A stretch of DNA of 56,347 bases, taken from NCBI GenBank assembly GCA_902536695.1, contig CACAYQ010000004.1, positions 1-56,347 on the forward strand, read 5' to 3'. The notes below the pieces were generated by a model. That model worked only from the letters and a program-made list of their open reading frames with translations. It was not told the DNA's origin and made no database searches. The stretch is from an uncultured Bacteroidota bacterium (GTDB taxonomy: Bacteria; Bacteroidota; Bacteroidia; Flavobacteriales_D; Parvicellaceae). The first letter of the stretch is position 1; each line of letters begins with the position of its first letter. Both the position numbers and the translations under genes were made by a program. Positions 1 through 56,347 of the stretch are shown here, in pieces.

Positions 1-794
1 TAAAAATAATTGTAGTTGATGATGGTTCAACGGACAAGACAAGAGATATAGCTACTAAATTTGCTGATAAAGTAATAATTCATCCAGTAAATATGGGTTT
101 AGGTGCTGCCACAAGATCAGGTATGCATACATCCTATGAAATGGGAGCTGATATTGCATTTAAAATGGATGCAGATTATCAACATGATCCATATGATATA
201 GAAAAATGTATATTACCAATATTAAAAGAAGAAGCTGATATTGTTTGGGGATCTAGATTTGCGGGTTCAATAAATTATAAAATGCCAACACATAGACATT
301 ATGGCAATTTAGTTTTTAGTTGGCTTATGCGAAAATTAACTTATCCAAATATTACAGATGCTCAAACAGGATTAATGTGCTTTAATAAAAAATATTTATC
401 TAAATTCAAGATTATAGCTAATTACAATCCTCCTCAACAATTATTAATAGATGCACATGCCAAAGGAATGCGATATGTTGAAGTTCCTGTTGTATTTCAT
501 AAAAGAACTACAGGAAAGTCATTTGTTTCTTATAAATATCCATTTAAAGTACTTCCAGCAATTTTTAGAATATTAATTTATGCTAATCCATTAAGAATAT
601 TTGTCCCATTTGGTTTTTTTTTCATATTTATTGCTTTAACAATTGCAATAATTGACTTATATAAATATTTTCTTATAATTGGAACAGATGGATTTAGTCA
701 ACATCCTGTATCTGTTATGTTATTATTTTCTTTTGGTGTACAATCAATTATGTTTGGACTTTTAGCGGATTTAATTATCAAAAGAAGTGAGTAA
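1..794 (+). CDS. Glycosyltransferase family 2 (polyprenyl-phosphate mannosyltransferase-like), 5' truncated by window edge
   Basis: Frame is open from nt 3 (KIIVVDDGSTDKTRDIATKFADKVIIHPVNMGLGAATRSG...), DxD-like KMDADYQHDP, two C-terminal TM segments. Confidence 0.9.
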   Translation, partial: KIIVVDDGSTDKTRDIATKFADKVIIHPVNMGLGAATRSGMHTSYEMGADIAFKMDADYQHDPYDIEKCILPILKEEADIVWGSRFAGSINYKMPTHRHYGNLVFSWLMRKLTYPNITDAQTGLMCFNKKYLSKFKIIANYNPPQQLLIDAHAKGMRYVEVPVVFHKRTTGKSFVSYKYPFKVLPAIFRILIYANPLRIFVPFGFFFIFIALTIAIIDLYKYFLIIGTDGFSQHPVSVMLLFSFGVQSIMFGLLADLIIKRSE

Positions 795-1704
795 TTTTCC
801 TCTTAATATTATTTTTTTTGGTAATGGTCCAAGGGGAGAAGCTTGTTTATTAAAATTAATTTCTGCATCTAAAAAAATTAGTCTAATTATTGGGCATTTT
901 CCAGAGTCATCTATTAAAGATATTGCAAATAAATATAATATTAAATACATATCCCCCAATAAAATAAATACAGATAGCATTAGAGATATCTTAGTTTCTT
1001 ACAAAGCAAATCTATTTATTTTATGTGGTTACAATAAAATTTTAAAACCAATTATATTAGATATTCCATATCACAAAGTAATAAACTGCCATGGAGGCAA
1101 ATTACCAGAATACAGAGGAGCCGCACCAATAAATTGGCAATTAATAAATGGGGAAAGTGAAGTCGGTTTCAGTATTTTGTATGCTGATAAAGGAATTGAT
1201 ACTGGAAGACTCATTAGAACTACGCGTTTTACTATTGATTTTAAAACTGATGCAAATGACCTTGTTTATAAAAGCTTAAGTTGGTTCCCAAAAAACCTAT
1301 TACATGTAATTGACCAGTTAGAGGGTTCTGGAAAAATTATTTCGCAGGAACAAATTGAAAAAGATGCCAAACATTATACAAGAAGATATCCTGAAGACGG
1401 GCTAGTTGATTGGAAAAACAGCACAGATATTGAAATATATAATCTAACAAGAGCACTTGTTAAACCATACCCAGGTGCTTACACATATAACAAAAATAAT
1501 AAAGTAGTTCTTAATAAATTAGAAATATTAGACAAAACCTATATAGGAGTTGCCGGTCGAATTTCAATGGTTAATAAAGAGGGTGTAATTGTAAGTTGTA
1601 AAAATAGATCAATTCTCATTAAGGATATTCTAGTTAAAAACAAAGAAATAAAAGCAAATGAATACTTTAAAACCGGTGATTTATTTAAAAATGAAATTTA
1701 TTAG
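787..1704 (+). CDS. Formyltransferase family protein (sugar N-formyltransferase-like)
   Basis: NCHGGKLPEYRGAAPINWQLINGE...GIDTGRLI formyl_trans motif with N, H and D catalytic positions; inside polysaccharide locus. Confidence 0.8.
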   Translation: MSNFPLNIIFFGNGPRGEACLLKLISASKKISLIIGHFPESSIKDIANKYNIKYISPNKINTDSIRDILVSYKANLFILCGYNKILKPIILDIPYHKVINCHGGKLPEYRGAAPINWQLINGESEVGFSILYADKGIDTGRLIRTTRFTIDFKTDANDLVYKSLSWFPKNLLHVIDQLEGSGKIISQEQIEKDAKHYTRRYPEDGLVDWKNSTDIEIYNLTRALVKPYPGAYTYNKNNKVVLNKLEILDKTYIGVAGRISMVNKEGVIVSCKNRSILIKDILVKNKEIKANEYFKTGDLFKNEIY

Positions 1705-3232
1705 TAAATTAAAAATTTTCCACTTTTTACTTTTATTAATAATTCTTATAAGGGTATTTTTTTATTTATTTTTTGATGCTATGCCATTTATAGGCTTTGA
1801 TTCATTTAGCTACCTAGGTATTTCACTTGAAATGGATAATGGTAATTTGCCTAATTTTGGTATTAGAACACCTATTTACCCACTTCTACTTCATTTTTTA
1901 AACTTAAGCAAAAACATTAGCTTAATACCTGTTTTTCAAAGCTTATTCACTGTTTTATCATTTACTTTCTGTTACAGGCTTCTTTCTAAAAATAAAAGTA
2001 AATTAACAAATTATTTTATGTTGGCATACACCATTTTTTGTCTGTCACCCTTTTGGCTAACTTATGAGTTTTCAATTCTGACTGAATGTATTTTTATAAA
2101 CATTCAAATTCTTTTAACAGCAAGTTTTATTTTAAATATAGAAAAACAAAAATATTATGTTTTATCATCTTCTTTAACAATCATATTATTTCTAATAAGA
2201 CCAGTAGGTATTTACACATTTATTATTATTAGTATACTAGCAATTATTCTTTTTAGAGACAATAAAAAATCTTCATTAAAATTGATCACTCCAATTTTTT
2301 TAGGATGTATTTTTTTAGCATCTTATAATTTTTCAACAATTGGCAAATTTTCAATTACCCCTTTCTCAGGAATAAATACTTTGGGGGTTGTAATGTGCTT
2401 AATTAAGGAAAGTGATAAAAAACTTTTTAATGATGAACATATACAAAACTCCTTAAAAAATGTTACACAATTAAAAAATGACAATAAGTGGTACTCTGTA
2501 AATAAAATTGTTACAAATTACTGTCACCAATATCATGAAGGTCAAGCAAAAGTTGGTCCATCATTATGGAGGTTTCATAAAAAAACAAATGATGATCCTT
2601 ACATTATATTACCAAAAGTTATTGATGATGTTAAATTAATATCTAACATAGTTATTACTAAAAATATGTTCAACTATATAAAATTTATAATTTATAATTT
2701 TATTAACCATTTTTATAATATAACTTCTCAAAGAGGTGTATATAGCTATGATATTCTTTCACAAAGAAAAGATTATTTATCATGGAAAAGTTATAATTAT
2801 CACTATGATTGGATGGATAAAAGAATTGTAAATCAATTAGGTGGTATCAAAAAAGAATTGATAGATAAAACAATGAAAAGTAAAATTGAGCTTATTTATT
2901 GGGAGAAAGGCCATAAGGTAATGTTAGTGATAGAAAAGTTAATGAATTTTTTAACCAATAACATTTTATGGTTTATTCTTTTATTAGCAGCAATATTCAA
3001 GGTTATATCTAATGTAATACGTAAGAAAAAATTAATCCCACAATTAGTATCAGTTATACTTGTGCTTTTTATATTCGGAAATGGTTCATTAGTATCACTT
3101 CTTGAACCTACATTAGATAGATACAGTATGACAACATTTTTCCATTGCTATCTTTTAATCTTTATATGTTTTGATGAATATTTTATTAAACTTAAAAGTA
3201 AATTATCTAATTTTAATAAAATTTTAAGGTAA
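1691..3232 (+). CDS. Multi-TM membrane protein, possible GT39/ArnT-like glycosyltransferase
   Basis: Many hydrophobic segments; FIGFDSFSYLGISLEMDNG...GIRTPIYPLLL loop typical of GT-C type proteins; ATG at 1691 preferred over ORF start 1658. Confidence 0.6.
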   Translation: MKFISKLKIFHFLLLLIILIRVFFYLFFDAMPFIGFDSFSYLGISLEMDNGNLPNFGIRTPIYPLLLHFLNLSKNISLIPVFQSLFTVLSFTFCYRLLSKNKSKLTNYFMLAYTIFCLSPFWLTYEFSILTECIFINIQILLTASFILNIEKQKYYVLSSSLTIILFLIRPVGIYTFIIISILAIILFRDNKKSSLKLITPIFLGCIFLASYNFSTIGKFSITPFSGINTLGVVMCLIKESDKKLFNDEHIQNSLKNVTQLKNDNKWYSVNKIVTNYCHQYHEGQAKVGPSLWRFHKKTNDDPYIILPKVIDDVKLISNIVITKNMFNYIKFIIYNFINHFYNITSQRGVYSYDILSQRKDYLSWKSYNYHYDWMDKRIVNQLGGIKKELIDKTMKSKIELIYWEKGHKVMLVIEKLMNFLTNNILWFILLLAAIFKVISNVIRKKKLIPQLVSVILVLFIFGNGSLVSLLEPTLDRYSMTTFFHCYLLIFICFDEYFIKLKSKLSNFNKILR

Positions 3233-3246
3233 TTCACAAAAAGTAT

Positions 3247-4035
3247 TTAAAGCTTTTTCCCACTTATTCTCCAAGACACTCCGGCATAGTTGCTAATTTG
3301 AACATCTTCATATCCATTCACATTGTACCATTTAAGCAAATCTTCTTTAGGAATAAATACTTGTTGATGTGCATTTAATTTATCATGAATATTTAAAGCA
3401 TTTCTTTTAAAAGACATTTTTCTAGAGTTTCTAAAATAATCATAATAAGGCATAAAATGAAAAATGGGAATTCTGTAAATAATGTGTGAAAATGGATAAA
3501 TTAAAAAATTAATTAATAATGAAAGCCTCCAAATCAAATTATGACTAGCATTTTTTAGAAATAATTGACGTAATGGCTCTATAATTGTCCTCATTAAAAA
3601 ATTTCCTTCCTTCGAATATACCCATAACACCATTATTCCATTATTTTTTAATTGTTTAGTTAAGTTTTCAAAAGTAATTTCTGGAACATCTGTATGATGC
3701 AAAACACCAACACAAATAACAACATCAAATTTTTCTTTAAAACTTACTTCTGCTAAATCTCCTTCAATATATTCAACTTTTTCAGAAAATTCTTTAGTTC
3801 TTTTTTTTGTTACTTCAATTGCTTCTAAATCAACACAAGTAACTTTATTCGCATATTTAGCTATGAGTTTAGTTTGAACACCTCCACCAGATCCAGCTTC
3901 AAGTACATTCTTACCTAAGCAAAGAGATTCGTAAGTAAAAGGCTTTATCCAGTCATGATATAGAAAAATTGCACTTTCTGAAGATTCAGACTGTAAGTCA
4001 TGTTGTAGCTTCCAATTAATTGTTGCTCTTTTCAA
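3247..4035 (-). CDS. Class I SAM-dependent methyltransferase
   Basis: VLEAGSGGGVQTKLIAKYANKVTCVDLE...VVICVGVLHHTD. Confidence 0.85.
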   Translation of the reverse strand: MKRATINWKLQHDLQSESSESAIFLYHDWIKPFTYESLCLGKNVLEAGSGGGVQTKLIAKYANKVTCVDLEAIEVTKKRTKEFSEKVEYIEGDLAEVSFKEKFDVVICVGVLHHTDVPEITFENLTKQLKNNGIMVLWVYSKEGNFLMRTIIEPLRQLFLKNASHNLIWRLSLLINFLIYPFSHIIYRIPIFHFMPYYDYFRNSRKMSFKRNALNIHDKLNAHQQVFIPKEDLLKWYNVNGYEDVQISNYAGVSWRISGKKL

Positions 4036-4317
4036 TTAATAATTTTTAGAATACTCTCTAAAATTACACTTATAAATTAATATATTGTTGATAGTATAAA
4101 TAAAATTTTACGAAAAAATTGTCATAAAACAACTTTTGAATATTTTAATTTTTAATAATTACAATGGTAGATAATTCACTTTTCGTTAGTAATATAATTA
4201 ACGACGATTTACAGTAGAAAAACAAATATAAAACATTGATTTTTTAAACTTTGTAAGTTAATATGTCCTTCTTGGGAACTCACCTTATATATTTACATAA
4301 ATATTATTTAAATATAA

Positions 4318-5763
4318 ATGCTATTTAATTCTATCGATTTTGCTATTTTTTTGCCAATTGTATTTATTTTATATTGGTTTGTAACAAAGAAAAGTTTACA
4401 GCTTCAAAATATCCTTTTAATAATAGCAAGCTATATATTTTATGGATGGTGGGATTGGTGTTTTTTGTCATTAATTGCATTTAGCTCTTTTGTCGATTAT
4501 CTAATAGGGATACAACTCAGTAAAACAGAAGCAACAGAAAAAAGAAAATTGCTGCTCCTAACAAGCATATTGGTAAATATTGGCTTTCTTGGATTCTTTA
4601 AATACTTCAACTTTTTTGCAGAAAATTTCGCCAGTGCATTTACCCTGTTAGGTGGAAATTTTGAGGCTTCAAGACTTGATATAATCCTTCCTGTTGGAAT
4701 TAGCTTTTACACCTTCCAAACATTAAGTTACTCAATAGATGTTTACAATAAAAAGCTTGAACCAACATCAGATATCATTTCATTCTTTGCCTTTGTTAGC
4801 TTTTTTCCACAACTAGTAGCAGGACCAATTGAAAGAGCTACAAACCTTCTTCCTCAATTTTACATAAAAAGAAAATTTCAATACCATAAAGCTGTTGATG
4901 GTATGAGACAAATTTTATGGGGTTTATTCAAAAAAATCGTAATTGCAGATAACTGCGCTGAATTGGCCAACGAAATATTTAATAATTATAGCGATCATTC
5001 TTCAGCCTCATTAGCTTTAGGAGCAATATTTTTTACTTTTCAGATATATGGTGATTTCTCAGGATATTCAGATATAGCTATAGGAACAGCTAGATTATTT
5101 GGTTTTAATTTAATGCAAAATTTTTCCTTCCCATATTTCTCCAGAGACATTGCAGAGTTTTGGAGAAGATGGCACATTTCACTATCAACATGGTTTAGAG
5201 ATTATCTATACATACCATTAGGAGGAAGCAAAGGCAGGATTTGGATGAAAGTAAAAAATACTTTTATCATATTTATTGTAAGTGGTTTTTGGCATGGTGC
5301 TAATTGGAAATTTGTAGTTTGGGGAGCATTAAACGCATTGTACTTTCTTCCTCTGCTTTTAACAAATAAGAATAGAAAAAATTTAAATACTGTAGCTGTG
5401 GGAAAATGGCTACCCTCATTTAGAGAATTATTAAGTATGTCTATTACATTTATGTTAACAGTTTTCGCATGGATTTTTTTTAGAGCTGAAAACTTAAACC
5501 ATGCATTTGAATATTTATTAAATCTTTTTAGTAATCCGGAAACCTTTTTTATTTTAAAATCATATTCACCTCACAAATTAATAATTTTAATATTATGTGT
5601 ATTTATTTTAATAGAATGGGTTGGAAGAAATGATAAATATGCTTTAGAGAAATTAGGATTTAGGCGTAATAAAAAATTTAGATATTTACTTTATTATATG
5701 TTGATGTTTTCAATTTTTTGGTTTGGTGGGAAATCACAAGAATTCATTTATTTTCAGTTTTAA
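4318..5763 (+). CDS. MBOAT family O-acyltransferase (AlgI-like)
   Basis: LPVGISFYTFQTLSYSIDVY, FWRRWHISLSTWFRDYLYIPLGGS, SGFWHGANW. Confidence 0.95.
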   Translation: MLFNSIDFAIFLPIVFILYWFVTKKSLQLQNILLIIASYIFYGWWDWCFLSLIAFSSFVDYLIGIQLSKTEATEKRKLLLLTSILVNIGFLGFFKYFNFFAENFASAFTLLGGNFEASRLDIILPVGISFYTFQTLSYSIDVYNKKLEPTSDIISFFAFVSFFPQLVAGPIERATNLLPQFYIKRKFQYHKAVDGMRQILWGLFKKIVIADNCAELANEIFNNYSDHSSASLALGAIFFTFQIYGDFSGYSDIAIGTARLFGFNLMQNFSFPYFSRDIAEFWRRWHISLSTWFRDYLYIPLGGSKGRIWMKVKNTFIIFIVSGFWHGANWKFVVWGALNALYFLPLLLTNKNRKNLNTVAVGKWLPSFRELLSMSITFMLTVFAWIFFRAENLNHAFEYLLNLFSNPETFFILKSYSPHKLIILILCVFILIEWVGRNDKYALEKLGFRRNKKFRYLLYYMLMFSIFWFGGKSQEFIYFQF

Positions 5764-5767
5764 AAAA

Positions 5768-6637
5768 ATGAAAAAATTTATTTTAAATCTCTTAATATTC
5801 TTGTTTATTCTATTTATTTATATGGGACTTAATGTATTAGTTAATTTTATTATTTGGAAAAATCAAAAACCCCCTTTAAAAGAAGCAACCACAATTATTG
5901 CAGGAGATTCACATCCCATGACTTCGCTAAACCCAAAACTTTTATATAATACTATTAACATATCACAGGGCGCAGAACCTTATGTATTAACTTATTGGAA
6001 ATTAAAAGAAATATTAATGTTAAATAAAATTGACACTTTAATTTTAGGTTTTGCTCCTCACAATATTTCAGAATTTAATGATAAAAAATTTTTAAATAAA
6101 TTTTATTCAAATGAAATGTTTAAAAGAAGTTATTTCATCGGAGAATTCATTGAAACTAATAATTTAATTGAATTTGATAAAAAAGAATTAATAAATGTTT
6201 TTATAAGAAATACATGCTTATTTCCAAAGTTAAATCATATTAATTATTTGGGAAATTACGACTCTATTAATGAATCAAATCTTTCTAATTTACATTCAGA
6301 TGTAAAACGACATTATTATGATAAAAATATCAAATTAGGAGTTTCAAAAATATCAGTTAAATATCTCAATCGAATAATTCAAATCTGTAATAAAAATAAT
6401 ATTGAAATACTTTTAATAAGTAATCCTGTGCATTTAAATTACTACAAAAAAATTCCAAAAATGATAATTAAAGAATATGATAATTTAAAAAAAGAATTTG
6501 CTAATAAGAAAATATTTGTATTTGATAGAACAGATTTTTTTTATGATGATTCACTCTATGCTAATTCTGATCATTTAAATTATAATGGATCTATAATTTT
6601 TACAAAACAATTTAAAAAAGCAAAAAATGACTTTTAA
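5768..6637 (+). CDS. SGNH-like (GDSH) periplasmic protein, likely O-acetylation partner of the MBOAT protein
   Basis: N-terminal TM anchor, IIAGDSHPMTSLNP block, C-terminal NSDHLNYNG Asp-His motif; immediately downstream of MBOAT gene; ATG 5768 preferred. Confidence 0.6.
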   Translation: MKKFILNLLIFLFILFIYMGLNVLVNFIIWKNQKPPLKEATTIIAGDSHPMTSLNPKLLYNTINISQGAEPYVLTYWKLKEILMLNKIDTLILGFAPHNISEFNDKKFLNKFYSNEMFKRSYFIGEFIETNNLIEFDKKELINVFIRNTCLFPKLNHINYLGNYDSINESNLSNLHSDVKRHYYDKNIKLGVSKISVKYLNRIIQICNKNNIEILLISNPVHLNYYKKIPKMIIKEYDNLKKEFANKKIFVFDRTDFFYDDSLYANSDHLNYNGSIIFTKQFKKAKNDF

Positions 6638-6754
6638 AAAATTTATCATTCCTCATTAGAAGTATATTATATTTAAAGTCAATTTTAAATAACAGATTTG
6701 AAAGCATTGAATTTTTAGATTTTAAAGATTTTGTATTAAAAAATAAAGAAAATA

Positions 6755-7150
6755 GATGCTTTTATTAGTGGCAAAAAATTAAACAATGGTGTTTATAGAA
6801 ATGAAGAAGGTATTCAAATATTACCTATAACTGAAATAATTTCTGAGGATGAATTCTTTGATTTCGAGGCTAAATATAAAGGCCAATCTAACGAAGTTAC
6901 TCCCGCTAACATCTCCAATAATTTGAGTAAGAGAATTAAAGATTTAACTTTTAGGATTTTTGACATTTTTGGCATGAAGGGGATAGCGAGAATGTAATAA
7001 ATAGTTAATGAAGAGGGAATACCTTTTTTGATAGAGATTAATTCAGTGCCTGGCATGAGTAAGGAAAGTATTGTGCCGCAGATGGCTTATATTGATAAAG
7101 TAAATTTGGGAAAATTATTCAAAAAAATATTAGAAACGAATATTACTTAA
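6755..7150 (+). pseudogene. ddl: Decayed C-terminal fragment of D-alanine--D-alanine ligase (ATP-grasp)
   Basis: Frame at 6755: DAFISGKKLNNGVYRNEEGIQILPITEIISEDEFFDFEAKYKGQSNEVTPANISNNLSKRIKDLTFRIFDIFGMKGIARM**IVNEEGIPFLIEINSVPGMSKESIVPQ; two in-frame stops (TAATAA) where family has D-Y/F; N-terminal half missing. Confidence 0.88.
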
Positions 7151-8060
7151 TTAGGGATTCTATTTCAAATAATTTTTGCTTATGAATGATTAAATAATTA
7201 AAGTAATATGGTGGTTTTTGGAAATATTTAATTCTTTCTAATTTTATTAATGAATCATTTTTCAACAAAAAACAAAACCAGTCTTCGTTAAAAAAAGAAT
7301 GAATTTTGTTAGCAATTTCTACACTTAAAATCTCAATTATAATCATAGGCTTAAAAATATCTAATGAGAATTTCATTCCATATAAAACTTCTGGTTCGTG
7401 CATCTCAACATCAATTTTAATCAAATCAACATTATCTATTCCATTTTTCTCGATGTAATAATCGAATGTATTTACTTTAACTTGGTACTCCATAATTTTA
7501 CCATTATATCCGTCCCAGTCCTTTAACATCAAGTTGGAAAGTGATGCGCTAGTTTGATTTTCATCGGGGACATCATAAAATATTGACTTGCCATTTTCAT
7601 TAGATAATGCTATTTTTTCACAATTAATATCAAATCCATTAATTTCATTATTTGTCAATAGTTTTTCGAATGTGTTTTTTGAAGGTTCAAATGCATACAG
7701 TAATGATTTAGAATTTGCAGCTTTGGCAACTAAACTATAAATACCAGTATTAGCTCCAATATCAAAAATCACTCTTTCTTTTTGAACTAGATATTCGAAT
7801 AAAAAACCAGTTTCTCTTTCCCAAGAATTAAATAGTCCTTTCCAAAATATTTCATTTTCAATAGTACCACCAAAAGCTTTCATTTTGAAGTTTTTTTTTG
7901 ATGATAAATACACATTGAAAGTACCTTTTATTTTTAAGTCTTTATAAAATTTATCAATTGGGAAAAAAGGTGTTTTTTTGAGTAAATGAAAAAAGAAGTT
8001 CCATTTAGGAATTAAAAATAAAATAAATTTATACACAAAACTTTTCATTACAATTATCAA
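7143..8060 (-). CDS. FkbM family methyltransferase
   Basis: VIFDIGANTGIYSLVAKAAN...YAFEPSKNTFEKL...VDLIKIDVEMHEPEVLYG; MKSF at 8048 is an alternative start. Confidence 0.9.
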   Translation of the reverse strand: MIIVMKSFVYKFILFLIPKWNFFFHLLKKTPFFPIDKFYKDLKIKGTFNVYLSSKKNFKMKAFGGTIENEIFWKGLFNSWERETGFLFEYLVQKERVIFDIGANTGIYSLVAKAANSKSLLYAFEPSKNTFEKLLTNNEINGFDINCEKIALSNENGKSIFYDVPDENQTSASLSNLMLKDWDGYNGKIMEYQVKVNTFDYYIEKNGIDNVDLIKIDVEMHEPEVLYGMKFSLDIFKPMIIIEILSVEIANKIHSFFNEDWFCFLLKNDSLIKLERIKYFQKPPYYFNYLIIHKQKLFEIESLIK

Positions 8061-8279
8061 TTCATATAAACAACTCTTAATCTAATGTAATTTTTTTAAT
8101 ATTTTATATCAATAAAACAGAACAGTTTTGAGATAATGAAGAAAAATCCAAATGTATTTAGGCTGAACAGCACTCATAAAGTTAGAAAGTTATGGTTTAA
8201 ATTGAAAACCAATATATAATCGCTTTTAGAAATCATGTATAACACATTTGTAAATATAATAGAAAGTACAACTATATGA

Positions 8280-8312
8280 TTTGTAATTAGGTTGTTTATA
8301 ATAATATATTTG
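8280..8312 (+). promoter_or_regulatory. Putative Bacteroidota-type promoter upstream of wzm-like gene
   Basis: TTTG (8280-8283), 21-nt spacer, TATATTTG (8305-8312) matching TAnnTTTG; 18 nt before ATG 8330. Confidence 0.4.
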
Positions 8313-8329
8313 CAGGTTAATGATATTCG

Positions 8330-9163
8330 ATGTCTGAAAACAAAATTATAATAAAATCATCTAAGGGAATTCCAAAGCTAGAACTTAAAGAACTAGTTCA
8401 GTATAAAGATCTTTTTCTGCTTTTAGCCTACAGAGACTACAGAGTAAGATATGCTCAAACTTTTCTCGGGTTTTTATGGGCGTTTATTCAGCCATTTGCT
8501 ACACTATTGATTTTTACTTTAGTTTTCAGTAAAGCTGCTAAGGTAGATACTGGAGAAATACCTTATCCTTTATTTGCTATTTGTGGAATGGCGGGATGGA
8601 CATTTTTTGCTTTTGTTCTCAGTAATTCTGGAAATTCGATTATTGGAGCTCAACAAATGATTCAAAAAATTTACTTTCCTAAGTTAATTATACCCATGGC
8701 AAAAGCCATTGTCGGATTTGTTGATTTTGGGATTGCACTACTTTTTATCATTTGCATTTGTATTTATTATCAATTTATTCCTTCATCAAATATAATCTTT
8801 CTTCCAATCTTTATTTTAATGACGATTTTAGCCTCTTTAACATTTGGTATTTGGCTTAGTGCCTTAACTATTAGATTCCGAGATTTTCAACACGTAGTTC
8901 CTTTTTTAGTTCAATTTGGTTTGTATGCCACACCAATAGGATACCCTGCGGAATTAATTACAAATAGTTTACCAAACTGGGCTTCATTAATTTATTTTCT
9001 AAATCCTATGGCTGGATTAGTTGAAGGCTTCAGATGGAGTATTATTGGAGGAGCTTCACCAAATGAGTTTGCATATGTTTCTTTTTTAGTAACAATAATA
9101 TTATTTGTATTAGGGTTATTTTACTTTAAAAAAGTTGAAGAAGTAATGGCAGATATTGTATAA
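8330..9163 (+). CDS. wzm: ABC-2 type polysaccharide export permease (Wzm-like)
   Basis: [37 protein letters not shown]; six hydrophobic segments; followed by Wzt-like ATPase. Confidence 0.92.
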
Positions 9164-9174
9164 AAATCAAAAAG

Positions 9175-10377
9175 ATGAGTGAGGTTGCAATCAAAGTTAA
9201 TGGACTTTCTAAAAAATTTACAATAGGCAAGAAAAAAAGTTCTAGCTTTAGGGATAGTTTATCCTCTGTGTTATATAAATCAAAATCGACACAAGATTTC
9301 TGGGCATTAAATAATTTAAACTTTGAAATTCTAAAAGGTGAATCTATTGGAATTATAGGTAAGAATGGAGCAGGAAAATCAACTTTACTAAAAATTTTAT
9401 CCAGAATAACAAAACCTTCTAGTGGAAGAATTGAGATCAATGGCAGAGTTTCTTCATTACTGGAAGTTGGGACTGGGTTTCACCCAGAACTAACAGGCAG
9501 AGAAAATATCTATTTAAATGGGACTATATTAGGAATGAAGCGAAGTGAAGTAAAATCTAAATTTGATGAAATTGTTGATTTTAGCGGGGTTGAAAAATTC
9601 TTAGACACACCAGTAAAACGATACAGCTCTGGTATGTACGTAAGATTAGCATTTGCTGTGGCTGCTCATCTTGAGCCTGAAATACTAATTATTGATGAAG
9701 TACTTTCTGTAGGTGACGCTGAATTTCAGAAAAAATGTTTAGGCAAAATGGACGATGCCACAAAAAGCGGCAGAACTGTTTTATTCGTAAGTCATAACAT
9801 GTCTGCTGTAGAAAAATTATGCTCTAAATGTTTTTTATTAAAGCAAGGGCAACTTAAATATTCTGGATCTTCAAGTCAAACAATAGCAAAATATTTAAAT
9901 TTTGCAGAGTCTAATCAACATCAATGGACAAGGGAAAGTACAGTTAAAAGCAAAGCTTACTTTACATATATAAAAGCATATCAAGAAAATCAACTTGACA
10001 TCACAACATCTGGAAGCTTAAATATAGAATTTACGTATGAAATCAAAGAAGATCTAAATAGTTTAAAACTTCATTTAGCACTTTTAGATAACTATGGTCA
10101 AATAATATTTTCCTCTGCACCAGAAGATACAGGAATTGAAAAACCATTAAAAAAAGGAAAATACACTTCTTTAGTTACCCTCCCAAAAGATCTGTTAATC
10201 CCAATGAAGTATAGCTTAAAACTTATTCTCTGGGATCATATTGCTGGATCTTTTATTCACCATGACATTAATGAAGAAATCAAATTTAAACCTATTGAAA
10301 CACAATCCCTAATCAATAATACGTCCGGTGGAAGATCTGGGATTGTAGCAGTTAAATGCAAATGGAAAATTGAATAA
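9175..10377 (+). CDS. wzt: ABC transporter ATP-binding protein with C-terminal Wzt-type domain
   Basis: Walker [13 protein letters not shown], signature [16 protein letters not shown], Walker [13 protein letters not shown]; ~150 aa C-terminal extension. Confidence 0.93.
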
Positions 10378-10381
10378 TACT

Positions 10382-11125
10382 ATGAAATATAGACAAATTG
10401 AATGGACTGATGAGTTGGTTAAAAAGTTTTGGGATTTTGAGTCGCAATTCCCAAAAAAATATTTCACCTACACATTTGGTCACCGAATAATTGAAGAAGT
10501 AGGAGATTATTTAAAAGATGCTAAAAAAGTTTTAGATTATGGAACCGGAATTGGATTACTGATTCCCCATTTATTAAAACATGAATTTCAAGTAACAGGA
10601 ACAGACTTCTCTCATGATTCTATAGAAGTAGTTAACAACAGTTTTAAAGATAAAAATAACTTTAATGGAGTATTTTATATTGATGACATTATTAATGTGA
10701 ATAAAAAATATGATGTTATTTTCTGCATTGAAATGATTGAACACATTAATGATCATTATTTGGATATAACTTTTAAAAACTTCAAACACCTATTAGCTGA
10801 CGATGGATATATTGTGATTACAACTCCCAATGATGAAGTATTGGCAGACAATATGATATTTTGCCCTAACTGTGAATCTGTATTTCATCGTTGGCAACAT
10901 GTAAAAAGCTGGAGCACTTCTTCCTTAGAAAAAGCCATCATAAAATATGGATTTAAAAAGGAAAAAATATATACTACATTTTTTAACCCTATTGTTGAAG
11001 AAAAAAAACCACTTACAGCAGCCATTGCAGGCTTTATAAGAAAATACATCCTTCTAAGAAAAGAAATAAAAAAGACCGATCCCCAAGCCAAACCACCTCA
11101 TTTAGTTGCCATTTTAAAAAATTAG
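10382..11125 (+). CDS. Class I SAM-dependent methyltransferase
   Basis: VLDYGTGIGLLIPHLLKHEFQVTGTDFS...VIFCIEMIEHIND; ORF may start at 10370, overlapping wzt end. Confidence 0.88.
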   Translation: MKYRQIEWTDELVKKFWDFESQFPKKYFTYTFGHRIIEEVGDYLKDAKKVLDYGTGIGLLIPHLLKHEFQVTGTDFSHDSIEVVNNSFKDKNNFNGVFYIDDIINVNKKYDVIFCIEMIEHINDHYLDITFKNFKHLLADDGYIVITTPNDEVLADNMIFCPNCESVFHRWQHVKSWSTSSLEKAIIKYGFKKEKIYTTFFNPIVEEKKPLTAAIAGFIRKYILLRKEIKKTDPQAKPPHLVAILKN

Positions 11126-11128
11126 AAT

Positions 11129-13024
11129 ATGTGTGGCATTGTTGGGATTATTAGAAAAAATAGTTCAGTTGAAAAAGAAGAACTAACTGAAATGAACAAT
11201 ACCCAGGTCCATAGAGGTCCTGATGGCGAAGGATATTATACTGATAAAAATGTTGGCTTTGCGCATAGAAGACTTTCTATCATTGACATTGAATCAGGTC
11301 ATCAGCCCATGTCTACTACTAATAATAATTATTGGATCACATATAATGGTGAACTTTATAATTATTTAGAACTTAAATCTGAACTTGAAATTAAAGGTCA
11401 TATTTTCTCAACAAAATCAGACACTGAAGTTGTGGTTTACGCCTATAAAGAATGGGGTAAAGAGTGTCTAAACAAATTTCGTGGCATGTTTGCTTTTGCT
11501 ATTCATGACAAGAAAAAAAACATAGTTTTTATTGCAAGAGACCAATTTGGAATAAAGCCTTTAGTTTATAGAATTTCAAAAGATTTCTTTGCTTTTTCAT
11601 CTGAAATAAAAGCACTTACAAAAGTGATTGGACCAGCACCTACAGGGTCTTTACAATCTTTAGATATTTATTTAACGCTACAATATATTCCTGCACCACA
11701 TACTATTTATAAGGACATATATAAACTTCCTCCTGCGCATTATTTAATAGTTAATGACAAAGGAGATATTCTTGAAAAAGAGAGATATTATGATATTTCA
11801 TTTAGTCCCAATAATAAAAACAGCTCTTTTAATTGGTTAGAAAAAACAGAAAGTGCCATAACTGATTCTGTAAATTCCCAACTAATTAGTGATGTCCCAT
11901 TTGGTGTCTTTCTTTCTGGCGGAATAGATTCTACCCTTGTAGCATTAAAAATGTCCAAAATTTTAGATCGCCCATTAAAAGCTTTTACGATCGGATTTAA
12001 TGAGGAAAAATATAGTGAGTTAAAATATGCCGAGCATGCTGCAAAAAAAATAGGAGTTGAACTAGTATCTGAAATAGTTACTGAAAATGGAACAGATGTA
12101 CTTCCAAAGCTAATTAATGACCATTATGGAGAACCGTTTGGTGACTCATCTGCAATACCGACATGGTTTGTATCAAGATTAGCTAGAAAAGAAGTTACCA
12201 TGGCATTAACTGGAGATGGCGGTGATGAAATGTTTGGCGGATATCATTCCTACCAATCATGGACTAGAAATACACCAAAAAACATTATACACAACAAAAT
12301 AAAACTAAAACAATATTCAGGTATTCCAAGGTATATTCTAGGCACATATAAAGAATACCTAAAAAATGGAAAATCATTAAACAACTTATCTGAATGGATT
12401 AACATTATGGCATACACTAAAATAGAATTTAGAAACAAATTATGGAAAGAAGGGGTCTTCAATAATCCCTCTGATTCAATAATTTGCTTTAATGATGCTC
12501 ATATTAAATCACATAAACTTGATAGACTATCTTATGCACAATACATTGACATCCATACTTATCTACCATTTGACATATTAACAAAAGTAGATATATCAAG
12601 TATGGCGAATAGCCTAGAGACTCGTCCACCACTAATTGATATTGAGTTGGCTAAAATTGTTGAAAAACTTCCAACTCATGAAAAAAACCAATTACATGGA
12701 CTTGAGATGCAGGGTAAATCAGTATTAAAAAGAATCTTATCTAATACTTTTGATGAAAATTTTATATATAGAAGAAAGCAAGGTTTTGCAATCCCTTCTG
12801 ATCAGTGGTTCTTTGAAGACAAAGAAAATGGTCAATTATTTAAGCATTTATTAATAAATAAAAATTCAAGACTATATGATTTCTTCAATGAAAAAAGCAT
12901 TAAGGAATTATGGGATGGATACAATAAAAATGCTGGTAAGTTCAATTATTTTGGAACATTATGGTTACTATTTATCTTTTCTTTGTGGCTTGAAGGAAAT
13001 TCAACTATACATTTTGAAAATTAA
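11129..13024 (+). CDS. asnB: Asparagine synthase (glutamine-hydrolysing)-like amidotransferase
   Basis: MCGIVGIIRKN N-terminal Ntn Cys, RGPDGEGYY, PFGVFLSGGIDSTLVA, LTGDGGDEMFGGY. Confidence 0.93.
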   Translation: MCGIVGIIRKNSSVEKEELTEMNNTQVHRGPDGEGYYTDKNVGFAHRRLSIIDIESGHQPMSTTNNNYWITYNGELYNYLELKSELEIKGHIFSTKSDTEVVVYAYKEWGKECLNKFRGMFAFAIHDKKKNIVFIARDQFGIKPLVYRISKDFFAFSSEIKALTKVIGPAPTGSLQSLDIYLTLQYIPAPHTIYKDIYKLPPAHYLIVNDKGDILEKERYYDISFSPNNKNSSFNWLEKTESAITDSVNSQLISDVPFGVFLSGGIDSTLVALKMSKILDRPLKAFTIGFNEEKYSELKYAEHAAKKIGVELVSEIVTENGTDVLPKLINDHYGEPFGDSSAIPTWFVSRLARKEVTMALTGDGGDEMFGGYHSYQSWTRNTPKNIIHNKIKLKQYSGIPRYILGTYKEYLKNGKSLNNLSEWINIMAYTKIEFRNKLWKEGVFNNPSDSIICFNDAHIKSHKLDRLSYAQYIDIHTYLPFDILTKVDISSMANSLETRPPLIDIELAKIVEKLPTHEKNQLHGLEMQGKSVLKRILSNTFDENFIYRRKQGFAIPSDQWFFEDKENGQLFKHLLINKNSRLYDFFNEKSIKELWDGYNKNAGKFNYFGTLWLLFIFSLWLEGNSTIHFEN

Positions 13025-13036
13025 CTCAGAAATCAA

Positions 13037-14809
13037 TTGGAAATCAAACCAAAAATCAACAAGCTTAAAATTGGAATTCTCTTAAATTCATTTACAATAG
13101 AATCATGGGTGTATGAAATCATAAACAACTTACTTAAAGAAAATTACATTTCAGTTGATTTAGTTGTGCTAAATGATTTGGCTAAGCCTAAACAAAAAAT
13201 AAATATAAAAGAAAAAACCAATAGGTTCAGTAAAATCAAAAATGATCTGAATGATAATTATTTATTTTATAATTATTTAAAATGGGATAAAAATTATTAT
13301 AAAGAGGAAATTGATGCGTTTGAAAAAAAAGACTCTGCAAAAATTCTTGAAAACATTGAAACCATTTCAGTAAACCCAAGAAGAACGAAATTTTCTGATT
13401 TTATTGAAGGTGAAGATTTAAAAACTATACAATCAAAAAAACTAGACGTTATTATTCGATTTGGCTTCAGGATTTTAAAAGGAGGTATTTTTAATTCTGC
13501 AAAATATGGAGTCTGGTCATATCACCATGATGATAATATTGAATATAGAGGGGGTCCAGGACTATTTTGGGAAATATATGAAAACAACCCCAAATCAGGG
13601 ACGATTCTTCAAATTTTAAATGAAAAGTTAGATGATGGAAAAGTAATTTATCGATCGATATCAAATACTAAAAACTTATCTTATCACAAAAACAGAAATC
13701 AAAATTATTGGAAAACCTCTACCATTATTTTAAGAAGATTAAAACACCTTCATTTATTTGGGTGGGAGTTTATAAAAAATCTTGAAACCTATAATGAAAA
13801 ATTAATCTATAATAAAGGCATTTATACTTTCCCTAATAACAAACAAGCTTTAAGGCTTCATTACAAATTATTTATTAGGAATTTTAAATTCAATATAAGA
13901 AGACATTTCTTTGAAGAATATTGGGAAATAATATTTAAAACTAAAAATAAAAAATTCAAATTACAACCTGAAAAAGGGCATTGGTATGCTGATCCATTCC
14001 CAATAAAAAATAAAGACAAAATATATTTATTTTTTGAAGATTTTAATAAAAAAGAAGGGATTGGATGTATCTCATTTGCTGAAATAGACAGAAATAACAA
14101 AGTATCAAAACCTAAAATTGCATTAAAAGAAAATTTTCACCTTTCCTATCCCCATGTATTTGAATATGAAGGATGCTATTACATGATTCCTGAATCTAAA
14201 GAAAACAATAGCATAAGATTATACAAAGCTAAAGAATTCCCATATAAGTGGGATTATGTCAAAACATTAATGTCTGATATTAAGGCTGTTGACTCAACTA
14301 TTTTATTTCATAAAAATAAAGTATGGCTTTTTACTAACATTGAAAACCATGGTGCCTCAACTTGGGAAGAACTTCATATATTTCATTCCAATGATATTTT
14401 TGAAGATTGGGAACCTCATCCTCTTAACCCTGTTATTTCTAATGTTTGTTCCTCTAGACCAGCAGGGAATTTATTTACAAATAAAAACAATGAGTTATTT
14501 AGGCCTAATCAAGACTGTTCAATTACCTATGGATATGCAACAAATATTAGTCAAATAACAAAACTAAATGAACTGGAATACGAAGAAAAGATAATTCATA
14601 AAATCTATCCGAAAGAACTTGGAAATTATAAAGGAACCCACACTTATAATAAAATTGATGATATTGAATTTTATGATGCTAAAAAATGGCTAAAAAACAA
14701 AAATTATAATTTTATCAAGTTATTTAAAAGTATTAGAGCAATATATCATCATAAACCTATTAGGTTATATCTGAAACACTTAATGAAAATATTTATTTTA
14801 GGCAAATAA
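13037..14809 (+). CDS. Formyltransferase-like domain fused to glucosamine inositolphosphorylceramide transferase (GINT1 N-term)-like domain
   Basis: N-terminal SYHHDDNIEYRGGPGLFWEIYENNP..LDDGKVIY; C-terminal KGHWYADPFPIKNKDKIYLFFEDFNKKEGIG...SYPHVFEYEGCYYMIPES...; TTG start. Confidence 0.75.
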   Translation: MEIKPKINKLKIGILLNSFTIESWVYEIINNLLKENYISVDLVVLNDLAKPKQKINIKEKTNRFSKIKNDLNDNYLFYNYLKWDKNYYKEEIDAFEKKDSAKILENIETISVNPRRTKFSDFIEGEDLKTIQSKKLDVIIRFGFRILKGGIFNSAKYGVWSYHHDDNIEYRGGPGLFWEIYENNPKSGTILQILNEKLDDGKVIYRSISNTKNLSYHKNRNQNYWKTSTIILRRLKHLHLFGWEFIKNLETYNEKLIYNKGIYTFPNNKQALRLHYKLFIRNFKFNIRRHFFEEYWEIIFKTKNKKFKLQPEKGHWYADPFPIKNKDKIYLFFEDFNKKEGIGCISFAEIDRNNKVSKPKIALKENFHLSYPHVFEYEGCYYMIPESKENNSIRLYKAKEFPYKWDYVKTLMSDIKAVDSTILFHKNKVWLFTNIENHGASTWEELHIFHSNDIFEDWEPHPLNPVISNVCSSRPAGNLFTNKNNELFRPNQDCSITYGYATNISQITKLNELEYEEKIIHKIYPKELGNYKGTHTYNKIDDIEFYDAKKWLKNKNYNFIKLFKSIRAIYHHKPIRLYLKHLMKIFILGK

Positions 14810-16008
14810 TGAAAATAGCTTTTATAACCAATGAATTTATTTCTGAGCCTAATTCATTTGATGGAGGATTATCCAACTACATATTTAAAGTATGTGTAAC
14901 ATTAATTGAATATGGTCATTTTCCAATTGTTTTTGTTTTATCTGATGAAAACAAGACAATTAGCTATTCAGGAATTGAAGTTCATAGAGTAAAGCCTAAA
15001 ATTAATTTTGTCTATAAATTAATTGATAAAATAACAATGTTTAAGTGTCAACAACCATTAACTATTATAAATAATAGTTATTATATCAATAGGAAACTTA
15101 GAAAAGTAAATAAAACAAAAAAAATAGATATTGTACAATACCCAAGTTACCAAGCAATTGGTTTATTTGTTCCAAGAAATATTCCATCATTAATGAGAAT
15201 ATCAAGTTATCAAAAGCTCATTGATGAAGCTAATGGATTTTATTATAGCTCCTATAAAGATCGTTTTCATCATGTACTAGAAGACATAACATACAAAAGA
15301 GCAAAAAATTTAATTGGTCCAAGTTATTTTCTCTCAAATTTTATTTCAAAAAAATTCAAGAAAAATGTGAAAGTAATTGAATCACCATATGACAACAACA
15401 CTAAAAAATATGACACAACTATTATTGACAGAATAAAAAAAGAAACAAATAGTTCAAAATTTGGATTATTTTATGGAAGATTAGCACAATTAAAAGGATT
15501 GGTTGAAATTGCCAATATTCTGGAAAAATTTTTTGAAAACAATCCTAGTTTCTATTTTGTTATAATTGGGAAAGACTTAGGTTATAAAGGGTCACCAAGT
15601 TTAGATTTCATAAATAGTAAACTAAAAAAAAATAGAGATAAACTAATTTATTTTAAGGAACAAAACCATGAAAAGCTATTACCAGTAATTAAAAAGGCTG
15701 AATTTGTTTTAATGCCTTCTAGAATTGAAAATTTTCCTAATGCCTGTGTTGAAGCAATGTCTCTGAGTAAAATTGTTATTGCATCTAAAGGAATTAGCTT
15801 TGAACAATTGATCAATGACAAAGAAAATGGCTTCCTTTTTGAAAATGCAAATTCAAAAGACTTGTTAAAAGTTATAGAACAAGTATTAAATTTACCCTCA
15901 GAAAGAAAAAAAGAAATTCAAGAAAATGCAAAGAAAATAGTTGAAAGGCTTCATCCTGATATTACTGTTAATAAATTGATTAATTATTACCAATCAATTA
16001 TTAAATAA
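14809..16008 (+). CDS. Glycosyltransferase family 4
   Basis: GLFYGRLAQLKGLVEIANIL, VLMPSRIENFPNACVEAMSLSKIVIASKGISFEQLI. Confidence 0.9.
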   Translation: MKIAFITNEFISEPNSFDGGLSNYIFKVCVTLIEYGHFPIVFVLSDENKTISYSGIEVHRVKPKINFVYKLIDKITMFKCQQPLTIINNSYYINRKLRKVNKTKKIDIVQYPSYQAIGLFVPRNIPSLMRISSYQKLIDEANGFYYSSYKDRFHHVLEDITYKRAKNLIGPSYFLSNFISKKFKKNVKVIESPYDNNTKKYDTTIIDRIKKETNSSKFGLFYGRLAQLKGLVEIANILEKFFENNPSFYFVIIGKDLGYKGSPSLDFINSKLKKNRDKLIYFKEQNHEKLLPVIKKAEFVLMPSRIENFPNACVEAMSLSKIVIASKGISFEQLINDKENGFLFENANSKDLLKVIEQVLNLPSERKKEIQENAKKIVERLHPDITVNKLINYYQSIIK

Positions 16009-16015
16009 CTGATTA

Positions 16016-16981
16016 ATGAAAAGAATATTATTAACTGGAGGAGCTGGATTTATAGGTAGCACCTTAGCTGAGAAATTATTGAGTAAAGGAAATTATGTAA
16101 CTGTTATTGATAACTTTTCAGACTTTTATGACCCTTATATAAAAGAAAAAAATATCATTCCTTTATTAAAATTCTCGAACTTCAAGCTTCATAGATTTGA
16201 CATAATTGACAAAGAAGCCTTGTTTCAAAATATTGACAAACACGATGTAATAGTTCATATTGCTGCTAAAGCTGGTGTTAGACCTTCTATTCTTGACCCA
16301 ATTGGATATGAAGAGGTTAATGTTAAAGGAACGATTAATCTATTAGAGTTTGCAAAACATCATGGCATCAAACAATTTGTATTTGCTTCATCTAGTAGTG
16401 TTTATGGGACAAATCCTAATGTGCCATGGGTTGAAAACTCTCAGATTGATCATATTATTAGCCCTTATGCTGGAACTAAAAGATCAGCTGAAATTCAAGG
16501 GAAAATATACAGTCATTTACATGACATTCGGTTTATTGCATTACGATTATTTACTGTTTTTGGCCCAAAACAAAGACCAGATCTTGCAATTCATAAATTC
16601 ACCAAATTAATTCTGCGAGATAAACCGATCACATTATATGGAAAAGGAAATACAATTAGAGATTATACTTATGTTGATGATATTGTAAATGCTTTCATTA
16701 ACGCTATTAATTTTACAAAATCCGATTTTGAAATAATAAATATTGGGAATAACAAACCCATTTCTCTAATCGAATTGGTTAAACTTTTAGAAAATACATT
16801 TGATAGAAAACCTAAAATAATTTTTGAGAAGGAACAACCTGGTGATGTCCCAAAAACATATGCAGATATTAATAAAGCAAAAAAACTTCTTGGATATGAG
16901 CCTCAAACCTCAATAAAAGACGGTCTTGAAAAATTTAAAAAATGGGTGCTAGAAAATCAAGAAATTATCTATGAGAAATAA
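16016..16981 (+). CDS. NAD-dependent epimerase/dehydratase (nucleotide-sugar 4-epimerase, UDP-glucuronate epimerase-like)
   Basis: LLTGGAGFIGSTLAEKLL, ASSSSVYG, YAGTKRSAE (YxxxK), DYTYVDDIV. Confidence 0.92.
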   Translation: MKRILLTGGAGFIGSTLAEKLLSKGNYVTVIDNFSDFYDPYIKEKNIIPLLKFSNFKLHRFDIIDKEALFQNIDKHDVIVHIAAKAGVRPSILDPIGYEEVNVKGTINLLEFAKHHGIKQFVFASSSSVYGTNPNVPWVENSQIDHIISPYAGTKRSAEIQGKIYSHLHDIRFIALRLFTVFGPKQRPDLAIHKFTKLILRDKPITLYGKGNTIRDYTYVDDIVNAFINAINFTKSDFEIINIGNNKPISLIELVKLLENTFDRKPKIIFEKEQPGDVPKTYADINKAKKLLGYEPQTSIKDGLEKFKKWVLENQEIIYEK

Positions 16982-17987
16982 TCCTTTATGCTCCGTTATA
17001 ATGTCTGTACACAATGGAGATAGATTTTTATCTGATGCTATAGAGAGTATTCTTACACAAACATACAAGAATTTCGAGTTCATCATCATAAATGATGGTT
17101 CTACAGATAATTCTTTAAAAATAATTCAATCTTATGATGACAACCGAATAATCATAATTGATAATGATAAAAACATTTTCCTTGCAGCATCGTTAAATAA
17201 AGGAATAAAAAAAGCAAAAGGAAAATACATTGTTAGGATGGATGCCGATGATATAAGCATGCCAGACAGGCTTTCAAAACAAGTTCGATATATGGAAAAT
17301 AATCCAAATATTGGTATTAGCGGAACGTGCTCAGAAATAATTGGTTATGGATCTGGACATGGAAAATATTCTCAAGAAAATAATATTATTAAATATAAAC
17401 TATTATATGAGTGTCATCTTCTTCACCCAACTATTATCATAAGGCGTGATTTAATAAAAGATCATGAACTTTATTACAATGAATCATACAGAAAAAACCA
17501 GGACTATGAATTATTTACAAGAGCAATAGACATTACAGATTTTGGTAATTTACCTGATTATTTGATCAAATATCGACAATCTGAAGAAAATATTAAACGA
17601 GAAGTTCATAATCAAAAAGAAAACTTTATTAAAATTCAAAGGAAATTATTTAATAAAATAGGAGTTAAGATAACCAACACAGAGATTAATCTTTTTAAAA
17701 ACATTAATCATCAGAAATACAATCAATCAGTTAATTTTGTAATGGACAGCCATAAACTTTTAAAAAAAATGGTTGATAGTAATAAAATAACATTATTATT
17801 TGAAGAAAAAGCATTTCAAAATCACATTTCAAAACTATTTGAAAATGTTTGTCGAAATTCAAATGAATCTTCATATCATATTTTCAAAACATACATAAAA
17901 TCAAACCTTGAAATTAATTATATCATCAAAATAAAAATACTTCTAATTTTGTTTTTTAAAATATGTACATCAATTCATAAAAAATGA
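16971..17987 (+). CDS. Glycosyltransferase family 2
   Basis: CSVIMSVHNGDRFLSDAIESILTQTYKNFEFIIINDGSTDNS, VRMDADDISMPDRL. Confidence 0.93.
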   Translation: MRNNPLCSVIMSVHNGDRFLSDAIESILTQTYKNFEFIIINDGSTDNSLKIIQSYDDNRIIIIDNDKNIFLAASLNKGIKKAKGKYIVRMDADDISMPDRLSKQVRYMENNPNIGISGTCSEIIGYGSGHGKYSQENNIIKYKLLYECHLLHPTIIIRRDLIKDHELYYNESYRKNQDYELFTRAIDITDFGNLPDYLIKYRQSEENIKREVHNQKENFIKIQRKLFNKIGVKITNTEINLFKNINHQKYNQSVNFVMDSHKLLKKMVDSNKITLLFEEKAFQNHISKLFENVCRNSNESSYHIFKTYIKSNLEINYIIKIKILLILFFKICTSIHKK

Positions 17988-18697
17988 TTGAATTTCTATT
18001 CTCAAAGTATTATCAAATTAAATTTCGCCTTATTTATTCATATCACTATAGGTTTAGAAAGAATAAATCTCTATTTGAAAAAAACTTAACAAAAAACAAT
18101 CAAACTAGATGGATAGATATAGGATGTTCTGGAAATAACCTTAATAATAATTTTTATTACGCAGATCTTTATCCAGTAGAAGACTGTTTAGAAGAAATGA
18201 AAAGTAAGTATCATCAATTAGATATATCTAAACCTATAGAAAAAGTTGTAAAAACTAAATTAGGTAAATTTGACTTTATAAGAATGCAGCATGTATTTGA
18301 GCATTTTACTTATGAACAGGCATCAATTGTTTTAGATAATTGCTATGAACTTTTGGAAGAAAATGGAAAATTACTCATTTCAGTACCCGATCTTGACATC
18401 TATTTAAAAAGATACTTCAATGGCTCATTGAAACATATTTCATCATTTGGTCCGTGGGCACATACAAGAATTAAAGAAAACTCTCCACAATCAGATTATT
18501 TTTCAATCTATGCGCATAGTATGCTACATGAAAAGCATTTATGGTGCTATAATAAAAAGGGCCTTATTCACAAAATAATATCTTCAGGGAAATTTAAAAA
18601 TGTAAAAAAAATTGGAATCTTAAACAAATTAGCGGGTATTCCATTTACCCACAACAGGCCTGAAGAAGATTTATGTGTTATTGCTGTAAAAAAATAA
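17984..18697 (+). CDS. SAM-dependent methyltransferase
   Basis: TRWIDIGCSGNNLNNNFYYADLYP..FDFIRMQHVFEHFTYEQA...LLISVPDLD. Confidence 0.8.
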   Translation: MIEFLFSKYYQIKFRLIYSYHYRFRKNKSLFEKNLTKNNQTRWIDIGCSGNNLNNNFYYADLYPVEDCLEEMKSKYHQLDISKPIEKVVKTKLGKFDFIRMQHVFEHFTYEQASIVLDNCYELLEENGKLLISVPDLDIYLKRYFNGSLKHISSFGPWAHTRIKENSPQSDYFSIYAHSMLHEKHLWCYNKKGLIHKIISSGKFKNVKKIGILNKLAGIPFTHNRPEEDLCVIAVKK

Positions 18698-18700
18698 AAG

Positions 18701-19255
18701 ATGAATAAATTTAAACTTCTTCTTTCCAAAATATACCGCTTCTTCTACCCTATAGAATTAGTAGATGTTTATAAAAAAATGGGAGTTAAAATTGGAGATA
18801 ATTGCAAATTTCAATTTGACGTAGTAATCGATTTTTCTCATTATTGGTTAATAGAAATTGGAAATGACGTAACCCTTGCTCCAAGAGTTCATATACTTGC
18901 GCATGATGCAAGTACATTCAAGCATATTGGATACAGCAAAATAGGTAAAGTAAAAATAGGAAATAATGTTTTTGTGGGGGCAAATACAACTATATTACCA
19001 GGAGTTAATATAGGAAATAATACAATTATAGGTGCTGGTAGTGTAGTAACTAAAGATTTACCTGAAAACTCAATTGCTGTAGGAAATCCTGCTAAAGTAA
19101 TTGGAGATCTTACTACTTTCCTCAATAAAACAAGAGAAGAGATGTTAAAATTTCCATTATTTGAAGAAGAGTATACACTTAGAGCAGGGGTTAGTGCACA
19201 GAAAAAACAAAAAATGATCAGTTTGATTAATGATAAATACGGATTTGTTAGATAA
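18701..19255 (+). CDS. Hexapeptide-repeat acyltransferase (LbH/WbbJ-like)
   Basis: [50 protein letters not shown]. Confidence 0.92.
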
Positions 19256-19261
19256 GTAAAA

Positions 19262-20122
19262 ATGAAAGAAATTATAAAGAAGGTGCCTGATTTTTTGAAT
19301 TATCTTACAGATGATCAATTATATAAAATATATGAGTCTGAGGTCAAACACTCTAATCGTCTTAGAATTTCAGATTCAAATAAAAGAAAATCTATTTATA
19401 AGGAAGTGTATGAAGATTATTACAATGAGCTTCCATTTCACCCTGCATTTAAGGTGAAAAATGATTATAAAATTCAAAAATCTAGACTTGATTTTCAACT
19501 AAATAAAATAATCCCAATTATAAAAAAACATCAAATCTTTGTCGAAGTTGGAGCTGGAGACTGTGCATTATCGAGACAATTAAGTGCATATGTCTCAAAA
19601 GTATATGCATTAGAAATTTCTAAAACTTATGCCTTTCAGAATAATAAATTACCCCCCAATATGGAGACAATTATTTTTGATGGTTTTAATTTCCCTTTTG
19701 AACCAAATTCAATAGATATTATATATAGTAATCAGCTAATTGAACACTTACATCCAGATGATGCCTTAGATCAATTAAAAAGTATTTTTACATGCTTAAA
19801 AAAAGGTGGGAAACATATATGTATTACACCTAATAGATTATTAGGCCCTGGAGATATATCAGGTTATTTTGATAATGAAGCAATTGGATTTCATCTCAAA
19901 GAATATACTGATTTAGAATTAAGATCAACATTAAAATCTATTGGTTTTAAAAAATTCAAATTCCAAACAATAATTAAGGGGAAAAGCATTTATATTCCCT
20001 TTTTTATAAAATGGAGTATAGAAAAATACTTTTCTAAAATTTCCAAGAAAAAGAGAGAGAAGCTTTTACAATATAGAATGATCAATCTAATTTTCAATAC
20101 AGTTATTATTGCCGAAAAATGA
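19262..20122 (+). CDS. Class I SAM-dependent methyltransferase
   Basis: FVEVGAGDCALSRQLSAYVSKVYALEIS...IDIIYSNQLIEHLHPDDALDQL. Confidence 0.87.
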   Translation: MKEIIKKVPDFLNYLTDDQLYKIYESEVKHSNRLRISDSNKRKSIYKEVYEDYYNELPFHPAFKVKNDYKIQKSRLDFQLNKIIPIIKKHQIFVEVGAGDCALSRQLSAYVSKVYALEISKTYAFQNNKLPPNMETIIFDGFNFPFEPNSIDIIYSNQLIEHLHPDDALDQLKSIFTCLKKGGKHICITPNRLLGPGDISGYFDNEAIGFHLKEYTDLELRSTLKSIGFKKFKFQTIIKGKSIYIPFFIKWSIEKYFSKISKKKREKLLQYRMINLIFNTVIIAEK

Positions 20123-21039
20123 GGCCTTTTTTCTCTATCATCATACCAACTTATAACAGAGGTCATGTACTAGGTAAAACCATTCAATCTGTTATAAATC
20201 AAAATTTTAATGACTGGGAATTAATTGTTGTAGATGATGGTAGTACAGATAATACTAAAAATATTATAAATGATTTTTCTAAAAATGATTCTAGAATTAG
20301 GTATATATATCAAGATAATCAAGAAAGAAGTGCTGCAAGGAATAATGGAATTGAAAATTCCAATGGAAAATATATTTGTTTTTTAGATAGCGATGATGAA
20401 TACCTTCAACATCATCTATCTACATTTTATGATGAAATTAAAATTAAAAAAAAACCTAAGGGTTTATTTTTTTCTTCCCTAATTATTTATAATAATGGAA
20501 CAGATATTAACCATCCTATTAAGGAATTAAATACCAATGACACTATTTACAACTATTTATTTAGAGAAGGCATTTACCCCTGTAGGGTTTGCATTGAACG
20601 TTCTATTCTTAATGAATTTAAATTCAGATTAGATTCAATAATAGTAGAAGACACCATTCTTTGGTTAGAAATCGCATCAAAATATCCCATTTTTCAAATT
20701 AGCAAAAAAACAGTCAACTACTTTCAACATGAAGAGAATTCAGTAAATAAAAAATTTAATCCATGTCAAAAAATGCTAAGGGGATTTAAGAACTTTGAAA
20801 AGAACAATCCATTTGTGTACAATAAAATATCAAAAAAATTAAGAACTATTCTAATTAGTGACTTATATTATGGAATGGCTGTATCACATTTAATTAATTC
20901 AAAAAGATTTATTGCTTTGTACTATCTTATAATTTCTATAATTATTGATAAAGAATCTAAAAGAAAACATAAAATATTATTAATACTTAAACTTATAACC
21001 TTTCAAAAAATGGAAAAAATATTATTTCTAGTTGGCTAA
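20119..21039 (+). CDS. Glycosyltransferase family 2
   Basis: FSIIIPTYNRGHVLGKTIQSVINQNFNDWELIVVDDGSTDNT, CFLDSDDEYL. Confidence 0.93.
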   Translation: MRPFFSIIIPTYNRGHVLGKTIQSVINQNFNDWELIVVDDGSTDNTKNIINDFSKNDSRIRYIYQDNQERSAARNNGIENSNGKYICFLDSDDEYLQHHLSTFYDEIKIKKKPKGLFFSSLIIYNNGTDINHPIKELNTNDTIYNYLFREGIYPCRVCIERSILNEFKFRLDSIIVEDTILWLEIASKYPIFQISKKTVNYFQHEENSVNKKFNPCQKMLRGFKNFEKNNPFVYNKISKKLRTILISDLYYGMAVSHLINSKRFIALYYLIISIIIDKESKRKHKILLILKLITFQKMEKILFLVG

Positions 21040-22174
21040 TTTGAAAGTAATTCATATCATTCCATCATTAAAAATAGGAGGTGCTGAACGTCTGGCAATA
21101 GAAATATGCTCTGAGCTAAACAAAAATAAATCTCTTAAAATTGTTTTAATATCCCTTTCTGAAGTCAATGATTTTATAAATGAACGTTATGATATTGAAA
21201 TTAAATATATCCCTTCAAAAATTTCATTGTCAATTACGGGGAAAACAAATGTTGAAATATCAATACTGACTAAATTTATTAACGATTTTAAACCTGATAT
21301 CATTCACACTCATTTATTTGAAGCAGAATTAATTTCTAGATGGAATATTAATGACAAAGCAACTTATTTTACTCATTGTCATGATAATATGAAACAACTT
21401 TCAGGTTTAACAAGACATAAATCTATCAAAAAGAACATTACTGATCTGTATGAGAAGAATAGTATAGTTAAAAAATATTTGACATGTGAAAATAATTTCA
21501 TAGCAGTATCAGAAGATACAAAACAATATTTCTCAGATGTTTTACCTAAAAAACTAGCTAAAAATATTCATTTACTTTCTAATGCTATTAATTATAAAAA
21601 ATTCCAAAGAAACAACATAAAAAAAGCAAATACATTAAGATTGATAAATATAGGTAGTTTTGCTGCTAATAAAAATCAAACTTTCCTTATTGATGTCATA
21701 TTAGAGCTCAAAAAAGAAGACTTTCTATGTGAACTTTATCTACTTGGTGAAGGTGAAGAACAACAAAAAGTTAAAAATAAGGCAATTATCAATGGTTTAA
21801 AGAACGATATTAAATTTCTAGGTAATGTTAATGATGTTGAAGAACAATTATGGAAAAGCCATTTATATTTACATACTTCAAAATCTGAATCTTTTGGTCT
21901 TACAATGTTAGAAGCAATGGCAAGTGGGGTTCCAGTAATTTCTCTTGATGCCAAAGGAAATAGAGACTATATTAAAGATGGCATCAATGGATATATAATT
22001 AAAGAAGAAGATCCAAAGTTATTTTCACATAAAATTATAAATATCATTAAAGATGAAAAATTGTATAAAAAACTTTCAGATAATGGACAAGAAACAGCAA
22101 AGAGATATGATATTAAAAATTACACAAAAAAGCTGATGAAGCTCTATAAAGAAAGTATATCTTCAACAAATTGA
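21032..22174 (+). CDS. Glycosyltransferase family 4
   Basis: IPSLKIGGAERLAIEI, SKSESFGLTMLEAMASGVPVISLDAKGNRDYI; TTG start. Confidence 0.92.
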   Translation: MANLKVIHIIPSLKIGGAERLAIEICSELNKNKSLKIVLISLSEVNDFINERYDIEIKYIPSKISLSITGKTNVEISILTKFINDFKPDIIHTHLFEAELISRWNINDKATYFTHCHDNMKQLSGLTRHKSIKKNITDLYEKNSIVKKYLTCENNFIAVSEDTKQYFSDVLPKKLAKNIHLLSNAINYKKFQRNNIKKANTLRLINIGSFAANKNQTFLIDVILELKKEDFLCELYLLGEGEEQQKVKNKAIINGLKNDIKFLGNVNDVEEQLWKSHLYLHTSKSESFGLTMLEAMASGVPVISLDAKGNRDYIKDGINGYIIKEEDPKLFSHKIINIIKDEKLYKKLSDNGQETAKRYDIKNYTKKLMKLYKESISSTN

Positions 22175-23385
22175 GTGTAGTTCTTATTAGCATTAAACTT
22201 TTCTAGCCATGTTTTGTATGCAGACTGTCTTTTTTTGTCTTTATCATCTTTAGATAAAAGAAAATATTCAGTAATTTTTTCTGATACAACATTTGGTTTT
22301 GGGTTTTTTTCAATCAAGTACCCATTTTCAGGGTTCACAATTTCTGATGTGCCTCCAACATCAGTAGTTATTACAGGTATTCCAAAACTCATAGCCTCCA
22401 TTATTGAAACAGGTACACCTTCTGATGAACTTAAATTTATAAATAAATCAGGCTTGCTACTTTGATAAAATTGAAGCACATCTTTGTTAGAAACACTTCC
22501 TTTAAATTCATAAGCTACATTATCAAGCAACGAAAATCTAGCTTCTTCTTTAATCGAATTCATTAAATCACCGTCTCCTAAATGAACCCATTTAACTTTT
22601 AATTCTGTAATTTGAGAAAGAGATTTGACAATTAACGATACCCTTTTTACAGGAATTAAATTTGAACAGCTAACTAATATAAATTCATTATTGTTTTTGC
22701 ATTCATTAAACTCTGTTTGTTTAATTATACCTAATCTAGAAAGTTCAAAATTTGTATTATCAACTTTCCAAATCATCGATGCATATTCAATGCCATCTTG
22801 AGAAATTGAATAAATTTTATTTAAACCATTTGCGATTATACTCCTATATGGCAAATAATTATACTTACTCTCCTCAAAATAAATATCCCAACGATGTACT
22901 CTAGAAATACATTTCATCTTTTCACTTCCCAATTTCATTAATGCCAGCGCAATAGCACTATCGTTCCCCCAATAGCTGTATAGCACCAGAAATTCCGCCT
23001 TATAATCATTTATAATTTTACTGTATACATTTTTTAATCGCTTTGCATTAGTCAACGATATAATCATCGTTTTTAAAATGCCAAAAGAAAAACTTTTATC
23101 ATAAACTTTTTTTATATACTTAATTTCTTTCCAAAAATTATAGTCTAAAAATCCTAGAAGGCTTTTAATTTTTCCAAAACGATTTAATATATATGGAACT
23201 CTAATTACTTCTACATTAGATGGACATTTTCTTTTAGAACCTGAATTTACATTATGCGATATAATTATTACTTTATCAAATACTTTTGCTAAATAAATAA
23301 TTTCAGTTTCAAGAAAAGTTTCTTCCTTTCCATATGGAAACATTTGGGTAAATAATATCAAAACATTGATCTCAGTTTGCATCAT
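22144..23385 (-). CDS. Glycosyltransferase family 4
   Basis: FILVSCSNLIPVKRVSLIVKSLS, DLFINLSSSEGVPVSIMEAMSFGIPVITTDVGGTSEIV; overlaps 3' end of preceding gene by 31 bp. Confidence 0.92.
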   Translation of the reverse strand: MMQTEINVLILFTQMFPYGKEETFLETEIIYLAKVFDKVIIISHNVNSGSKRKCPSNVEVIRVPYILNRFGKIKSLLGFLDYNFWKEIKYIKKVYDKSFSFGILKTMIISLTNAKRLKNVYSKIINDYKAEFLVLYSYWGNDSAIALALMKLGSEKMKCISRVHRWDIYFEESKYNYLPYRSIIANGLNKIYSISQDGIEYASMIWKVDNTNFELSRLGIIKQTEFNECKNNNEFILVSCSNLIPVKRVSLIVKSLSQITELKVKWVHLGDGDLMNSIKEEARFSLLDNVAYEFKGSVSNKDVLQFYQSSKPDLFINLSSSEGVPVSIMEAMSFGIPVITTDVGGTSEIVNPENGYLIEKNPKPNVVSEKITEYFLLSKDDKDKKRQSAYKTWLEKFNANKNYTQFVEDILSL

Positions 23386-23474
23386 ACTTTGTTATCGGAA
23401 CTGGTTTATAAGAAAAAAAATATTAATACTTTTACCACAATAATTTATAATTCAAACATAGCAATTTTATAAAC

Positions 23475-25241
23475 GTGAATAATTACATTTTAGCTGTAAA
23501 TGACGGTATAGGAAGCTCAGCAGGTTTATTCAAAAATGGAAAAGCAATTTTCTGTTGTGAGGAGGAAAGATTTAACAGAGCAAAAAATTGGTTGGGTTAT
23601 CCTGAACATGTTATTTCATATATTTTCGCTAACCTCGAAATAGAATTAAATGAAATCGATATGGTAGTTTTAACAAACGAACGAATTATGTCTGAACATT
23701 CAAAAGATTCATTTAAAAAGTACTACGATGATAATTTTGAATTAGCAATGAATCATCTAAAAAGTGCCTATCACAGATCAAATAAAAAAATCAAAAGTGT
23801 CATTAAAAAATCTCCTTTAGGTTTAATTAATAATTTAAGACAAGAAATATCGAAAAAAAAAGCAATTTGTTTATCAACGGAAAGATTAATTGATTTTGGT
23901 TTTAATGAAGCAATTATTAGTAGAGTTAACCATCATATCTGTCACGCATCGTCAGCATATTATGGTTTATCACAAAATACAAATCAAGATTACTTGGTTT
24001 TTTCTCTTGATGGAGGAGGAGACGAATTTACGAGTACAGTGTTCTCTGGAACAAATGGAGAATTAAAATTATTATCCGGCTCTGGTTCATTCTCAATAGG
24101 AAATATGTATTCAGGAGTTACATACTTTCTGGGGTTTCGTCCTCACGAACACGAGTATAAACTAATGGGACTTGCTCCATATGTTAATCCAACATATTCC
24201 GAGGAATATTGTAATTATTTCAGACAATTTATAGATTTAAAAAATGATGAAACTGAGTTTTACAACCCTGAAAATTTAGATTATTCTGTATTTTTTTACA
24301 GATTACTTAGTGATTTAAATAGAGATAGATTTGATAATATTGCAGCTGGTCTTCAGAAGTTTACAGAAGAGATTTGTTTAAGATGGATCAAGGGTAACAT
24401 AAGAAAGTATAATATCAAAAAAATTCTATTATCAGGTGGTGTTTTTATGAATGTAAAAATGAATAAACTGATAGCAGAATTACCTGAAGTTGAATTTGTC
24501 GATGTTTTCCCTTCTTGTGGGGATGAATCGAATATTTTTGGAGCAGCCTTTTACACTTACAATAAAAAATTTAAAAAAGAAGTTAGTTTATTATCATCTT
24601 ATACTCTAGGTACAGATCCAACTAGAGACTTAGAAAATTCATTACAAAAACATTCAGCTAAAATCAATGTTGAAAGTTCTTCAGAAACAAATAAAAAAAT
24701 TGCTGAATTATTAGCAGACAATAAAATAGTAGCTAGGTGTTCTGGAAAAATGGAATTTGGAGCTAGAGCGTTAGGTAACAGATCAATTATGGCAAATCCA
24801 TCAAAACTTCAAAATATTACAAAAATCAATCAAGCCGTTAAGAAAAGAGACTTTTGGATGCCTTTTGCCCCAGCAATTTTAATAGACAAAGCCAATGAAT
24901 ATGTGAAAATACCTAATTCTATTAAAGACCATGGGTCTCCATATATGATGTTTGCCGTAGACACTTTAAATGACGACAATAAAAGACAAGAGATAACATG
25001 TGGAATACACCAAAGTGACTATACTGCAAGAATTGAAGGAGTAAATAATAAAATATATCCTGATTTTTATAATATTATAGACGAATTTTATAAAATAACA
25101 GGTATACCTTGTGTTCTAAACACCTCATTTAACTTACATGGTTTTCCAATTGTAGAAAACAGTGATCAAGCTATCAATGTCTTATTGAATTCAAAAATTG
25201 ATTACTTAATTATAGATAATAAAATCATTTCAAGGAAATAA
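23475..25241 (+). CDS. Carbamoyltransferase (NodU/TobZ family)
   Basis: GIGSSAGLFKNGKAIFCCEEERFNRAKNW, VNHHICHASSAYYGL, FGARALGNRSIMANP; GTG start. Confidence 0.93.
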   Translation: MNNYILAVNDGIGSSAGLFKNGKAIFCCEEERFNRAKNWLGYPEHVISYIFANLEIELNEIDMVVLTNERIMSEHSKDSFKKYYDDNFELAMNHLKSAYHRSNKKIKSVIKKSPLGLINNLRQEISKKKAICLSTERLIDFGFNEAIISRVNHHICHASSAYYGLSQNTNQDYLVFSLDGGGDEFTSTVFSGTNGELKLLSGSGSFSIGNMYSGVTYFLGFRPHEHEYKLMGLAPYVNPTYSEEYCNYFRQFIDLKNDETEFYNPENLDYSVFFYRLLSDLNRDRFDNIAAGLQKFTEEICLRWIKGNIRKYNIKKILLSGGVFMNVKMNKLIAELPEVEFVDVFPSCGDESNIFGAAFYTYNKKFKKEVSLLSSYTLGTDPTRDLENSLQKHSAKINVESSSETNKKIAELLADNKIVARCSGKMEFGARALGNRSIMANPSKLQNITKINQAVKKRDFWMPFAPAILIDKANEYVKIPNSIKDHGSPYMMFAVDTLNDDNKRQEITCGIHQSDYTARIEGVNNKIYPDFYNIIDEFYKITGIPCVLNTSFNLHGFPIVENSDQAINVLLNSKIDYLIIDNKIISRK

Positions 25242-25275
25242 AAATTTTTATTTGAATCATAAAAATAAAAATAAC

Positions 25276-25298
25276 TTTGGATAGATTGTTTATCCAAA
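25276..25298. repeat. 8-bp perfect inverted repeat with 7-nt loop in intergenic region
   Basis: TTTGGATA-GATTGTT-TATCCAAA; no T-tract on + side, T-rich on - side. Confidence 0.5.
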
Positions 25299-25377
25299 AT
25301 TACAAAATAGGAAATATTCCAAAATTAAGGTATAGTAACCCAAGTGAAAGAATCGTAAATAAAACTATTGAACCAAT

Positions 25378-26490
25378 ATGAAAATACTTCTCATTGCTCA
25401 ACATATTTTTCCTATTCAAACTCCTAGAGCTCATAGAACAACTGAATTAGCTAAAGAACTTAGTAGGCAGGGTCATGATGTAATAATTTATGCTGTTTTG
25501 GGCAATTATGATTATTCATCATTTTTAAACACATATAACATTGACTTGCGTACAATAAAATTAAAATTTCAAATAAAGGCATTTAATAGCGATGGTTTTC
25601 AAAAAAGAAATATTATTGACAGGGTTTTAGGGAAATTGTTAGGGAAATTATTTGAATTTCCAGAGATTGAATTTATGCTAAGGGTCAGAGAAATATTTAA
25701 AAAAAAAAACAACTATGACTTACTAATCTCAATTGCAGATCCTCATCATATTCACTGGGGTTGTTCTAAAGCAAAAAAAAAATACCCACTTAACTTCCCA
25801 AAAATATGGATTGCTGATTGCGGTGATCCATTCATGGAAAATGGTAAAACTAAGAATCATTTAAATTACTTTAAAAAATATGAAAAAACATTTTGTGAAT
25901 TATGTGACTATATAACTGTTCCAATTGAAAATGCTAAAAAAGCATATTACCAAGAATATAAACAAAAGATAAAAGTAATCCCTCAAGGGTTCGAATTTAA
26001 GAAATATACTTCAGTGGTTTTTGAAAACAAAAATGAAAAAAAAATCAAATTTCTCTATGCAGGGACATTCCTCCCAGATTTGAGAAACCCAAAAAATCTA
26101 TTAGAATACCTTATATCAATCAATATACCATTCAAATTTTATGTTTTTACACAATTTGACGAATTAATTAAGCCATATGTGAATAAATTGGGTGAAAAGT
26201 TGGTAGTGAAAAAATATATTGAAAGGGAGGAATTATTAAGTTTTATGCAGAACATGGACTTTTTAATTAATATTCAAAATAAAAATAACATAACACAACT
26301 ACCAAGCAAACTGATTGATTATGCAATATCAGGCAAACCTATAATAAATTTAAATCCTGATAAATTAGATTTAGAAATTTTAAATCAATTTTTAAATAAA
26401 GACTATAGAAAAAGGTTTGTGGTTGACAACCTCGAACAATACGACATTAAAAATGTAGTAAGCAAATTTATGAAACTTGCTAAAGCATGA
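25378..26490 (+). CDS. Glycosyltransferase (GT4-like)
   Basis: MKILLIAQHIFPIQTPRAHRTTELAKELSRQGHDV; KFLYAGTFLPDLRNPKNLLEYL; PSKLIDYAISGKPI. Confidence 0.82.
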   Translation: MKILLIAQHIFPIQTPRAHRTTELAKELSRQGHDVIIYAVLGNYDYSSFLNTYNIDLRTIKLKFQIKAFNSDGFQKRNIIDRVLGKLLGKLFEFPEIEFMLRVREIFKKKNNYDLLISIADPHHIHWGCSKAKKKYPLNFPKIWIADCGDPFMENGKTKNHLNYFKKYEKTFCELCDYITVPIENAKKAYYQEYKQKIKVIPQGFEFKKYTSVVFENKNEKKIKFLYAGTFLPDLRNPKNLLEYLISINIPFKFYVFTQFDELIKPYVNKLGEKLVVKKYIEREELLSFMQNMDFLINIQNKNNITQLPSKLIDYAISGKPIINLNPDKLDLEILNQFLNKDYRKRFVVDNLEQYDIKNVVSKFMKLAKA

Positions 26491-27104
26491 TACAGAAAAT
26501 TATAATAATTGATTATGGCATGGGGAACATTCACTCTATATCAAAAAAATTAAAAAGTAAAAAAACTAAAGTTATAATTACAAATAATTCGGATGATATC
26601 AAAAGTGCCAACAAAATTATTTTACCAGGTGTGGGGCATTTTGGAAAAGCTATGGATCACTTAAAGCAATTGAATTTAATAGATTCATTAAATGAAGCTG
26701 TTTTAGTCGAAAAAAAACCAATTTTAGGGATATGTCTTGGAATGCAATTAATGACCAAAAAAAGTGAAGAAGGAAATGTAGTTGGTTTAGGCTGGTTTGA
26801 TGCAGAAGTAGTTAAATTTAATAATAAAAACCCCTATAAATACAAAGTACCACATATGGGTTGGAATAATGTAAACGTCAACAAATCAAGTAACTTAATG
26901 ACTAACATTTCTGAAAACGATGAATTTTATTTCGTTCATTCTTATCATGTAATATCTAATAACAATGATGTTCTAACCACTACAAATTACGAGTCTAATT
27001 TTGTTTCTGCTATAGAAAAAGAAAATATTTTTGGAGTTCAGTATCACCCTGAAAAAAGCCATGACGCTGGACAATCTCTTTTAACAAATTTTATCGACTT
27101 ATAA
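26487..27104 (+). CDS. hisH: HisH-family glutamine amidotransferase (likely paralog for sugar amidination)
   Basis: IIIDYGMGNIHSISKKL, PILGICLGMQLM (Cys), GVQYHPEKSHDAG; ATGA overlap with upstream gene. Confidence 0.93.
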   Translation: MIQKIIIIDYGMGNIHSISKKLKSKKTKVIITNNSDDIKSANKIILPGVGHFGKAMDHLKQLNLIDSLNEAVLVEKKPILGICLGMQLMTKKSEEGNVVGLGWFDAEVVKFNNKNPYKYKVPHMGWNNVNVNKSSNLMTNISENDEFYFVHSYHVISNNNDVLTTTNYESNFVSAIEKENIFGVQYHPEKSHDAGQSLLTNFIDL

Positions 27105-27113
27105 ATCAATTAA

Positions 27114-27872
27114 ATGTACCGACCACGAATTATACCCGTACTATTACTAAAAGGAGAAGGTTTGTACAAATCTGTAAAGTTTAAAAAATTTAATTATATA
27201 GGTGACCCTATAAATGCTGTAAAATTATTTAATGACCTTAAAGCAGATGAACTTACTTTTTTAGACATAAATGCTACTAATGATAAGCGTACAATTTCTA
27301 TTGATTTAATAAAAGACATTGGAGAAGAAGCTAACATGCCGTTCGCTGTTGGAGGTGGAATTAAGTCAATTAAATATATCGAAAAAGTTATTAAAGCTGG
27401 TGCTGAAAAAGTAGTTATCAATACGCATGCTATTAAAAACCCTTACTTTATAAAAGAGGCATCTAATTATTTCGGTTCATCAACAATATGTGTTTGTGTT
27501 GATGTGAAAAAGAATTTATTTGGAAAACAAAAAATATATTCAAATGCAGGTACTAAAATATCTTCCTATAACATATTAGACTTTTGTAAGTTAATGGAAC
27601 AAAATGGTGCTGGAGAATTAATCATTCAATCTGTAGACAAAGATGGCACCATGGAAGGGTATGATACCAACTTGTTAGCTTCGGTAAGCAAGCACGTAAC
27701 TATCCCAATCGTTGGACTGGGAGGTGCAAAAAGTCTAAATAACTTAAAAAGAGCTTATGATCTATGTAACCTAAATGGACTCGCTGCGGGAAGTTTATTT
27801 GTGTACCAAGGAACAAAAAAAGGGGTGCTGATCAACTACCCAGAGAAAAATGAAGTTAGCTTTACATCATGA
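27114..27872 (+). CDS. hisF: HisF-family (beta/alpha)8 protein lacking the cyclase catalytic Asp; likely ammonia-channelling partner
   Basis: RIIPVLLLKGEGLYKSVKF vs canonical RIIACLDVKDGRVVKG; IKYIEKVIKAGAEKVVIN; SVDKDGTMEGYD. Confidence 0.9.
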   Translation: MYRPRIIPVLLLKGEGLYKSVKFKKFNYIGDPINAVKLFNDLKADELTFLDINATNDKRTISIDLIKDIGEEANMPFAVGGGIKSIKYIEKVIKAGAEKVVINTHAIKNPYFIKEASNYFGSSTICVCVDVKKNLFGKQKIYSNAGTKISSYNILDFCKLMEQNGAGELIIQSVDKDGTMEGYDTNLLASVSKHVTIPIVGLGGAKSLNNLKRAYDLCNLNGLAAGSLFVYQGTKKGVLINYPEKNEVSFTS

Positions 27873-28984
27873 ATAATAAGGACTATCAAATTTGTAAAAG
27901 ATGTGTAATGGACACATCAGATGCTGATATTGAGTTTGATGCATTGGGTATTTGCAACCATTGTAAAGATTTTGAAAAAATATTAGTCAAACCACGTTAT
28001 TCAAAAAAAGAATCTGAATCTAGATTAAATTCTATTTTAGAACAAGTTAAGTCTAAAGGTAAAAAGACCGAGTTTGACTGTTTGGTTGGAATAAGTGGTG
28101 GAGTAGACAGCTGCTACACCGCGTACCTATGTAAAAAGTGGGGTCTTAAACCCCTATTATTACACATGGATAACGGTTGGAACTCAGAAATTGCTGTTAA
28201 AAATGTGAAAAATATTGTCAAAAATCTGGGCCTCGACTATCAAAGTTATGTGTTAGATTGGAATGAATTTAGAGAAATTCAATTAGCATTTTTAAAATCA
28301 TCTATTGTTGATTTAGAAATGCCTACTGATATTGCCATTGCTGCAAGTTTATACAAAACAGCTAGTAAATACGGCATAAAACACATTATTTCAGGTGGCA
28401 ACTATTCGGGAGAAGGAATTCTGCCATTGTCTTGGGGATACCATGTACTAAAAGATGAAAAACTTTACAGATGTATTGTGAAAAAGTATAGTAAAATGAA
28501 GCTCAAAAAAGTACCACTTGTGGGATTACGTGGAGAGATCTACTATAAATTTATAAAAGGTATTAAGACCGTTTATCCTTTAAATTTTATAGAATACAAT
28601 AAAGATAAGGCTAGAGAATTTCTAAAAATTGAACTTGGCTGGCAAGACTATGGAGGTAAACATCATGAATCAAAAATTACTGCTTTTTGGCAATCATTTG
28701 CCATGCCAACAAAATACAATATGGATTATCGCAGAGCAACCTATTCATCTCAAATTGTTAGCGGTCAATTAAATAGAGAAAAAGCATTAGAAAACTTAAG
28801 AACTTTACCTTACAATGAAGAAACGGTACGACAGGACAAAAAATATATTGCAAAAAAATATGGAATTTCTCATTCGGAATTTGAAAAATACCTGTCAATG
28901 CCACCAAAAACTTACAGGGATTTCCCAAACAATAAGAATGTTATAGAACTTTTTTATGCATTGTATAGAAAATTTATAGGCTAA
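27869..28984 (+). CDS. N-acetyl sugar amidotransferase (WbpG/PseA/LegX-like)
   Basis: CKRCVMDTSDADIEFDALGICNHCKDFE; FDCLVGISGGVDSCYTAYLCKKWGL (PP-loop); GGNYSGEGILPLSWGYH. Confidence 0.93.
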   Translation: MNNKDYQICKRCVMDTSDADIEFDALGICNHCKDFEKILVKPRYSKKESESRLNSILEQVKSKGKKTEFDCLVGISGGVDSCYTAYLCKKWGLKPLLLHMDNGWNSEIAVKNVKNIVKNLGLDYQSYVLDWNEFREIQLAFLKSSIVDLEMPTDIAIAASLYKTASKYGIKHIISGGNYSGEGILPLSWGYHVLKDEKLYRCIVKKYSKMKLKKVPLVGLRGEIYYKFIKGIKTVYPLNFIEYNKDKAREFLKIELGWQDYGGKHHESKITAFWQSFAMPTKYNMDYRRATYSSQIVSGQLNREKALENLRTLPYNEETVRQDKKYIAKKYGISHSEFEKYLSMPPKTYRDFPNNKNVIELFYALYRKFIG

Positions 28985-28998
28985 ATATCTACTGATTT

Positions 28999-30847
28999 AT
29001 GTGCGGTATCTCTGGTTTTATTTCCAAAAATTTCGATAAAGCTGATTTAGTTAGAATGACTAAATCGCTGAGCCATAGAGGACCAGACGCATCAGGGCAA
29101 TTTTTTGATTCTGAAAAGGGAATAGCACTGGGCCATAGGAGATTAAGCATTTTAGATCTAAGTGATACGGCTAACCAACCTATGTCTTCACATTGTGGTA
29201 GGTATGTCATGGTTTATAATGGAGAAGTTTACAATTTTAAAGAGATTGCTAACAGATTAAAGAAAACGAATTGGAAAACAAGTTCAGATTCAGAAGTTAT
29301 TTTGGAGGCCTTTGTAGCATGGGGAATCGATTTTATTCATCAGTTAAATGGTATGTTTGCTATTGCTATTTATGACAAAAATGAAGATAAACTTTTTCTT
29401 TTTAGAGACAGAATGGGGATTAAACCGCTGTATTATTTTTATAATGAAAAAGACCTCATTTTTTCAAGTGAATTGAAAGCGATTTGTGCTATTAAAAAAA
29501 AACTTAGAAACTAATGATAATGCCATATACGCCTACTTACATTTAGGCTACATACCAAGTAATCAAACCATTTACAATCAAGTATTTAAAATAAGTCAGG
29601 GCTGTTTTTTAACTTATCAAAAAGACGAAATTTCAAAAGAATCTTATTGGAATGTAGAAAAAAAAGTAAAAAAAGAAGTAAATCGAAATTTCACTAAAAG
29701 TAAACAAGAACTAAAATTATTGTTACAAGAATCCATTGAAAAAAGATTGATAAGTGATGTGCCTATTGGTACGTTTCTAAGTGGTGGAATAGACTCCTCC
29801 ATTGTAACTGCTGTTGCACAAGATGTAAATAATTCTCCTGTTAATACGTTTTCAATTGGCTTTGATGATAAAAAACATAATGAAAGTATTCATGCAAAAA
29901 AAGTAGCCAATTACTTAGGTACCCATCACAGCGAATTCATACTAAAAGAACAAGACGCCATAGGTGAAATAGAAAATATTATAAATCATTTTGATGAACC
30001 TTTTGCGGATTCTTCTGCTCTTCCCACTATGCTAGTTTCAAAAATGGCAAGAAGACATGTTACCGTTTGTTTATCTGGAGATGGAGGAGACGAATTGTTT
30101 ATGGGATATGGAGCATATAAATGGGCTAAGAGGATTAATAATCCCATTTTGAGGACACTACGTTTACCTATATCAAAGTTGCTGTATATATCTTCCAGAA
30201 ATAGAAACAAAAGAGCAGCTCAAGTATTTAATAGCCCCTTTAAAAACTGGAAAAGTCATATATTTTCTCAGGAACAGAATCTATTTTCTGAACTAGAAAT
30301 TAATGAACTCCTTAAAATGAATCATGATAACCTAATCGTTAATAATTTAAATTCAACTGTAGAACTAAAACGAAAATTTTCTCCCTCTGAACAACAAGCT
30401 TTTTTTGATTTAAACTATTATTTAATTGATGATCTTTTGGTTAAAGTAGATCGTTCATCTATGTATTCTTCTTTAGAAGCACGAGTGCCTTTATTAGATC
30501 ATAATGTTGTAGAATTTGCGCTAAACCTAGACCAAAAGTTCAAAATAAATAAAGGGGAACAAAAGTACATCCTAAAAGAGTTGACTTACGATTACATCCC
30601 TAAGAAAATAATGGAAAGGCCAAAATGGGGGTTTTCCATTCCACTTGAAAAATGGTTAAAAAATGAACTAAATTATTTAATTACAAAATATCTAAACGAA
30701 GATTCCTTAACTAAAACCAATATTTTAAATAAAATTGTCGTTTCAAACCTGTTAAAAAGATTTCATAACGGAGAATCATATCTTTATAATCGAATTTGGA
30801 GTCTAATTATACTCCAAAGATTTCTTACTAAGCACCTTGATTCCTAG
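28999..30847 (+). CDS. asnB: Asparagine synthase-like amidotransferase, frame disrupted at A9 tract 29494-29502
   Basis: ORFs 28999-29514 and 29486-30847 are N- and C-terminal halves; A8 restores ELKAICAIKKNLETNDNAIYAYLHLGYIPSNQTIY; MCGISGF, GTFLSGGIDSSIV, LSGDGGDELFMGY. Confidence 0.88.
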
Positions 30848-32178
30848 ATTGTTTAAAAACTAAATAAATCATACTAAAGAAGAAAGGAACTAGAGGGGTT
30901 TTATACCGCACTAGTGCCCCAAAATTGGTACCGGCAATACCCACTCCAAAAGCAAACAAAAGAGAAAAAATAAAACAATAAAGTAAAAAAGGTTCATTCC
31001 ATAATATTCTTAGCAGCCTAATAGGAGAAGTACGAACTAAAATCGTAATGGTAAAAAATGATCATTATCGTATTTTCTATTACAGAAAGCACCATGGTTG
31101 GACTTCCTATTTCCCAAAATAAAGGGCGAAATAAAGCAGTGAAAATTGCCAATGGAGCAACAGAAATAAGTCCTCCAAATGAACCGTCTAACTCTCCAAT
31201 ATTATAATTATTACCTCCGTATTGATCTTCCCTCAATAAGTCTTCTTGAATCACTTGAGCTTGCTGAATGGCCGAATCCATATCTCCATAAACTCCAATT
31301 ACGGACGATAAGTTTTGAGAAATATAGAAAGCTGACAACACTATAAAACCAAAAATTACCGGAAAAACAAATACTTTAATTAAACTGGATTTTATGTTTT
31401 TTAAATAAGCACTATTTATCCACAGTAACATTCCAGGTATTAGTGAAACAATGATATAAGCTTTTATATTTATAATCAAAAAGGCATTTAATAACATAAA
31501 AATGAAATTCCGAAAAAGTTTCTTTCTAATGATAAATATGTGATAAAAATTTGAGGTAATCCAACATGTTGCACCTAGAACATAACTATCTTTCATAACA
31601 CCTCCTCCCCAAAAAATTAAGGATGGTAAAAAAAGAATTAAATAGGCAAATATTCTCGAATTTCCAGTATATAGCGTGTTAAATAGTCTGTACAACTTCC
31701 ATATACCAATGTAAGAGAAACAAGCTGTGAGAAAACTGGTTATAAAGAAACTTTTAGCTCCCAAAAAGTATAATGGGACGGAAAGACGAGAAACTGAAAA
31801 TGTATTTGGATCCTTCCACATGTAATGAGGAGGAAAACCGGTTCCAGCATTAAAACTTTGCCATGAATTAAAATAACTATCTGTGTTAAATAAAACAGCT
31901 AGACCTTTTTCAATGTCCTGTTCTATTAAATTACCTATCGCTTGAGTACCTAAAAAATAATTTACGGTATCACCCCCTTCATAATAAAAAAGATAGATAA
32001 TACAAAAACCAGTAACTCCTAATAGTTTAAATAATAATCCGTAATTAAAATAGTTGTATTCATCATATTTTTTTATATAAAATGTCTTAATTATAGAGCT
32101 AATTGTAAAAATTAACAAAATGTATAAAGGAACTAAGAAAAGTTCATTTTGTGATGTGAATTGGTTTATGCTTTGCAA
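30828..32178 (-). CDS. Multi-TM polysaccharide protein (EpsG/Wzy-like), C-terminus frameshifted at A6 31053-31058
   Basis: ORF 31018-32178; removing one base of the + strand A6 continues as ...ILVRTSPIRLLRILWNEPFLLYCFIFSLLFAFGVGIAGTNFGALVRYKTPLVPFFFSMIYLVFKQSRNQGA* to stop at 30828. Confidence 0.65.
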
Positions 32179-32215
32179 ATCAAAGTACTTTGTAAAGCTA
32201 AATTAAGATTTTTAT

Positions 32216-33464
32216 TTGATAAATAATAGATTTGCGGTATTGAAAAATCAAAAACATATTGTTTATTGCTCGTATGATGGACTACTTGATTCCTTAGGAA
32301 GGTCTCAAATTTTACCTTATTTAGAAGGTCTCAATAAAAACTCAAAATGCAAGTTTACCATTATTAGTTTCGAGAAAATTCATGATCAAAATGAGTTTAA
32401 AAAATTTAAAGAATTTTTAACCTCAAAAGATCTAGATTGGATACCGCTTAACTACACCAAAAAACCACCCATACTATCTACCATTTGGGATATTCTTAAA
32501 TTAAGAATAAAGCTAAAAAAAGTTCTCAAAACCCAAAAAATAGATCTCATCCATTGCAGAAGTTACATTACTTCATTGGTTGCCCTTAGTTTTAAAAAAA
32601 AGTATGAAATTCCATTTATTTTTGACATGCGAGGATTTTATGCTGATGAAAGAGTGGATGGAAAACTTTGGAATAAGAATAAATTTCCTTTTAATATAAT
32701 TTACAGCTACTTTAAAAAGAAAGAAACAGCATTTTTACAATATGCTGATTACACTATTAGTTTAACACAAAATGGTAAAAAAGAAATAAAATCGTGGGAA
32801 CTGCCAAATCAATCTCCAATTTCAGTAATACCATGTTGTACTGATGAAAAATTATTTAACAAAGAAAATGTGAAAAGCATAAGAAATGATATAGGTTTTG
32901 TTGAAGATGACTTTGTAATTTCCTATGTGGGATCAATTGGCACTTGGTACATGATAAATGAGATGCTTGATTTTTTTCAAAGAACTTACAAACAAAATAC
33001 CAAAAGCTAAATTTCTATTCATTACAAAGGATGACCCAAAATTAATTTTGAAAAAAGCTGACGAAAGGAATATTGATATTAAAACAATTAAAATTCAACC
33101 GTCATCAAGAGAAATGATGCCATCTTACATTGGCGCAAGTAACTTTTCGATATTTTTTATTCTCCCAGTTTTTTCTAAAAAAGCATCATCTCCTACTAAA
33201 ATGGGAGAAATCATGAATTTAGGGATTCCAATTATTTGCAATTCTGGTGTTGGAGATGTAGATGAAATTATGAATGAATGCATGCCTGAACTACTAATTA
33301 ATAACTTCTCTAAAAAAGAATACAGAAGAATAATAAATTTCATAGGAAATAACCCAACGATAAATGGAGATAAAATAATTAGTACTTCTAGGGAATATTA
33401 CTCATTAATAAAGGGAGTCAAAAACTACGAAAAAATTTATAATTCAATAAAATTATTTAAATAA
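32216..33464 (+). CDS. Glycosyltransferase family 4, frame disrupted at T7 32971-32977
   Basis: ORFs 32216-33010 and 32958-33464; T6 restores MINEMLDFFKELTNKIPKAKFLFITKDDPK; HIVYCSYDGLLDSLGRSQILPYLEGL. Confidence 0.85.
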
Positions 33465-33515
33465 AAGATAGGATTTTGATAAATTTTAATTTGTTGTATG
33501 AAATTTATTATCTAA

Positions 33516-35107
33516 ATGAATAAAAAGAAATTAATAAATTACTTTACCATTATTAAATATAAGTTCCTGATGAAAAAATTCAAGCCTATAATTATTATTA
33601 TTTTAGTTCTTTTTATTTTTATTTCTGGAACCTATTCAGGTATTTATTTACATCGCGAATATAACTTCACAAGTTTAAAAGTTTTTCTAGTTGATAAGTT
33701 TAGAGTTAATAATTTTTTAAGAGGTTTTAAGGGGAAGCCAGAAAATTTAAAATTAATAATTAAAGATAAAGACTTAAAGACAATACATGAATATAGAAAA
33801 ACTGCAATTAAAAATGGTGTTATTTCTGAAAATTTGAAAAATTATTTTGAAGCTAAATGCATATTTAATACAGATACTTTTCCTGCTAAAATTAAAATTA
33901 AAGGCGATTTCCCTGACCACCTTGCTGGTGAAAAAATCTCATTTAGAATTAAATTAAAAAATAAAAAACTTATCAAAGGGATGTCATCTTTCTCTATTCA
34001 AGACCCAAAAACTAGAAATTATATATATGAATGGGTTTTTCATCAATTTTTTAAATTAGAAAAAATTACTTCCTTAAAATATTTCTTTTTGAATGTTATT
34101 GTTAATGATGAAGAAAAAGGAATATATGCAATAGAAGAATTTTTTAATAATGATATGCTGATCTCTAATAAAAAACAAATATCACCTATTATTAAAATAT
34201 CTGAAGAAAATCTTTTCTTTGAGAATAACTGTACTCATTGCAAAGATCATAATGAATTAGTAGATGAACTTTATTTAAAAAATGATATTCAATTTTATAA
34301 TAAAAAGTCGGTTTTAAAAGATTCTAATCAAAGAAAGTTATTTGTTGAAGCTAAAGAATTACTTTCAAAATTTAGGTCTGGTGATTTAACTACTCATCAA
34401 GTTTTTAATATTCAAAAAACTTTCAAAAACATATGCAATTTCTGACTTATTGCATAGTCCACATTCGCTTACCTGGAATAATTGTAGATTTTATTACAAT
34501 CCAAATGAAAAACTTCTTGAAATGATCCCTTATGACAGCAATAGTGGTGATTTCAATTCAGAAAATACTATCACATCTTATGATTTGTTTTTTGGAGATG
34601 AAGGAATGTATTTATTTAATCAACAAATTTTTAACGATTCAATTTTTCTGAGTTCATATTTTTCACAACTTAATATTATTTCAAATAGAAAATTCTTAAG
34701 TGATTTTTTTTCTAAAATTAATCATAATCTTCAGAAGCAAATAGATATTTTGTGTATTGATGATTATGATTTTAATTATGATTTAAGAAATAAAATTTTT
34801 AATAGACAATTAAGTTTACAAAGATTTCTAGACGAACCAAATGCATTATCAATAAGAATTACTGATTGTAATAAACTAGAAGTTGGTAATAAAACCACAA
34901 AACCTCTAATAATTTATAGTGTAATTAATAAAAAAAAATGAACAATTATTACAAAACTCTTTTGTTTTAAACCCAAAGAAACAAATTTCTGAAATTAATT
35001 TTCAAAGAACTAATATTTCTAATTTCTCAAAAGACGAAAACCTGTTTTTTGAGTATAGCATTATTGGCTTAAACAAAAGGTATAGAATGGAAATAAAGTT
35101 ATTCTGA
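33516..35107 (+). CDS. CotH kinase-like protein, frame disrupted twice
   Basis: ORFs 33516-34445 and 34450-34941 plus an extension; losing one A near 34414-34429 gives ...KTYAISDLLHSPHSLTWNNCRFYYNPNEKLLEMIPYDSN; losing one A in A9 34930-34938 gives VINKKNEQLLQNSFVLNPKKQISEINFQRTNISNFSKDENLFFEYSIIGLNKRYRMEIKLF*. Confidence 0.75.
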
Positions 35108-35139
35108 CGAATAATTAATTTTAAAAATTATTTAGCAAT

Positions 35140-35613
35140 TTAAACATGATGATACTTCTCCCCTCTCAAAATCGAAAATCCCCTGTAAAGCTGCTCTTTA
35201 AAAATTAGCCTTACCATTTGATGAGAAAAGGTCATTTTAGAAAGGCTTAATTTAGAATTAGCTCTTTTATAAACCTCATCATAAAAACCATAAGCTCCTC
35301 CAATTACAAAGACCAATGATTTTAGACCACAATTCATTTTTTGTTGAAGAAACTCAGAAAATTGAAGAGAGGAATATGATTTACCCTTATCATCAAGTAA
35401 AATAACATGGTCACTATTTTCTAGTTTTCCCAAAATCAATTGACTTTCTTTTTTCTTGAGCTCACCTTCGCTCAGCTTTCCTGCTTGTTTTATCTCTTTA
35501 ACAATGATTTCCTCAATCTTAATGTAATGCGATAATCGCTTTTCATACTCCCTCTCTCCTTCCAACAAATATTTTGTATTGGTTTTCCCTACCACAATGA
35601 GCTTAATTTTCAT
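35140..35613 (-). CDS. rlmH: 23S rRNA (pseudouridine1915-N3)-methyltransferase RlmH
   Basis: MKIKLIVVGKTNTKYLLEGEREYEKRL...LVFVIGGAYGFYDEVYKRANSKLSLSKMTFSHQMVRLIFKEQLYRGFSILRGEKYHH. Confidence 0.97.
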   Translation of the reverse strand: MKIKLIVVGKTNTKYLLEGEREYEKRLSHYIKIEEIIVKEIKQAGKLSEGELKKKESQLILGKLENSDHVILLDDKGKSYSSLQFSEFLQQKMNCGLKSLVFVIGGAYGFYDEVYKRANSKLSLSKMTFSHQMVRLIFKEQLYRGFSILRGEKYHHV

Positions 35614-35617
35614 TTTT

Positions 35618-35655
35618 CAAATGTAATGGAATTACCAAACAAAAATATAGCTTTG
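35618..35655. promoter_or_regulatory. Putative divergent -7 elements for rlmH (-) and nadC (+)
   Basis: CAAATGTA 35618-35625 (= TACATTTG on - strand) and TAGCTTTG 35648-35655 (+); both match TAnnTTTG; -33 elements not clear. Confidence 0.35.
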
Positions 35656-35659
35656 CATC

Positions 35660-36494
35660 ATGACCATACCACAATTTGTTCAATTAGCCATCCAGGAAGA
35701 CATCAAAGTAGGAGATCATTCTGCATTAGCCTGTATTCCTAAGAATGCTAAAGGGGAAGCTCAACTGTTGGTAAAGGGAGAAGGTATTATTGCAGGAATA
35801 GAAATAGCCAAACAAATTTTTGCTGAATTTGATCCTTCATTTGAATTTGAGAAGTGTTCATCAGATGGAGATTTCATTAAAAAAAGGAGATATTGCTTTT
35901 AGAATTCATGGATCATCTCAATCGTTGTTAGGAGCGGAACGTTTGGTGCTTAATGTAATGCAGCGTATGAGTGCCATTGCTACACTAACGCATAAATATG
36001 TTAAAGCCTTAGAAGGATTGCCCACTAAGGTATTAGACACCCGAAAAACAACCCCTTTAATTCGCTTTTTGGAAAAAGAAGCGGTTAGGATAGGTGGCGG
36101 TGTTAACCACAGAATGGGATTGTATGATATGATCATGCTTAAAGACAATCATATAGATTTTGCTGGTGGTATAGCAGAAGCTATTCAGCTAACAAGAAAA
36201 TATTTATCAAAAGAGAAATTAGATCTTAAAATTGAGATTGAAACACGTGATTTAATAGAAGTAAAAGAAGTACTTAAAGTGGGTAATATTCAACGCATCA
36301 TGTTGGATAATTTTAGTTATTCAGATTTGACCACAGCGGTGAAATTAATTGAAGGGAAATATGAAACAGAAGCTTCGGGTGGAATTAATTTAGATACAGT
36401 GCGGCATTATGCTGAATGTGGTGTGGACTATGTCTCCGTAGGAGCCTTAACCCACTCTGTACACAATATGGATTTAAGTTTAAAAGCGATTTAA
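35660..36494 (+). CDS. nadC: Nicotinate-nucleotide pyrophosphorylase (carboxylating), frame disrupted at A7 35879-35885
   Basis: ORFs 35660-35902 and 35820-36494; A6 gives DGDFIKKGDIAFRIHGSSQSLLGAERLVLNVMQRMSAIAT; DTRKTTPLIRFLEKEAVRIGGGVNHRMGLYDMIMLKDNH. Confidence 0.95.
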
Positions 36495-36496
36495 AG

Positions 36497-37579
36497 ATGA
36501 AGAAAGTATTAATATGTGTGGGCACACGACCAAATTTTATAAAAGTTACTCGTTTTAAAAAATTAGCTTCAATATATAATCTGGAAATTAAGTTACTACA
36601 TACTGGACAACACTTTGACCATCAAATGAGTAAGGTGTTCTTTGATGAGCTTAAACTAGATAGTCCAGATATTTATTTAGATGCTAAAGGAGCTACTCAA
36701 ATTGAGATGATGGCTGATATCATGGTGAAATTTGAAAAAGAATTACAACACTATCAACCAGATATGGTCTTAGTTCCTGGAGATGTTAATTCCTCTACGG
36801 CATGTGCACTAGTAGCATCGAGAAACAACATTAAACTAGGTCATTTAGAAAGTGGTTTACGCAGTTTTGACAGAACTATGCCAGAAGAAATTAATAGAAT
36901 ATTGATTGATGATTTAAGTGATTTTTTCTTTGTCACCGAACAGAGTGGCCTTGATCACCTCAAAAAAGAAAATAAAAGTGAAGAACAAATTCATTTTGTG
37001 GGCAACACCATGATTGACTCATTAGTGGAATTTAGATCCCATATTGAAAAAAGCTCGATTTTAGATGAAATAAATAGTCCCTCCAACTATGCTTTGATGA
37101 CATTTCATCGACCATCTAATGTAGATCAATTTAACACTCTGACAGAACTCGTAAGAACGATCCAATTGTGTGCTAAAAATATTTCTGTAGTACTACCCCT
37201 TCATCCTAGAACTAAAAAGTCACTACAAAAACATGAACTATGGAGTGATTTTGAACAAATTCCTAACTTAATTTTAACCGATTCATTGGGATACCTGGAT
37301 TTCATGAAATTAGTAACCAATGCAGATATTGTGATTACTGATTCAGGAGGTATACAAGAGGAAACTACCTATTTACAAATTCCATGTATTACGGTAAGAG
37401 AAAATACGGAAAGACCCATCACCATTACACTGGGTAATAATGAACTAATTGAATTAGATGCTATTAAGATTAACCAACGAATGATTGAAAAATTTAATAA
37501 TTGCAAAAAAGGTAAAATCCCACCTTTATGGGATGGTCATGCAACAGAACGCATCTTAGACGTAATTGCCAATTCATGA
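36497..37579 (+). CDS. wecB: UDP-N-acetylglucosamine 2-epimerase (non-hydrolysing)
   Basis: VGTRPNFIKVTRF, LHTGQHFDHQMS, GHLESGLRSFDRTMPEEINRILIDDLSDFFF, ITDSGGIQEETT; ATG 36497 preferred. Confidence 0.95.
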   Translation: MKKVLICVGTRPNFIKVTRFKKLASIYNLEIKLLHTGQHFDHQMSKVFFDELKLDSPDIYLDAKGATQIEMMADIMVKFEKELQHYQPDMVLVPGDVNSSTACALVASRNNIKLGHLESGLRSFDRTMPEEINRILIDDLSDFFFVTEQSGLDHLKKENKSEEQIHFVGNTMIDSLVEFRSHIEKSSILDEINSPSNYALMTFHRPSNVDQFNTLTELVRTIQLCAKNISVVLPLHPRTKKSLQKHELWSDFEQIPNLILTDSLGYLDFMKLVTNADIVITDSGGIQEETTYLQIPCITVRENTERPITITLGNNELIELDAIKINQRMIEKFNNCKKGKIPPLWDGHATERILDVIANS

Positions 37580-38478
37580 ACCGGTTAAAAAGTGTATTCT
37601 TTAATCTGAAAAAGTTTCTTGATCAAATCCCCCTCCCCGGTTTTGAAGGCATATCCATACTTAATCTATTTCAATTCTTGAAAGAAGTTTTTCAAAAAGG
37701 AAATTTTGCGTTACGAAGTGCAGCTGTTTCTTTTCGTTTTTTTATTGCCCTCTTTCCAACGCTTATTTTTTTACTCTCTCTTATTCCCTATTTACCTATA
37801 GAAGGCGTAAAGGATAACTTATTAGTTATGTCCGCTGAACTCATGCCTGCCGTAATTTATGATGTATTTGAATCCACGGTTAATGGACTTTTTACTAGAC
37901 GTTATAATGCGTTACTAAGTATTGGGTTTGTACTATCAATCTATTATGCTTCCTCTGGTATTAATACGTTGTTGACTGCGTTTTCACAGTCCTATCAAAT
38001 TAAACTTCAAAACAGCTACGTCAAGCAACAAATTTTATCGCTCGGCATTTTTCTTCTCATCATACTTATTTTCTTATCTGCAATTGCTCTTTCTATCTTT
38101 GGTAATTACTTAGCCAGCCATTTACATAGTAGTGGTATTGTGTATCTTTTGGATGTATTCCAAATCTTACTTCAAGTTCTGTTTGTGACATTTGGAATTG
38201 CCATTCTCTATCACTTTGGAAATCCGCATACTCGTAAATTTAAACTAATCAATGCAGGTACCCTATTTGCTACCATCGTTGTGTTTTTGGCCACAAAAGG
38301 ATTGTCTTTCTACTTCAGTAATTTTAATGTATATAACAAAATATATGGATCCATAGGTTCTCTACTTATTAGCCTTATATGGCTAAATGTGGTAAGCTAT
38401 GTACTAATTATTGGCTTTGAACTCTATACAAAAGCCAGTGAGATCAAAAAAAGATACAGCTCAGACCTAAAGTCCTAG
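37576..38478 (+). CDS. YihY/virulence factor BrkB family membrane protein
   Basis: GNFALRSAAVSFRFFIALFPTLIFLLSLIPYLP, YGSIGSLLISLIWLNVVSYVLIIGFEL; ATGA overlap with wecB. Confidence 0.92.
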   Translation: MNRLKSVFFNLKKFLDQIPLPGFEGISILNLFQFLKEVFQKGNFALRSAAVSFRFFIALFPTLIFLLSLIPYLPIEGVKDNLLVMSAELMPAVIYDVFESTVNGLFTRRYNALLSIGFVLSIYYASSGINTLLTAFSQSYQIKLQNSYVKQQILSLGIFLLIILIFLSAIALSIFGNYLASHLHSSGIVYLLDVFQILLQVLFVTFGIAILYHFGNPHTRKFKLINAGTLFATIVVFLATKGLSFYFSNFNVYNKIYGSIGSLLISLIWLNVVSYVLIIGFELYTKASEIKKRYSSDLKS

Positions 38479-39033
38479 CATATCTTCCTTCAAGCTGTCA
38501 TCTGCTGGGTTTCCACCCAACCAAATTCCAAATAATGCTTGTTTGAAAGGTAGTCCTGAAAATTTACCTCTTTCTTTTCCATTTTTATACAGATAAACGG
38601 CATCTCCAGCGTGGTAATTCAGCAATATTTCATCTCCTTTTACAAATTCATCACTGAGGTATTTTTTGAAATTGGCTACATCTTCAGGAGATGATTTTCC
38701 AGCTGTTGAATTTTTGAATCCATCTTCTAACGCTTCTGTAAAATTCTCTCTAGTCACCATGGATGATACGATGACAATTCGAATACCCATTTCTTCATCA
38801 GCCATAATCACTTTATCAGCATCATTTGTATTTGCTTTTACATACAATGCTCCAACATATAGATCAAGAAAACTATACTTTTCTCTTAGTCCACCTCCAT
38901 TTAGAACGGTATTTTGATTATTTATAGTCATAGTAGTAGGGAAGGGAACGTCCTCGATTTCTTTGGTTTGTGCCTCTGAGGTATGACTGGAAGCTATCAT
39001 CATTGCAATCAGGAATGGTTTAAAAATTTTCAT
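38467..39033 (-). CDS. Chalcone isomerase-like secreted protein
   Basis: Signal peptide; TMTINNQNTVLNGGGLREKYSFLDLYVGALYVKA...FKQALFGIWLGGNPADDSLKEDMLG. Confidence 0.85.
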   Translation of the reverse strand: MKIFKPFLIAMMIASSHTSEAQTKEIEDVPFPTTMTINNQNTVLNGGGLREKYSFLDLYVGALYVKANTNDADKVIMADEEMGIRIVIVSSMVTRENFTEALEDGFKNSTAGKSSPEDVANFKKYLSDEFVKGDEILLNYHAGDAVYLYKNGKERGKFSGLPFKQALFGIWLGGNPADDSLKEDMLGL

Positions 39034-39109
39034 GTTTTTTTAATTAATATTTTGAATTAGTCTAATTTAAATGAAATTTTTAGCATTTCACAAAACTTAA
39101 ACAAATCTA

Positions 39110-39802
39110 ATGCCAAGATTTTACGTACCATCAATAGAAAATGAAGAATTAGAACTCTCTGAACTAGATTCTAAGCATGCTATACGTGTGTTAAGATTAA
39201 AAGAGGGTGATGATATTACCATTATGGATGGTAAGGGTATTTTGGCTGAAGGAGTGATTATAGATGTTCATGTGAAAAAGACCAAAGTCAAGGTCAACAG
39301 AGCTGATTTTTATGACCCCCCTTTAAAATTGATTTTAGCGTTATCTCCTACTAAAAGTAACGACCGTAATGAATGGATTATAGAGAAAGGAACGGAAATT
39401 GGTATGACGGATTGTTTTCCTATTTTTACCCATCATTCTGAGCGCAGAAAGTGGAATACAGATCGTATGCAAAAAATTGCAGTCTCGGCCATGAAACAAT
39501 CTGGAAACCCGTGGCTACCTAAACTTCATAAAGCACAGTTATTTGATGATTTTGTGACCACTGTTCCATTTGATGGAGTAAAGATGATAGCACATTGTAG
39601 TGAAGGACAAAAAACACGTTTAAATGAATTGGCCAATCCGCTAAAAAACCAACTGATACTAATAGGACCTGAAGGGGATTTTTCAATTGAAGAAATTGAA
39701 AAGGCAAAACAGCATAACTTCCAATTTGTAGATCTAGGTGATTTAACGCTAAGAACCGAAACTGCTTGTATTTCGGCACTTAGTGTAATGAAATTAGGTT
39801 AA
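39110..39802 (+). CDS. rsmE: 16S rRNA (uracil1498-N3)-methyltransferase RsmE
   Basis: MPRFYVP...HAIRVLRLKEGDDITIMDGKG...LILIGPEGDFSIEEIEKA..LGDLTLRTETACISAL. Confidence 0.96.
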   Translation: MPRFYVPSIENEELELSELDSKHAIRVLRLKEGDDITIMDGKGILAEGVIIDVHVKKTKVKVNRADFYDPPLKLILALSPTKSNDRNEWIIEKGTEIGMTDCFPIFTHHSERRKWNTDRMQKIAVSAMKQSGNPWLPKLHKAQLFDDFVTTVPFDGVKMIAHCSEGQKTRLNELANPLKNQLILIGPEGDFSIEEIEKAKQHNFQFVDLGDLTLRTETACISALSVMKLG

Positions 39803-39809
39803 TCCAATA

Positions 39810-41159
39810 CTAAATTCCCGTGTAGTTTTGAGGCGTAATTTGATGTAACTCCTCTTTTAAAGCAGAAGAAACATCTAGATTGGAGATAAATGTTTGAATG
39901 GAAACTGCTGTGATTTGCTCATTACTTCTAGTCAAATCTTTCAGCATTTCGTAAGGATTGGGAATACCTTCTCTTCTTAAAATAGTTTGTATAGCTTCAG
40001 CCACCACTGCCCAATTATCTTCTAAATCTTGTTGTAGAGCAGATTCATTTAATAATAGTTTTCCTAGTCCCTTTTGAATAGAAGATAAGGCTATAATACC
40101 ATGCCCAATGGGCACACCTATATTCCGTAAGACTGTACTATCTGTTAAGTCTCGTTGTAATCGGCTGATTGGTAATTTAGCGCTTAGGTGTTCAAATACG
40201 GCATTAGCTAACCCTAGATTTCCTTCTGCATTTTCAAAATCAATTGGATTTACTTTGTGAGGCATGGCTGAAGATCCTACTTCTCCTTTCTTAATTTTCT
40301 GTTTAAAATAATCCATTGAGATGTAAGTCCAGATATCTCTGCATAAATCAATCAAAATAGTATTGATTCTTTTTAGCCCATCAAATAAAGAGGCCATGTG
40401 GTCGTAATGTTCTATTTGGGTAGTAGTCGCAGATCTGGATATCCCTAATTTATCTCGTAAAAAATCATTTCCAAAAGTGGCCCAGTCAACATCAGGATAA
40501 GCTACATGGTGAGCATTAAAATTTCCGGTAGCTCCACCAAATTTACCGGCATACGTCACCGCTTTTAACATTTTCATTTGTTCTTGTAATCGTTCTACAA
40601 ACACATGAATTTCTTTTCCTAATCTAGTAGGAGATGCTGGTTGACCATGGGTTTTGGCTAACATAGGAATGTGAGACCATTCCTTTGCTAAAGAGGAAAG
40701 GCTACTTATCAATTTATTGATGGAAGGAAAATAGGTTTCCTCCATGCAGTCTTTGAGTGACATCGGAATAGCCGTATTGTTGATGTCCTGAGAAGTAAGA
40801 CCGAAGTGAATAAACTCTTTGGATGCTCCCCAGATGGAATCCTCCATTTTTTCTTTGATGAAATACTCAACCGCTTTTACATCATGATTGGTTACTTTTT
40901 CAATTTCCTTAACCTTTCTAGCATCATCGTCATTGAAGTTTTGGTACAGAGACCTTAAGGCATCAAATAGATTACGATCCACATTTTCTAGTTGTGGCAG
41001 GGAAGATTCGCATAAAGCAATAAAATATTCTACTTCCACTTTAATTCTATACTTTATTAAGGATGCCTCAGAAAAATATTGGACTAAATTTTCAGTCTTA
41101 CTTTGGTATCTACCATCTATCGGACTTATAGCATGTAAGGAATCAGGCATGGATTTCAT
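39810..41159 (-). CDS. purB: Adenylosuccinate lyase
   Basis: LHAISPIDGRYQSKT, TSQDINNTAIPM, GEVGSSAMPHKVNPIDFENAEGN. Confidence 0.97.
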   Translation of the reverse strand: MKSMPDSLHAISPIDGRYQSKTENLVQYFSEASLIKYRIKVEVEYFIALCESSLPQLENVDRNLFDALRSLYQNFNDDDARKVKEIEKVTNHDVKAVEYFIKEKMEDSIWGASKEFIHFGLTSQDINNTAIPMSLKDCMEETYFPSINKLISSLSSLAKEWSHIPMLAKTHGQPASPTRLGKEIHVFVERLQEQMKMLKAVTYAGKFGGATGNFNAHHVAYPDVDWATFGNDFLRDKLGISRSATTTQIEHYDHMASLFDGLKRINTILIDLCRDIWTYISMDYFKQKIKKGEVGSSAMPHKVNPIDFENAEGNLGLANAVFEHLSAKLPISRLQRDLTDSTVLRNIGVPIGHGIIALSSIQKGLGKLLLNESALQQDLEDNWAVVAEAIQTILRREGIPNPYEMLKDLTRSNEQITAVSIQTFISNLDVSSALKEELHQITPQNYTGI

Positions 41160-41249
41160 TTTAGGCTTACAAATTTAACAATATGAACTACACATCACCA
41201 CATTTATCAATTCATATTATATTTATTTAAAAATGGATTCATTCAAATC

Positions 41250-42098
41250 ATGATAAAAGATTTCACCCTTGGTATTCGTTGCTATGTAGAGGCCTGGAAA
41301 TTTCTTTTTAAGAAAAACTTTTGGTGGTATGCTTTAATTCCTTTGGTGGTGTTTTTAGGCATTTTTTACTTAGGAAACCTTCTTAAAGATGTAAACTACT
41401 TCTACCTTCCTAGTAAAGAAGATGGAATGGGTATTAGTATAGCCTTCTATTTTTTAGATGGTATTATTCTACTAATTGCATTTGCTCTACTCAATTTCAC
41501 CCGGTACATCATGTTGGCATTTGTTTCACCTGTTCTGTCTGTAGTATCCCAACGAACTGAAAAATTATTGAATGACAAAAAGTATGGCTTTTCATTTCGT
41601 CAAATTATAAGAGATGTAAAACGAGCATTAAAACTCATATCCAGAAATTTGATTGTGGAAGCTTTAACAATATTGGGCATAATAGCTCTTTTTTGGTTGA
41701 TTAATTTCTTTTTGAAAGAGTATGAGAGTATTTTAAATGCATTAGAAAATGTACTCATTATCATCATTGGATTTTATTATTATGGGTTTTCCTTCATGGA
41801 CTACAATCTTGAGAGATGGAAAATCGATGAAAAAGAAAGTATAAAATTTGTGAGAAAGCACAAAGGATTGGCATTGTCTATAGGTGCAGTTTTCACACCC
41901 ATATTTCACTACCTCAATCAGTTCATATCCTCATACAGTCAAACTACATCAAATGATTATGAGTTTTTAGTGATTGTATTTTTGTGTGCATTAATTAGTG
42001 CTTTATTACCCATTTGGTCAATGGTAGCCAGTACCCTAGCTATGGAAAAAATCACTTATTTGGATGTTAATTTCCCTAAAATTGAAGAAAATCCTTAA
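41250..42098 (+). CDS. EI24/CysZ-like membrane protein
   Basis: FTLGIRCYVEAWKFLFKKNFWWYALIPLVV...FVSPVLSVVSQRTEKLLN. Confidence 0.75.
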   Translation: MIKDFTLGIRCYVEAWKFLFKKNFWWYALIPLVVFLGIFYLGNLLKDVNYFYLPSKEDGMGISIAFYFLDGIILLIAFALLNFTRYIMLAFVSPVLSVVSQRTEKLLNDKKYGFSFRQIIRDVKRALKLISRNLIVEALTILGIIALFWLINFFLKEYESILNALENVLIIIIGFYYYGFSFMDYNLERWKIDEKESIKFVRKHKGLALSIGAVFTPIFHYLNQFISSYSQTTSNDYEFLVIVFLCALISALLPIWSMVASTLAMEKITYLDVNFPKIEENP

Positions 42099-42108
42099 TT
42101 TTAGTTCA

Positions 42109-43476
42109 GTGAAAAATCCAATATCATTTTATAGAATTTTTATTTCTTTTTTGTTTTTGACAGGGCCTATTACCACAATGAGTCAGGATAATAGTTTTTT
42201 TGAAAAAACTAAAATTCAACATAAAATAAATGAGGCGCGTCACAATTTTATCCAAGGAAATTTGAAGTCAGCTTTATTAAATTACAAGGAAGCAATAGCA
42301 CTAAATCCATCTAATGTAAAAGCCGAATATGGGCTAGCAGAATGTTATTATAAACTCCAAAACTATAAGAAAGCCAAATTTCATGCTGAAAAAGCATATC
42401 TAGCTGATCCCAAAATAGATGATGATATACTATTCTTACTAGGAAGGACTTATTTTAGATTAAATGAGATCACAAAAGCAAAACAAAAGTTGAGTCAATT
42501 TAAGGAAATGACGAAATCTAAATCCAAACTTAAAGATTATGGTGTAGACTTAAAATTAGCTCAAATTGCATATGCTGAAACGGCAAAAGTGAACGAAAAG
42601 ATTGTGATTGAGAACATGGGAAATATACTCAATTCAAGTGCACCCGAATTTGCCCCTGCCATTAGCAACGATGGAAAATATTTACTTTTCACTTCTCGAA
42701 GAGCAGATACTAAGGGAGGTGGAATTGATCATTATTTTGACCACAATTATTTTTCAGATATATATCTTTCAAAATGGGATGCCAATACCAAGACTTGGTC
42801 TGAACCATCCAACCTACTTGGGAAAATGAATACAGAATTTCACGATGGAAATTTGAGTTTTACAGCTGATAACTCTATTCTTATCTACAGAAACATTTAC
42901 AATGTGACTAGAAGCGGTGATATCTACCAATCCTCTTACAGTGGAGACGGGAATTGGGGTACACCTAAACCCATACTACATCGAGACAAAGCCATTAGCC
43001 ATAAAATAAACTCCTCATACTTTGAAAGTTCTGCGAGTATGACTGAAGATGAAAAATACATCTACTTTGTCTCTGAAAGACCAACTGGAAAAGGACAAAC
43101 AGATATTTATTATGTAGAAAAAAAAGGCAAATCTTATTCTGAACCTGTTCCAGTTGGAGATCACATCAATACAGCTGGGGATGAAAAATGCGTATTCATT
43201 CACCCTTCTGGAAAGGTGCTGTTTTTTACTTCAAACGGTAGAATTGAAAGTATGGGGAGTTATGATATTTACTATTGTACCAAAGACGAAAATGGACAAT
43301 GGAATAACCCTATAAATATGGGAGCCCCTATTAACACTTCGTTGGAAGAAAAAACAATTAATGTCTCTAAGGATGGGAAAACAGCATATATAGGTGCTTA
43401 TTATGACATCAAAAATCAAGGAGATGCGGACTTGTATCAGATTGATATTTCTTCTTTTAATTTTAATGTAGAATAG
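42109..43476 (+). CDS. TPR plus PD40 (WD40-like) repeat secreted/envelope protein
   Basis: TPR-like NPSNVKAEYGLAECYYKLQNYKKAKFHAEKAYLADP; PD40-like SNDGKYLLFTSRR, TEDEKYIYFVSERPTGKGQTDIYY, SGKVLFFTSNG; start uncertain (ORF 42064). Confidence 0.8.
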   Translation: MKNPISFYRIFISFLFLTGPITTMSQDNSFFEKTKIQHKINEARHNFIQGNLKSALLNYKEAIALNPSNVKAEYGLAECYYKLQNYKKAKFHAEKAYLADPKIDDDILFLLGRTYFRLNEITKAKQKLSQFKEMTKSKSKLKDYGVDLKLAQIAYAETAKVNEKIVIENMGNILNSSAPEFAPAISNDGKYLLFTSRRADTKGGGIDHYFDHNYFSDIYLSKWDANTKTWSEPSNLLGKMNTEFHDGNLSFTADNSILIYRNIYNVTRSGDIYQSSYSGDGNWGTPKPILHRDKAISHKINSSYFESSASMTEDEKYIYFVSERPTGKGQTDIYYVEKKGKSYSEPVPVGDHINTAGDEKCVFIHPSGKVLFFTSNGRIESMGSYDIYYCTKDENGQWNNPINMGAPINTSLEEKTINVSKDGKTAYIGAYYDIKNQGDADLYQIDISSFNFNVE

Positions 43477-43483
43477 CATCATC

Positions 43484-44740
43484 ATGAAAAAATTCACTTT
43501 GACACTTTGCTTATGGTTAACCTTTTCAATGTCCTTTTCTCAGGATGATCAAGATTATACCAACGGAAATCAGTATGTTATTTCAAGATATGACGGAGGC
43601 GAATATATAGGTGAAATCATTTCTGACGATGGTAGAGAAATCTTAATTATCACTCAGTCAATAGGTAAAATATATATCCGAAAATCAATGATCTCCAGCA
43701 TAAAAAAAATCGAAAATGGAGAAATAACCTACGATGAAGATTACAAAGCTACTGGACCTTTCACCACTAGATATTATTTTACGAATAACGCATTACCAAT
43801 TAAGAAAAATGAAAACTATGCCATGATAAATCTTTTTGGTCCAGAGATTCAACTTTCTGTAACTAATAGTACATCTATTGGAATTATGGCCTCCTGGATA
43901 GCAAGCCCGATTGGAGTTGTATTAAAACAACAATTACTTTCTAAAAATACTTTTCATCTGTCATTAGGTACGATTATGGGAACCTCTGGCTACATTGAAC
44001 AAGGAAGTATTTTTGGCGGATTACACTGGTTAACCGCTACTTTTGGAGATCGATCGACTAATATCAGTTTTTCTGGTGGTCTGGGATACATGAAATGGCC
44101 AAGTGCACAAAACTCATCTATTATGAACAATCAACGAAGAATCGGAGAAAATTATGGATATGATTTCAATGATGAGTCACACCCATACTATGTGCCTGAA
44201 AATCCATATGATACTACGACCACATCATACAACTCTATTTGGGGATGGGGTGGATATTATGGATATGATAGAAGAGAACAAGCGCTTAGAGACGAACTAT
44301 ACGCTACTAACTATTATTCCAATTTTAATACGGAAATATTTCAATTCAAAGATTTTCAACTGGCCAGTCTGTTTAGTATTTCTGCCATCACTCCTATTGG
44401 CAAAAAAGCCAGTTTTATTTTTGACTCTATGATCATTAGTCGAAACAAGAAACAGTTAAAATATACTGGTGAAAGAGAAATAGACATAGATTATACCGTT
44501 TATAATACGCTGACAGGTCTAGATGACCAATATGATCAAACTATTTTAGTAGGAACTGATCCAGTCATTTCAGACGACACTTATAATCACACCACGCTAA
44601 TTTTTATGCCTGCAGTTCGATTCAGTAAAAGTTTTGAAAAGGCATTTCAGATATCGCTCGCTGGTTTTATTGATATTCATGAACTGAATGGTACTATTTC
44701 AGCCCCAGTCCCTACCATTTCTTGGTTGAGGAAATTTTAA
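43484..44740 (+). CDS. Secreted/outer-membrane protein of unknown function
   Basis: Signal peptide MKKFTLTLCLWLTFSMSFSQ; beta-rich, aromatic-rich. Confidence 0.7.
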   Translation: MKKFTLTLCLWLTFSMSFSQDDQDYTNGNQYVISRYDGGEYIGEIISDDGREILIITQSIGKIYIRKSMISSIKKIENGEITYDEDYKATGPFTTRYYFTNNALPIKKNENYAMINLFGPEIQLSVTNSTSIGIMASWIASPIGVVLKQQLLSKNTFHLSLGTIMGTSGYIEQGSIFGGLHWLTATFGDRSTNISFSGGLGYMKWPSAQNSSIMNNQRRIGENYGYDFNDESHPYYVPENPYDTTTTSYNSIWGWGGYYGYDRREQALRDELYATNYYSNFNTEIFQFKDFQLASLFSISAITPIGKKASFIFDSMIISRNKKQLKYTGEREIDIDYTVYNTLTGLDDQYDQTILVGTDPVISDDTYNHTTLIFMPAVRFSKSFEKAFQISLAGFIDIHELNGTISAPVPTISWLRKF

Positions 44741-44791
44741 TTCGTTTTTTTATCCTTGCTCAAAATAATGTTAGTTATTTGTACTGTCGTC

Positions 44792-46474
44792 ATGAATAAA
44801 TTTACATATATATCATTAGTAATAGTCTTACTAGTTTCTTGTGGTAATCAAAAATCAAAAAATCTTAGTTACCAGGAACTTAAAATTTTGAATAAATTCC
44901 CAGTTGAAGGTGAATCTAAAAAAGTGATGTTTGTTTATGATCACGATACTATTGAAACTAAGGTTAAAAAGAATCAAAATTGTTATTTCGTAAATAATAA
45001 AAGGGGCAAAAGAATTCTCAGAAAAAAAAAGTTTAGGTTAACTCCTATACTTTCTGAAAATGAGCTAAAAGCCGCAGAATCAATCATTGCATTAAATAAC
45101 AAGTTCAGAGAAAACGAATTGATTGCAATCAATACTGAAATCTTAATAATAGACAACTGTACTTTTCTTTTTCAAGAAGAAGTAAACAAGAATCTTATTG
45201 AATCAAATAAAAGAAGAGATGGTTTAATTCTTCAATTATTAAAACATAAAACAAAATTTTCAATTAAAGCTCTAAAAGCAGAAAGTTTTGACTCACAATT
45301 GAAAATAGATTTAGAAAAATTAATTAATAAAAATGAAGTCGACTCAAAAAGCTTTAATATTCACAAAACACAAAAAGCATATGAAATAGTAAAATCTTTT
45401 GGCTTTGATGTCATGCCTGAATATTTTTATTTGAACCCATTAATAAATAAATTAGAACCTATTTTTTATGTTTCATTGCAAAATGATTCATTCCCTATCC
45501 AGTCAGATTTTTTTGTGTCTGAGGAGAAAATTGACTCCACTTTTTTAAAATATTTCAAAGTAGATAGCGATAATATTTTAAGATTAATCAATGATCATCC
45601 AGTAATCGAAAAAAGCATTATTATTCCTAAAGGGTTCAAAACCGTTATAAATAAGGGACAAAAAATTGATTTAATAAATAATAGCTCCATAATTTCTCAC
45701 AGTCCATGGATTTGTAATGGGTCAAAGGATAGTATTATTACAATCTTTTCAAGTGATAGTTCTGCAAAGGGCATACATATTTTTCATGAAGATGATACAT
45801 CCATTTTCAATTTTATTTCTGTTAACAATTTTAATTCATTTAGTGACAATTATTTTTGGTCTCTCCCAAGTGCATTTACCATACATGAAGGACATACGAA
45901 AATTAATAACTCACAGTTCAAAAAACTAAATAGTGAAGATGCTATTAATTTGTTTAGGTGCAATTATGAAATGAACAACTCTACAATTGAAAATACGTTT
46001 TCTGATGCCTTTGATGCTGATTTTTCTTATGGAACAATTGACAATTGTGAATTTACAAACTGTGGAAATGATGGAGTAGATATCTCAGGCGGTAAATCAA
46101 CTATTTCAAATTCTACATTTATGGACATTAGTGATAAAGCACTGAGTGCAGGAGAAGAAAGTAGAATGGAAATAAACAATTGTCAAATTATAAACTCGTC
46201 TCTTTCAATAATTTCAAAAGATCTATCTATTACAAAGAGTACTAATAATAAAATTCAAGATTGTCAGATAGCTTATTGTGCCTTCAAAAAAAAGAATGAA
46301 TTTGGTTCAGCTCACATTATATCAAGAAACGATATTGTTGAAGGATATGAAAGAAAAACTTTGATAGAATTTGGTTCCTCATTAGTTATAAATGATTCAT
46401 TGTATCTTAATTATGAAGAAGATGTTTCTGAATTACTTTATGGAAAGATATATGGTAAGAAGACAATTAAATAA
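44792..46474 (+). CDS. CotH-like lipoprotein with right-handed parallel beta-helix-like C-terminus
   Basis: Lipobox-like LVIVLLVSCGNQ; ESNKRRDGLIL and YFYLNPLINKLEPI resemble CotH blocks; INNSQFKKLN..STIENTFSDAFDADFSYGTIDNCEFTNCGNDGVDISGGKSTISNSTF repeats; ATG 44792 preferred. Confidence 0.7.
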   Translation: MNKFTYISLVIVLLVSCGNQKSKNLSYQELKILNKFPVEGESKKVMFVYDHDTIETKVKKNQNCYFVNNKRGKRILRKKKFRLTPILSENELKAAESIIALNNKFRENELIAINTEILIIDNCTFLFQEEVNKNLIESNKRRDGLILQLLKHKTKFSIKALKAESFDSQLKIDLEKLINKNEVDSKSFNIHKTQKAYEIVKSFGFDVMPEYFYLNPLINKLEPIFYVSLQNDSFPIQSDFFVSEEKIDSTFLKYFKVDSDNILRLINDHPVIEKSIIIPKGFKTVINKGQKIDLINNSSIISHSPWICNGSKDSIITIFSSDSSAKGIHIFHEDDTSIFNFISVNNFNSFSDNYFWSLPSAFTIHEGHTKINNSQFKKLNSEDAINLFRCNYEMNNSTIENTFSDAFDADFSYGTIDNCEFTNCGNDGVDISGGKSTISNSTFMDISDKALSAGEESRMEINNCQIINSSLSIISKDLSITKSTNNKIQDCQIAYCAFKKKNEFGSAHIISRNDIVEGYERKTLIEFGSSLVINDSLYLNYEEDVSELLYGKIYGKKTIK

Positions 46475-46521
46475 CATAATTTTTTAATAAATAATATTAC
46501 AGAATTTAAATACAATTTGAC

Positions 46522-47136
46522 ATGGAAATTTTTGGTATTGAACTTTTTAAAGAATTTTTTAACGGGGAAGATTTTGGTAAACTTATATTCAAATTTTCTA
46601 TAAATTTCTTCTTTCTTTCTATTATAGTTAGGACAATTTATTACAGAACTAAAGATGACAAAGATTATGTTTTCACTTTTTTCATGTTTAATATTCTCAC
46701 CTTTTTCATTTGCTATTTGCTTAGAAAGGTTCCTATGGAAATGGGATTTGCTTTAGGCCTATTTGCAGTTTTTGGGATCTTAAGATACAGAACAGAGGCA
46801 ATCCCAATTAGGCAAATGACCTATCTATTTATTGTAATCGGAATTTCTATGATTAATGCGCTAACAAATAAGTCAGTGAGCATTTTCGAAATTATTTTTA
46901 CAAATGGATTTATTGTGTTCATAACATTTATGATTGATAGATATTGGTTTCAAACACGGGAATTAAGTAAATCTATTTTATATGAAAAAATCGAATTAAT
47001 TAAACCAGAAAAAGAAAATGAATTAATAGAGGATTTAAAAAAAAGAACTGGTCTTCCAGTGCACGGAGTAAAAATTAATAAAATTGATTTTTTAAGAGAT
47101 GTTGCATCAGTTACAATATTTTATTATTATGACTAA
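46522..47136 (+). CDS. DUF4956 family membrane protein
   Basis: MEMGFALGLFAVFGILRYRTEAIPIRQMTYLFIVIGISMINAL hallmark block; four TM-like segments. Confidence 0.88.
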   Translation: MEIFGIELFKEFFNGEDFGKLIFKFSINFFFLSIIVRTIYYRTKDDKDYVFTFFMFNILTFFICYLLRKVPMEMGFALGLFAVFGILRYRTEAIPIRQMTYLFIVIGISMINALTNKSVSIFEIIFTNGFIVFITFMIDRYWFQTRELSKSILYEKIELIKPEKENELIEDLKKRTGLPVHGVKINKIDFLRDVASVTIFYYYD

Positions 47137-47162
47137 CTCTCAATATTATGACTAACTCTCAA
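47125..47162 (+). repeat. 19-bp perfect tandem duplication at DUF4956/PPase junction
   Basis: TATTATGACTAACTCTCAA x2 (47125-47143, 47144-47162). Confidence 0.97.
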
Positions 47163-47708
47163 ATAAGAATTGTAATTCATTCCATTTTAATCTTACATCT
47201 TTTCTCATGTAGTCAAACTAATGAGGATATGTGCAGTTATAAAGCACTAATAGAAATTCCTGTAGGTACTCACACCAAATTTGAGTATAATAAGGAGTCT
47301 AAAAAATTTGAATGTCAAATAATTAATGGTAAAAAAAGAAAAATCAATTACCTGTCTTATTTGGGTAATTATGGATTCATTTTAGACACATATATGAATC
47401 CTTTAAAAGGAGGAGACGGAGATCCCCTTGATGTTATTGTCTTATCAGATCCTAAAAAGCAGGGTAGTCAAATTTGCATTAAACCAATAGCCATATTAAA
47501 ACTTAAAGACAATGGTGAAAATGATCACAAAATCATAGCAACAGATTTTAACAGTGATATCTCTTTTACTAATGAAACCTTACCTGAATCAATAAAAGAA
47601 ATCCTGAAAATATGGTTTTGTAATTACAAAGGCATAGATAAAGTGAAGTTTATTTCCTGGGGGAATAGAGAAGAAGCAATCGAAGAAATACATAAATGGA
47701 AATTCTAG
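47148..47708 (+). CDS. ppa: Exported lipoprotein inorganic pyrophosphatase (family I)
   Basis: N-terminal MTNSQIRIVIHSILILHLFSCSQTNED signal/lipobox; IEIPVGTHTKFEYNKESKKFECQ, YLGNYGFILDTYMNPLKGGDGDPLDVIVLSD. Confidence 0.9.
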   Translation: MTNSQIRIVIHSILILHLFSCSQTNEDMCSYKALIEIPVGTHTKFEYNKESKKFECQIINGKKRKINYLSYLGNYGFILDTYMNPLKGGDGDPLDVIVLSDPKKQGSQICIKPIAILKLKDNGENDHKIIATDFNSDISFTNETLPESIKEILKIWFCNYKGIDKVKFISWGNREEAIEEIHKWKF

Positions 47709-48949
47709 TTTTTCAACAACTCCAATCTTAGCATATTGAGTACAGATAATGAGGTAACATGAATATTCCTATCTCTGCTGTAACCCAAATTTAACTTCTT
47801 TGAAATAACTCCACTTTTGCTAGCTAAAGCAATCCAAATAGTGCCCACTGGCTTTTCTGCTGTACCACCAGTAGGACCCGCAATACCGGATGTGGCTAGT
47901 CCGTAGTCGGTATTTAATTTTCTTTTGACACCTATAGCCATTTGTTCCACTACCTCTTGGCTAACCGCTCCATAACCATGTAATGCACTTTCCTGCACAT
48001 GAAGTTGATTAATTTTACAAATATTGGAATAACATATCACGCTGCCTTCGAAGTAGTTTGAACTTCCACTGACACTGGTAATCATTTTGGCCACAGCTCC
48101 ACCGGTACAACTTTCCGCAGTCGAAATACTTGCATTTTGTGCAGTCAATAAATCTCCTACTACACCTTCCATCGTGTCGTCTTCATACCCATACACTTGA
48201 TCAGGAATGATTTCGTAAAGTAAATCAATGTGTTTATTTAGAGTATCCACTATTTTCTTTCCATCTTTTCCAACTAAAGAAAGTCTTAATTTTACAATAC
48301 CAGGTGAAGGCAAATAAGCTAACTTGATTTCATCTGCTGTTAAATTTTCTTCCCAATCTTTTATGATTTCGGCTAAAAAGGATTCGCCCATTCCATGAGT
48401 TCTTACTGTCCGGTGTACAAGCGTATTTTCATCCTTGTTTCGACTTCGTAATTTTGGTATTACACATTCATTGATTAGTCCTTTCATTTCGTAAGGGACT
48501 CCTGGAAGGGAAACGTAAATAGTATTATTTTTTTCAAACCACATCCCACTAGCTGTGCCTCTAGAGTTGGGTAGTACTTCGCAAGCAGCAGGTAGAAGAG
48601 CTTGATCTTTATTGGTTTGTAGAATTGGCAGTTCTCTAGATTGAAAATAAGCAATTATTTTAGACTCAATTTCCAATTTTCTTTCAAGCTTGGTGTCAAA
48701 ATAGTTACAAAGCGTATGTTTAGTAATATCATCTTTAGTAGGCCCTAAACCGCCAGTCATGATGATTAAATCAGCTGAAGAAAAGTCATTAAGGGCATTT
48801 TCGATAGCTACTTTATCATCTGGGATCACCAAACCGCCAATTACTTTAAAACCTAATAAATTCAGTTGTTCTCCAAGCCATGCAGCGTTGGTATTAATGG
48901 TTTGACCTATCAATAACTCATCACCAATAGAAATAAGTACACAATTCAT
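47705..48949 (-). CDS. cinA: CinA (competence/damage-inducible protein, NMN deamidase family)
   Basis: ISIGDELLIGQTINTNAAWLGEQLN, TGGLGPTKDDITKHTL, STAESCTGGAVAKMITSVSGSSNYFEGS. Confidence 0.96.
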   Translation of the reverse strand: MNCVLISIGDELLIGQTINTNAAWLGEQLNLLGFKVIGGLVIPDDKVAIENALNDFSSADLIIMTGGLGPTKDDITKHTLCNYFDTKLERKLEIESKIIAYFQSRELPILQTNKDQALLPAACEVLPNSRGTASGMWFEKNNTIYVSLPGVPYEMKGLINECVIPKLRSRNKDENTLVHRTVRTHGMGESFLAEIIKDWEENLTADEIKLAYLPSPGIVKLRLSLVGKDGKKIVDTLNKHIDLLYEIIPDQVYGYEDDTMEGVVGDLLTAQNASISTAESCTGGAVAKMITSVSGSSNYFEGSVICYSNICKINQLHVQESALHGYGAVSQEVVEQMAIGVKRKLNTDYGLATSGIAGPTGGTAEKPVGTIWIALASKSGVISKKLNLGYSRDRNIHVTSLSVLNMLRLELLKN

Positions 48950-49027
48950 ATTAATCTAAAGTTAATTATTAAACCATAATAAAATGAGTTTGGCCGAATT
49001 TTTGGTAGTTTAGACTAAAATTGAATC

Positions 49028-49762
49028 ATGAAAAACCTAACTATCTACTTCATCCTTTTTGGGCTAATAAGTTGTGATACACTTCAGCAAGTCGCTAACA
49101 CCGCTGGAGTTAGTTTAAATACAGAGACTTCAGCTCCCGCACTTACGAACCAAGAGGTCATTTCAGGACTGAAAGAAGCCTTAACCATAGGAGCTAAAAA
49201 AGGAGCTCAGCAGGCCTCAGCAGTAGGTGGATTCTTAAAAAATGACATGATAAGACTTCCCTTTCCACCCGATGCGAAAAAAGTTAGAGATAAAGCCATG
49301 CAATGGGGATTGGATAATAAAGTAGAAAAGTTTGAGGCTACATTAAATGAAGCGGCTGAAGAAGCCTGTAAAACAGCCGCCCCTATTTTTGTTAATGCCA
49401 TCACCAATATGTCTGTCCAGGATGGATTTGCCATTCTTAAAGGAAATGAAAATGCAGCCACCACATATTTAAAAGAAAATACTGGCAATGCATTGTACAA
49501 TGCCTTTTTACCTCAGGTAAAAAAAGCAATTGAAAACGTGAAATTAACTGCATACTGGGAACCACTAGCTAAAAAGTATAACCAATCAACTCTGTTAACT
49601 GGAAATAACCCTATCAATACCGATTTGAACGACTATGTGACCAAGCGTGCTATATCCGGGTTATTCCATCTTGTTGAACAAAAGGAAAAAGAAATCAGAA
49701 AAGACCCCTTAAGTCGATCTACCGATTTACTCAAAAAAGTTTTTAGCACATTAGATCCATAA
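49028..49762 (+). CDS. DUF4197 family lipoprotein
   Basis: Lipobox-like FGLISCD; EVISGLKEALTIGAKKGAQQASAVGGFLKNDMIRLPFPPDAKKV...LYNAFLPQVKKA. Confidence 0.9.
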   Translation: MKNLTIYFILFGLISCDTLQQVANTAGVSLNTETSAPALTNQEVISGLKEALTIGAKKGAQQASAVGGFLKNDMIRLPFPPDAKKVRDKAMQWGLDNKVEKFEATLNEAAEEACKTAAPIFVNAITNMSVQDGFAILKGNENAATTYLKENTGNALYNAFLPQVKKAIENVKLTAYWEPLAKKYNQSTLLTGNNPINTDLNDYVTKRAISGLFHLVEQKEKEIRKDPLSRSTDLLKKVFSTLDP

Positions 49763-49790
49763 CAGCCTAAATTTTCGTTAATTTTAGTAG

Positions 49791-50687
49791 GTGGATATCA
49801 AAACTGTAACACATCAAAATCCTATAGCTCCATCTGAACTCATCGTCACAGAGGAAGGAAGAATATACCATTTAGACCTTCATCCAGATGACATTGCAGA
49901 TGACATTATTGTCGTTGGAGATCAAGAACGAGTTCCCAGAGTATCTCAGCATTTTGAAAAGATTGATTTTAAAAGAACTAAAAGAGAATTTGTAACTCAT
50001 ACTGGAGAGTATAATGGTAATCGTATTTCGGTACTTTCTACTGGAATTGGTTGCGACAACATAGATATCGTTATAAATGAGCTGGATGCTCTTGTTAATA
50101 TTGATTTGGAAACAAGATTACCAAAATCGAATCATAGAAAACTCAATATCATTCGTATTGGTACAAGTGGAGCTTTACAAGAAGATATTCCTGTTGATAG
50201 TTTTGTACTATCCACTTATGGATTAGGGTTTGACGGGTTACTTGGATTTTATGATGTTGATTATAGCGAAGAAGAAAAGAATTTAGCCAAAGCGTTTTTA
50301 CAGCAAACCCCATGGCCATTTGCAGCCAATAGCCCCTATTTTGTCAAGGGTAGCAACTTTCTAAAAGAAAAGTTAGGTGACGGCATGCACAAAGGTATTA
50401 CGGCAACAGCAAATGGGTTTTATGGTCCTCAAGGAAGATCACTTAGATTAGGTGCTAAAGTGCCTAATTTGAATGAATATCTTAACCGTTTCGAATATAA
50501 AGGAAACAAGATCACCAACTTTGAAATGGAAACTTCGGCATTATATGGTCTTTGCGCGTTATTAGGCCATGAAGCAGGTACAGTTTGTGCCATCATTGCC
50601 AATAGATTTTCTAAGAGTTACTCCAAAGATTATAAAAAAACAGTGGATCAGCTCATAGAACTAACCCTGCATAGATTAACTCAATAA
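49791..50687 (+). CDS. Nucleoside phosphorylase (uridine phosphorylase-like)
   Basis: IVVGDQERVPRVSQHFEKID, VLSTGIGCDNIDIVINELDAL, IRIGTSGALQEDIPVDSFV, NFEMETSALYGL; GTG start. Confidence 0.92.
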   Translation: MDIKTVTHQNPIAPSELIVTEEGRIYHLDLHPDDIADDIIVVGDQERVPRVSQHFEKIDFKRTKREFVTHTGEYNGNRISVLSTGIGCDNIDIVINELDALVNIDLETRLPKSNHRKLNIIRIGTSGALQEDIPVDSFVLSTYGLGFDGLLGFYDVDYSEEEKNLAKAFLQQTPWPFAANSPYFVKGSNFLKEKLGDGMHKGITATANGFYGPQGRSLRLGAKVPNLNEYLNRFEYKGNKITNFEMETSALYGLCALLGHEAGTVCAIIANRFSKSYSKDYKKTVDQLIELTLHRLTQ

Positions 50688-50721
50688 GCAACTTTTATTT
50701 TAGAAGTACGTAGAAAACAAA

Positions 50722-51594
50722 GTGAATGGAGACAATGAAATAGCAGCCCTAGTCAGGTTACTTGACGATCCGGATGAAAACATCTTTGATCAAATCAAAG
50801 AAAAGTTGATGGAAATTGGTCCTGAATGCATTCCTTCTCTAGAAAAAGCTAGGTTTGAAGATAATTATGGTGATTTGTTCATTTCTAGAGCTGAGCATTT
50901 AATTCATGACATTGGATTTGGCACTCTAAAGAAAGTACATGAAAAATGGCTAAAGTTTCCAGTCAAACTGATTGACGGAGTTACTCAGCTTGATCAGTAT
51001 TTTTTTCCGAATATAACAGCTAGTTTCATTCAACACGAGATTAATGAGATGATCAAAGATATTCAACCTTATATCCATCTCAATATGACTCCTATTGAAA
51101 AAGTAAAACTCATTAATCAAGTGATTTATGAAATTTACAAAGTCAAAGGAGATAAGAAAAACTACCATGACCCTAAAAACTCTTCGTTTGGGCATTTACT
51201 TCAACACAAAAGAGGAAATCCGCTCACCATATCCATGTTATATATTGAATTAGCAAGACACATGAATATACCCATTAAAGGCGTGAATTTACCTAATCAT
51301 TTTATCGTGGGTTACCTAAGAGATAGTTCGTTAATGAATACAGGGACTTCCTATAAAAGAGAGGATATTCTTTTTTATATAAATCCATTTAGTAAAGGAG
51401 TTATCTTAAAACACAGCGATATTGATGATTTTTTAAAAGAAATTAGATTAGACTATAATGAATATTACTTTATTCCTTGTGATCACAAAGACATCACAAA
51501 AAGGATGTTGACCAACTTAATCTACAGCTACAGAAAATCTGAAAATACGCAGATCAAAAATGACTTAAAATCAATTTTAGAATTGTATAAATAA
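50722..51594 (+). CDS. SirB1/transglutaminase-like family protein
   Basis: GNPLTISMLYIELARHMNIPIKGVNLPNHFIVGYL; FYINPFSKGVIL. Confidence 0.88.
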   Translation: MNGDNEIAALVRLLDDPDENIFDQIKEKLMEIGPECIPSLEKARFEDNYGDLFISRAEHLIHDIGFGTLKKVHEKWLKFPVKLIDGVTQLDQYFFPNITASFIQHEINEMIKDIQPYIHLNMTPIEKVKLINQVIYEIYKVKGDKKNYHDPKNSSFGHLLQHKRGNPLTISMLYIELARHMNIPIKGVNLPNHFIVGYLRDSSLMNTGTSYKREDILFYINPFSKGVILKHSDIDDFLKEIRLDYNEYYFIPCDHKDITKRMLTNLIYSYRKSENTQIKNDLKSILELYK

Positions 51595-51600
51595 TGGATG

Positions 51601-51630
51601 TTGTAACTTTAAAAACAATGTGTATTTTTG
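51601..51630 (+). promoter_or_regulatory. Putative Bacteroidota promoter of siaB-siaC
   Basis: TTG 51601-51603, 19-nt spacer, TATTTTTG 51623-51630 (TAnnTTTG); 16 nt before ATG 51647. Confidence 0.55.
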
Positions 51631-51646
51631 TAATAACATCAAAAGG

Positions 51647-52207
51647 ATGAATGTTTTAGAATCCTGCAAAGAAAAGTATAAAGATTCACAGCAATTTTTT
51701 GAAGATAAAGATGCTACCCTTTTTCTTACCCATTTTGGTGAATTAGATTCCGAAAAAATTACCAACTTAAGTTCAAAGAGCGAAGAGCACTTAATTGAAA
51801 TTGGCGCAGCCAAAAGAACCGTAAGAAATATTTTCAATATCCTTATTGAAGGTCTACAAAACATTATTAATCATGGTGATACCTCACCTAACGGAAAACA
51901 GCTGTCTTTTTTTAATATGGGAGAATTCAACAACCAATACCTTGTATCGTTTTCAAACTTGATTTTGAATCATAAAACAAATAGTATTGTTGAAGCCATT
52001 AATAGACTAAACAATGAAGATCAAGCAGGAGTAAAACAGATTTATCTTAAGACCCTGACTAATGGTGAAATTTCTGAAAAAGGTGGAGCAGGATTGGGGA
52101 TTATCACCATGGCCATGAAATCTAAAAATGAAATCAAATACCAGGTGACTAAAATTAATCACGAATTGTCACTAATTACCATTGAAGCTAAAATCGATAA
52201 AATTTAA
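51647..52207 (+). CDS. siaB: SiaB family protein kinase (GHKL-like, DUF6272)
   Basis: NIFNILIEGLQNIINHGDTSPNGKQ N-box-like, SEKGGAGLGIITMAMKS; followed by SiaC. Confidence 0.85.
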   Translation: MNVLESCKEKYKDSQQFFEDKDATLFLTHFGELDSEKITNLSSKSEEHLIEIGAAKRTVRNIFNILIEGLQNIINHGDTSPNGKQLSFFNMGEFNNQYLVSFSNLILNHKTNSIVEAINRLNNEDQAGVKQIYLKTLTNGEISEKGGAGLGIITMAMKSKNEIKYQVTKINHELSLITIEAKIDKI

Positions 52208-52208
52208 T

Positions 52209-52583
52209 ATGATGGAAAACTTACACATTGAAGAAACAAAATGTACCCCATTTATAAACGGAGATGTAAATGGAGCTTTAACCATAAAGGGTAATTGTTT
52301 TCCTGAAAATTCACTTACATTTTTTGAAACGATTAACAATTGGATGGATACGCTTCCAAGTGATTTAAGTTCATTTGTGATGGATTGTGAACTCAATTAT
52401 ATCGCTTCATCTAGTGTAATGCATATATTCAAATTGATGCAAAAAGCAGAGGAACATTTCCCAGTAGACAAAATTGAAATCAAATGGAAGTTTGAAGTAG
52501 ATGATGAAGATATTGAGAAGTTAGGCGAAGAATTTAATAATTTGACTAAGTCAGAGATCAAACTCATTCCAGTAGAAGTTTAG
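52209..52583 (+). CDS. siaC: SiaC family regulatory phosphoprotein (DUF1987)
   Basis: TPFINGDVNGALTIKGNCFPENSLTFFETINNWMDTL...CELNYIASSSVMHIFKLM; ATG 52209. Confidence 0.85.
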   Translation: MMENLHIEETKCTPFINGDVNGALTIKGNCFPENSLTFFETINNWMDTLPSDLSSFVMDCELNYIASSSVMHIFKLMQKAEEHFPVDKIEIKWKFEVDDEDIEKLGEEFNNLTKSEIKLIPVEV

Positions 52584-53959
52584 TTTACGTAATAACTCAC
52601 TTTCTTTAACTTATCCCATTTTCCTTTCGTAAAGTCGGGAAACTTAACACCCTTACTATTCTTTTTAATTGACTTTTTGGATAACGCTATTACAGCAGAC
52701 CACTCAGCAGCATCGTAAACATCCTGATCTAACGGCAATCCATTTCTTAAACAATAGATCAATCTATAATCCATGATATAATCCATACCACCATGGCCAC
52801 CAATTTCTTTTGCTCTATCTTTAATATTTTTAATGGGCTTAGGCTCATATTTCAGTAGGGTATCACTTAGCTGTTCTACATCTATCGAACGGTGCGCATT
52901 GGGTTCAAATGCCATTCCTTTAACAGGATATTTTTGAACAAATCCATTTGTACCGCTTACCGTAAATAGTCTTGAATATGGTCTGGGACTAGTGACATCA
53001 TGTTGCAGCATAATGGTTTTACCACGATTTGTTTTTATTAAAGTAATATTCATATCTCCCTTTTGAAATTGATTTCCCTGCCAGTCACTTTGGTTTGATA
53101 AATTTGAATTAGCATATTGAGTTAAACCAAATTGATTGCTTGACATGGATACCAATCTTTCCATCTTATCACCTCTGTGGATATTTAAAATATGAGCTAA
53201 CGGTCCTAAACCGTGAGTTGGATAAGTATTACCATTCGTTTTTTGTAATCTTTTTAGCCTCCAGTGATTCCAATAATATGTATCACTAAAATTCAATGCC
53301 CTAAGATCGTGTATGTAGGCGCCTTCCGTGTGAACTAATTCTCCAAACAATCCTTTTTTAGCCATATTATGAACACTAATTTCAAAGAAATCATACATGC
53401 AATTTTCTAATTGCATACAATGTTTTTTTGTTTTTTCAGCTGTTTTAACTAATTCCCAGCACTCTTTAATGGTTAGGGCTGCAGGAACTTCAACGGCTAC
53501 ATGTTTACCGTGATTCATAGCATAGACTGCAATTGGAGTATGCAATTCCCAATGAGTACATACATAGATTAAATCAATATCATCTCTTTCAGAAATGGAT
53601 TTCCAATCAGACGAGCCATAATATAGATCAGGTACTTTCAGATTGTCATTTAAGAAATATCTTTCTGCAGATTGATTTACTTTAGAAGAGTCTATATCAG
53701 AAATAGCCTTGATTTGAACACCAACAATTTTTGGCAACCTTTCTAAAGCCATTTGACCTCTATTACCCAAACCAATTACAGCTATCCTAACCGAATCCAA
53801 TGGCTTCACGTTGTGTTCCAACATATGATTAGTTGAGCTAAATTTAGCTTTTGAATCCCAAACCTGAAAAAGCCCATTATCTTGAGCAACTATGGTAATC
53901 GCAAATAATAAAATGTTTAACAAAAAAAGGCTAGATGTTAATCTAGTTCGCATTAGCAC
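52580..53959 (-). CDS. Secreted Gfo/Idh/MocA-fold protein, GH109 (alpha-N-acetylgalactosaminidase)-like
   Basis: Signal peptide; [78 protein letters not shown]. Confidence 0.85.
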
Positions 53960-56210
53960 GTATTAAATTAAGTGCTGAGCCAGCTCTGAACCATTCAATC
54001 TGTTGTTCATTATATGTATGATTTAATGTGATCTGATCCGAAGAACCATCTTGATGCACAACTTGTAACGTTAATGATTTGTTAGGTGCAAAAGAATCAA
54101 GGTCTATAAAATTAAATGTATCGTCTTCTCTGATCAGATCGTAATCACTTTCATTTTCAAAAGTCAACCCTAACATACCTTGTTTCTTGAGATTGGTTTC
54201 ATGAATTCGAGCAAATGATTTCACTATTACTGCTGAAACGCCCAAATGTCTTGGTTCCATAGCAGCATGCTCTCTAGATGATCCTTCCCCATAGTTATGA
54301 TCACCAACCACTATTGACGGCACTCCTGCAGCTTTATAAGCCCTAGCGGTAGCTGGTACTTCTAACTTATCACCGGTAAGCTGGTTAACTACTTCATTAG
54401 CTTCTCCACTAAATGCATTAATGGCTCCTATTAAACAATTATTAGAAATATTATCTAAATGTCCTCTGTATCTAAGCCAAGGGCCAGCCATAGATATATG
54501 ATCTGTAGTACATTTACCCTGAGCTTTAATAAGCAATTTAGCTCCATTTATATTTTCTCCATTCCAAGCTGGAAAAGGGGTTAAAAGCTGTAATCTTTCT
54601 GAACTAGAATTTACTTCTACAAGAACAGAATTACCATCTAATGCTGGTTCCTGATAGCCATTATCTTTGACATCAAACCCTTTTTCTGGAAGTTCAATTC
54701 CAACAGGTTCATCTAAGTATACGTTCTCGCCATTCTCATTTGTTAATGGGTCAACAATAGGGTTAAAGTCAAGCTTACCCGAAATAGCAATAGCAGCTAC
54801 CATTTCTGGAGAAGTTACAAAGGCCATGGTATTGGGATTTCCGTCAGCTCTTTTTCTAAAATTTCTATTAAATGAGTGCACGATAGAATTCGTCTCTTGC
54901 TTCTCTGCTCCAGGTCTATCCCACTGACCAATACATGGTCCACATGCATTTGTAAATATTTTTGCTGACTCAAACTTTTTAAATGTGTCCATTAAGCCAT
55001 CTCGTTCAGCCGTATATCTTACTTGCTCTGAACCAGGATTAATACCCAAAATAGCTTTTGGTTTCACTCCTTTATTTACTGCGTCATCAACGATAGATGC
55101 TGCACGGGTTAGATCTTCATAAGATGAATTGGTACAAGAACCTATAAGCGCCCACTCTATATCAGTAGGCCAATTATTTTTAGATGCCGCATCTTTCATT
55201 TCGGCTACAGGGGTAGCTAAATCTGGTGTAAATGGACCATTTAGATGAGGAGTTAACGTATTGAGGTCGATTTCAATAACTTGATCAAAGTATTGTTCTG
55301 GATTTTGATAAACTTCAGCATCTCCTGTTAAATGATCAGCAATTAAATCAGCAGATTTTACAACCTCTTCTCTTGCCGTTGCGTTGAGGTATCTCCTCAT
55401 TGAATCATCATAACCAAAGGTAGATGTGGTTGCACCAATCTCAGCCCCCATATTACAAATGGTCCCTTTTCCAGTACAAGAAATAGATTCTGCACCTTCA
55501 CCAAAATACTCTACTATACAACCTGTTCCTCCCTTAACAGTTAAGATACCAGCTACTTTTAAAATCACGTCCTTAGGCGAAGTCCAGCCATTCATTTTGC
55601 CAGTCAACTTTACCCCGATAAGTTTTGGGAATTTCAATTCCCAAGGCATTCCTGCCATTACATCAACCGCATCTGCACCACCAACTCCTATAGCAACCAT
55701 TCCAAGTCCACCTGCATTTACTGTATGAGAATCGGTTCCTATCATCATTCCCCCAGGAAAAGCATAATTTTCTAAAACAACCTGATGGATGATTCCAGCT
55801 CCTGGCTTCCAAAATCCAATACCGTATTTGTTACAAACTGAACTTAAAAAGTTATATACTTCATTGTTTTTATTGATCGCTTCTTGTAAGTCTTTATCTG
55901 CCCCTATTCTAGCTTGGATTAAATGATCTGCATGCACAGTAGAGGGTACTGCAGCTTTTTGCTTACCTGCTTGCATAAATTGAAGCAAGGCCATTTGAGC
56001 AGTTGCATCTTGCATGGCTACACGATCCGGAGCAAAATCCACATAAGAAGCACCTCTTTCATACACTTCTTTCGCTTCACCATCCCATAAATGAGTATAA
56101 AGAATTTTTTCTGAAAGGGTTAATGGTTTTTGTAAAAGTGTTCTTGCAGCTTCAACTTTTTGAGGATATAACTCATAAAGCTTTTTAATCATTTCTAGAT
56201 CGAATACCAT
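53943..56210 (-). CDS. acn: Aconitate hydratase
   Basis: [96 protein letters not shown]. Confidence 0.98.
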
Positions 56211-56347
56211 GTTTTAAATTTAGATTCCGAAAATAGAAAATTGTATCGATTTTAAAAAACGAAAAAACAGTTAAAGTAGAATATTTTTGATCTCTGATAA
56301 AGTGGATACTTCTTTCCATATCAATCGACTATGATTGAATTTATTAG

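Follow-up and report, generated by a model that had tools for sequence, protein, structure and literature searches.

We found six single-base frameshifts clustered within ∼6.4 kb of the window, the whole 56,347-nt stretch analyzed here, and concluded that they are very probably sequence errors and that the region at ∼29–36 kb is a poorly supported, badly polished patch of consensus. We favor this reading because the breaks follow position, the affected genes are otherwise clean, their orthologues are intact, and the assembly elsewhere is nearly free of frameshifts. As biology, the cluster is almost certainly not a real feature. The shifts are almost certainly sequencing or assembly errors and should not be taken as new biology; likewise, no biology should be read from the genes that look split or "lost" at 29–36 kb, among them nadC. 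The window is contig C4 of the draft genome G000 (1.70 Mb, 115 contigs, 62% complete); judged by nadC, its nearest named relatives are Flavobacteriales metagenome-assembled genomes.

Frameshifts were called by frameshift-aware protein-to-DNA alignment of intact proteins from relatives onto the window. Homology alignment served as the main test within the window because a coding-frame HMM was only ∼45% sensitive (107 of 240 simulated one-base insertions caught). A sequence-only reading of this DNA had reported six one-base-excess shifts affecting five of six consecutive genes, and the alignments to intact relatives agreed (Table 1), the second shift in the cotH-like gene being called with one reference. 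All of the A/T runs it had named were found in place, and every break moves the frame by +1.

Table 1. Genes of the 29–36-kb region and their frameshifts, in window coordinates
Gene	Position	Strand	Frameshift
asnB-like (GATase_7 + Asn_synthase)	28999..30847	+	one +1 shift at A9 run 29494–29502
EpsG/Wzy-like	30828..32178	-	one +1 shift at or beside 31053–31058 (coding strand T6)
GT4 glycosyltransferase	32216..33464	+	one +1 shift at T7 run 32971–32977
CotH-like	33516..35107	+	+1 at 34414–34429; second probably at A9 run 34930–34938
rlmH	35140..35613	-	intact; full-length Pfam SPOUT_MTase
nadC	35660..36494	+	one +1 shift at or near A7 run 35879–35885

Pfam domains are distributed accordingly in three of the genes: GATase_7 and Asn_synthase fall on separate adjacent ORFs in asnB, Glyco_transf_4 and Glycos_transf_1 lie on different ORFs in the GT4 gene, and QRPTase_N of nadC is itself split across ORFs, cut at ∼51–54 of 82. 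Alignment to orthologues from G007, a genome of the same family, placed a single +1 at 29495 in asnB (residues 1–608 of 612; 64% identity) and at 31058 in epsG (residues 1–447 of 452; 59% identity), and a +1 at 32973 in the GT4 gene (70% identity). For nadC, G007 and other orthologues gave a single +1 at 35874 (residues 1–277; 77% identity). These identities (59%–77%) are similar to that of the intact rlmH. The shifted epsG frame continues to a stop at 30828, so that epsG and asnB overlap convergently, as they do in G007, and an aligned conserved site in the GT4 gene reads T6 in G007 versus T7 in the window. In the cotH-like gene, the first +1 was placed at 34414–34423 with six CotH references from relatives. 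The second was placed at 34931 with a single reference (L160), another (L156) putting it at 34787, close to the end of its alignment; the third frame spans 34940–35107. The direction of the shifts is secure from these alignments, and the exact base is in part ambiguous: the extra base of epsG may sit beside the run rather than in it, and any base in ∼35868–35885 could be the extra one in nadC. The claim that rlmH is the only intact gene of the interval also stood, with no shift in its alignment to G007 and other relatives. No premature stop occurs when each piece of the six genes is read in its own frame (∼2,000 codons).

A comparison with related genomes, which the sequence-only reading had proposed, showed that asnB, epsG, GT4, rlmH, and nadC follow one another in the same order in G007, all as intact ORFs, with cotH absent. 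Orthologues in G007 and other relatives are intact and in a single frame. Among genomes of the same genus, none spans the locus. The only one with nadC is G002, whose contig C78 (L015) stops inside that gene at ∼11704, near the border of the window's bad patch, as if assembly breaks down at the same border.

The other ∼50 kb had been described as without a comparable case, and a scan with relatives' proteins wherever homologues existed bore this out, calling no genuine further shift. A split at 54.9 kb traced to G010, a reference that is itself broken, and an HMM candidate at 42.1 kb consisted of two ordinary neighboring genes (EI24; TPR/PD40). To set the background, the coding-frame HMM was applied to 1.26 Mb of this assembly, a total that includes the window. 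It returned 46 frame switches that had no ATG close by, four of them inside the patch. Those outside were mostly ordinary gene boundaries, dismissed by reading the junctions and not each by homology; two were credible lone frameshifts. One is probably a shift of the other sign (−1 or +2) and falls in a lectin-C/SASA esterase gene (contig C13, L196, ∼6650–6720, minus strand). The other affects a large MAM/fn3 surface protein with a Por secretion tail (contig C34, L214, ∼7455–7516), in which a C7 run carries a +1; it is possibly either an error or a phase-variable run.

HMM-detected events thus number four in ∼7.5 kb against ∼2 in 1.25 Mb (Poisson p ∼1e-9). Given the sensitivity of the HMM, the true background is perhaps ∼4–5 lone shifts per 1.25 Mb, compared with the patch's six in 6.4 kb. 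Of the A/T runs of ≥5 in the window, six of 107 are affected in the patch genes versus none of 548 in the other ORFs (Fisher p = 1.7e-5). All six shifts are insertions (p = 0.03). The sequence-only reading had drawn on this shared sign in proposing a bad assembly patch; that argument is weak on its own, and it is the clustering, the clean genes, and the intact orthologues that uphold the proposal.

The breaks track position and not run length. Four of the six lie in runs of 5–7 and just two runs reach nine; outside the patch, intact ORFs of ≥300 residues hold ∼7,500 A/T runs of 5–11, including 259 of 8–11. With thousands of equal or longer runs in intact ORFs, length does not explain the breaks. 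This bears on two biological alternatives raised by the sequence-only reading, both of which came out much less likely than error, the runs being mostly short and the clustering unexplained. If RNA polymerase slipped on the runs, some transcripts would yield full-length product. The genome is AT-rich, the broken genes are otherwise intact, and two runs are A9; Blochmannia and Buchnera, both AT-rich endosymbionts, offer precedents in which a gene with no other damage has a single indel at an A/T run (PMC3017870). Those runs, however, are typically long, the genes are scattered genome-wide, and some are conserved between species, whereas the window has mostly short runs in one cluster that is absent from relatives. 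Many bacteria show selection against slippery runs, typically once these reach about nine A or T (PMC1088944), a length that only two of the six runs attain. The genome has hundreds of longer runs that leave the frame undisturbed, the orthologues stay in one frame, and slippage offers no reason for a cluster in 6.4 kb, leaving it extremely unlikely. Phase variation often targets surface glycan genes, and a change in run length could toggle such genes in the population, the assembly having caught the off state. The runs (5–9) are short and no longer than thousands elsewhere in the genome, so none stands out as unusually long, and it is implausible that consecutive genes, nadC among them, switched off independently at six sites; we find this explanation scarcely credible.

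True recent inactivation, with real frameshifts arising in surface-polysaccharide genes under phage selection or relaxed constraint, for example, and reaching nadC too, strikes us as improbable. Loss is common among surface-polysaccharide genes, and very recent mutations would show no further damage. Yet six insertions stand here against zero deletions and zero nonsense codons in ∼2,000 codons, with none of the varied damage expected of pseudogenes, such as nonsense codons, deletions, or lost conserved residues; a core NAD gene is among those broken; and the rest of the window shows nothing similar. Inactivation could also draw on similar loci that are broken in G004, G010, and G014. Insertions and deletions both occur in the clusters at their polysaccharide loci, frequently away from runs and in other genes as well, and several other stretches of these genomes are cleaner. 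Poor consensus fits such clusters at least as well as decay does, and a special breakage of the locus in relatives was set aside. That the asnB–epsG–GT4 locus has been repeatedly and truly inactivated by frameshifts across several members of this flavobacterial family, the window being a fresh case, is very unlikely. The dense clusters lie at L173 1–6400 (G004), L167 (G010), and L177 7200–9900 and L178 4500–13600 (G014), and the epsG-like copy of G014 contains a ten-G run.

A faulty patch of consensus would account for what was found: clustered homopolymer indels, otherwise intact genes, intact orthologues, and the core gene nadC broken together with surface genes. Consensus at ∼29–36 kb probably rests on few or unpolished reads, giving one overcalled run length per ∼1.3 kb; if read support is low, variation among strains at a polysaccharide locus may be the reason. 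Homopolymer indel errors are known to fragment genes in draft assemblies (PMC12007338; for platform profiles, see PMC4719071), and the window resembles these cases in its one-base homopolymer indels, otherwise intact genes, and intact relatives, but differs in that its errors are insertions only and confined to one 6.4-kb patch. The indel clusters at polysaccharide loci of the related assemblies G004, G010, and G014 also speak for an error patch, and polysaccharide islands are preferential failure points of long-read and short-read metagenome-assembled genomes (PMC8430335). The surface-polysaccharide region at 29–36 kb likewise adjoins core genes, as do the poorly assembled (replacement) flexible genomic islands described there, and the bad stretch takes in the start of nadC; those islands are reported as gaps, whereas here the contig continues and the consensus is faulty. 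Against an error patch, not all platforms typically produce insertions alone, the indel clusters of related genomes carry both signs, and the patch must be exceptional, because the rest of the assembly looks clean. The insertion-only sign is compatible with several sequencing platforms. The suggested source in insertion-biased long reads is conjectural: nanopore errors are biased toward deletions (PMC4719071), and the broken loci of relatives show both signs.

False frameshifts may gather in surface-polysaccharide loci of metagenome-assembled genomes, where they would mislead work on phage resistance, phase variation, and pseudogenes.

On the question of whether the cell needs a working nadC, neither NadA nor NAPRTase was found in the G000 assembly, which is only 62% complete, and a search of it for NadB gave a sub-cut-off match in a 675-residue frame that is probably succinate dehydrogenase. 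Elsewhere in the window, the segment at 6752–7135 (plus strand) matches only residues 193–319 of a 324-residue protein in relatives and, judging from this partial match, is apparently the leftover of a truncated gene.
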